DNA of 46,999 bases. It comes from an uncultured Bacteroidota bacterium (GTDB lineage Bacteria; Bacteroidota; Bacteroidia; Flavobacteriales; BACL11). The translations under genes were made by a program, and so were the position numbers. This document shows, one piece after another, positions 1 through 46,999 of the stretch. The stretch's first letter is position 1; each line of letters begins with the position of its first letter. The stretch lies in contig CACHFI010000005.1 of assembly GCA_902579065.1 (NCBI GenBank), positions 1 to 46,999 of the forward strand. Direction: 5' to 3'. The notes beneath the pieces are model-generated. The model was not told where the DNA came from, did no database searches, and was given only the letters and a program-made list of their open reading frames with translations.

Positions 1-68
1 ATAAAGATATAAACAATGATTAAATTAAAAAAAGTATAACTTTTTTATAAAAAAGTAATATAAAGTGT

Positions 69-76
69 TAGATTTG
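69..76 (+). promoter_or_regulatory. Candidate Bacteroidota -7 box TAGATTTG upstream of crtI
   Basis: Matches TAnnTTTG; no clear -33 TTTG. The 13-mer TTAGATTTGTATA also occurs upstream of ruvC. Confidence 0.4.
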
Positions 77-92
77 TATAGTGGTTAAAAAA

Positions 93-1559
93 ATGAAAAA
101 AATTTCAATTATAGGAAGCGGCTTCTCTGGTTTAAGTTCAGCAGCCTTCTTAGCAAAAGAAGGGTTTGATGTAACAATACTAGAAAAAAATGAATCTGTT
201 GGTGGTAGAGCTAGATTATTTAAAGAAAAAGGGTATTCTTTCGACATGGGACCAAGCTGGTATTGGATGCCAGAAATTTTTGAAAAATTTTTCAATGAAT
301 TTGATGTTAAAATTAGTGATTTGTATGACTTAAAACAACTTGACCCTGGTTTCAAAATAATTTTTAAGGATAAAGAAATAAACCTTCCATCGTCGTGGAA
401 AGAAACTTGTAATCTTTTTGAAAAACACGAAAAAAATGGAGCTAAGAAACTTGATAAGTTTATGCAAGACGCACAAGTTAAATATTCTATTGGATTAGAA
501 TTTTTATACAACTCCCCAGGATTATCTTTTGGCGAATTATTTAATACTAAAATTATAAAGAACTTAAATAAATTACAGCTTTTAACCTCTTACAGAAATC
601 ATATCAAAAAATACTTTTCAAATCCTTATCTAATAAATATACTTGAGTTTCCAGTGTTATTTTTAGGAACCTCTGCAAAACACACCCCAGCACTATATAG
701 TCTTATGGCATACTCAGGTATAAAACAAGGGACTTTTTATCCAATTGGAGGATTCAATAAGGTTATTAAAAGTATGGAAAAAGTTTGTTTAGATTTAGGA
801 GTTACGATACTCACAAATACTGAAGTAAAAAAAATTAATGTAAAAAAAAGCAAAGCAGTTTCGGTTTCAACAAATAAAAATGAAATTTTATCAGACTTTA
901 TAGTTGCAAGTGCAGATTATGCACATGTTGAAAAAAAACTTCTAGAAAAAAAGCATAGAAATTATTCAAAAGAATATTGGCAAAGCAAAAGTTTTTCTCC
1001 CTCATCACTATTATTTTATTTAGGAATAAATAAAAAGTTAAATAATCTAGATCACCATACCCTTTTTTTTGATGAAGAAATTGAGAAACATAGTAATGAA
1101 ATTTATGAAACTCCAAAATGGCCAAGCAAACCACTTTTTTACACTTGCTGTCCGTCGAAAACAGATCCTAATGTTGCTCCAAAAGGAAAAGAAAATTTAT
1201 TTATTTTGATTCCAATTGCGGCTGGATTAAAAGATTCTGATTTAATAAGAGAAAAATATTTTAAAATAATTATGAAGCGTCTTGAAGGCTATTGTAATGT
1301 TGATATTAAAAAACATATTGAGTATAAAAAAAGTTATTGCATTAATGACTTTATTGAGGATTACAATGCATTTAAAGGAAATGCATATGGATTGGCAAAT
1401 ACATTAATGCAAACTGCAAATTTGAAGCCAAAGATCATAAATAAAAAAGTCAAGAATATATATTATACTGGACAATTAACTGTGCCAGGACCTGGTGTCC
1501 CCCCCTCAATTATTTCCGGCCAATTAGTTGCTGAACAAATTATAAAAAAAAATAAATGA
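93..1559 (+). CDS. crtI: Phytoene desaturase (CrtI-type carotenoid desaturase)
   Basis: N-terminal FAD-binding GSGFSGLSSAAFLAKEGFDVTILEKNESVGGRAR and C-terminal YYTGQLTVPGPGVPPSIISGQLVAEQI motif. ATG at 93 preferred over the GTG at 81 because a TAGATTTG box ends at 76. Confidence 0.95.
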   Translation: MKKISIIGSGFSGLSSAAFLAKEGFDVTILEKNESVGGRARLFKEKGYSFDMGPSWYWMPEIFEKFFNEFDVKISDLYDLKQLDPGFKIIFKDKEINLPSSWKETCNLFEKHEKNGAKKLDKFMQDAQVKYSIGLEFLYNSPGLSFGELFNTKIIKNLNKLQLLTSYRNHIKKYFSNPYLINILEFPVLFLGTSAKHTPALYSLMAYSGIKQGTFYPIGGFNKVIKSMEKVCLDLGVTILTNTEVKKINVKKSKAVSVSTNKNEILSDFIVASADYAHVEKKLLEKKHRNYSKEYWQSKSFSPSSLLFYLGINKKLNNLDHHTLFFDEEIEKHSNEIYETPKWPSKPLFYTCCPSKTDPNVAPKGKENLFILIPIAAGLKDSDLIREKYFKIIMKRLEGYCNVDIKKHIEYKKSYCINDFIEDYNAFKGNAYGLANTLMQTANLKPKIINKKVKNIYYTGQLTVPGPGVPPSIISGQLVAEQIIKKNK

Positions 1560-2392
1560 AAGAAATTTTTGATGAAGTATCATTAAAATGTAGTGAAATT
1601 ACCACGAAACGTTATAGTACGAGTTTCTCACTAGGAATTAAACTTTTAGATAAGTCTATACACAATCCTATATATTCTATTTATGGTTTTGTTCGATTGG
1701 CAGATGAAATAGTTGATAGTTTTCATGAATTTGAGAAAAAAAATCTTTTGCTCAAGTTTAAGGAAGATACCAAAAAATCAATCGCTGAAAAAATAAGCTT
1801 AAACCCTATTCTTAATAGCTTCCAAAACGTTGTTAATAAATACAATATTGAATGGGAACACATTGAACATTTTCTCCAAAGCATGGAAGATGATCTAGAC
1901 AAAAAAAAACACGATGAAAAAAGTTACAAAAAATATATAAAAGGATCCGCTGAGGCAGTAGGCCTAATGTGTTTGAAGGTTTTTTGCAATAACAACTCTT
2001 TACTTTATAATGAACTCAAACAATACGCCATTAACTTAGGCTCTGTTTTTCAAAAAGTAAATTTTATTAGAGATATTAGTGCTGATTACCATGGGCTAAA
2101 AAGAGTATACTTCCCAAATTTAGAAATTGATAATTTCAATGAAAGAGAGAAAGAAAAAATTGAAACAGATATTGAAAATGAATTTCAATCTGCTTTAATT
2201 GGCATCAAAAAACTACCACCTTCATCAAAAAAAGGTGTGTTTCTTGCTTATACTTACTATTATTCTCTTTTTGAAAAAATTAAAGCTACTCCTTCAAGTA
2301 AAGTGATGACAAAACGAATAAGAATTCCTGATTTTTTAAAAATCTTAATTCTTATAAAAGTAGAATTCAAAAGTTTTTTCGGACTCATATGA
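1556..2392 (+). CDS. crtB: Phytoene/squalene synthase
   Basis: YSTSFSLGIKLL, VRLADEIVDSFHE and NFIRDISADYHGLKRVYFP motifs; ATGA overlap with crtI. Confidence 0.93.
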   Translation: MKEIFDEVSLKCSEITTKRYSTSFSLGIKLLDKSIHNPIYSIYGFVRLADEIVDSFHEFEKKNLLLKFKEDTKKSIAEKISLNPILNSFQNVVNKYNIEWEHIEHFLQSMEDDLDKKKHDEKSYKKYIKGSAEAVGLMCLKVFCNNNSLLYNELKQYAINLGSVFQKVNFIRDISADYHGLKRVYFPNLEIDNFNEREKEKIETDIENEFQSALIGIKKLPPSSKKGVFLAYTYYYSLFEKIKATPSSKVMTKRIRIPDFLKILILIKVEFKSFFGLI

Positions 2393-2847
2393 AAAAAATA
2401 TTAGCAATTTTATTAATAGCAACAACTAACTTTGCTTCAGCTCAAAATCTTGAAAAGATTCGTGATGTATATTTTACAAAAGATATAAATCTCTCAAAAT
2501 ACGAATCTCTAAATACCATCATAGACTTAGCTGAACTTAAAAACAATACTATTAATGCATACCTAGGAGCAAATTATTTGCTTTACTGTAAAATATCTAA
2601 AGATGTTTTTGAAAAATTCAGTTATTTTGAAAAAGGAAAAGAAATCATTGAACAAGCAATTAAATTAGAACCAGACAATATAGAAATTAAATTTTTGAGA
2701 TATATAAATCAAATTAACACACCCTGGTTTTTAAATTACAAACAAAATATAAAAGATGATTACCAATTTATAACATCTAACTTACATAAAGTTAAAAATC
2801 AAAAATTAAAAAATAAAATTTTGCAAACCATAATAAACTATAACTAA
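2389..2847 (+). CDS. Small secreted conserved-type protein encoded between crtB and crtZ
   Basis: Signal peptide MKKILAILLIATTNFASAQ; ATGA overlap with crtB and 1-nt overlap with crtZ. Confidence 0.8.
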   Translation: MKKILAILLIATTNFASAQNLEKIRDVYFTKDINLSKYESLNTIIDLAELKNNTINAYLGANYLLYCKISKDVFEKFSYFEKGKEIIEQAIKLEPDNIEIKFLRYINQINTPWFLNYKQNIKDDYQFITSNLHKVKNQKLKNKILQTIINYN

Positions 2848-3284
2848 TGATATTAAATACCATAATAGTAATTTTTACTTTTTTCTTTATGGAATTTGTT
2901 GCTTGGTTTGCTCACAAATACGTTATGCATGGTTTTCTTTGGTTTCTTCATAAAGACCATCATCAAGTTGATCACAACAAAAAATTTCAAAAAAATGATT
3001 ACTTCTTTCTAATATTTGCAATTCCTTCAATTTTATGTTTTGTATATGGCGCTGAAAATTATAGTTACTTATTTTTTATAGGAATTGGAATTGTATTATA
3101 TGGTTTAGCATACTTTATTATTCATGAGATAATTATACACAGAAGGCTTCCTCCCCCGTCAAAAACCAAGAACAAATACATCATTGCAATTAGAAAAGCA
3201 CACAAAATTCACCACAAGAATAGAAATAAAGAACACTGCATTAATTTTGGAATGCTTATTGTACCTAGAAAATACTTTAAATAA
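2847..3284 (+). CDS. crtZ: Beta-carotene hydroxylase
   Basis: His clusters HKYVMHG, HKDHHQVDH and RKAHKIHHKN typical of the fatty acid hydroxylase/CrtZ family. Confidence 0.9.
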   Translation: MILNTIIVIFTFFFMEFVAWFAHKYVMHGFLWFLHKDHHQVDHNKKFQKNDYFFLIFAIPSILCFVYGAENYSYLFFIGIGIVLYGLAYFIIHEIIIHRRLPPPSKTKNKYIIAIRKAHKIHHKNRNKEHCINFGMLIVPRKYFK

Positions 3285-3298
3285 TTTCTAAAATCCTA

Positions 3299-3454
3299 CT
3301 AATGTGTTTGAATCTTAATAGATTCATATTTTACAGAATCTTTTTTGTTTAAAGGCTGTTCATAATAATTATCAAGTTTGCCTTTATTATTGCAAGATGA
3401 AAAGAGAATTAAAAGAAAGAAAAAACTAAGACCTACTTTGCATAATTTTTTCAT
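3299..3454 (-). CDS. Small lipoprotein, 51 aa (not in the supplied ORF track)
   Basis: Translates as [51 protein letters not shown]: lipobox LFSSC, ATG start, overlaps the 3' end of the upstream DnaJ-like gene by 29 nt. Confidence 0.65.
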
Positions 3455-4127
3455 AGGCATCTTGAATAGTTAGAAATTTTTCATTTGCTAATTTAACAAT
3501 GTCATCACTTACTCCTTGTAACTTATCGGGATGATATTTCATAACAAGTTTCCTATATGACTTTTTAATCTCTTCATCAGTAGAGTTTTTATCCACTTCA
3601 AGAATTTTATAATAATTTTCAAGAGATGAGCCGCCTTTAACAAACATTGCTGCAATGGATTGAAAATCTTGAGAATTGACATTTAAATAAGTAGCAATCT
3701 TATTAATTAAATTTATTTCAGATTGGTGAACCTCATTATCACTTGAGGCAACGCCAAATAAAAAATGAACGATTTGTAATCTTGATGCATGATTTATTGA
3801 CTGAGTTAATTGCAAGCATATACCTCTCAATTGTGAAGATAGAGACTGTTTATTAAGAGTGTTAAAGATTTCAAAATACTTTTTTGATTTTGCCTCACCA
3901 AACGTTCGCGAGAAAAATGTTTTTACATAATTTAATTCTTCTTTTCTTACCTTTCCATCTGCTTTAATAACTAATGACGAGAGAATTAATAACGAAATTT
4001 CATATGCTTTTTCATTATCATTTTTTCCTGAAAAAAAATTCTTTCCTATATAGTATCCAATTATTGCGCCAATTGGCCCTCCAAAAAACCAACCTGCTCC
4101 AATACCAACCCATTTACTTAATGACAT
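3426..4127 (-). CDS. TerB/DjlA-like co-chaperone with C-terminal J domain
   Basis: C-terminal [33 protein letters not shown] (HPD motif); N-terminal glycine-rich hydrophobic segment and TerB-like middle region. Confidence 0.87.
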
Positions 4128-4159
4128 TCTGTTTTTTTTACAAAATTAAATCTATTTTT

Positions 4160-5398
4160 TTAATCTATATTTTTTCTTTCATAAGAAAGGATTAAAAGGT
4201 AATAACTAAATATACCTATAGAATAAAGCCCTGCAGTTAAATAAAAAATAGACGAATAAGAAAATCCTAAATCAATTAAATATCTAAATATCTGTGAGCT
4301 AAAGTACCAACTACCACTCCAAATAGCAGACATTACAGCACTTAGCATTTCCTGATTGTTTTTTCCAACATAATTCATAGTTAGTTCAGAAGTCATAGGA
4401 GCAGCTAAATTCATAAGAGGTGCTCTTAATAAATAACAAGAAATTGCAATTGGCAATGCGAACCAAAAATCTTTAAAGAATTCAGTTGTTGCCAAAACAA
4501 TAAGAGCTATAACTGCTATAGTTTGACTTAGAGTAATTCCTTTTTTAAAGCCAAATCTACTTTTAACTTTAGGAACAAACAAAGAACTAATTGCTACCAA
4601 AAAAGAAGTGCAAGATCCAATTAATGCAAACTCTGATGCTTCAATTAGAAAATTATGAAAGAAAAACAAATTGATAAATGGAATGGTTAATCCAGCTCCA
4701 ACAGCAATAATAAGAGTTGGAGTAGTTGCTTTAAATATTAAAAACCAATCTAAATTTTGAATGATAAAATTTTTATTTTTTGATTCACTTAGGGTTAGAT
4801 TATCAGTACTTAAATTAAATAAATATCTTAAACCAAAAAATCCAATAATCGAAATTAATATAAGTACTTGCCCATCATCAATTGAGGTTAATTGATCAAA
4901 TAAAAATATTAAGATTCCGCTAAAAATCATACCAAAACTATGAGTAGCAAAACTTAATGAAATAGCATGTGATTGATTTTCTTTTTTAGTATTTCTCATT
5001 ATATAAGGGAGCACACTAATTTGAAAACAACTAAATAACACGCCCCATAAAATAAATAAAAAAGGCAAGAAATTACTATATTCATTTTGAATAGCAACCA
5101 CTACCAATATTGCAATAATGGGCACTCCAACACTTCCTGTAAATAAAAAAGGTTTTAAGACTTTTCCTTTTATAAAAAAACCTAATGGAAAAGCCAGTAA
5201 CATTACCGCCAAAAATCTATAGGAAATAAAATGCGCTATTTCTGAATCAGAAAAAGAATTCTTAGATAAAAATATATTCAATATTAGAAAAAAAGCTCCC
5301 CCTACAATTTGAACAAAGAACTGTGCTTTTATAACACTTAAAATATGTGACTCTAGGTCCATATAGTTCAACCATAAATTTTTAAAAACCTTTAACAT
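4160..5398 (-). CDS. MFS-type transporter
   Basis: About 12 hydrophobic segments over 412 aa, MFS-like composition. Confidence 0.7.
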   Translation of the reverse strand: MLKVFKNLWLNYMDLESHILSVIKAQFFVQIVGGAFFLILNIFLSKNSFSDSEIAHFISYRFLAVMLLAFPLGFFIKGKVLKPFLFTGSVGVPIIAILVVVAIQNEYSNFLPFLFILWGVLFSCFQISVLPYIMRNTKKENQSHAISLSFATHSFGMIFSGILIFLFDQLTSIDDGQVLILISIIGFFGLRYLFNLSTDNLTLSESKNKNFIIQNLDWFLIFKATTPTLIIAVGAGLTIPFINLFFFHNFLIEASEFALIGSCTSFLVAISSLFVPKVKSRFGFKKGITLSQTIAVIALIVLATTEFFKDFWFALPIAISCYLLRAPLMNLAAPMTSELTMNYVGKNNQEMLSAVMSAIWSGSWYFSSQIFRYLIDLGFSYSSIFYLTAGLYSIGIFSYYLLILSYERKNID

Positions 5399-5508
5399 TT
5401 AGTATAGATTATTAATAGCTAGTTGGAATAAAAATTAGAATAAAATAATTGCAAAAATACCAAAGAAAAGATAGTATATTTACACATTATTAAACTATTC
5501 TATATAAA

Positions 5509-6063
5509 GTGTATAACAAAATTTTAGCAAAAAATATAAAGGCTGTATTAAAAGAAATTGGAGAAAATCCCGAAAGAGAAGGATTATTAAAAACTCCAGA
5601 AAGAGTTGCAAAATCACTTGATTTCCTCACTAATGGATATGACTTAGACCCTGCTGAAATATTAAACACGGCAATGTTTAAAGAACAATATAGCCAAATG
5701 GTTTTAGTAAAAGATATTGAGCTTTACTCATTGTGTGAACATCATATGCTGCCTTTTTTTGGAAAAGCGCACGTTGCATATATTCCAAATGGGCATATAG
5801 TTGGTCTAAGTAAAATACCAAGAATAGTTGATGTTTTTGCCAGACGTCTTCAAGTTCAAGAAAGATTAACTGATCAAATTAAAGATTGTATTCAGCAAAC
5901 ACTAAATCCAAAAGGAGTAGCAGTAGTAATTGAAGCTCAACACTTATGCATGCAAATGCGCGGTGTAGAAAAACAACATTCTTCCACAACTTCTTCTGCT
6001 TTTTCTGGCTTATTTTTAAAAGATGAAAAAACAAGGTCAGAATTTATGAATTTAATTAATTAA
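5509..6063 (+). CDS. folE: GTP cyclohydrolase I
   Basis: [50 protein letters not shown] and MRGVEKQ motifs; GTG start. Confidence 0.97.
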
Positions 6064-6066
6064 TTT

Positions 6067-6948
6067 ATGAAAGCATTCGTTTTCCCAGGCCAAGGCGCAC
6101 AATTTCCAGGCATGGGCAAAGATTTATATGAAACTTATGACGAGGCTAAAGAGATGTTTCTACAAGCCAATCATCTTTTAAATTTTAACATTACAGATGT
6201 TATGTTTGGTGATGATAGCGAAGCCCTAAAAGAAACAAAAATTACACAACCAGCTATATTTTTACACTCAGTAATTTTAGCAAAAATATTGGGTAATAAA
6301 TTCAAACCTGATTTTGTTGGTGGACATTCACTTGGAGAATTTTCAGCACTGGTTGCCTCGGAATATATGAGCTTTGAAGATGGGCTTATCTTAGTTCAAA
6401 GTAGAGCAAATGCAATGCAAAAAGCATGTGAAAACAACCCTTCAACTATGGCTGCAATTTTGGGTTTAGAAAATACTGTTGTTGAAGAAATATGTGGTAA
6501 AATTGATGAAATTGTTGTTCCAGCTAATTACAACTGTCCAGGACAATTAGTAATTTCAGGAACTTTTAATGGCATTGATCTTGCTTGTGAGAAATTAACA
6601 GAAGCTGGAGCAAGAAGAGCGCTGAAATTACCTGTAGGAGGAGCATTTCATTCTCCTCTTATGGATTCTGCAAAAAATGAATTAAAAGATGCAATTGAAA
6701 AAACAGTAATAAGTAAAGGAATTTGTCCTATATATCAAAATATTTCTGCTTCACCGACAAGTGATATTGATTTGATAAAACAAAATCTTATTGACCAATT
6801 AACTGGACCTGTTAAATGGACTCAAATTATGCAAAATATGATTAATGACGGTCTTTCTGAAGTGATAGAAGTTGGCCCAGGAAAAGTATTGCAGGGATTA
6901 TTTAAAAAAGTAAATAGAGAAATCCCAACACAAAGTGCAAACCTATAA
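6067..6948 (+). CDS. fabD: Malonyl-CoA:ACP transacylase
   Basis: FVFPGQGAQFPGMG and GHSLGEFSALVA active-site motif. Confidence 0.97.
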   Translation: MKAFVFPGQGAQFPGMGKDLYETYDEAKEMFLQANHLLNFNITDVMFGDDSEALKETKITQPAIFLHSVILAKILGNKFKPDFVGGHSLGEFSALVASEYMSFEDGLILVQSRANAMQKACENNPSTMAAILGLENTVVEEICGKIDEIVVPANYNCPGQLVISGTFNGIDLACEKLTEAGARRALKLPVGGAFHSPLMDSAKNELKDAIEKTVISKGICPIYQNISASPTSDIDLIKQNLIDQLTGPVKWTQIMQNMINDGLSEVIEVGPGKVLQGLFKKVNREIPTQSANL

Positions 6949-7677
6949 TTTATTATTTTTCAAAACTTCACTTTTGACAAGTTGATGCCAAGATGAAAGA
7001 GTTTGGCATTTGTGATATAACTTTGCATGATTCATATTGTGACAATCAGTACCAACAAATGAAACCATATTGTTATTAATCAATAATTCAGCATTTTGTT
7101 TTACTTGAGATGAATAATATCCAATTAGTGATAATAAATTCAACTGAAATAAAACACCTCTATTATGCAAAGACATATAATCCTCAACTGAAAAATATTG
7201 ATATCGAGCAGGATGAGCCAAAACAATAACATATCCTTCAAGCTGTAATTTAAAAATAATATCATCCATATTTCTTGGAGATTCTAAGAATGAAAATTCA
7301 ATCAAAAGATGCTTATCATCTAAAGTCATAAACCTTTCTTTTCCGATACGTTGTTCAAAATCATAGTCAACATAATATTCTGCAGCAGCATTAATCTCGA
7401 TCTCAATTTTATCTTCCTCTAATTTTTGTTTTAATGTTAATAACGAAGAATTTATTATTTGAGGATTATTTTTATACAAGTCACTCATTATATGAGGAGT
7501 TGTAATAATTTTATTAAAACCAAGACTCTTTAACTCTTTAATCATCAGAACACTATCTTCTAAATCTTTTGCTCCATCATCAATTCCTGGAAGTAAGTGC
7601 GAATGTATATCTACACTTACAGCAGTAAAATCAATAGGCTCTAATTTTTTTGTAGATTTCTTAAACCAACTAAGCAT
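6943..7677 (-). CDS. PHP-type tyrosine-protein phosphatase (CpsB/YwqE-like)
   Basis: DIHSHLLPGIDDGAKDLEDSVLMI, TTPHI, LAHPARYQ and GTDCHN metal-binding motifs. Confidence 0.88.
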   Translation of the reverse strand: MLSWFKKSTKKLEPIDFTAVSVDIHSHLLPGIDDGAKDLEDSVLMIKELKSLGFNKIITTPHIMSDLYKNNPQIINSSLLTLKQKLEEDKIEIEINAAAEYYVDYDFEQRIGKERFMTLDDKHLLIEFSFLESPRNMDDIIFKLQLEGYVIVLAHPARYQYFSVEDYMSLHNRGVLFQLNLLSLIGYYSSQVKQNAELLINNNMVSFVGTDCHNMNHAKLYHKCQTLSSWHQLVKSEVLKNNKL

Positions 7678-7761
7678 TTGACAAAATTATTTTCAAACAA
7701 ATATATGCAATTAAAAGAGGACAATTAACGTTTATTTTTAGATGAAAATGTATTTTAGCAT

Positions 7762-8541
7762 TTGATGCAAAAAATGATTAAACTTTTAACTTTTTTATTT
7801 TTTATTTTCATGCCTTTTTTTGTTTTTGGACAGATTACAAATAATAAGGTTAAAAAAAACAACAAGAACTTTGCTTTTAATGGTTTTTTAATTGATTATT
7901 CTTATCAATTTCCAATAGGTAAATTATCTGATAAGTTTGGAAATAATTCTAATATTGGTGTTAATCTAATAAATAAAACCGAAAATAATTTATTTTACGG
8001 TTTTAAAGCTGGATATATTTTTGGAGGGGAGATTCAGGACTCAACAATATTCAATAATATAAGTACAGAAAATGGATTTGTAATTGATGGAAATGGTACT
8101 TATGCTAATATTATTTTACTACAAGAAGGTTTTAGTTCAAACTTATATGCTGGATATGCTTTTTGCTTTGATGAAAGCAACCCTACAGGAATATATCTTT
8201 CCACAGGAATCGGTTTTTTACAACACAGAATTAGAATAGATACAAAAAACCAATATATACCACACTTAAATAATGATTACAAGCAAGGATACGATCAACT
8301 AGCTAATGGCTTTAACACAAGTTTTTCTATAGACTACATTTATTATAAGCAAAATAATCCTCTAAAAGTATTTACTGGAATCGATTATTCATTGGCATTT
8401 ACCAAAGATAGAAGAGTATACAATTTCACCACTCAAAGTAGTAATGAAGACAAAATTAGATATGATCAGCTTTTGGGAATTCATTTAGGAATCATTATAC
8501 CTATCAATAGAAAAAACAAAGAAGAATTTCATTATTTCTAA
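7762..8541 (+). CDS. Predicted secreted/outer-membrane beta-barrel-like protein
   Basis: N-terminal signal peptide ending near FVFGQ; alternating beta-rich sequence. Confidence 0.6.
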   Translation: MMQKMIKLLTFLFFIFMPFFVFGQITNNKVKKNNKNFAFNGFLIDYSYQFPIGKLSDKFGNNSNIGVNLINKTENNLFYGFKAGYIFGGEIQDSTIFNNISTENGFVIDGNGTYANIILLQEGFSSNLYAGYAFCFDESNPTGIYLSTGIGFLQHRIRIDTKNQYIPHLNNDYKQGYDQLANGFNTSFSIDYIYYKQNNPLKVFTGIDYSLAFTKDRRVYNFTTQSSNEDKIRYDQLLGIHLGIIIPINRKNKEEFHYF

Positions 8542-9738
8542 ATGCTGAAATTATATAATTTAATAATACAGATTTTTTCCTTAGCTATTAAGGCTCATGC
8601 TTTATTGAATAATAAATCTCGAGAATGGAAAAGTGGAAGGAAAGATCTTTTTAAAAAACTAAATAAATTTAAATCAAATGAAAATGAGATTGTTTGGTTT
8701 CACTGCGCTTCATTAGGTGAATATGAACAAGCTAGGGAGCTAATCAAGAAATACAAAATGAATTTCCAGAATGATAAAATTTTATTGACTTTTTTCTCAC
8801 CATCTGGCTTAAATAACTATGAGAATAATACATATATAGATTTCGTCTCATATCTTCCAATCGATACCCGAAAAAATGTAAAAAAATTTTTAAAAATTGT
8901 AAAACCTAAAATTGCAATATTCATAAAATCTGAATTTTGGTTTAACTTTTTAAATCAACTAAGTCTACAAAAAATCCCAACACTACATATTGCATCAGTT
9001 TTTAACAAAAATGATTTTGTATTAAAAAATAATTTCACAAGAAAAATAATTGAGAAATCATCACATTTTTTTGTTCAGGATGTTAACTCCAAAAAAATTC
9101 TTAATTCATATAATATTTTAAATGTTACAGTTAGTGGAGATCCCAGAATAGATTCTATAATATCAAATAATAAATTAACTATTCAAAATGAAGAAATAAA
9201 AAAATTTTGCGAGAAAAAAACAACAATAATTTTTGCCAGCGTATGGCCTGAAGATGAGCATATTTTTGTTCAATACATAAAAAAGAATCCACAATACAAC
9301 TATTTAATAGCTCCTCATGAAATAAATTATTGCAATAGAATCTCTAAAAAGCTAGATGTTGAACTTTTAACAGATTTAGATAACTATACTGAAAAAAACA
9401 TCTTATTAATCAACAAAATTGGAATTCTTAAAAACATTTATAAATATTGCTCAATTGCATATGTTGGTGGAGGATTTGGAAAAGGAATTCACAATACATT
9501 AGAGGTTGTATCAAATAATATTCCTGTAATTTTTGGACCTAACTACAAAAAATTCAATGAAGCACATGACTTAATAAAACAGAATAGTGCAAAGTCAATC
9601 AAAAATATTTTAGAATTTTCTGATTTCATTAATCATCAAAAAAGTTGGTTTGACATTAAAAAAACTCAAAAATATTTTGAAGAAAACGAAGGATCAACTC
9701 AAAAAATTATTGAATTTCTAATTTCAAAAAAACTATAA
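8542..9738 (+). CDS. kdtA: 3-deoxy-D-manno-octulosonic acid (KDO) transferase
   Basis: WFHCASLGEYEQARELI, IFIKSEFWFNFL, GDPRIDSI and VGGGFGKGIHNTLEVVSNNIPVIFGPNYKKFNEA motifs. Confidence 0.93.
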   Translation: MLKLYNLIIQIFSLAIKAHALLNNKSREWKSGRKDLFKKLNKFKSNENEIVWFHCASLGEYEQARELIKKYKMNFQNDKILLTFFSPSGLNNYENNTYIDFVSYLPIDTRKNVKKFLKIVKPKIAIFIKSEFWFNFLNQLSLQKIPTLHIASVFNKNDFVLKNNFTRKIIEKSSHFFVQDVNSKKILNSYNILNVTVSGDPRIDSIISNNKLTIQNEEIKKFCEKKTTIIFASVWPEDEHIFVQYIKKNPQYNYLIAPHEINYCNRISKKLDVELLTDLDNYTEKNILLINKIGILKNIYKYCSIAYVGGGFGKGIHNTLEVVSNNIPVIFGPNYKKFNEAHDLIKQNSAKSIKNILEFSDFINHQKSWFDIKKTQKYFEENEGSTQKIIEFLISKKL

Positions 9739-9891
9739 TTTCTTTGCTCTTAGTTTTTCTTGAATTTTTTTTATCCTATTTAACCTTAACTTAGTTTTAA
9801 GAGAGATTTTTTCACCTTCGTTTTTCAATGCTCTGGTTACTCTTTTTTGCAGTTGATGCATTTTGTGTATGAGTGTTCCTTTATCAGTCAT
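9733..9891 (-). CDS. Small basic protein, 52 aa (not in the supplied ORF track)
   Basis: MTDKGTLIHKMHQLQKRVTRALKNEGEKISLKTKLRLNRIKKIQEKLRAKKL; 8-nt ATGACTGA overlap with the upstream O-antigen ligase gene; stop interlocks with the kdtA stop (CTATAA). Confidence 0.65.
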   Translation of the reverse strand: MTDKGTLIHKMHQLQKRVTRALKNEGEKISLKTKLRLNRIKKIQEKLRAKKL

Positions 9892-11065
9892 ATTTAGATT
9901 TAATTAAAATATTAGATAATACCTTATACATATATATATAAAATATCGTTAGTGTGAAAATAAACATATACGAGTCAAACAACATTAAGACAAGAATAAA
10001 AATTGGAAGGAGAAGTATTTCAAAATTTTTCCCCCCAATTAATAAAAGATTTTTTATCTGATAATAAAATATGGAAAGAAAGGTAATTAATCCTATGAGT
10101 CCTAACTCCAACAAAACATATAAATAATTGTTATGAGGTGTTTTATGCTTTTTGAGATCATAAGTTGTATTTGTATATTCTTTAAAAACTTCGCTGAATG
10201 ATCCTGTTCCATGTCCAAAAATTGGTTTTTTTAGAACCAATTCTAAACCAGATTTTGTAAATAAGTAGCGAATATCTTTTTCTTTTGCTTTAACGTTTTT
10301 CTGTTTACCATCATTTTGGACTATATGTGATAAATTGTCAACTCTATATTTAAAAATTGGTGAATTGGAATAAGATAAATAGTTCACAATAAATAAGAAG
10401 CTAATAATTGACAATGAATACTTGAATTTTTTTTTAATGTAATAAATAGAAAAAAGAAAGAAGAATAAATTAAAGGTCAACTGACCAGCCCTTCCTGCTT
10501 CTGTAAAAATACTCATGGTATAAATTAAAATTAAAATTAGATATGTATATGCATATCTACTCTTTGACCTTACAAATAAAATAAAAGCAAGTAAAGATGA
10601 AAATGAAAGTAAAATATTATGGTAGTTATATTTTAAAAATGCTGAAATTGATGGAATAGAAAAGAAAGAGTCTATAACACTAAAGTTTATAGCTATAGCA
10701 GCTAATGCAGAAAATAGATTTGCCGCCAGAAAAAATTTTACAGATTTTCTATAAATATCTTCTGAAAAATTTGAAGTAAAAACTGGGACAAAAAATAATA
10801 AAAGTAACGCTCTTTTTAAAACATATTGAGCATCACCGTGAGATTCACCGTATAATAAACCAATAAAATAAAGAATAATAAGTGTGAAAATTGAAATCAG
10901 CCATTTATGTGAGATAATGATGTTGAACTTATTTTTAAAACCTCCTTCTATTATCCAAAAAAATGAAAAGAGAACTATTAAAATATTTGTTAAAGCTACT
11001 GAAAAAGGAATTGCAAAAGCAAGGGAAACAAAAGTGAAGATTTTTAGTTTTGAAAAAATATTCAT
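9884..11065 (-). CDS. O-antigen ligase/Wzy-type polymerase family membrane protein
   Basis: Polytopic; KPIFGHGTGSFSEVFKEY and KTPHNNYLYVLLELGLIGLITFL typical of Wzy_C. Confidence 0.85.
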   Translation of the reverse strand: MNIFSKLKIFTFVSLAFAIPFSVALTNILIVLFSFFWIIEGGFKNKFNIIISHKWLISIFTLIILYFIGLLYGESHGDAQYVLKRALLLLFFVPVFTSNFSEDIYRKSVKFFLAANLFSALAAIAINFSVIDSFFSIPSISAFLKYNYHNILLSFSSLLAFILFVRSKSRYAYTYLILILIYTMSIFTEAGRAGQLTFNLFFFLFSIYYIKKKFKYSLSIISFLFIVNYLSYSNSPIFKYRVDNLSHIVQNDGKQKNVKAKEKDIRYLFTKSGLELVLKKPIFGHGTGSFSEVFKEYTNTTYDLKKHKTPHNNYLYVLLELGLIGLITFLSIFYYQIKNLLLIGGKNFEILLLPIFILVLMLFDSYMFIFTLTIFYIYMYKVLSNILIKSKYD

Positions 11066-11121
11066 TTAAACAATTTGAATAATAACGTATTTAAATCAAA
11101 TTTATTTAAATAAAAATATAA

Positions 11122-12597
11122 TTATTTCAAAGTATCAAGAAAATTTTGAGCATTTAATAAATGGGTGTTTTTTTTATGATCTTCCATCTTATCAAAAAGA
11201 TTGATCATAAATCTCATTCTTATATTTTTACTCAATTTATCGCGATTTTTATTTATAAATCGCCAATACAAACCATCCCAAATATTATTCCAATTACCAT
11301 TTTTAAAATCACTCATTTTTTTTATGTAATTACTACTGCTGACATACGGCTTACTTGACATCAATCCACCATCAGAAAACTGACTCATTCCATAGATATT
11401 GGGCACCATTACCCAATCATATGCATCTATATAAAGTTCCATAAACCATCTATATACATCATTTGGCTTAATTTCACATAATAACATAAAATTACCAATT
11501 ACCATTAATCTTTCAATATGATGAGAATACGCATTTTTTAATACTTTTTTAATACAATTATCTAATGGAAGAATTCCTGTGTTTGCAGTATAAAATGAAT
11601 TTGGCATAGATCTATTTAGATTGAAGAAATTACTATTTCTCTGCTCAGTTCCTTTGAAGTGATAGACGCCTCTAATAAATTCTCTCCAGCCTATTATTTG
11701 ACGAATAAAACCTTCAAGTGAATTTAATGGAACAGAATTTTGAGCCTTCAATACCTCATCAATAATAATATCTGGGGTTAATAATCCCGCATTCAGCATA
11801 GGAGATAAAATACTGTGATTTAAAAAGTCCTCTTTTTCTAAAATAGCATCTTCATAATCTCCAAATTCTTTAAATCTTTCTTCAATGAAATTTCTCAGCC
11901 ACTTTAAACTTTCATTATGAGTATAAGGATATTTTGGAGTTTGAGATAATACCCCAATATTATTTTTAAATTTAGATGTAACATATTCTACGGCTTCCTC
12001 AAAATACTTATCAGGCTTGGGTGGGTTAATATGTGGGACATTTTTTCCTTTGGGATATTTCTTTCTGTTATCCGAGTCAAAACTCCATTTTTCTCCAATA
12101 GGTTTATCTTTATCTTTTATTAAAATATCCCACTTTTTTCTTTGCTGTATATAAAAAGACGTTTGAAAAAGTTTACTTTTTTTATTTTTAAAAAAAGGCA
12201 AAAGATCACTTTTAGTATTTAAGAAACTTTGATTATTGTGCACTTTAAGTTTTATAGACTTTTCTTCTGTTTTATTTGTAATTCGTTTTTCTAAATAGTT
12301 ATCATCACAAGAAATAATATTAACTATATCCATTTTTTCATTTTCATATTCTTCAAAAAACGTTGTAATATCAGCTGTCTTCTGATGACTTTCAATATAA
12401 ATTACATTTAAACCTTGACTTAGTAAATAATCAAAATAATATTTCATAGAAGCTCTGTGAAATGTCAACTTCTGTTTATGAAAATTATATTGTCTAAAAA
12501 AAAGATGCTCTTCAATAAGAAAAATTGTATTAGATCTGTCAATCCATTCAATATTCTTGAATAATTGATTAGGGAAAATTAGGGTTACGTTTTTCAT
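11122..12597 (-). CDS. Cryptochrome/photolyase-related protein (COG3046/FeS-BCP-type homologue) lacking the FeS cysteine triad
   Basis: LIFPNQLF, NAYSHHIERLMVIGNFMLL, DAYDWVMVPNIYGMSQFSDGGLMSSKPYVSSSNYIKKMSDF and LYWRFI motifs. Start at 12597 (MKNVTLIF) preferred over 12627. Confidence 0.9.
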   Translation of the reverse strand: MKNVTLIFPNQLFKNIEWIDRSNTIFLIEEHLFFRQYNFHKQKLTFHRASMKYYFDYLLSQGLNVIYIESHQKTADITTFFEEYENEKMDIVNIISCDDNYLEKRITNKTEEKSIKLKVHNNQSFLNTKSDLLPFFKNKKSKLFQTSFYIQQRKKWDILIKDKDKPIGEKWSFDSDNRKKYPKGKNVPHINPPKPDKYFEEAVEYVTSKFKNNIGVLSQTPKYPYTHNESLKWLRNFIEERFKEFGDYEDAILEKEDFLNHSILSPMLNAGLLTPDIIIDEVLKAQNSVPLNSLEGFIRQIIGWREFIRGVYHFKGTEQRNSNFFNLNRSMPNSFYTANTGILPLDNCIKKVLKNAYSHHIERLMVIGNFMLLCEIKPNDVYRWFMELYIDAYDWVMVPNIYGMSQFSDGGLMSSKPYVSSSNYIKKMSDFKNGNWNNIWDGLYWRFINKNRDKLSKNIRMRFMINLFDKMEDHKKNTHLLNAQNFLDTLK

Positions 12598-12604
12598 GAC
12601 AAAA

Positions 12605-13234
12605 CTAAAAATTTGGAAAATTATCAAGCTTTACGTGTGGGAAATTTGCAAAATTGGAAATAGTAAAATATTCATTCAAACCGCCTATAGCAACTGAATT
12701 TGCTTTTTCTAAATCAAACATGAAATTGTCTTTTAAATATTCCTTTTTAGTGTTAATTAGCATCACTTCTCCAACTACTAAAGTTGATTCATTAGATTTA
12801 ATTGGAATCACTTCTTTGAGCTCCATGCCTAATTTTAAATTGCTTTCTTTTACAAATGGTGCATAAAAGTCATCAATAAACTCCTCTTCTATTTTACACA
12901 TTTCAAATTCTGAAATATTTTCCTCAAACTTTGCAGAAGTATAGTGTGCTTTTTTTACAAAGTTCTTTTGTATTTGATTTATCGTATATTTTTTTGTTTT
13001 AATAATATTTTCAAGAGTATGCCTACTAACTTTTTTTGATGTTCGAGTAACAAAAGCAATTAATGGAGGATTTGAACCAATATGTACAATGGAGCTAAAA
13101 ATCGCAAGATTAGTGTTGCCATTTAAACTTTTTGTTCCAATAAGATTAGCTGGCTTTAGACCTGTTATTGAATTGATCAACTTTAATCTGTCAATTTTAT
13201 CTAAGTTAGAAATATCACTACTTGAAAAGAACAT
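12605..13234 (-). CDS. Flavin reductase family protein
   Basis: SITGLKPANLIGTKSLNGNTNLAIFSSIVHIGSNPPLIAFVTR: flavin-reductase-like FMN-binding split-barrel pattern. Confidence 0.85.
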   Translation of the reverse strand: MFFSSSDISNLDKIDRLKLINSITGLKPANLIGTKSLNGNTNLAIFSSIVHIGSNPPLIAFVTRTSKKVSRHTLENIIKTKKYTINQIQKNFVKKAHYTSAKFEENISEFEMCKIEEEFIDDFYAPFVKESNLKLGMELKEVIPIKSNESTLVVGEVMLINTKKEYLKDNFMFDLEKANSVAIGGLNEYFTISNFANFPHVKLDNFPNF

Positions 13235-13236
13235 AT

Positions 13237-14316
13237 TTAAAATTTTAATTCCTTTTTAGCTTTTTTCCAAAAGGAAAAAAATGAAGGATAACATCCTTTA
13301 ATAGATGTTAACCAATCTCTAGAATCTTCAATTCCATGATAATTATAATTTAATGGATGTTGTTTATAAAAAATTTTATTGTTGTATTCTTTAACTAAAT
13401 CTTTAAATTCCCCTGTAAAGATTTTAATGTTTGGTATGTTTTTTGATAATCTCAATGAAAATTCAATTGCTTTTTTTCCTACAGGAAATTTTTTAAATAT
13501 GGATGGTTCAAATAATAATATTCGATTACAATCAATGTCAGATTTCCATAAAGGATCCAAATTGTAATAATTATAAACACATAATGGCTTATTGTTGTCA
13601 ATTGTAAATGTATCAGAAACTGGAAGTGCAGCTTGTTTATTGAATATTGTTAATCTATCAAAATTATTTGGGGGTTGAACTTTATCAATATGTTCATAAG
13701 AAATATCAATAAAAGTGTTTTTTTGATTTGTTTTTGAATATTTATTTAGATTATCTTGATTAAATAAATACTTGTTATTGCGACTTGCTCCTGATATCCA
13801 TTGCCAATTTAGACAGTTTGAAGCAATATCTCCATCTAGTAAATGATAATACATCCATTTTGATGGATTATAAAAGTGAGAATTTGAAAAATTACATATT
13901 AATGAAGCGACATACATTCTAACATGATTGTGCATGTATCCTGATTTGTATAAATTATGAATAGAATCATCAATAAATTTGATTCCAGTTTTAGCTTGTT
14001 CAAAAACACTTGGAAAACCATCAAATGAAATATAAGATTGATTTTCATTTTTAAGATTTCTTGTAACGTCCTTTTCTTCAAATATTAATTGAAAATAATC
14101 ACGCCAAGCAAGCTCTTGAACATACTTTTCTATTTCAGAAAATTTATTATATTTTTTTTTTAGAGTATTATAAATTGTCTTAGTAGATATTACTCCTCTA
14201 GAGATATACGGAGATAAAAAAGAAATATTTCCATCAACATAGTTTCTTGTGTAGGAATATTTTTTTGCATCAAAAGAAACTATTGATTCGTTTATAGCCT
14301 TAATTTCAGTTATCAT
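13237..14316 (-). CDS. Photolyase-like FAD-binding domain protein without an N-terminal antenna domain
   Basis: Starts within the FAD domain (YSYTRNYVDGNISFLSPYISRGVIS; GYMHNHVRMYVASLICN; DGDIASNCLNWQWISGASRNNKYLFNQDNLNKYS); C-terminal ~150 aa region with alpha/beta pattern (RILLFEPSIFKKFPVGKKAIEFSLRLSKNIPNIKIFTGEF). Confidence 0.88.
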   Translation of the reverse strand: MITEIKAINESIVSFDAKKYSYTRNYVDGNISFLSPYISRGVISTKTIYNTLKKKYNKFSEIEKYVQELAWRDYFQLIFEEKDVTRNLKNENQSYISFDGFPSVFEQAKTGIKFIDDSIHNLYKSGYMHNHVRMYVASLICNFSNSHFYNPSKWMYYHLLDGDIASNCLNWQWISGASRNNKYLFNQDNLNKYSKTNQKNTFIDISYEHIDKVQPPNNFDRLTIFNKQAALPVSDTFTIDNNKPLCVYNYYNLDPLWKSDIDCNRILLFEPSIFKKFPVGKKAIEFSLRLSKNIPNIKIFTGEFKDLVKEYNNKIFYKQHPLNYNYHGIEDSRDWLTSIKGCYPSFFSFWKKAKKELKF

Positions 14317-14377
14317 CTTGCATAATTTTAATTAAAAAAAGATATGCAATTATATTAAAAAATACTAAATAAATGAT

Positions 14378-14385
14378 TATTTTTG
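14378..14385 (+). promoter_or_regulatory. Candidate -7 box TATTTTTG for the rightward module
   Basis: Matches TAnnTTTG; overlaps the TTG start given in the ORF track, which favours a downstream start codon. Confidence 0.35.
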
Positions 14386-14415
14386 CATAAATATTTAATT
14401 AAAAAGTTATACATA

Positions 14416-14820
14416 GTGCTTTTAAATGTCAATAGTGATCCTTCTGAAACTTTTAAGTTAGTAAATGAGATTTGTGGAAAACCTTTCAGCTGGCTCAAAA
14501 GAATAAAAACAAATAATTTTGGATCCAGTAAATATCTTCTTAATAGTATTAATAAAAATAAGTTTAATATCGATATTGAAAACTATAACAATACTGTAGG
14601 TGTTAATTTTGATTTGAGAGAAAAAGGCATAGTATTTTTCTTTAGATACAATAATAATGAATTCGTAGAAGCTTGTATTTATCCAAAAATAACTATTCAA
14701 TCAAATGATAATGTTTTTGTTATTCAAACTGATAAAAATTTGTATAAATTTGGCGTCTTAAACACACAAAATCATTTAAAATTCGTAAAGAATTTTTTTA
14801 AATATAAAAACACAAAATAA
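14416..14820 (+). CDS. Hypothetical protein upstream of the PAS-UbiA fusion
   Basis: ORF 14383..14820; GTG at 14416 proposed as start because the TTG at 14383 lies in a candidate promoter box. No recognised family. Confidence 0.6.
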   Translation: MLLNVNSDPSETFKLVNEICGKPFSWLKRIKTNNFGSSKYLLNSINKNKFNIDIENYNNTVGVNFDLREKGIVFFFRYNNNEFVEACIYPKITIQSNDNVFVIQTDKNLYKFGVLNTQNHLKFVKNFFKYKNTK

Positions 14821-14824
14821 AATT

Positions 14825-16108
14825 ATGAAAAAAAGTACAATAACCTGTGACATGGAAGGTCGAATCCTAACCATGAATGATGGTGCAGAACAAGTATTTG
14901 GTTATCCAAAAGAAGAATTAATAGGTAAAAAGAGAGTTTCTATTTTTTCTCCTGGAGAAATAGTTCTACAAAATGTTGAAGGATGGCTAGACGAAGCCGT
15001 AAAAAAAGGAGAATATATTGGAAAAACATACTTCATCAAAAAGAATAAAGAAAAATTTAATGCAAAAATTAGAATAACACCAACTTTTGCTAACGGTAAA
15101 GATCAACCACAAACTGGATACTGCGGAGTTACTGAGGTTATAGATGAAGAAGTGAATGTGCCAATTAATTTTTCAACTAAACTAATAAAAGGCTTAGCAA
15201 TTACTAGAATGCCTTTTACATCAGCATCTATATTACCAATTTTAGCAGTTGGTGCTTATTTTGCTGGTGTTGGTGATGATTTATTTAACATAACAAATTT
15301 TGTGCTTTGTATTTTTGGTGTATTAATTGCACATTTAAGTGTAAATGTTTTAAATGATTATTTTGATGTTAAAGACGGAACAGATGAAGAGAATAATGAT
15401 TATTTTCAACAAGTTTCTGGTGGTAGTAGGGCAATTGAACTTGGTCTCATAACACTATCAGGTACTAAAAAACTTGGTACGATATTAACTTTAATAGCTC
15501 TATTAATTGGAGGTGTTGTTCTAATGTTAACGAACTCTGCAAATACCAGCTCTGTTTTATATATTGCATTAGCAGGACTGTTTTTAGGATATTTCTATAC
15601 AGCTCCTCCTTTAAGACTAGTTGCAAGAAGAGGGTTAGGAGAATTAACAATATTTCTAGCATTTGGACCTCTAATAACTCTAGGAACTGCATTTGCAATT
15701 TTCAATGGAGATTTAATGACATCAGAACATTTAATGAACTGCCTTTACATTGGAATACCAATGGGTCTATTAACAACAAACATTCTATTAATTAATGAAT
15801 TTCCAGATATGTTAAGTGATATTAAAACCAAGAAAAATCACTTAGTAGTAACATTTGGTAAAAAAGCAAGTAGATGGATATACCTTCTAATTCTCGGATT
15901 AGCTATATATACAACACTTATATTAGCTAATAGTATAGGAAATGATTTATTACTAATACCTTTGGCTCTATTAGTAATATATGGTGGTTATATTTTTTCA
16001 ATTCTTTATAAAAAATATGAAACTAGAGAATTAGTTGGAGCAAATTGGGGAACGATAACATTGCAAGCTTTATTCTGTGTTGGTATTTGCATAACTTTAC
16101 TTTTTTAA
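14825..16108 (+). CDS. PAS domain - UbiA/MenA-type prenyltransferase fusion
   Basis: N-terminal PAS (TITCDMEGRILTMNDGAEQVFGYPKEELIGKKRVSIFSPGE...YCGVTEVID), then UbiA core with NDYFDVKDGTD and NEFPDMLSDIKTKKNHLVVTFG motifs. Confidence 0.88.
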   Translation: MKKSTITCDMEGRILTMNDGAEQVFGYPKEELIGKKRVSIFSPGEIVLQNVEGWLDEAVKKGEYIGKTYFIKKNKEKFNAKIRITPTFANGKDQPQTGYCGVTEVIDEEVNVPINFSTKLIKGLAITRMPFTSASILPILAVGAYFAGVGDDLFNITNFVLCIFGVLIAHLSVNVLNDYFDVKDGTDEENNDYFQQVSGGSRAIELGLITLSGTKKLGTILTLIALLIGGVVLMLTNSANTSSVLYIALAGLFLGYFYTAPPLRLVARRGLGELTIFLAFGPLITLGTAFAIFNGDLMTSEHLMNCLYIGIPMGLLTTNILLINEFPDMLSDIKTKKNHLVVTFGKKASRWIYLLILGLAIYTTLILANSIGNDLLLIPLALLVIYGGYIFSILYKKYETRELVGANWGTITLQALFCVGICITLLF

Positions 16109-16109
16109 T

Positions 16110-16430
16110 ATGTTTAGTATTAACAAATGCATTCCTTGTCAGGGAGGAATTCCTCCTCTAAACGAAGAGGAAATTAATAACTTTAAAAAGTTAATTAACT
16201 CTGACTGGTTAGTAGAAGAAAATAAAAAAATAATTAGAGAATTTAATTTCTCTAGTTACATGGAAGGAATTGATTTCACAAATAAAGTTGCAAACTTAGC
16301 TGAAGAAGAGGGTCATCACCCGTACGTACATATTAATTTTAAAACAGTAAAAGTTATTTTATTTACTCACAAAATTGATGGGCTTCATGAAAATGATTTT
16401 TTAATGGCCAAAAAAATTGACAGCTTTTAA
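16110..16430 (+). CDS. 4a-hydroxytetrahydrobiopterin (pterin-4a-carbinolamine) dehydratase
   Basis: CIPCQGGIPPL leader, FTNKVANLAEEEGHHPYVHINFKTVKVILFTHKIDGLHENDFLMAKKID. Confidence 0.93.
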   Translation: MFSINKCIPCQGGIPPLNEEEINNFKKLINSDWLVEENKKIIREFNFSSYMEGIDFTNKVANLAEEEGHHPYVHINFKTVKVILFTHKIDGLHENDFLMAKKIDSF

Positions 16431-16450
16431 AAAGAAGCTGATGTAAAATA

Positions 16451-16482
16451 AAAAAAGGTTGAAGTAAACTTCAACCTTTTTT
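16451..16482. terminator. Bidirectional intrinsic terminator
   Basis: Perfect 14-bp stem AAAAAAGGTTGAAG-TAAA-CTTCAACCTTTTTT between the dehydratase gene (+) and the tRNA pair (-). Confidence 0.88.
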
Positions 16483-16484
16483 TG

Positions 16485-16570
16485 TACCCGGGACGGGACT
16501 TGAACCCGTACGAGCATTACTGCTCATTGGATTTTAAGTCCAACGTGTCTACCAATTCCACCACCCGGGC
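16485..16570 (-). tRNA. tRNA-Leu (anticodon UAA)
   Basis: 86-nt class II cloverleaf; GCCCGGG/CCCGGGU acceptor, GGTTCAAGTCC T arm, anticodon loop ACTTAAAAT; CCA not encoded. Confidence 0.96.
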
Positions 16571-16598
16571 AACAGTTTTTTAAAAGAACAATTCTTTG

Positions 16599-16670
16599 AG
16601 CGAGTGATGGGATTCGAACCCACGACCCTCACCTTGGCAAGGTGATGCTCTACCCCTGAGCTACACTCGC
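16599..16670 (-). tRNA. tRNA-Gly (anticodon GCC)
   Basis: 72-nt cloverleaf GCGAGTG...CACTCGCT, anticodon loop TTGCCAA, GGGTTCGAATCCC T arm; CCA not encoded. Confidence 0.96.
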
Positions 16671-16679
16671 AAGGGATGG

Positions 16680-16709
16680 CAAATTTAGTTAAATAATCAA
16701 TATTTCAAA
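16680..16709 (-). promoter_or_regulatory. Bacteroidota-type promoter TTTG-N18-TAAATTTG for the tRNA-Gly/tRNA-Leu unit
   Basis: Both -33 (TTTG) and -7 (TAnnTTTG) elements just upstream of tRNA-Gly; overlaps the mutS stop region. Confidence 0.6.
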
Positions 16710-19306
16710 GCTTATCACTTATAGTTTTTTTAATTTCATTAAGCTTCATTAAAGCCTCAATTGGTGTTAATGAATCTACATCGATTCCTATTAATACATC
16801 TCTCACCTTTTGCAAAACAGGGTCTTGAATATCAAAAAAACTTAATTGCATTTTTTTATCTAAAGTTTTCTCAACTTTTTGATTTCTAGATGATTGAAGT
16901 TGCTTTAGCATACTTTCTGCATTTTCAATTACAAAATTGGGCATTCCAGCCATTCTAGCAACGTGAATTCCGAAACTATGATTACTGCCTCCTGGCTTTA
17001 GTGTTCTCATAAACAAAATCTCATTATCCTTTCTTTTAATTGAAACATTATAATTTTTTATACGCTCAAATTTATTACTCATTTCATTTAACTCATGATA
17101 GTGAGTTGCAAATAATGTTTTTGCTTTTGTATTATGTTTATGAATGTACTCAGCTATTGACCAAGCAATAGAGATCCCATCATATGTACTTGTTCCTCTT
17201 CCGATTTCGTCTAACAATATCAAACTATTTTGACTTAAGTTATTTAAAATACTTGCAGTTTCATTCATTTCAACCATAAAAGTAGATTCTCCCATTGAAA
17301 TATTATCTGATGCCCCTACTCTTGTAAAAATTTTGTCAACTAAACCTATTTCAGCACTTTCAGCAGGTACGAAACAGCCGATTTGTGCCATTAAAACAAT
17401 TAAAGCAGTTTGTCTTAAAATAGCTGATTTACCAGACATGTTTGGACCTGTTATCATGACAATCTGTTGGTCTTCTTTATTAAGCATTATATCATTTGGA
17501 ATATAATGTTTAAGTGTTTCTAATTGTTGTTCAATTACAGGGTGTCTTCCTTTTAAAATCTTTAAATCAGAACCGGAATTAATTATTGGTTTTGAATAAT
17601 TATTTCTATTTGAAATTTTTGAAAATGAAAACAAACAGTCTAAAGATGAAATAATATTTGCGTTTTTCTTAAGAGAAGCAATTTGTTTTGAAATAGAATC
17701 AATCAGCTTATTAAATATTTCTGATTCAATATTTGAAATTTTTTCTTGAGCTGATAATATTTTCACTTCATACTCTTTCAGTTCTTGAGTAATATATCTT
17801 TCTGCATTAACTAATGTTTGTTTTCTTATCCATGTCTCTGGAACCTTGTCTTTGTGAATATTTCTAACTTCTAAAAAATATCCAAAAACGTTATTGTAAG
17901 AAATCTTTAAAGAAGGAATTGATGTCTTTTCAATTTCATCCTTGAGCATCTTATCTAAATATTCTTCTCCTGAATTTTTTATATTTTTTAATTCATCAAG
18001 CTCTAAATTTACTCCTTCATTAATTATATTTCCTTTATGTAAAAATGCAGGAGGATTTTCAACTAATTCAGTTTGTATTTTATTAATTAAATCTTCACAT
18101 ATATCTAAATCGCTTCCCATTTTTTGTAGTGAACTCAAGTTAGATATTTCACATTGATTTTTTATTGGAATTATTGATTTTAATGATTCTTTTAGCTTTT
18201 GTATTTCTCTTGGATTTACTCTTCTGGTTGAAACCTTAGATACAAGTCTTTCTAAATCACCAATGTTCTTTAAATTATCTTGTATGATTTCAGAAAAATT
18301 ATAATCTTTATTGAAACACTCTACTATATCTAAACGTTCATTTATTTGATTAGTGTTTTTAAGTGGTAATGCTAGCCAGCGTGATAACATTCTAGAGCCC
18401 ATTGCCGTTTCAGCACAATCTAAAATTTCAATTAATGTTTTAGCTCCTTTATTTGGAGAATAAAAAAGCTCCAGGTTTCTTACAGTAAAACTGTCCATCC
18501 AAAGATACTTTTCTTCATCAATCCTTGAAATTGTTAGAATGTTTGAAGTATAGTCATGCTTAGTTTCTTTTAGATAATGTAAAATAACACCTGCGCTAAT
18601 TATTCCATCTTCTAATTTTTCTATTCCAAATCCTTTTAAAGATTTCGTTTTAAATTGATTAATTAATAAATCGGCAGAATAATCATATGTGTAAGGCCAA
18701 TCATCTAAAGCATATGAAAAATAAGATGAGTCAAAATCAACATTATATTTAGAAGTTTGGCTCTTTTGATACAATACTTCTGAAGGAGAGAATGACTGTA
18801 TTAATTTATTTACATATTCAACATTTCCTTGTGAAACAAAAAAATCTCCTGTTGAAATGTCTAGAAATGATACTCCGATATTATCAGCTCCATAAAAAAT
18901 TGATGCTAAAAAATTATTTTTCTTATTATTAATAGTCAAATGATTATATGAAACCCCTGGTGTAACTAATTCAGTCACTCCTCTTTTTACAATTTTTTTA
19001 GTTTTTTTTGGGATCCTCCAGTTGATCACATATTGCAACTCTATATCCAGCTCTTACTAATTTAGGAAGATAGTTGTCTAAAGCATGGTGAGGGAAACCT
19101 GCAAGTTCAATTTTTGATGAACCGTTAGCTCTATTTGTCAAAATAATTTCTAAAATTTTTGAAGCTATAATTGCATCTTTACCAAAAGTTTCATAAAAAT
19201 CTCCAACTCTAAACAGTAATAATGCATCTGGATATTTAGATTTAATATCGTTATACTGTTTCATTAATGGAGTTACAGCATCTGTCTTTTTTACTTTTTT
19301 AGCCAA
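16705..19306 (-). pseudogene. mutS: DNA mismatch repair protein MutS, split by a frameshift at an A8 tract
   Basis: N-terminal fragment 18998..19306 ([13 protein letters not shown] ... [10 protein letters not shown]) and body 16705..~19000 ([19 protein letters not shown] ... ITGPNMSGKSAILRQ ... LLDEIGRGTSTYDG). Deleting one A joins them as [23 protein letters not shown]. Confidence 0.88.
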
Positions 19307-19329
19307 AAATTTATTATTTAATTTAGCAA

Positions 19330-19337
19330 CAAATATA
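19330..19337 (-). promoter_or_regulatory. Candidate -7 box TATATTTG for mutS
   Basis: TAnnTTTG match in the 35-nt divergent gap between mutS and the SpoU methyltransferase. Confidence 0.4.
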
Positions 19338-19341
19338 ATAG

Positions 19342-19863
19342 ATGAGAAAGTTAAATAATAGTGAATTAAAAAGAATCACAGTAGATGAGTTTAAAAAAAT
19401 TAAAAAACATAAAATCACTGTTATCTTAGACAACGTACGTAGTGCTCAAAATGTAGGATCAATTTTTAGAACAAGTGATGCGTTTTTGATCGAAAAAATT
19501 TATTTATGTGGCATAACACCTACCCCACCAAGCAATGAAATAAGAAAATCTGCCCTTGGATCTACAAATTCAGTGGAATGGATTTATAAGCAAGAAACTG
19601 AAGAAGCAATTAATCAATTAAAGCAAGATGGCTACCATATTGTAGGTGTTGAACAAGTAGAAAACTCATCTACATTAGATAACTTTAAAATAAAAGAACC
19701 AATTGCTTTGATATTTGGACATGAAGTTGAAGGAATATGTCAAAAAATTATTGATAAATGTGATGATGTTATTGAGATTGAGCAATTCGGCACAAAACAC
19801 TCTCTCAACATTAGTGTTTGTGCTGGTATAGTCATTTGGAAATCAACTCAATTCTTGAAATAA
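19342..19863 (+). CDS. TrmH/SpoU-family RNA methyltransferase
   Basis: [40 protein letters not shown] and [18 protein letters not shown] (SPOUT motifs). Confidence 0.93.
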
Positions 19864-19943
19864 TTTTCTCTAATAAAAAAGAAAAAATATAAATAATTCC
19901 ACAATTTTATTTTGTTATTTTTGTTTTCATTAAAAAATAAAAT

Positions 19944-21602
19944 ATGAAAATCTCAAAGATCTTAATTTACTCAATAGCTATTTCTTTTCTAACTTCTTGT
20001 GGCCTTTCTAATATGGCAAGCAAGTTTGAAACTGTAAATGTTAATGTAACTCCACCAACCCTTCAAGCTCATGCTGGAAAAGTTGAGGTAAACATAGATG
20101 CCAGTTTTCCTGAAAAGTATTTTGCAAAATCAACGACAGTTGAGTTCACACCAGTTTTAATCACTGAAAATGGTGAAAAAAAGTTTAAATCAATTACAGT
20201 GCAAGGAGAAGAAGCAACAGGAGGAGAAGCAACAATTTTTTACGCTACGGGCGGAAGATTTTCATACAAAGATAATATTCCATATACTAAAGATATGATG
20301 GAATCAAAGCTAGAATTAAGAGCTCTTGGAAAAGAAAAAGAAAAAGAATTAGTTTTTGATTCGAGAACAATTGCTAATGGTGTACTTGCAACTTCAACAA
20401 GAATCCAAAACACTGAAGATATTTATTTTGCTAAAAGCAATTATGAAAAAGAAACAATTCTTGAAGAATCTGCTATTATTTACTTCTTAGTTAATCAAAG
20501 TAATGTTAGAACAACAGAAAAAAGTGATGATGATATTAAAAGATTGGAGGAATTTGCAAGCCTTGGATATAAAACTCACTCAATTGAAGTAAAATCTTTT
20601 GCTTCTCCTGAAGGATCGGTTAACTTAAATGATGATGTTTCCGACAAAAGAGCTGCAAGCACACTAAGATATTTAAAAAGAATGTTAAGAAAAGTTAAGC
20701 TAGATGGTGTTGACAATGATGATCTATATACAGAAATTTCTGAAGGTGAAGATTGGGAAGGATTCAATAAATTAATGAGAAATTCGGATATTAAAGATAG
20801 AAGAAGAATTACTAAAATTGTAAATTCTGTTGAAGATCTTGAAAAAAGAGAACAGGCAATAAGAGACATGGCTGAAATTTATGACGCAATAGAAAAGGAC
20901 GTACTACCTCAATTAAGAAAGGCAAAAATTACGATACGTTCATATGAGCCTAAAAAGTCTGATTCTTTAATTTTAGAACTTGCACAAAACAATGCTCAAG
21001 AATTAGATATTAAAGAATTACTTTATTCTGCTTCATTAACTAATGATAATGAGTTAAAAATTTCAATTTTCAATAAATCAAGTCAGCTACATAATAATTG
21101 GAAAGGATATAATAACATTGCTTGTCTAATGCTAGAAAAAAATAATTTAGTTGAAGCTAAAAAATATTTGTCTAAAGCTGAAAAACTAAACGGATCCGCT
21201 TCTAATATTCAAAATAATAAAGCAGTTATTGCTGCGTGGGAAGGAGATTTAGAACTAGCTAAGAAGCTTTACAATAAATCAGCAACACCAAGAAATAAAG
21301 CTCTTCTTGATTTAAGAACTGCAAATTACAAAAAGGCAGCAAGATTCTTTAAAAATAAGAACACACATAATGCAGCTTTAGCAAAAATGTTAAATGGTCA
21401 AAACAGTACTTGTAACGAAAACACTGCTGAGTGCAACTATTTAAATGCAATTTCATATGCAAGATCAGGTAATGAAGATATGATGATAAAATCTCTTAGT
21501 AGTGCCATATCAAAAAATAACAACTACAAAAAAGAGGCAATAAAAGATTTAGAATTCATAAATTTTAAATCAAATGAAAAGTTTTTAAAAGCTGTTGAAT
21601 AG
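19944..21602 (+). CDS. TPR-containing lipoprotein with OmpA-like segment
   Basis: Lipobox FLTSC; SIEVKSFASPEGSVNLNDDVSDKRAASTLRYL resembles OmpA-type peptidoglycan-binding region; C-terminal TPR-like helices. Confidence 0.65.
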   Translation: MKISKILIYSIAISFLTSCGLSNMASKFETVNVNVTPPTLQAHAGKVEVNIDASFPEKYFAKSTTVEFTPVLITENGEKKFKSITVQGEEATGGEATIFYATGGRFSYKDNIPYTKDMMESKLELRALGKEKEKELVFDSRTIANGVLATSTRIQNTEDIYFAKSNYEKETILEESAIIYFLVNQSNVRTTEKSDDDIKRLEEFASLGYKTHSIEVKSFASPEGSVNLNDDVSDKRAASTLRYLKRMLRKVKLDGVDNDDLYTEISEGEDWEGFNKLMRNSDIKDRRRITKIVNSVEDLEKREQAIRDMAEIYDAIEKDVLPQLRKAKITIRSYEPKKSDSLILELAQNNAQELDIKELLYSASLTNDNELKISIFNKSSQLHNNWKGYNNIACLMLEKNNLVEAKKYLSKAEKLNGSASNIQNNKAVIAAWEGDLELAKKLYNKSATPRNKALLDLRTANYKKAARFFKNKNTHNAALAKMLNGQNSTCNENTAECNYLNAISYARSGNEDMMIKSLSSAISKNNNYKKEAIKDLEFINFKSNEKFLKAVE

Positions 21603-21603
21603 A

Positions 21604-22236
21604 CTATAATATAACTTTTTTAACTTCTCCAACAGAGTAGCTTTTGTTTATTAAATTTTTGATTTTAAAATAATCATTTTCATTATTAATAAAATCAATA
21701 TTTGACACATCAATAATTAATACAGGTATCTTATCCTGCTTTTTTAAATAATCAAAATAATTTTCCTGAATTGATTTTAGATATGAGTCTTTAATATTTA
21801 ATTCAAAATCTCGGCCTCTTTTTAGAATATTCTTTTGTAATCTTTCTATATCAGAATGTAAGTAGACTAAAAGATTTGGAAGTGGTAAAGAAGAAAGCAT
21901 AATTTCAAATAATTTGTCAAATAATAGGAGCTCATCACTTTTTAAATTATTTATTGCAAATATTTTTGATTTCATAAAAAAGTAATCAGCAATCTTATTA
22001 GCATGAAATAAATCTTCACTCCAATTATTTTTAAGCTGATGATATCTTTCAGACATAAAAAAAAGCTCTAAGGAAAAAGCGTATTTTTCTGGCTCTTTAT
22101 AAAATTTTGGTAAAAACGGATTGTCTGCAAATGACTCTAAAATAAGTTTAGAGTTATATTCTGCTGATAACATCTCAGCCAAAGAAGTCTTACCAACTCC
22201 AATATTCCCTTCAATTGCAAGAAATTTATGTTGCAT
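21604..22236 (-). CDS. Deoxynucleoside kinase family protein (copy 1)
   Basis: P-loop AIEGNIGVGKTSL, KRGRDFE; overlaps folK. Start among MQHKFLAIEG/MFMQHK uncertain. Confidence 0.83.
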   Translation of the reverse strand: MQHKFLAIEGNIGVGKTSLAEMLSAEYNSKLILESFADNPFLPKFYKEPEKYAFSLELFFMSERYHQLKNNWSEDLFHANKIADYFFMKSKIFAINNLKSDELLLFDKLFEIMLSSLPLPNLLVYLHSDIERLQKNILKRGRDFELNIKDSYLKSIQENYFDYLKKQDKIPVLIIDVSNIDFINNENDYFKIKNLINKSYSVGEVKKVIL

Positions 22237-22711
22237 AAACATTAACTTTTTCTTCATCAATACATTCTTCCAACAATTGGCTTATAGTTTTATTCAACTT
22301 AGGATGAATAAAATTAGGAGCTATTTCATACATTGGTTGTAACACAAATTTTCTCTTAGCAATAAACTCATGAGGGATACATAAATTTTCAGATTCAATT
22401 ATTAAATCATCGATAAATAAAATATCTATATCTATTATTCTTTCACCCCATTTTTCAATACGAATTCTTCCCATTTCTTTTTCTATCTGCAATGCATTTT
22501 CAAGAATTAGAAAAGGATCGATTTTGGCTTGAACACACAATACTTGATTTAAAAAATTTCTTTGATTATCAACTCCCCATGGTGTACTTTCATAAATATT
22601 TGAAACCGAAATAACTGAGCCTATTTTTTCTGAAATTAATCTAGTAGCTTTAAGTAGATTTTCATCTCTATCTCCCATATTACTACCTAACTGTAAAAAA
22701 ATCTTTTTCAT
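22226..22711 (-). CDS. folK: 2-amino-4-hydroxy-6-hydroxymethyldihydropteridine pyrophosphokinase
   Basis: LGSNMGDRDENL, YESTPWGVDNQRNFLNQVL, RIRIEKWGERIIDIDILF, IPHEFIAKRKFVLQPM. Confidence 0.95.
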   Translation of the reverse strand: MKKIFLQLGSNMGDRDENLLKATRLISEKIGSVISVSNIYESTPWGVDNQRNFLNQVLCVQAKIDPFLILENALQIEKEMGRIRIEKWGERIIDIDILFIDDLIIESENLCIPHEFIAKRKFVLQPMYEIAPNFIHPKLNKTISQLLEECIDEEKVNVYAT

Positions 22712-22795
22712 TTAAAAACGTAAGTGTTCCTACATAAAAATAATTAATTTCTAACTTAATAGAATTATATTTGTGAAAATTTTTAAAAATTAACT

Positions 22796-24550
22796 ATGCT
22801 CAATTTTCTAAAAAACATTTTTTCAACTGTAATAGGTATTTTACTATCATTTTTAATTATAATTTTAATTATAGCTGGTGTTGCTTCAATATCATCTCAA
22901 AAAAGTACTTCAACAAAAAAATTAGATGACAAGCACTTTCTTAAAATTGATTTATCTAAAGAAGTAGTTGAAAGAACAAGTACAAATCCTTTTTCAAGTC
23001 TTGATCCAATGAATATTGATGCTAGTCAACAATTAAGCTTAAAAACAATCTTAGATAATATTGAGAAAGCCAAGACTGATGAAAATATTACTGGGATCTA
23101 TATCAATAGTCCTATTGTTAATGCAGGCATGTCTAAAGCTGAAGAAATAAGAAATAAATTATTAGAATTTAAAGAAACAAAAAAACCAATAGTTGCATAT
23201 AATGAAGTATATGCCATGAAAAGTTATTATTTGTCATCAGTTGCAGATAGATTATATATAAACCCTATGGGAATAATTGATCATAAGGGTATGTCTGCAA
23301 CGGTAATGTTTTTCAAAGGCCTATTAGAAAAACTAAATATTGATCTACAAATTTTTAGACTTGGAAAATTTAAAAGTGCAATAGAACCATTCACTCTTGA
23401 AAAAATGAGTGATTCAAACCGCAAACAATTAAAGCTTTTACTCAAGTCAGTTAATAATAATATTATTGACAGCATAGCTAGTCAAAGAGGGATTTCAAAA
23501 ATTAAAATTCATAAAGATGCTAATCAATTAAAGTTAAGCAGTGCTGAAATTTGTTTAGAAGAAAATTATGTTGATGGAATTTTATATGAAGATCAAGTTA
23601 AAGATACTCTTAAAATGCTTTTAGGAAAAGACAAACTTAAAATTATATCTATCAATAAATATTCTAATGTAAAAACAAAGAAAAAAGAAATTAGTAGAAA
23701 CAAAATTGCAATTGTATATGCAAATGGTGGTATTAACTCTGGAAAAGGAGATGAAAACTCTATAGGTTCAATTACTACTTCAAAAGCAATTGAAAAAGCA
23801 AGGAAAGATGAAAAAGTAAAAGCAATTGTATTAAGAATAAATTCAGGAGGAGGTAGCGCACTTGCATCTGACGTAATTTGGAGAGAAACTGTTTTAGCAA
23901 AAAATGAAAAACCTTTAGTAGTTTCGTTTGGAGATGTGGCTGCCTCAGGTGGATATTATATTGCATGTGCAGCTGACAAAATTTTTGCTAGTCCAACCTC
24001 TATAACTGGATCAATCGGTGTGTTTGGTATGATTCCTAACATGAATGAATTCTATAAGTCCAACTTTGGAATAACCTTTGATACAGTTAAAACAAATAAT
24101 TCTGCGGACATGGGTATTTATAGAAAATTAACATCATTCGAAAAACAAAAGATACAGCAAGGTATTGAAGATGTCTACAAAACTTTTATTTCTAGAGTAA
24201 GTGAAGGAAGAGGTATTAGCACAAAGCAAGTGGATAATATTGGTCAAGGAAGAGTTTGGTCTGGATATGATGCAAAGAAAATTGGATTAATTGACGAATT
24301 TGGAGGTCTTGAAAAAGCTATTGAATCAGCTGCAGCATTAGCGGAAATTGAAGAGTATAGAACTATTTCTTTACCTAAACAAAAAGATCCATTTACTGAA
24401 TTTTTAGATGGGTTAAATCAAACCAAATTAAGTGATATATTAGGTGATGAGTTAGATCTAATCAATAAAAAAGATATTACTACAATAAAAGAAATGATTA
24501 AATCTGAAAAAATACAAACAAGATTGCCTTATATCTTAAATTTAGAATAA
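22796..24550 (+). CDS. sppA: Signal peptide peptidase SppA, 67K type
   Basis: VLRINSGGGSALASDVIWRE, VSFGDVAASGGYYIACAADKIFASPTSITGSIGVFG (catalytic Ser region). Confidence 0.95.
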   Translation: MLNFLKNIFSTVIGILLSFLIIILIIAGVASISSQKSTSTKKLDDKHFLKIDLSKEVVERTSTNPFSSLDPMNIDASQQLSLKTILDNIEKAKTDENITGIYINSPIVNAGMSKAEEIRNKLLEFKETKKPIVAYNEVYAMKSYYLSSVADRLYINPMGIIDHKGMSATVMFFKGLLEKLNIDLQIFRLGKFKSAIEPFTLEKMSDSNRKQLKLLLKSVNNNIIDSIASQRGISKIKIHKDANQLKLSSAEICLEENYVDGILYEDQVKDTLKMLLGKDKLKIISINKYSNVKTKKKEISRNKIAIVYANGGINSGKGDENSIGSITTSKAIEKARKDEKVKAIVLRINSGGGSALASDVIWRETVLAKNEKPLVVSFGDVAASGGYYIACAADKIFASPTSITGSIGVFGMIPNMNEFYKSNFGITFDTVKTNNSADMGIYRKLTSFEKQKIQQGIEDVYKTFISRVSEGRGISTKQVDNIGQGRVWSGYDAKKIGLIDEFGGLEKAIESAAALAEIEEYRTISLPKQKDPFTEFLDGLNQTKLSDILGDELDLINKKDITTIKEMIKSEKIQTRLPYILNLE

Positions 24551-25363
24551 AGAAGATTGTAAATTTTCTTTTTCAAAAGAAAAATCAACTAAAAAACCCT
24601 CATGAGATCGAACATTAAACACTTCATTATTTTCAAAGATTAAATACTGCCCCTTAATACCTTTTAAAACCGCATTAATATCTTGCGCTTTTTCAAGCTT
24701 TAAACTTTTTATTTTTTGGGGATACTTAGAAACAGGGTATTTTATTTGAGTTATAAAATTATCATTAGAAATAAATTTTTTTAATTCATTCGGAACAAAA
24801 GAAGACAATTGGTTCTTGATTTCTAACATATCTACATTTTCAGGTTCTGCAGAAAGCATCTTTCTCCAATTAGTTTTATCAGAAACATGTTCCTTTAAAG
24901 CCACTTCTATGTCTCCAGAAAACCTCCTATTTGGAACTTCTGCCAAAATAATTGCCTGACTAGCACCTTGATCTATCCATCTAGTAATACCTTGAGTTTT
25001 TCGAGTAATCCCAACTTTTATACCACTAGAATTTGCTATATATACATAATGGGGTGCTAACTGAAATTTCTTTTCCCAAACCAAATCTCTTTCCTCGATG
25101 TTTAAATGAGCGGTACATAGTTCAGGCTTAAAGATACTTTGAGAGGCTTGAGGTAATGTCCAATAACAATTATAACAAAACCCCGAACGATATACTTTCT
25201 TCTTTTCTTCTCCACAATAACACATAATCTTTCCTTTCCAGGAAATTTTTATTCTTGAATCAATTAAGTCATTCATTAAAAATTTCTGATTATGAATATT
25301 TAATGCATATTCAACAACTCCATTTAGTGAAGTATCCATCTTTCTAATTACGTTCGAATGCAT
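24542..25363 (-). CDS. DUF2797-like protein with zinc-finger cysteines
   Basis: CYCGEEKKKVYRSGFCYNCY and HYVYIANSSGIKVGITRKTQGITRWIDQGASQAIILAEVPNR. Confidence 0.75.
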   Translation of the reverse strand: MHSNVIRKMDTSLNGVVEYALNIHNQKFLMNDLIDSRIKISWKGKIMCYCGEEKKKVYRSGFCYNCYWTLPQASQSIFKPELCTAHLNIEERDLVWEKKFQLAPHYVYIANSSGIKVGITRKTQGITRWIDQGASQAIILAEVPNRRFSGDIEVALKEHVSDKTNWRKMLSAEPENVDMLEIKNQLSSFVPNELKKFISNDNFITQIKYPVSKYPQKIKSLKLEKAQDINAVLKGIKGQYLIFENNEVFNVRSHEGFLVDFSFEKENLQSSLF

Positions 25364-25399
25364 ATTTTTGTAAGGTTCAATTTTTAAATATATTATTTT

Positions 25400-26908
25400 T
25401 TGATAAATTTTCCGTTTAAAAATAGTATTCTTTCATCTTTAATTAAACAAAGAATGACCAATCTAAATAAGATGAAAGAAAATCCTATATATTTTCAAGA
25501 AAAAGTATTTAGCTTTCTGATAAAGTATGCTAGAAACACAAAATTTGGTATTGATCATTCCTTTGAAAAAATCAAAAATTATAATGACTACAAAGAACTT
25601 GTACCTTCTAGAAAATACGAAGAAATATTTCCATATATTGAAGAAACTAGAAGAGGAAAAAACAACATATTATGGCCTAAAAAAATAAAACTATTTTCGA
25701 AATCATCAGGTACAACAAATGCAAAGAGCAAATATATTCCACTTAGTTATGATACTTTATATGAATGTCATTTCAAAGGAGGAAAGGACATGCTAGCTAT
25801 TTATCTTAATAACAATTCTAATAGTAAAATATTTAATGGTAAAGGAATAATATTGGGGGGATCTAAGGAGATTAATTCTAATTATATTGATGGGGATCTA
25901 TCAGCAATCCTTCTTGATAATTTTCCATTTTGGGTCAATACACATCGTCTTCCAGATATTAGAACAGCTACCATGAAAGATTGGAAAGAAAAACTTGAAA
26001 AGATTACAAATCAATCATTAAATAAAAACATAACTAACTTATCTGGTGTTCCTTCGTGGATGTTGCTTTTATTAAAAAATGTTCTTAAAAAAACTAAAGC
26101 TAATAATATCTTAGAAGTTTGGCCAAATCTAGAACTATATATACATGGTGGAATTAATTTTAGTCCCTACAAAAATCATTTCAGCTCATTAATTCCAAGC
26201 AAAAAAATGAATTATCTTGAAACTTATAATGCTTCAGAAGGATTTTTTGGAATACAAGATCAAATTGATTCTAATGATATGTTATTAATGCTTGATTATG
26301 GAATTTTTTATGAATTTATAAGTAAAAATGATTTAGAGAATAACTCACAAAATTACATTTCACTTAAAGATGTTAAGTTAAATGTAGATTATGCAATAAT
26401 TATTTCAACAAATTCAGGACTGTGGAGATATAATATTGGAGATATAATTTGTTTTACAAGCATCAATCCATTTAGAATAATAATAAAAGGAAGAACAAAG
26501 AGTTGTATAAATACTTTTGGTGAAGAACTAATGGTTCATAATACTGATGAAGCAATTTATGAAGCCTGTAAAGTAACTAAGAGTAAGGTAACAGATTATA
26601 CAATCGCTCCTATATATATGAATAATAAATCTGGAGCTCATGAATGGGCTATTGAATTTGAAAAAATGCCTGAAGACATTTATTTATTTATGAAAATTTT
26701 AGATAAAAAAATTTCATCTATTAACTCTGACTATGAAGCAAAAAGATCTAAGAATTTAATCTTGGATGATCCAAAATTAACAATTGTAAAAAATGGAGTT
26801 TTTTATAATTGGCTAAAACAAAAAAATAAATTAGGTGGTCAAAATAAAATACAACGATTAAATGAAAAAAGAGATTTTATTGAAGAAATAAAAAAAATAA
26901 ACTCATAA
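25400..26908 (+). CDS. GH3 auxin-responsive promoter family protein (acyl-adenylate-forming)
   Basis: LFSKSSGTTNAKSKYIPLS, TYNASEGFFGIQ, LWRYNIGDIICFTSINPFRIIIKGRTKSCINTFGEELMVHN. Confidence 0.9.
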   Translation: MINFPFKNSILSSLIKQRMTNLNKMKENPIYFQEKVFSFLIKYARNTKFGIDHSFEKIKNYNDYKELVPSRKYEEIFPYIEETRRGKNNILWPKKIKLFSKSSGTTNAKSKYIPLSYDTLYECHFKGGKDMLAIYLNNNSNSKIFNGKGIILGGSKEINSNYIDGDLSAILLDNFPFWVNTHRLPDIRTATMKDWKEKLEKITNQSLNKNITNLSGVPSWMLLLLKNVLKKTKANNILEVWPNLELYIHGGINFSPYKNHFSSLIPSKKMNYLETYNASEGFFGIQDQIDSNDMLLMLDYGIFYEFISKNDLENNSQNYISLKDVKLNVDYAIIISTNSGLWRYNIGDIICFTSINPFRIIIKGRTKSCINTFGEELMVHNTDEAIYEACKVTKSKVTDYTIAPIYMNNKSGAHEWAIEFEKMPEDIYLFMKILDKKISSINSDYEAKRSKNLILDDPKLTIVKNGVFYNWLKQKNKLGGQNKIQRLNEKRDFIEEIKKINS

Positions 26909-26987
26909 GTTTTCAACAATATTTTATCTAGTTAAATTTTACAATCATCTTAAAAAATTCTTTTTTATTTTAGTAAAAAAAACTAAA

Positions 26988-27614
26988 ATGCACATTGCTA
27001 TTGCTGGAAATATTGGCTCAGGAAAAACAACTCTTACAACTCTTTTATCTAAACATTTTAAATGGAAGGCCCACTATGAAGACGTTGAAAACAACCCATA
27101 TTTAAATGATTTTTACAAAGAAATGCAAAGATGGGCATTCAACCTTCAGGTCTATTTTTTAAATAGTCGATTTAGACAAATTATCGACATAAAAAATAGT
27201 GGTGAAAAATATATTCAAGATAGAACAATATATGAAGATGCATATATCTTTGCTCCTAACCTACACGCTATGGGGTTAATGAGTACAAGAGATTTTGAAA
27301 ACTATAAAGAAATTTTCAACTTAATGGACGGATTTATCCAAGGCCCTGATCTTTTAATCTATCTTAGAGCATCTGTTCCTAAGCTTGTTGAGCAGATTCA
27401 AAAAAGAGGAAGAGATTATGAAAATAGCATTAGACTTGATTATCTAACTAGATTAAACGAAAGGTACGAAGCTTGGATAGATGAGTATAAAAAAGGTGAA
27501 CTTTTAATAATCGAAGTTGATAATATCAATTTTTCTGAGAACGAAGATGAACTCAATGACATCATTCAACAAATAGAAAATAGATTAAAAAGCTTGCCTA
27601 ATATTAGCAAGTAA
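26988..27614 (+). CDS. Deoxynucleoside kinase (copy 2)
   Basis: IAGNIGSGKTTL, IQDRTIYEDAYIFA (DRT motif), QKRGRDYE. Confidence 0.92.
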   Translation: MHIAIAGNIGSGKTTLTTLLSKHFKWKAHYEDVENNPYLNDFYKEMQRWAFNLQVYFLNSRFRQIIDIKNSGEKYIQDRTIYEDAYIFAPNLHAMGLMSTRDFENYKEIFNLMDGFIQGPDLLIYLRASVPKLVEQIQKRGRDYENSIRLDYLTRLNERYEAWIDEYKKGELLIIEVDNINFSENEDELNDIIQQIENRLKSLPNISK

Positions 27615-27634
27615 CCAGTAAGGGAAAAAAAGAA

Positions 27635-30211
27635 TTATTTCTTTCCTTTAAATTTAATAGTCATCTTATTAAAAACTGCTTGTCCTGTTAGAGCATTATC
27701 ATTAATTACATCATAATAAACTGTAGTTTCAATTTTTGTATCAGATGTAGTTATAAATCCATCAACTTGATATGAATATGCATCAACTCTTGAAACGGCA
27801 ACAGCTGAACTTGAAGTAAAAACTAATGGCTCAATACAACTAGATACAAATTGCTCACATGCAGCTCCCCCTGATTGACAAAACATGTCATTATCTAAAA
27901 CTAATTTTGAAAGCTGTGTAACATTATTGTTTTTATTGATAGTGAAATCATTTACGCTCGAATATGCAACAACATCCTCACTTTCAACCCTTTCATAAAT
28001 TGCTTCTTGTTCAGTATTCTCAATAACAGATTCGTTTGTATTTTGTACATCTGCATTATTAGTTAGCGATGGAGCAATGACAAGAGCAACTACTGACATT
28101 AACTTTAGTAATATATTTAATGAAGGTCCAGAAGTATCTTTAAATGGATCACCAACTGTATCACCTACTACCGCAGCTTTGTGAGCTTCAGTTCCTTTTT
28201 TTCCTTGTTCTTCAATCATCTTCTTAGCATTATCCCATGCTCCACCAGCGTTAGATTGAAAAATTGCCATCAAAACACCACATGTGGTAACACCAGCTAA
28301 AAGTCCACCAAGCATTTCAGCACCTCCAATCCCAAACCATTTTCCTCCAAAACCAACAATTACAGGAACAGCAATAGCTAATAATCCAGGAAGAACCATT
28401 TCCTTAATAGATGCTTTTGTTGAAATATCAACACACTTATCATATTCAGCAACTCCATTTGCAGCATCAAATATTTTTTTATCAGCAGCAGAAGCTTTTG
28501 ACATATCTGAATCGTATTTTTTCATTACCTCTAATGCAGCCTTAAGTGCTGGAATATCTCTAAACTGTCTTCTAACTTCTTCAATCATTGCCATGGCAGC
28601 TCTACCAACAGCATTCATTGAAAGTGCTGAAAACACAAAAGGTAACATTCCTCCAATAAGTAAACCAGCCATAATATCAGGTTGAGACACATCAATTGAT
28701 TGAACACCAGCAGTTTTCATGAATGCAGCAAAAAGTGCAAGTGCTGTTAATGCAGCGGAAGCAATTGCAAAACCTTTACCAATTGCAGCTGTTGTATTTC
28801 CTACCGCATCTAATTTATCAGTTCTTTCTCTAACCTCAGAAGGTAATTCAGCCATTTCAGCAATACCACCTGCATTATCTGAAATTGGTCCATAAGCATC
28901 AACTGCCAATTGTATTCCAGTATTAGCTAACATTCCTACAGCCGCAATAGCTATACCATATAATCCAGCAAAACTGTGAGAAACTAAAATTGCAGATGCA
29001 ATTAATAAAATTGGAATTGCAGTAGACATCATTCCCACTCCTAGACCAGCTATAATATTTGTTGCAGATCCTGTCTCAGATTGTTCAACAATAGAAGTAA
29101 CTGGTTTTGTTCCTGTTCCAGTGTAGTATTCAGTCACTTTACCTACTAAAAGTCCTGCTACTAAACCTGCAATAGTAGCCCAAAACACACCCATAGCAGT
29201 GTACTGAACTCCATCACTCACCCAACTTTCTGGAAGCATTGTATTGATTATAAAATAAGATGCTACTAACATCAAACCAGCTGAACCAAACTCTCCCATA
29301 TTTAAAGCTTTATGAGGAGATCCCCCATCTTTAACTTTAACTAAAAATGTACCTATTATTGACATTACTATACCAACAGCTGCAAGTACTAATGGTAAAT
29401 ATACTGCTCCTAAACCATCAAAACTTTCTCTAAATTCAGGAAGAGTAGCGTAAACGGCACCTAAAACCATTGAACCTATTATTGATCCTACATATGACTC
29501 GAATAAATCAGCACCCATACCTGCAACATCACCTACATTATCACCTACATTATCAGCAATAGTAGCTGGGTTAAGAGGATGATCCTCAGGAATTCCAGCC
29601 TCAACTTTACCAACAAGATCAGCTCCAACGTCTGCAGCTTTAGTATAAATTCCACCACCTACTCTAGCAAATAAAGCTATTGAAGATGCTCCTAATGAAA
29701 AACCAGATAATACATTTAGTACCATTTCTAAATTATCACTCCACATTCCTTGATATAAAAACAATAATGTACTTAAACCAAGAACTCCTAGACCAACTAC
29801 ACCAAGACCCATAACTGCACCTCCAGAAAATGCAACTTCTAAAGCCTTCCCTAGTGAAGTTCTAGCTGCATGTGTAGTTCTAACATTTGCTTTTGTTGCA
29901 ACTTTCATTCCAATAAAACCAGCAAGTGCCGAACAAATAGCTCCAACAATGAAAGAAACTGCTACTAAACCATGAGAAGCTTCCTCGCTTGATCCTTTGA
30001 AGAATAATAATACTGCAACTGCTGCCACAAAAACAGATAAAACTTTATATTCTGCTTTCAAAAATGACATTGCTCCATCTGCAATATTTTTTGCTATCCT
30101 TGACATATTCTCTTCTCCTTCATCTTGTTTAGCTACCCAAGCATTTTTCCAAAACACAAAAGCTAATGCAAGTACTCCAAAAAAAGGCAGGTATGATACG
30201 ATAATTTCCAT
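27635..30211 (-). CDS. hppA: Membrane-bound ion-translocating pyrophosphatase with C-terminal extension
   Basis: [57 protein letters not shown] and [26 protein letters not shown]; ~140 aa beyond the usual C terminus. Confidence 0.97.
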
Positions 30212-30241
30212 AGTATATATTTTGTTATTTTAATTCGTCTG

Positions 30242-30249
30242 CAAAAATA
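30242..30249 (-). promoter_or_regulatory. Candidate -7 box TATTTTTG for hppA
   Basis: TAnnTTTG match about 30 nt upstream of the start codon; -33 not evident. Confidence 0.35.
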
Positions 30250-30360
30250 ATATTTTTGATCAATAAGAGGGGGTTTAAGAAGAAATAATCCTCATTAAAA
30301 TTGATGGTATCTTTTTCATATTTAATGTGAAAAAACCAATAAAAAGTTAATGTAATTATT

Positions 30361-30368
30361 TAGATTTG
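30361..30368 (+). promoter_or_regulatory. Candidate -7 box TAGATTTG for etfB
   Basis: TAnnTTTG match 26 nt before the ATG at 30394. Confidence 0.4.
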
Positions 30369-30393
30369 TTAAGAAATAAATCAAACATTTAAA

Positions 30394-31140
30394 ATGAATA
30401 TTTTAGTATGTATTAGCAGTGTGCCAGACACAACTTCAAAAATCAACTTTACAGATAACAACACTAAATTTGATAGTAATGGTGTTCAATTTGTAATTAA
30501 CCCATATGATGAATTTGGACTAACAAAGGCTGTTTTTCTGAAAGAAGAAAATCAAGCTTCAATTACTGTTTTAACAGTAGGAGACCCATCTGTTGAACCA
30601 ATTCTTAGAAAAGCATTAGCAATTGGTGCAGATAAAGCAATAAGAATTAATTATAGCCCTACAGATAGTTATTCTACAGCTTATCAAATAGCTAATCATA
30701 TTAACTCTTCAGAATATGATTTAATTATTGCTGGCAAAGAATCTAGTGATTATAATAATGGAGCTGTTCCCGGTATGATTGCGGATATGCTTGAAATCCC
30801 TTTCATTAATGCTTGCAATGGCTTAACACTTGAAGGAAATAATTTAAAATTAACAAGAGAAATTGATGGTGGTATTGAAAATATTCAAACCAAAACACCA
30901 ATTATAATTGGAGGACAAAAAGGGCTAGTAGAAGAAAGCGAATTGAAAATACCAAATATGAGAGGAATAATGACAGCAAGAACAAAACCATTAGAAGTAA
31001 TTGAATCATCAGATCACACTTCACTTACTGAATCTATTTCTTTTGAAAAACCTGCAGCAAAAGGAAGTTGTAAAATGATAGATGAAAATAATATAAATGA
31101 ACTAGTGCAAGAACTGCATAATGTTGCAAAAGTCATATAA
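30394..31140 (+). CDS. etfB: Electron transfer flavoprotein beta subunit
   Basis: ILVCISSVPDTTSKI, VINPYDEFGLTKAV, AGKESSDYNNGAVPGMIADML. Confidence 0.94.
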   Translation: MNILVCISSVPDTTSKINFTDNNTKFDSNGVQFVINPYDEFGLTKAVFLKEENQASITVLTVGDPSVEPILRKALAIGADKAIRINYSPTDSYSTAYQIANHINSSEYDLIIAGKESSDYNNGAVPGMIADMLEIPFINACNGLTLEGNNLKLTREIDGGIENIQTKTPIIIGGQKGLVEESELKIPNMRGIMTARTKPLEVIESSDHTSLTESISFEKPAAKGSCKMIDENNINELVQELHNVAKVI

Positions 31141-31153
31141 AAAAACATAAAAA

Positions 31154-32104
31154 ATGTCAATAATAGTATACGCAGAAAGTTGGGAAGGAAAATTTAGGAA
31201 AAGTACTTATGAAGCTGTTTCATATGCTAAAAACATGTCTGAAATTTTACAACAAGAAGTCAAATCTATCACAGTTGGTGATATTTCTGAAGAGGAACTT
31301 AAAAAACTTGGTATATATGGATCTTCATCAGTTGAATCATATCCAAATATTTCTAAAAGTGATGGAAAATCCGTTGCTGAAATAATTAAAGAGCATGCAC
31401 AGAACTCTAAATTTATTGTTTTTTCAAATACATTTAATGCTAAAAGTATTGCACCTAGAGTTTCTGCAAAACTTAAAGCTGGTATTATAACTAATATTAT
31501 ATCCAATTTAGAAAATAATAATGAACCAGTCTTTAAAAGACAATCATTTTCATCAAAAGCAATTGAGGCGGTTAAATTAAATACAAATCAAGGTGTGCTA
31601 AGCATTGCTCCAAATTCATTTGAATTATCAGAAAAGCAATTAGATTGTAAAATTAGTGTTAATCAAAAAACTACTGAATCAGACTTAAATATTATCGGAA
31701 AAGACATTAACAAAGGAAAAATATCTCTTTCTGAAGCTGAAGTTATTGTATCAGCAGGACGAGGTTTAAAAGGTCCAGAAAATTGGAATATGATTGAAGA
31801 GCTTGCTGATATTTTAGGTGCTGCAACAGCATGCTCAAAACCTGTTTCTGATATTGGATGGAGACCACATTCTGAACATGTTGGACAAACAGGTAAAGCT
31901 GTTGCTCCAAATTTATATATTGCCATAGGAATTTCAGGAGCAATACAACATCTTGCTGGTGTTAATTCATCTAAAGTTATGGTAGCAATTAATACTGATC
32001 CTGAAGCACCATTTTTCAAAGCTGCCGATTATGGAGTAGTCGGTGATGCTTTTGAAGTAGTTCCAAAATTAATAGAGGAAATAAAAAGTTTAAGGAATAA
32101 TTAA
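31154..32104 (+). CDS. etfA: Electron transfer flavoprotein alpha subunit
   Basis: VSAGRGLKGPENW, GATACSKPVSDIGWRPHSEHVGQTGKAVAPNLYIAIGISGAIQHLAG, VAINTDPEAPFFKAADYGVVGD. Confidence 0.96.
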   Translation: MSIIVYAESWEGKFRKSTYEAVSYAKNMSEILQQEVKSITVGDISEEELKKLGIYGSSSVESYPNISKSDGKSVAEIIKEHAQNSKFIVFSNTFNAKSIAPRVSAKLKAGIITNIISNLENNNEPVFKRQSFSSKAIEAVKLNTNQGVLSIAPNSFELSEKQLDCKISVNQKTTESDLNIIGKDINKGKISLSEAEVIVSAGRGLKGPENWNMIEELADILGAATACSKPVSDIGWRPHSEHVGQTGKAVAPNLYIAIGISGAIQHLAGVNSSKVMVAINTDPEAPFFKAADYGVVGDAFEVVPKLIEEIKSLRNN

Positions 32105-32106
32105 AA

Positions 32107-32691
32107 TTGGAGTTAATTCAGCTAAATATTTCGGCTATAAGACAAAGTGATGCTCAAAACAATGCCTATGTTTTGCTTTTAAATGAAACAATTGGCGAAA
32201 GACAATTACCAGTTGTTATAGGGTGGTGTGAAGCTAGAGCAATTGCAGTAGCTCTAGAAAATAAAGAAAAACCAGAAAGACCTTTAACTCATGATTTATT
32301 TAAATCGTTCGGAGATAAGTTTAATATCTCTGTAAGCAAAATGGTAATACATAAGTTGATTGAAGGTGTTTTTCATTCAACTTTACATTGTAAAAACTTA
32401 GTAACAAATGAAGAAATAGAAATTGATTCAAGAACATCTGATGCAATAGCAATAGCAATACGATTCTCTTGTCCTATCTTTACATATGAAGATATTTTAT
32501 CAAGAGCATCAATTATAACTGTAAGTTCTTACAGTAAGGAGGAAGGGCAATCTGATGTTATGGAAAAAGAAAAAAAAATAAATAGATATACTTTAAAAGA
32601 ACTTCAAGAATCTTTACAGCAGGCAATTAAAGTAGAAAACTATGAAAAAGCATCTATTTTAAGAGATGAAATTAAAAGAAGAACATCGTGA
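32107..32691 (+). CDS. Bifunctional nuclease family (DUF151-like) protein with C-terminal UVR motif
   Basis: LNETIGERQLPVVIGWCEARAIAVAL, RPLTHDLF, IDSRTSDAIAIAIR; tail LQQAIKVENYEKASILRDEIKR; TTG start. Confidence 0.87.
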   Translation: MELIQLNISAIRQSDAQNNAYVLLLNETIGERQLPVVIGWCEARAIAVALENKEKPERPLTHDLFKSFGDKFNISVSKMVIHKLIEGVFHSTLHCKNLVTNEEIEIDSRTSDAIAIAIRFSCPIFTYEDILSRASIITVSSYSKEEGQSDVMEKEKKINRYTLKELQESLQQAIKVENYEKASILRDEIKRRTS

Positions 32692-34352
32692 AAAATATTT
32701 TATTAATATTTCTTAGCACTTTATTTTTCTCTGTTTCTGCGTATGAAATAGAGGATAAATGGTTTTTTTCTGAAATAAAATCTGAAACAACTAATAATAC
32801 AGATTTTAACAAAGATGACATTCTCTTAATTAATAACGATAATACTTTTGAATATCAAATTTTTAGTAAAGATTTATATGCAAAAGGGTCATGGCAACTA
32901 ATTGAAGATAAACTAATTTTTAACTACATTCTACCAAATGATACTACAAGAGAATACATTGTAAAAGTTTCAAGCAACAGCTTAGTTCTTATTGAAAATA
33001 ATGTAAAATATATTTTTTCAAAAAATACACCTATTGTTGATGTAGAAAATGAACAATCATTAACAAATAAAATATTTAGAGGTATTCTTGGTCTTTTATC
33101 ACTTATATTTCTTGCTTTTATTTTTAGTAAAAACAAAAGAAATATAAATTGGTCTTTGGTTACTAAAGGACTGCTTATTCAATTGTTTCTTGCTTTGATG
33201 ATTTTGAAAGTACCTATTGTTCAAAATGTTTTTGAATGGATAAGCGCAATTTTTGTTACAGTTTTACAGTTTTCAAAGCAAGGTGCATTATTTCTTTTTG
33301 GAGAGACACTTGTAAATAGTAATGAATTCGGCGCAATTTTTGCTTTCCAAATTTTACCAACTATTATATTTTTCTCTGCTCTTACTAGTCTTCTTTTTTA
33401 TCTTGGAATACTTCAAAAGATTGTGTATTTCTTTGCTCTATTAATGAAAAAAACATTAAAACTATCTGGAGCCGAAAGTTTATCCGCTGCAGGTAATATC
33501 TTTTTAGGTCAAACAGAATCTCCTCTATTAGTTAAACCATACATTGAAAAAATGACTTCCTCAGAGTTGCTCTGTTTGATGTCAGGAGGTATGGCTACAA
33601 TTGCTGGAGGAGTACTCGCTGCATATATTGGTTTTTTAGGAGGAAGTGATCCTGAACAACAACTCTTTTTTGCCAAACATTTACTTACTGCATCCGTAAT
33701 GTCGGCACCAGCTGCAGTTGTTCTTTCTAAAATACTTTTGCCAGAAACAGAGAAAATAAATGAAGATATGAGTATTTCTAATGAAAAACTTGGATGCAAT
33801 TCGTTTGAAGCAATAAGTATAGGTACAAGTCAAGGTATTAGATTAGCGATAAATGTAGGTGCGATGATTTTAGTTTTTATTGCTTTTATAAGTATGATAA
33901 ATTACTTTTTAAATGATTTTATTGGATCCAAAACCAATTTAAATAATACGATTAATGAACTTACCAATGGCCAATATAATGGTTTAACTTTAGAGTTTTT
34001 ACTTGGTTATATATTAGCCCCAATTACATGGCTAATGGGCGTATGTAAAGAAGATATGGTTTTGGTAGGTCAATTACTTGGTGAAAAAACAATCTTAAAT
34101 GAATTTGTTGCATATATATCTCTAGCTGAACTAAAAGAAAGTGGTAAATTCTTTCAAGAAAAATCAATAATTATTTCAACATATATCCTGTGTGGATTTG
34201 CTAACTTCTTATCAATTGGGATTCAAATCGGTGGAATTGGTTCACTAGCTCCAGGTCGAACAAGTGACTTGTCAAAACTTGGAATACTGGCATTAATTGC
34301 TGGAACTTTAGCATCATTATTAACAGCAGTAATTGTAGGAACAATACTTTAA
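32688..34352 (+). CDS. NupC-type nucleoside transporter with N-terminal secreted domain
   Basis: Core [72 protein letters not shown]; preceded by signal peptide and ~100-aa beta-rich region. Confidence 0.9.
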
Positions 34353-34356
34353 AAAT

Positions 34357-35151
34357 ATGAGACAATACCTTGACTTAATGTCACATGTAATGCAAAATGG
34401 CAGCTTAAAAACTGATAGAACTGGTACTGGCACAAAAAGTGTATTCGGTTACCAAATGAGATTTAATTTAAATGAAGGATTTCCTTGTGTAACAACAAAA
34501 AAGCTTCATTTAAAATCTATAATACATGAACTTCTTTGGTTTTTAAAAGGAGATACTAACATTAAGTATTTAAATGATAACGGAGTTAGAATATGGGATG
34601 AATGGGCAGACAAGAATGGAGATTTAGGACATGTCTATGGCTATCAGTGGAGAAGTTGGCCAACACCAAACGGAAAACACATTGACCAGATTAAACAAAT
34701 TATAAAACAAATAAAAGAAACTCCAAACAGTAGAAGAATAATTGTTAGTGCATGGAACGTAGGTGAAATAGAAAATATGGCTTTACCACCATGTCATACA
34801 TTCTTTCAATTTTATGTCTCAGAAAACAAATTATCTTGTCAATTATATCAAAGAAGTGCTGATATCTTTTTAGGGGTCCCTTTTAATATCGCATCGTATG
34901 CTCTATTAACAATGATGGTAGCACAGGTTTGTAATCTAAAACTTGGAGATTTTGTACATACTTTAGGTGATGCCCATATTTACACCAATCATTTTGAACA
35001 AACAGAATTACAACTATCTAGAGAGCCAAAAAGGTTACCAAAAATGATAATTAATAAAGAAGTTAAAGATATTTTTGAGTTTAATTTCGAGGACTTTCAG
35101 CTTATTGATTACGAATATCACCCTCATATTAAAGGAAAGGTAGCTGTTTAA
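34357..35151 (+). CDS. thyA: Thymidylate synthase
   Basis: [51 protein letters not shown]. Confidence 0.98.
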
Positions 35152-35161
35152 ACTTATTATT

Positions 35162-36274
35162 ATGAAAAAAATAATTGTACTTGGAGCAGGATTAGTAGGG
35201 GGAGAAATGGCAGTTGATCTTTCAAAAAAACATATGGTATCATCAGTTGACATTTCAAAAAAAAATCTAGACAAAATAAACTCAAAGCACATAAATAAAA
35301 TTTGTCTTGATATTACAGATACAAAATCCCTTCAAGATCTCATTAAAGATTATGATCTAGTAATTGGTGCAGTTCCCGGATTCATGGGATATAAGATGAT
35401 GAAGGATGTTATTGAAGCTCAAAAAAATATTGTGGATATTTCTTTTTACCCTGAAGATCCATTTGGTCTTGATGAATTAGCAAAAAAAAATAATGTAATT
35501 GCTATAATGGATTGTGGTGTAGCCCCTGGAATGGGTAATATTATCTTTGGTCACCATAATGAAACTATGGAAATAACTGATTATGAATGTTTAGTTGGAG
35601 GTTTACCTGAAAAAAGAGAATGGCCCTATGAATATCAAGCAGTTTTCTCTCCAATTGATGTAATTGAAGAATACATAAGGCCTGCAAGATTTGTTAAAAA
35701 CAAAAATATTATAACAAGAAAAGCACTTTCAGATACAGAACTAGTAGAATTTGATGAAATCGGGACTTTAGAAAGTTGGAATTCTGATGGACTAAGAACC
35801 TTAATTAACACTATGTCACATGTTCCAAATATGATTGAAAAAACCTTAAGATACCCTGGCTGTGTCGAATATATTAAGGTTTTAAGAGAAACAGGTTTTT
35901 TCTCATATAATGAAATTGATATTAATGGAAAAAAAATTAGACCCATTGACCTTACTGCAAAACTTTTATTTCCAAAATGGGAAATGAAAGATGGAGATAA
36001 AGATTTTACAGTAATGAGAATAATAATAAAAGGTGTTGAAAAAGGGAAAAATGTTGAGTATCAATATAATCTTCTAGACAGATATCATAACAACACTATC
36101 TCTATGGCTAGGACAACAGGGTATACATGTACTGCAGTAGCCAATCTAGTTTTAGATAGTCAATATAAAAAAGTGGGAGTTTCACCACCTGAATTTTTAG
36201 GAGAACATTTTAAGTATATTAATAATTATTTAAAGGAAAGAAATGTTATTTATAATGTAAATAAAAACAAATGA
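35162..36274 (+). CDS. Saccharopine dehydrogenase-family oxidoreductase
   Basis: IIVLGAGLVGGEMAVDLSK, GAVPGFMGYKMM, DCGVAPGMGN, ARTTGYTCTAVANLVL. Confidence 0.85.
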   Translation: MKKIIVLGAGLVGGEMAVDLSKKHMVSSVDISKKNLDKINSKHINKICLDITDTKSLQDLIKDYDLVIGAVPGFMGYKMMKDVIEAQKNIVDISFYPEDPFGLDELAKKNNVIAIMDCGVAPGMGNIIFGHHNETMEITDYECLVGGLPEKREWPYEYQAVFSPIDVIEEYIRPARFVKNKNIITRKALSDTELVEFDEIGTLESWNSDGLRTLINTMSHVPNMIEKTLRYPGCVEYIKVLRETGFFSYNEIDINGKKIRPIDLTAKLLFPKWEMKDGDKDFTVMRIIIKGVEKGKNVEYQYNLLDRYHNNTISMARTTGYTCTAVANLVLDSQYKKVGVSPPEFLGEHFKYINNYLKERNVIYNVNKNK

Positions 36275-36780
36275 TTACATCGATAATTGTAGCTGCATGT
36301 GAAAATAATGTAATTGGAATGAATAATGATTTGATATGGCATCTTCCAGTTGACATGAAATTTTTTAAAGATAAGACTGCTAATCATCATGTAATCATGG
36401 GTAGAAAAAATTTTGAATCAATTCCACATAAGTTTCGGCCACTTCCTAATAGAACTAATATTATTGTTACAAAAAATAAAGAATACCAAGCTGAAAATTG
36501 TATTGTTAAAAACAATTTAATTGATGCTATTAATATTTCAAAATCAAATAATGAAAAAGAAACCTTTATAATTGGAGGAGGAGAAATTTACAAGCTTGCT
36601 TTAGAATTAAATGTTGTTGATCGCATCTATTTAACCAGAGTACATCATAAATTTGATGGAGACACTTTTTTTCCTTATCTTGAAAAAGAAAAGTGGAAAG
36701 AAATTGGTAGATCTATCTATAAAAAAGACGAAAAACATAAGTATGACTTTACATTTTTAACGTATGAAAAAATTATTTAA
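36271..36780 (+). CDS. folA: Dihydrofolate reductase
   Basis: ENNVIGMNNDLIWHLPVDMKFFKDKT, VIMGRKNFESIP, FIIGGGEIYKLAL; ATGA overlap with upstream gene. Confidence 0.97.
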   Translation: MITSIIVAACENNVIGMNNDLIWHLPVDMKFFKDKTANHHVIMGRKNFESIPHKFRPLPNRTNIIVTKNKEYQAENCIVKNNLIDAINISKSNNEKETFIIGGGEIYKLALELNVVDRIYLTRVHHKFDGDTFFPYLEKEKWKEIGRSIYKKDEKHKYDFTFLTYEKII

Positions 36781-37594
36781 ACAATCATATATAACAAATT
36801 TTTTATTAATTATTACCTCCATCATGTTTTCATGTCAAGATGATAATTTGTTAGAAAATCTTGATCAGAATAATCTTCAAGCATGTCATGATTATGCACT
36901 TATAGAAAAAACAATTGTTGATATTGAAAGAGAAATAGAACACGCATTCATCTCAACTCAAACAACAAAAAATCTTCCTAATTACATATCCCTGAACAAT
37001 GATACCTCAAATCAAGATACGCTCATAATTAATTTTGGAGAAGATAATTTTTTGCATCTCGGGCATATAAAGAGAGGAGAAATAATAATAATTTACAACA
37101 AATTTCTATATGATAATGGTGCTAATATTTCAACAACATTCACGGATTTTTACATTAACAATAATTTAGTTCAAGGAAATATAGTTTTAAGTAACATAGG
37201 ATTTAATGAAAATGAGAATTTAGAATTTAGTTTAGAAATAAATAATTTAAGCCTAAATACTGAAAATGGAATTATTAATTTAAGTGGAAATTATAATAAA
37301 GAAATGGTTGAAGGATTTTCAACTCAATATCAGTATCTTGATAATGTATATCATGTTAACGGAAATGCTATCGGAAATTCTGCAAACAACAACTCTTTTA
37401 ATATTAATATTTCTGATAGTATTATATATAACCTTTCATGCTTTCAAACATCAAGCTGTATCATTACCAAAGGTCTTACTCAAGTAAATCCAAGTATTTA
37501 CGATCAAAGAATTCTAGATTATGGAAATGGAAACTGTGATTGTGAAATTTCAGCAATAATTGAAGAAGAAAACTATCCGTTAATTATTAATTAA
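36764..37594 (+). CDS. Hypothetical lipoprotein
   Basis: MKKLFKQSYITNFLLIITSIMFSC lipobox; overlaps folA by 17 nt. Confidence 0.7.
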   Translation: MKKLFKQSYITNFLLIITSIMFSCQDDNLLENLDQNNLQACHDYALIEKTIVDIEREIEHAFISTQTTKNLPNYISLNNDTSNQDTLIINFGEDNFLHLGHIKRGEIIIIYNKFLYDNGANISTTFTDFYINNNLVQGNIVLSNIGFNENENLEFSLEINNLSLNTENGIINLSGNYNKEMVEGFSTQYQYLDNVYHVNGNAIGNSANNNSFNINISDSIIYNLSCFQTSSCIITKGLTQVNPSIYDQRILDYGNGNCDCEISAIIEEENYPLIIN

Positions 37595-38829
37595 GCAACC
37601 TTTAGTTTATTTAAAATAAGTTTATTAAGCTTTGTTTTAACATATGATGCTGTAATTATGAGTTCCTTTTTTGTTTTTTGAGAAGGCAGTTCATACATAG
37701 CATCCAACATTACAGATTCACAAATGGATCTTAATCCTCTTGCTCCTAATTCATATTCAAGTGCTTTCTCTACAATTAAGTCAATAGCTTTTTTATCAAA
37801 ACTTAACTTAACACCATCAATTTCAAAAAGCTTAATATATTGTTTAACTAAAGCATTTTTAGGCTGAGTTAAAATTAATTTTAAAGCATTCTTGTTTAAA
37901 GGATCAAGATGGGTAACAATTGGCATTCTTCCAATAAGTTCAGGAATTAATCCAAAAGACTTTAAATCTTGTGGCGCTACATGTTGAAGAAGATTTTCTT
38001 TATTTAATCGATTGTCTTGATTAGATTTAAATCCTATGGATCTTGTATTTAACCTTGAGGCAATATGCTTTTCAACACCATCAAAAGCTCCTCCACTGAT
38101 AAATAAAATATTACTTGTATCAAGAGCAATCATTTTTTGGTCAGGGTGTTTTCTTCCCCCTTGAGGTGGAACATTAACTATTGTTCCCTCAAGAAGTTTA
38201 AGCATTGCTTGCTGAACACCTTCTCCACTAACATCTCTTGTAATAGAAGGATTGTCTTTCTTTCTTGCAATTTTATCTATCTCGTCAATAAAAACAATTC
38301 CCATTTTTGCTTTTTCAATATCATAATCAGCAGCCTGCAATAATCTTGACAAAATACTTTCTACGTCTTCTCCCACATATCCAGCTTCTGTAAGTACTGT
38401 AGCATCTGCTATACAAAAAGGCACATTTAGAAGTTTTGCAATAGATCTAGCTAAAAGTGTTTTTCCAGTACCTGTTTTACCAACCATTATAATATTAGAT
38501 TTCTCTATTTCAATTTCATCTTCATCAATATTAATTTGAGATATTCTCTTATAGTGATTATAAACAGCTACCGATATAATTTTTTTTGCTTGGTCTTGAC
38601 CAACAACATAATCATCTAGATGAGATTTAATATCAATAGGTTTTAATAGTTTAAATGGAGATGATTCTTTTTGTGATGATACAGAAGATTTTGCATCTTG
38701 TTGTACAATTTGATATGCTTGTTCAATACATGCATTACAAATATGGGCATTAGCACCTGCAATTAAAACTTCTGTATCTTGTTTGTTTCTATTACAAAAT
38801 GAACATTTAATTTGTTGATGTTCAGACAT
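37591..38829 (-). CDS. clpX: ATP-dependent Clp protease ATP-binding subunit ClpX
   Basis: CSFCNRNKQD zinc finger, MVGKTGTGKTLLARSIAKLLNVPF, GIVFIDEIDKIARK, GLIPELIGRMPIV. Confidence 0.98.
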   Translation of the reverse strand: MSEHQQIKCSFCNRNKQDTEVLIAGANAHICNACIEQAYQIVQQDAKSSVSSQKESSPFKLLKPIDIKSHLDDYVVGQDQAKKIISVAVYNHYKRISQINIDEDEIEIEKSNIIMVGKTGTGKTLLARSIAKLLNVPFCIADATVLTEAGYVGEDVESILSRLLQAADYDIEKAKMGIVFIDEIDKIARKKDNPSITRDVSGEGVQQAMLKLLEGTIVNVPPQGGRKHPDQKMIALDTSNILFISGGAFDGVEKHIASRLNTRSIGFKSNQDNRLNKENLLQHVAPQDLKSFGLIPELIGRMPIVTHLDPLNKNALKLILTQPKNALVKQYIKLFEIDGVKLSFDKKAIDLIVEKALEYELGARGLRSICESVMLDAMYELPSQKTKKELIITASYVKTKLNKLILNKLKVA

Positions 38830-39500
38830 TATTTTTTCTTTAGAACCTCATCAATCATACCATATTTCTTAGCTTCTGCAGAAGTCATCCAAAAATCTCT
38901 ATCACTATCTTTCCAAACTTCATCAAAAGACTTGCCAGTGTGCTCAGAAATTATTGTATATAATTCGTTCTTAAGTTTTTTTATTTCATTAGCTGTTATT
39001 TCTATATCGGAAGCTTGACCATGTGCGCCTCCTATAGGCTGATGAATCATAATTCTTGAGTGTTGTAATGCAGTTCTTTTACCTTTTGCTCCAGCACATA
39101 ATAAAACAGCACCCATTGATGCAGCCATTCCAGTACAAATAGTCGAGACATCAGGATTTATATATTGCATAGTATCATATATTCCCAAACCAGCATAAAC
39201 CCCTCCTCCTGGTGAATTTAGATAAATTAATATATCCTTTTTTGAATCTACCGATTCGAGAAATAATAATTGGGCTTGTATAATATTAGCTACATAATCA
39301 TTAATTGGAACACCTAAAAAGATAATTCTATCCATCATTAATCTTGAAAAGACATCCATACTGGCAACGTTCATTTGACGCTCTTCAATTATTGTTGGAG
39401 AAATATAATTTCCGTGAACAGAAGTAAATTGATCAAGATATAAGCTATTTATACCTTTATGCTTTGTCGCAAATTTTTTAAATTCTTTGCCGTAGTCCAT
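38829..39500 (-). CDS. clpP: ATP-dependent Clp protease proteolytic subunit
   Basis: LYLNSPGGGVYAGLGIYDTMQYI, CTGMAASMGAVLLCAGAKGKR, HSRIMIHQPIGGAHGQASDIEI. Residues after MDYGKEF may be N-terminal pro-region. Confidence 0.98.
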   Translation of the reverse strand: MDYGKEFKKFATKHKGINSLYLDQFTSVHGNYISPTIIEERQMNVASMDVFSRLMMDRIIFLGVPINDYVANIIQAQLLFLESVDSKKDILIYLNSPGGGVYAGLGIYDTMQYINPDVSTICTGMAASMGAVLLCAGAKGKRTALQHSRIMIHQPIGGAHGQASDIEITANEIKKLKNELYTIISEHTGKSFDEVWKDSDRDFWMTSAEAKKYGMIDEVLKKK

Positions 39501-39507
39501 AATTATT

Positions 39508-40860
39508 TTATTTTTCTGTTGCTAATTTAACAAAATCATCATAAGAAATAGACTTTTGGTTAAGTTTGAACAAGTCTTTGTAAATCAATAATGTTTTTTC
39601 ATCAAAGAGCTGGTTAGAAATTTTTTTTCTTTCCTCCTCATTCTTCAATATATTTTCTGCTATGTCAGACAACTGTTTATCATCAGTTTGCGTTTGCCCA
39701 TATTGCTGCATTTGTCTTTGGACTAATTTTTTTGTAAAGTCAATTAAATCCTCATTGTTTATCTTCACATTATTATCCTCTAAAATCTTATTTTCTATTA
39801 GTTGCCATTTTAAACTTTTAGAATATTGAGGATAATCTACTTTTACTTGATCGAGAGTCAATGGTTTTTCTGATGACTTAACTAACCATCTCATTAAAAA
39901 TTCATCAGGAAGATCAAATTTAATTTTATCTACTAAATACAATACAACGTCATTCTTTAACATTCTGTCACTTTCTACCTCAAAAGATTTTTCTGCCTCT
40001 TCTTTAATTCGATTTTTAAACTCTTTTAAAGTTTTTACTTTACCCTCAGGATAAACTTTATCAAATAACTCTTTATTTAAATCAGCTGGTGCTAAACGAT
40101 TAATTCTTATGACAGTAAATTGAAATAAATCATTTTGAAGATTTTCTAATTCAGCCTGGCTCAATTTCAACATTGCTGATAAATCTGTAGCATTAGTAAA
40201 TACTTTTTTTACATTTATTTGTAATTTATCATCAGGCTTAATCTTTAGAAACTTTTTTTTATGTTTTTTATCTTTGATAGAATCAATTGAAACGGTAGCT
40301 TCATTTGAAATTCCTGAATTAAATATATTTCCTTCTGAATCAAGCTCTTGGATTAAACAATAAACTAAATCACCTTCAATTGACTCCGATGGATTACTCA
40401 TTTTTCCATATCTCTTTGCAATATCATCACAATAATTATTTATTAATTTATCATCCGCTTTAATGTTATAATAATTTAGTTTATCTTTTTTAGAAATCTT
40501 AATAGAAAGCTCGGGAGCTAATCCAACTTCATATTCAAAAACATAATCGCTGTGATTTTTCCAATCAATATCAATATCACTCAATGGCATTGGACTTCCA
40601 AGAACTTTAACCTTGTTATCAGTAATGTGTTTATATAAACTGTCTTGTAATAGTTTGTTTACTTCATCAACTGTAACTGATGTTTTATACTGTTTCTCAA
40701 TTATTGACATTGGAGTTTTTCCTTTTCTAAAACCAGGAATCACAGCATCTTTTCTATATCTTTTTAATACATCTTTTACTTTTTCAGAATAATCAGTTTC
40801 AGAAACTTCGATCTTGATTGTAGCCATCATTTTTTTGGCTTTGCTTTGAGTAATTTTCAT
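39508..40860 (-). CDS. tig: Trigger factor
   Basis: VLKRYRKDAVIPGFRKGKTPMSIIEKQY ribosome-binding signature; gene order tig-clpP-clpX. Confidence 0.95.
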   Translation of the reverse strand: MKITQSKAKKMMATIKIEVSETDYSEKVKDVLKRYRKDAVIPGFRKGKTPMSIIEKQYKTSVTVDEVNKLLQDSLYKHITDNKVKVLGSPMPLSDIDIDWKNHSDYVFEYEVGLAPELSIKISKKDKLNYYNIKADDKLINNYCDDIAKRYGKMSNPSESIEGDLVYCLIQELDSEGNIFNSGISNEATVSIDSIKDKKHKKKFLKIKPDDKLQINVKKVFTNATDLSAMLKLSQAELENLQNDLFQFTVIRINRLAPADLNKELFDKVYPEGKVKTLKEFKNRIKEEAEKSFEVESDRMLKNDVVLYLVDKIKFDLPDEFLMRWLVKSSEKPLTLDQVKVDYPQYSKSLKWQLIENKILEDNNVKINNEDLIDFTKKLVQRQMQQYGQTQTDDKQLSDIAENILKNEEERKKISNQLFDEKTLLIYKDLFKLNQKSISYDDFVKLATEK

Positions 40861-40880
40861 ATTTCAAATTAATTAGTCGG

Positions 40881-40888
40881 CAAAAATA
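40881..40888 (-). promoter_or_regulatory. Candidate -7 box TATTTTTG for tig-clpP-clpX
   Basis: TAnnTTTG match ~20 nt upstream of the tig start. Confidence 0.35.
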
Positions 40889-40922
40889 CACTTATTTATC
40901 TGATTATATGAGCGTTAAACTT

Positions 40923-40953
40923 AAAAAACCCCAACATTAAGTTGAGGTTTTTT
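40923..40953 (-). terminator. Intrinsic terminator downstream of tRNA-Leu(UAG)
   Basis: AAAAAACCCCAAC-ATTAA-GTTGAGGTTTTTT, 13-bp stem with one mismatch and T-rich flanks. Confidence 0.8.
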
Positions 40954-40955
40954 AG

Positions 40956-41037
40956 TGCGGGTAAAGGGAGTCGAACCCCCACGCCTTGCGGCACTAGATC
41001 CTAAGTCTAGCGCGTCTACCAATTCCGCCATACCCGC
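40956..41037 (-). tRNA. tRNA-Leu (anticodon UAG)
   Basis: 82-nt class II cloverleaf GCGGGTA...TACCCGCA, anticodon loop ACTTAGGAT, GGGTTCGACTCCC T arm; CCA not encoded. Confidence 0.95.
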
Positions 41038-41046
41038 AAAGGGGCA

Positions 41047-41054
41047 CAAATATA
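41047..41054 (-). promoter_or_regulatory. Candidate -7 box TATATTTG upstream of tRNA-Leu(UAG)
   Basis: TAnnTTTG match 10 nt upstream of the tRNA 5' end. Confidence 0.45.
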
Positions 41055-41142
41055 TTATTTTTTAACATTTTATCATAAATGCTTATTCTAAAGATTTTAT
41101 TTTGAGTTTTTAATTAAATTTGTTTTAATCAAAAAAATAGAT

Positions 41143-41502
41143 ATGAGTTTAACGTTAAGAGGAAAATTAAGTAGAAAATTGAGTGTTGAAAGTGGTACAT
41201 CAAAAGCTGGAAAAGAATGGCAAAAACAATCCTTTTTAGTTGACACTGGATCACAGTATAATCCTGAAGTTTGCTTTCAATTATTTGGAGAAGAAAAGAT
41301 TCAAATGTTATCACATCATAACGAAGGTGATCAAATTGAAGTGTCTTTTAATCTTTCTTCTAGGGAATATAACGGAAGATATTTTCATAATGTTGATGCA
41401 TGGAGAATTGAAAATATAGGATCTAATAATCAAGAATCAACTGATCCAGACATTCCATCATTTGAAGAAAGTGAAAATTCGGATGATGACTTACCATTTT
41501 AA
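41143..41502 (+). CDS. DUF3127-like OB-fold protein with SSB-like acidic tail
   Basis: MSLTLRGKLSRKLSVESGTSKAGKEWQKQSFLVDT; C-terminus ENSDDDLPF resembles the SSB protein-interaction tail. Confidence 0.82.
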   Translation: MSLTLRGKLSRKLSVESGTSKAGKEWQKQSFLVDTGSQYNPEVCFQLFGEEKIQMLSHHNEGDQIEVSFNLSSREYNGRYFHNVDAWRIENIGSNNQESTDPDIPSFEESENSDDDLPF

Positions 41503-41504
41503 TA

Positions 41505-42845
41505 ATGTCTTCTTCGAAAGGATTTGGAGAAACGATTAAAAAATTTTTACCTGCTCCTTTTACAATTGCAGTAATTCTAACCTTTGTAACGTTTATTTTA
41601 GGATTAACTTTATCTGATTCAGATCAAACAAATAATTTTTTTCAAATAATAACATATTGGGAAAAGGGATTATGGGATAATCAACTTTTAGTTTTTGCAA
41701 TGCAAATGATGCTTATGCTTGTACTTGGGCACTCTCTTGCTTTATCAGAAACTTTAGAAAACTTAATAGAAAAAGCAACCTCTTTATGTAATAGCACATC
41801 AATTGCGGCTGCAATTATTACATTTTCAACATTATTAGTGTCTTTATTTAATTGGGGATTAGGATTAATTTTTGGAGCAATCTTTGCAAGAAAAGTTGGT
41901 GAATATGCTACAAAAAATAACATAAAACTTAACTATCCATTAATTGGAGCTGCTGGATACTCAGGCTTAATGGTATGGCATGGAGGAATTTCAGGATCAG
42001 CACCTATAAAAATTGCAGAAAAGGGACATTTCCTTGAGGAAAAAATAGGTGTTATTACTCAATCTCAAACTGTTTTTTCTTCAATGAATATCTCGATTTC
42101 TATACTCTTACTAATCATTTTACCCCTTTTAATGTATTATATTGGTAAAAAAACAGAGTCTAAAAAGGTAGATATCATTTGTGAAAAGAAAACACTTTCA
42201 CCAAAAATTACTGGTGCAGAAAAATTAGATCATTCTAATTCTCTTGCATTACTTTTTGGAAGTGTAATATTATTGTATTGTATTTATAAAGCTTTTATTT
42301 TACCAACAAATTTTAATTTAAGTTTCATAACACCAAACTTTATAAATCTATCACTACTTGGGCTTTGCATAATACTACATAAAAATTTTTATAGGTTTAT
42401 AAATTCAGTAAATAGTGCAATTGTTGGAGCAGCAGGTATTTTAATTCAATTTCCTTTATATTTTGGGATTATGGGTATTATGAAATATTCAGGATTAATT
42501 GATATTATGTCAGATGCGTTTATTTTGATTTCCAATGAAAACACATTTCCAATTTTCACATTTTTAAGTGCAGGCATTGTAAATGTTTTTGTGCCAAGTG
42601 GTGGTGGGCAATGGGCTGTACAAGGCCCTATTATTATTGAGGCTGCTATGAAAATAGGATACTCAATTCCTAAATCTGTTATGGCTCTTGCATACGGTGA
42701 TCAACTTACAAATATGTTACAGCCTTTTTGGGCATTGCCTCTTCTTGGAATAACAGGTTTAAAAGCAAAAGAAATTTTACCTTATACTTTGATTTTAATG
42801 TTTGTAGGTGCTTTAATTTTTATATCAGGATTATTATTTTTCTAA
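41505..42845 (+). CDS. Short-chain fatty acid transporter (AtoE-like)
   Basis: FNWGLGLIFGAIFARKVGEYA, GYSGLMVWHGGISGSAPIKIAEKGH, VFVPSGGGQWAVQGPIIIEAA, AYGDQLTNMLQPFWALPLLGI. Confidence 0.9.
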   Translation: MSSSKGFGETIKKFLPAPFTIAVILTFVTFILGLTLSDSDQTNNFFQIITYWEKGLWDNQLLVFAMQMMLMLVLGHSLALSETLENLIEKATSLCNSTSIAAAIITFSTLLVSLFNWGLGLIFGAIFARKVGEYATKNNIKLNYPLIGAAGYSGLMVWHGGISGSAPIKIAEKGHFLEEKIGVITQSQTVFSSMNISISILLLIILPLLMYYIGKKTESKKVDIICEKKTLSPKITGAEKLDHSNSLALLFGSVILLYCIYKAFILPTNFNLSFITPNFINLSLLGLCIILHKNFYRFINSVNSAIVGAAGILIQFPLYFGIMGIMKYSGLIDIMSDAFILISNENTFPIFTFLSAGIVNVFVPSGGGQWAVQGPIIIEAAMKIGYSIPKSVMALAYGDQLTNMLQPFWALPLLGITGLKAKEILPYTLILMFVGALIFISGLLFF

Positions 42846-43894
42846 TCTCTAACATCAAAAGCATCTCTCAAGCTATTTCCTATAGTCATAAAAGAAAGAA
42901 CAAGTAGCATGATAGCGATTCCAGGGATAATAGCTAAATATGCTTTATCCATTATGATATAAGAATAATGATCCTTAATTATACTTCCCCAAGATGGTAT
43001 TGGGGGCTGCGCTCCAATACCCAAAAAAGATAGACCAGCTTCAATTAAAATTGCTGCAGCAAAATTTGCTGCTGATATGACAATTACTGGCCCTATAACA
43101 TTAGGTAGAATATGCTTAGTTATAATTCTAAATGGAGAGTAGGCTAAAACCTTACTTGCTTCAACATATTCTAATTCTCTAATAGCCATTACTTGTCCTC
43201 TCACAATTCTAGCTACCTCTACCCACATTGTTAAACCAACTGCAACAAAAACCTGCCAAAATCCTTTACCTAAAGCTAATGTAATTGCAATTACCATCAA
43301 AAGAGTAGGGATTGACCAAATAACATTAACAAACCACATGATAATATCATCTACTCTTCCTCTGTAAAACCCAGCTATTAACCCAAGTGAAATTCCAATA
43401 ATTAATGAAATAATAACAGCTATTAACCCAACTGCTATTGAAACTCGAACACCATAAATTATACGACTGAGCAAATCTCTGCCAAAACGATCAGTTCCAA
43501 ACCAAAAAGTTTGTTCAACAATTTTATATTTTCCATTATATTTCTTTTTAATATTTGTTGATAATGAAGTGTAAAAGATATTATTGTCAATTACATCATA
43601 ATTTGTTATTGGAATTTTAGTGTAATTAGATTTCTTTCCAACAAAAAAATATTCAACCCAACTTTCATCAATATAATTGTCATTAGGAATTTGTAAAAAA
43701 AGAGCTTTACTCATTGGAGGTAATGTTGCTAACTCCAAATACATTTGATTTGCATATGGAGTTTTATCGGGAATAAATAGATAAGAAAAAAAACTACATA
43801 ACAAACAAACTGTAATAATAAATAGTGAGAAAACAGATGATTTAGAAGACATCATTTTTCTCAAAGCAATTCTATTTAATGATTGATCGCTCAT
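42842..43894 (-). CDS. ABC transporter permease, DppC/OppC type
   Basis: FGTDRFGRDLLSRIIYGVRVSIAVGLIAVIISL, EYVEASKVLAYSPFRIITKHILPN, LIEAGLSFLGIGAQPPIPSWGSII. Confidence 0.93.
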   Translation of the reverse strand: MSDQSLNRIALRKMMSSKSSVFSLFIITVCLLCSFFSYLFIPDKTPYANQMYLELATLPPMSKALFLQIPNDNYIDESWVEYFFVGKKSNYTKIPITNYDVIDNNIFYTSLSTNIKKKYNGKYKIVEQTFWFGTDRFGRDLLSRIIYGVRVSIAVGLIAVIISLIIGISLGLIAGFYRGRVDDIIMWFVNVIWSIPTLLMVIAITLALGKGFWQVFVAVGLTMWVEVARIVRGQVMAIRELEYVEASKVLAYSPFRIITKHILPNVIGPVIVISAANFAAAILIEAGLSFLGIGAQPPIPSWGSIIKDHYSYIIMDKAYLAIIPGIAIMLLVLSFMTIGNSLRDAFDVRD

Positions 43895-44997
43895 AAATTT
43901 CTTTTTCTACCCTTCCAATTAAAATGAATAAAATTGGAAAATATAGATATCAAAGTTATATAAAAGGGATAAACAAATTGAAGTGGAAAAATCCATTTAA
44001 TCAAATTTTGCCTATTGAAAAATAACAGAACAGGAATTAAAAAAACAAAGTCAATAAAAGTTTTTACTAAAAAAAGTAATATTAATTGATTAAAAATTTC
44101 AGATTTAAAGCAAGAAGAAATACCTAAAATGATCATTGAAAGATTGGTTAAAAACACAATCAATGCCACAAGTATTGAATCTACATCTTTATAATGTATT
44201 GATTTAGCAGACCATCGAATCCTTTGATTAAAAAAATTAGAAATATTATTTACGGCATCAGTTAAAACAACTGCATCTTGATTTTTGGCAAATAAAATTG
44301 AATTAGGAAATCTTTTTTTGACAGAATGTAATAAGAAAACATCATCTCCAGAAACTATATTATCTGATTCATAATTATTTATCTCAAGAAAAATTTTTTT
44401 TCTGTAAGCTAAATTTGCACCATTACATAAAATGGGCTTATTAATTCCTATTGCTCCTGCAGCTGAACCAATCAAAGACAAAAATTCAAGTGTTTGTATT
44501 TTTTTAAATAAACTATTTGAGTTTATATAATTAACGGGGCCAGAAACTAAATTAATTTTTTTGTTTTTAAAGTAACTACTCATTGTAGTTAGCCAATTTT
44601 TATTAAAGCTACAGTCTGCATCTGTTGTTAGAATAATATCACTATTTGATTCTTTAACTCCTTTTAATATTGCCATTTTTTTTCCACTTAATTGAGGGTC
44701 TTGCTTTAAAACTATTAAATTAGACCAAAGTGAAGCTTGCTCAACTAATATTTTCCAACTATTATCTTCAGAGTGATCATCTATTATAATTACGTCATAC
44801 AGATTATTATCATAATCTTGAGATTTTAGATTTTTTATAAGCCTTAATATATTTTTTTCTTCGTTTCTAACTGCAATTACGACACTTAGTTTGTAATCAG
44901 ATCTGTCTATTTGTGAATTATTTTTAAACCATCCAATTAAAAATAAAAAAACCATAATTAGATATATGAAAAATAATATCTTGAAGAAAATCATCAT
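43891..44997 (-). CDS. Family 2 glycosyltransferase
   Basis: SVVIAVRNEEKNILRLIKNLKSQDY, IIDDHSEDNSW, TTDADCSFNKNWL, QRIRWSAKSIHY; C-terminal TM segments. Confidence 0.9.
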   Translation of the reverse strand: MMIFFKILFFIYLIMVFLFLIGWFKNNSQIDRSDYKLSVVIAVRNEEKNILRLIKNLKSQDYDNNLYDVIIIDDHSEDNSWKILVEQASLWSNLIVLKQDPQLSGKKMAILKGVKESNSDIILTTDADCSFNKNWLTTMSSYFKNKKINLVSGPVNYINSNSLFKKIQTLEFLSLIGSAAGAIGINKPILCNGANLAYRKKIFLEINNYESDNIVSGDDVFLLHSVKKRFPNSILFAKNQDAVVLTDAVNNISNFFNQRIRWSAKSIHYKDVDSILVALIVFLTNLSMIILGISSCFKSEIFNQLILLFLVKTFIDFVFLIPVLLFFNRQNLIKWIFPLQFVYPFYITLISIFSNFIHFNWKGRKRNL

Positions 44998-45947
44998 TTT
45001 GATCTAAAAAATTTCAAACTAAAAATAAAAAAGGACCCAATTATTGCTGGAATAATAAGATTAATTAGCCATAAAAGAGTTGTTGATGATAAAATAGCAA
45101 TATCATTTGAGGAAAAAAGACCAAGAACAAAAATAGCAACTGAACCTCTAACACCTATCTCTGCTATTGTTATAGTTGGTGTAATTGTAATAAAAAAGAA
45201 GATTAACATTACAGAAAGAATAGCATCCATAAAAGAAATATTTATCCCAAAAACATGAAGTAGTATAATAAACTGGAGTGAAAAAATAAAATATCTAGTA
45301 TTTGAATATATAAACGCAATAATTAAATCTTTATAGTTATACATTACTAAAACCTCAAGATATTTCTTAAAGCTTTTTATTAATTTAAACTTTCCTAAAG
45401 AATTAACAATATGGGATATGTTAAAATAAGAAAAAAGTAAAAATAGATTTAACAAAATTAGAAGAGAAACAGATAAAAATGTTTTATCGATTAAGATTTC
45501 ATCAAATAAAATAAATAATGAAATTGATCCATATAAAATTGTAACTAAAAGTTGTGACATGCTACATAGAACAGTAATAAATACTGCTTTAATTCTATCT
45601 CCTTTTTCTAAACAAAAAACTCTACCCCCATATTCACCAATTCTATTTGGGGTAAAAGTAGATACAGTTATACCTGTAAATACAGCTCTATATGCAGTCA
45701 TTATTGAGATATTTTCAATTTTACTAATCATATATCTCCATTTTAATGATTCAACTAACCAATTTAAAAACATCATTAATATAACGCCAACAAGATAAAC
45801 TTTGTTTTTTTTAACTGTATCTATAAGAACAGATATATCTAAATCTTCAAAACTTTTATTTTCTACAAGCTGGTGGTATATGAAATAAAAAGAAAAAAAT
45901 ACTATAACAATTTTAATTATGATGCTAAGGTATTTTTTGAGTGGCAT
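44994..45947 (-). CDS. Lysylphosphatidylglycerol synthase/flippase-like membrane protein
   Basis: Polytopic; VFTGITVSTFTPNRIGEYGGRVFCLEKGDR and TPTITIAEIGVRGSVAIF typical of the LPG_synthase_TM fold. Confidence 0.83.
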   Translation of the reverse strand: MPLKKYLSIIIKIVIVFFSFYFIYHQLVENKSFEDLDISVLIDTVKKNKVYLVGVILMMFLNWLVESLKWRYMISKIENISIMTAYRAVFTGITVSTFTPNRIGEYGGRVFCLEKGDRIKAVFITVLCSMSQLLVTILYGSISLFILFDEILIDKTFLSVSLLILLNLFLLFSYFNISHIVNSLGKFKLIKSFKKYLEVLVMYNYKDLIIAFIYSNTRYFIFSLQFIILLHVFGINISFMDAILSVMLIFFFITITPTITIAEIGVRGSVAIFVLGLFSSNDIAILSSTTLLWLINLIIPAIIGSFFIFSLKFFRSK

Positions 45948-45951
45948 TTTT

Positions 45952-45979
45952 TAGATTTGTATACAATAATACAAAACTA
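45952..45979. promoter_or_regulatory. Divergent -7 boxes: TAGATTTG (+, ruvC) and TAGTTTTG (-, flippase-like gene)
   Basis: Both match TAnnTTTG on opposite strands, within/adjacent to a 33-nt divergent gap; contains TTTGTAT-N6-ATACAAA inverted repeat. Confidence 0.4.
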
Positions 45980-45980
45980 A

Positions 45981-46532
45981 TTGAGTAACGAAAAAATAAT
46001 TTTAGGTATTGATCCGGGAACTACAATCATGGGTTACGGCTTAATATTAGTTCAATCAAAAAAATTTGAATTAATTAATATGGGTGTTTTAAATCTTTCA
46101 AAACTCAAAACACATGAACTTAAACTTAAAAAAATTTTTGAAAGAACCTTACAGCTTATTGAAGAATATAAACCCGATGAACTTGCCGTTGAGGCTCCTT
46201 TTTTTGGTAAAAATGTTCAATCAATGCTTAAACTGGGTAGGGCTCAAGGGGTGGCAATGTCTGCAGCTTTATATAGAGATATTCCCATATTTGAATATAG
46301 TCCGAAAAAGATTAAAATGTCTATAACAGGAAATGGTAATGCAAGTAAAGAACAAGTTGCCTCAATGTTAAAATCATTATTAAATATCAAAGAACTACCA
46401 AAGCATCTTGATGCTACAGATGGATTAGCTGCTGCTGTTTGCCATCATTTTCAAAAAGAAACATCTAGTTCTACAAAAAGTTATTCAGGATGGAAAGCTT
46501 TTGTGTCTGATAATCCAAAAAAAGTTAAATAG
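45981..46532 (+). CDS. ruvC: Holliday junction endodeoxyribonuclease RuvC
   Basis: [58 protein letters not shown] start. Confidence 0.97.
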
Positions 46533-46917
46533 CGCTATTTATTAGTGATGCAATTTTATTCATTTGATCACTAGATAGATTTAATTTAGGTTGAGAGAAA
46601 TCAATATCTTGCATACTATCAAGAGGGATTAAATGAATATGTGCGTGTGGAACCTCCAAACCCATTACCACAATAGATATTCTTTCACATTTGATTACTC
46701 TTTTCATTCCATTAGCAACAAGTTTAGCGAAATTCCATAACTCTTGATATTCCTTTGATTTCAAATCAAATATATAATCAACTTCTATTTTTGGAATTAC
46801 TAATGTATGACCCTTTTTTAAGGGGTTTATATCTAAAAAAGCTAGAAAATTTTCATTTTCATAGACCTTGTAAGATGGTATTTCATTTCTTACAATTTTA
46901 GAAAAAATAGAGGGCAT
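46525..46917 (-). CDS. HIT family protein
   Basis: [39 protein letters not shown] and [11 protein letters not shown] (HxHxH). Confidence 0.95.
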
Positions 46918-46919
46918 TT

Positions 46920-46999
46920 TTACAGAGTTATCTTTAGAATTTCAAATTTAATTATTCCATTTGGCACTTCTATTTCAGCAATTTCTCCAACTTCTTTTC
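46920..46999 (-). CDS. greA: Transcription elongation factor GreA, C-terminal end only (runs off the window)
   Basis: Minus strand reads KEVGEIAEIEVPNGIIKFEILKITL*, GreA C-terminal pattern. Confidence 0.8.
   Translation of the reverse strand, partial: KEVGEIAEIEVPNGIIKFEILKITL

Follow-up and report, generated by a model that had tools for sequence, protein, structure and literature searches.

A set of 110 prokaryotic 6-4 photolyases was previously placed in seven subgroups, and the four cluster cysteines were absent only from subgroup M, which comprises 20 members from several lineages, including PromaPL of Prochlorococcus (PMC9178010). Most of the picocyanobacterial Phr2 proteins also lack the four cysteines, including the subcluster to which Phr2 of Synechococcus RS9916 belongs; the UV-B survival of the RS9916 phr2 mutant was reduced by approximately 1000-fold, and phr2 provided light-dependent protection in E. 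coli (PMC9426592). These reports on PromaPL and Phr2 indicate that cluster-free members are already known and active in vivo. As for the [4Fe-4S] cluster of prokaryotic (6-4) photolyases, its function continues to be described as elusive (PMC12082625).

The window analyzed in the present study, a whole stretch of 46,999 nucleotides from an uncultured Bacteroidota bacterium, carries on the minus strand at positions 11122 to 12597 (stop codon included) an intact gene for a 491-aa protein, which we assign as a putative FeS-free prokaryotic (6-4)-type photolyase based on a PF04244 (DPRP) match, homologues in the PDB, and an AlphaFold2 model. The Pfam search yielded an E value of 4.9e-52 for PF04244 and a weak FAD_binding_7 match under the cut-off. 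The PDB homologues were PhrB, CryB, SePhrB, and the enzymes from Vibrio and Caulobacter (E values of 5e-66 to 8e-81), the homology to the Agrobacterium (6-4) photolyase PhrB (E of about 1e-80) covered the full length, and the AlphaFold2 model (pLDDT 86.7) showed a TM score of 0.92 to 4DJA by query length. The DPRP-type N-terminal domain and the PhrB-like fold, which characterize the prokaryotic (6-4) photolyases as a whole, are both found in this protein.

Relatives were collected as 201 stretches in GTDB contigs, 80 of which were kept, and extra genomes from the same phylum added both types. Among the 161 aligned homologues, 126 had none of the four cluster ligands, 35 had all four, and no intermediates were found, with the proportions carrying no information on abundance because the sampling started from a cluster-free query. 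An initial annotation had assigned the 491-aa protein to the homologues of the FeS-BCP/PhrB group and noted that residues for cluster binding are missing, and this was borne out by the alignment with PhrB, in which the ligands C350, C438, C441, and C454 correspond to Pro344, a Lys, a gap, and an Asn, respectively (0/4 present). The Pro344 codon lies at positions 11566 to 11568 on the minus strand, a position obtained by counting manually from the gene start (12597). The aligned counterpart of the PhrB CxxC...C loop, SSKPYVSSSNYIKKMSDFKNGNWNNIWDGLYWRF (residues 414-447), contains Trp436 and Trp440 and is devoid of Cys; it was correctly assigned to the minus strand at the outset, but its computed span is 11257 to 11358, not 11260 to 11345. 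The shortening of the loop that had been described also holds: the segment from PhrB D436 to Y460 comprises 15 residues in 124/126 cluster-free proteins vs 25 in 33/35 cluster-bearing proteins, a difference of 10 aa between the cluster-free clade and the FeS types. The C350 position is occupied by Pro in 125/126 cluster-free proteins and by Cys in 35/35 cluster-bearing proteins. The proposal that C348 is a surviving upstream ligand was not upheld, as this residue pairs with PhrB V354 (Thr in 86/126 cluster-free proteins) and the partner of C350 is Pro344. Cys374 (nucleotides 11476 to 11478, minus strand) is a Cys in 122 of the 126 cluster-free proteins and an Ala or Thr in most FeS types; to our knowledge, it has no known role. 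Since all four ligands are likewise missing from the remaining 125 cluster-free proteins examined and the replacing residues are conserved, the pattern lies far beyond chance, and the alignment confirms that the 491-aa photolyase is without residues for [4Fe-4S] binding at the family site.

The cluster-free and FeS sets were located on opposite sides of a 100/100 branch in an unrooted IQ-TREE analysis of 84 rows, which answers, within an unrooted tree, the earlier question of whether the absence of the cysteines defines a clade. The cluster-free set is mostly from Bacteroidota and has its own signature residues (P344, W436, W440, and D441 in 125/126 each; M397, R48, and F39 in 126/126 each), and genes of both types were found within one order of this phylum (L097 and L098 being of the FeS type). 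Each of the 39 near-complete genomes carrying the cluster-free form has exactly one DPRP gene, suggesting that the cluster-free form takes the place of the cluster-bearing one. Relatives were not found in viral contigs or phage records. A broken copy of the photolyase gene with many in-frame stops was detected in the same family (G030:C2:16959-18430), and many near relatives are without a copy (L099, L101, and L103-L105, listed together with G030), which suggests that the gene was lost in some lineages. The initial annotation had spoken of a loss in the 491-aa protein itself, and this does not stand because the absence of the ligands defines an old clade and the direction of the change varies with the outgroup. 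Among the findings that it had named as counting against it were closest characterized relatives from a family that never carried the cluster, and the present situation comes near to this, with the nearest relatives and PromaPL/subgroup M all being without the cluster. The earlier interpretation is, thus, partly supported, being right on the cluster and wrong on a protein-specific peculiarity with a changed function: the 491-aa protein is a typical representative of a cluster-free branch of bacterial (6-4) photolyases that is large, old, and known from earlier work, and not a recent oddity.

The photolyase gene is the last of a tight three-gene set on the minus strand. The gene for a flavin reductase-like protein of 209 aa (PF01613 by Pfam; 12605 to 13234) has its stop codon 7 bp before the photolyase gene begins, and 2 bp upstream of this flavin reductase gene lies that for a short photolyase-like protein (13237 to 14316) with the reversed domain order, namely, an N-terminal FAD_binding_7 and a C-terminal alpha/beta domain (AF2 pLDDT 85). 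In many Bacteroidota, relatives of the latter (44-49% identical; 75% in L002) are neighbors of the cluster-free photolyase. Its layout, the FAD domain first and a small alpha/beta domain at the C terminus, resembles that given for the Phr7/ssDNA CPD photolyases (PMC9426592), a family that is separate from the 491-aa photolyase despite its presence in the same gene set. Another photolyase-family or flavin reductase gene was found within 4.5 kb in 46/60 cluster-free loci for which the upstream sequence spans 4 kb or more and in 6/20 FeS-type loci, counts that are not strictly alike because the former includes two opposite-strand cases and the latter is for the same strand only. Elsewhere in the window, a PAS domain is fused in one frame to a UbiA/MenA-type prenyltransferase (14825 to 16108, plus strand), an unusual pairing that is adjoined by a gene for pterin-4a-carbinolamine dehydratase (16110 to 16430), and in L025, relatives of these two genes are separated from the photolyase by approximately 5 kb. 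Genes resembling those for phytoene desaturase, phytoene synthase, and carotene hydroxylase (81 to 3284, plus strand) and GTP cyclohydrolase I (5509 to 6063, plus strand) were recognized by eye from the translations. The region around the photolyase looks light- and pteridine-related.

Regarding the binding of a cluster via other cysteines or residues, the conservation of Cys374 in the clade may be taken as a hint; however, the protein has only three cysteines (97, 348, and 374), and the region equivalent to PhrB 330-480 has four in 1/126 cluster-free proteins and one or none in 49/126, which makes such binding highly improbable. We give virtually no credence to the idea that the gene is decaying into a pseudogene or is an artefact of assembly because the frame is intact, the orthologue in L002 is 71% identical with the same gene order, and the motif is conserved across the clade, in spite of a fragmented source assembly representing a 61.6% complete genome and the broken copy in the relative G030.

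The lesion preference of the group is disputed: the authors of the Phr2 study guessed CPD specificity for cluster-free Phr2 since the characterized 6-4 members all carry the cluster (PMC9426592), whereas the whole group is treated as prokaryotic 6-4 photolyases elsewhere (PMC9178010). The repair of CPDs instead of (6-4) photoproducts by the cluster-free form also receives some weight from the approximately 6-7 of 39 genomes with this form in which no further photolyase exceeded the PF03441 Pfam cut-off, a finding that would be odd if the enzyme repaired (6-4) lesions only. Nevertheless, by manual counting, approximately 32/39 of these genomes have another photolyase-family gene, and a further photolyase is present in the genome to which the window belongs, while the equivalents of PhrB Y424, Y430, L370, and M410 are each kept in 126/126 cluster-free proteins and that of H366 in 125/126, the remaining one being X. 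D179 and D254 of PhrB are likewise kept in the clade. Mutagenesis of PhrB showed that the loss of H366 abolishes repair and that both lesion binding and efficient repair require Y424 and Y430 (PMC4619345); these three residues, by which prokaryotic (6-4) photolyases are recognized, are all found in the 491-aa protein. We regard the CPD specificity of this form as unlikely, and the altered repair function initially suggested for it is also at odds with the retention of H366, Y424, and Y430 throughout the clade. A role as a blue-light photoreceptor (cryptochrome) devoid of repair activity is very unlikely on the same grounds, considering that the cluster-free gene replaces a repair form as a single copy and shares its gene set with other repair flavoproteins. 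Regulatory roles are attributed to the homologue CryB of R. sphaeroides in work cited in PMC9178010, but (6-4) photolyase activity is ascribed to CryB as well, according to the title of a cited reference.

Therefore, we consider that the gene probably encodes a functional prokaryotic (6-4)-type photolyase that depends on FAD and belongs to the cluster-free branch, similar to subgroup M, for which the following mechanism may be proposed. The shortened Trp-containing loop would perform the structural task that the cluster has in PhrB, allowing the protein to fold without it; the insolubility or lack of expression of Cys-ligand mutants of PhrB (PMC4619345) speaks against an easy compensation of this kind. 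As in PhrB, excited FADH- would donate an electron to the lesion, with Tyr418 and Tyr424 binding the lesion and His360 (PhrB H366) serving as the proton donor. The photoreduction of FAD may proceed via a partly different chain. PhrB W390, the importance of which was demonstrated by mutagenesis (PMC4619345), is kept in 125/126 cluster-free proteins (W384 in the 491-aa photolyase), the W342 position is occupied by Tyr in this protein, as it is in 85/126 proteins of the clade, and Met397 takes the place of PhrB E403 beside FAD N5, where Met is also found in most members of the non-ABG subgroups Chl, HC, Ac, and M (PMC9178010). Co-expression with the short photolyase-like protein and the flavin reductase is probable, and the latter could supply reduced flavin.

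The antenna pocket differs from that of PhrB at five positions (E37 to F33, Y40 to Q36, H43 to F39, I51 to H47, and R108 to Y101), with K47 and M55 being retained. The E37-R108 ceiling salt bridge and the Y-V-x-H D loop, which are tied to DMRL in subgroups A and G (antenna-site meanings from PMC9178010), are replaced by F33/Y101 and a Q-Y-N-F loop; since the residues that select the chromophore differ, DMRL appears unlikely as the antenna. 8-HDF was also considered and rejected as a home-made antenna, being unlikely because the CofG half of FO synthase, which the search covered, was not found over the cut-off in 17 genomes. A flavin, a folate, or no antenna remain as options.

The loss of the cluster is the usual assumption. 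When SPL and CPD photolyases were used as the outgroup, the root fell inside the cluster-free set, with long branches being flagged. After the ligand columns and the divergent L136 had been excluded and SPL retained as the only outgroup, the root was located within the FeS set, and a test under this SPL setting did not reject reciprocal monophyly (AU p 0.156). The direction of the change in the cluster depends on the rooting, namely, on the outgroup, rows, and columns. The Bacteroidota cluster-free clade may even represent a photolyase class in its own right, having a distinct antenna chromophore, neither DMRL nor home-made 8-HDF, and a cluster site plugged by Trp and Pro, and it may never have had a cluster; we consider this quite unlikely as a whole. 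If the clade never had the cluster, its sister group would have gained it.

In comparison with the FeS-BCPs, the 491-aa photolyase shares its fold with PhrB (4DJA), CryB (3ZXS), and the Caulobacter (9HNK), Vibrio (7YKN), and SePhrB (8IJY) enzymes, with TM scores of 0.86-0.92 by query length, as well as the domain order and repair residues, and differs from them in the lack of cluster ligands, a loop that is shorter by 10 aa, and other residues in the antenna pocket. As in subgroup M, all four cluster cysteines are absent. Judging from the published descriptions (PMC9178010, PMC9426592), this protein and PromaPL/Phr2 have in common a PhrB-like (DPRP) N-terminal domain and zero FeS cysteines, such that it may be called subgroup M-like on the basis of shared features and not of joint placement in a tree. 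The existence of cluster-free members is already published, and the present results add breadth, namely, Bacteroidota, conserved compensating residues, and the antenna pocket. Because of the all-or-none pattern of the ligands and the single-copy replacement in genomes, this large clade with its repair residues kept may be used as a natural control for the function of the [4Fe-4S] cluster, and it comes mainly from Bacteroidota, in contrast to PromaPL of subgroup M and the picocyanobacterial Phr2 proteins.
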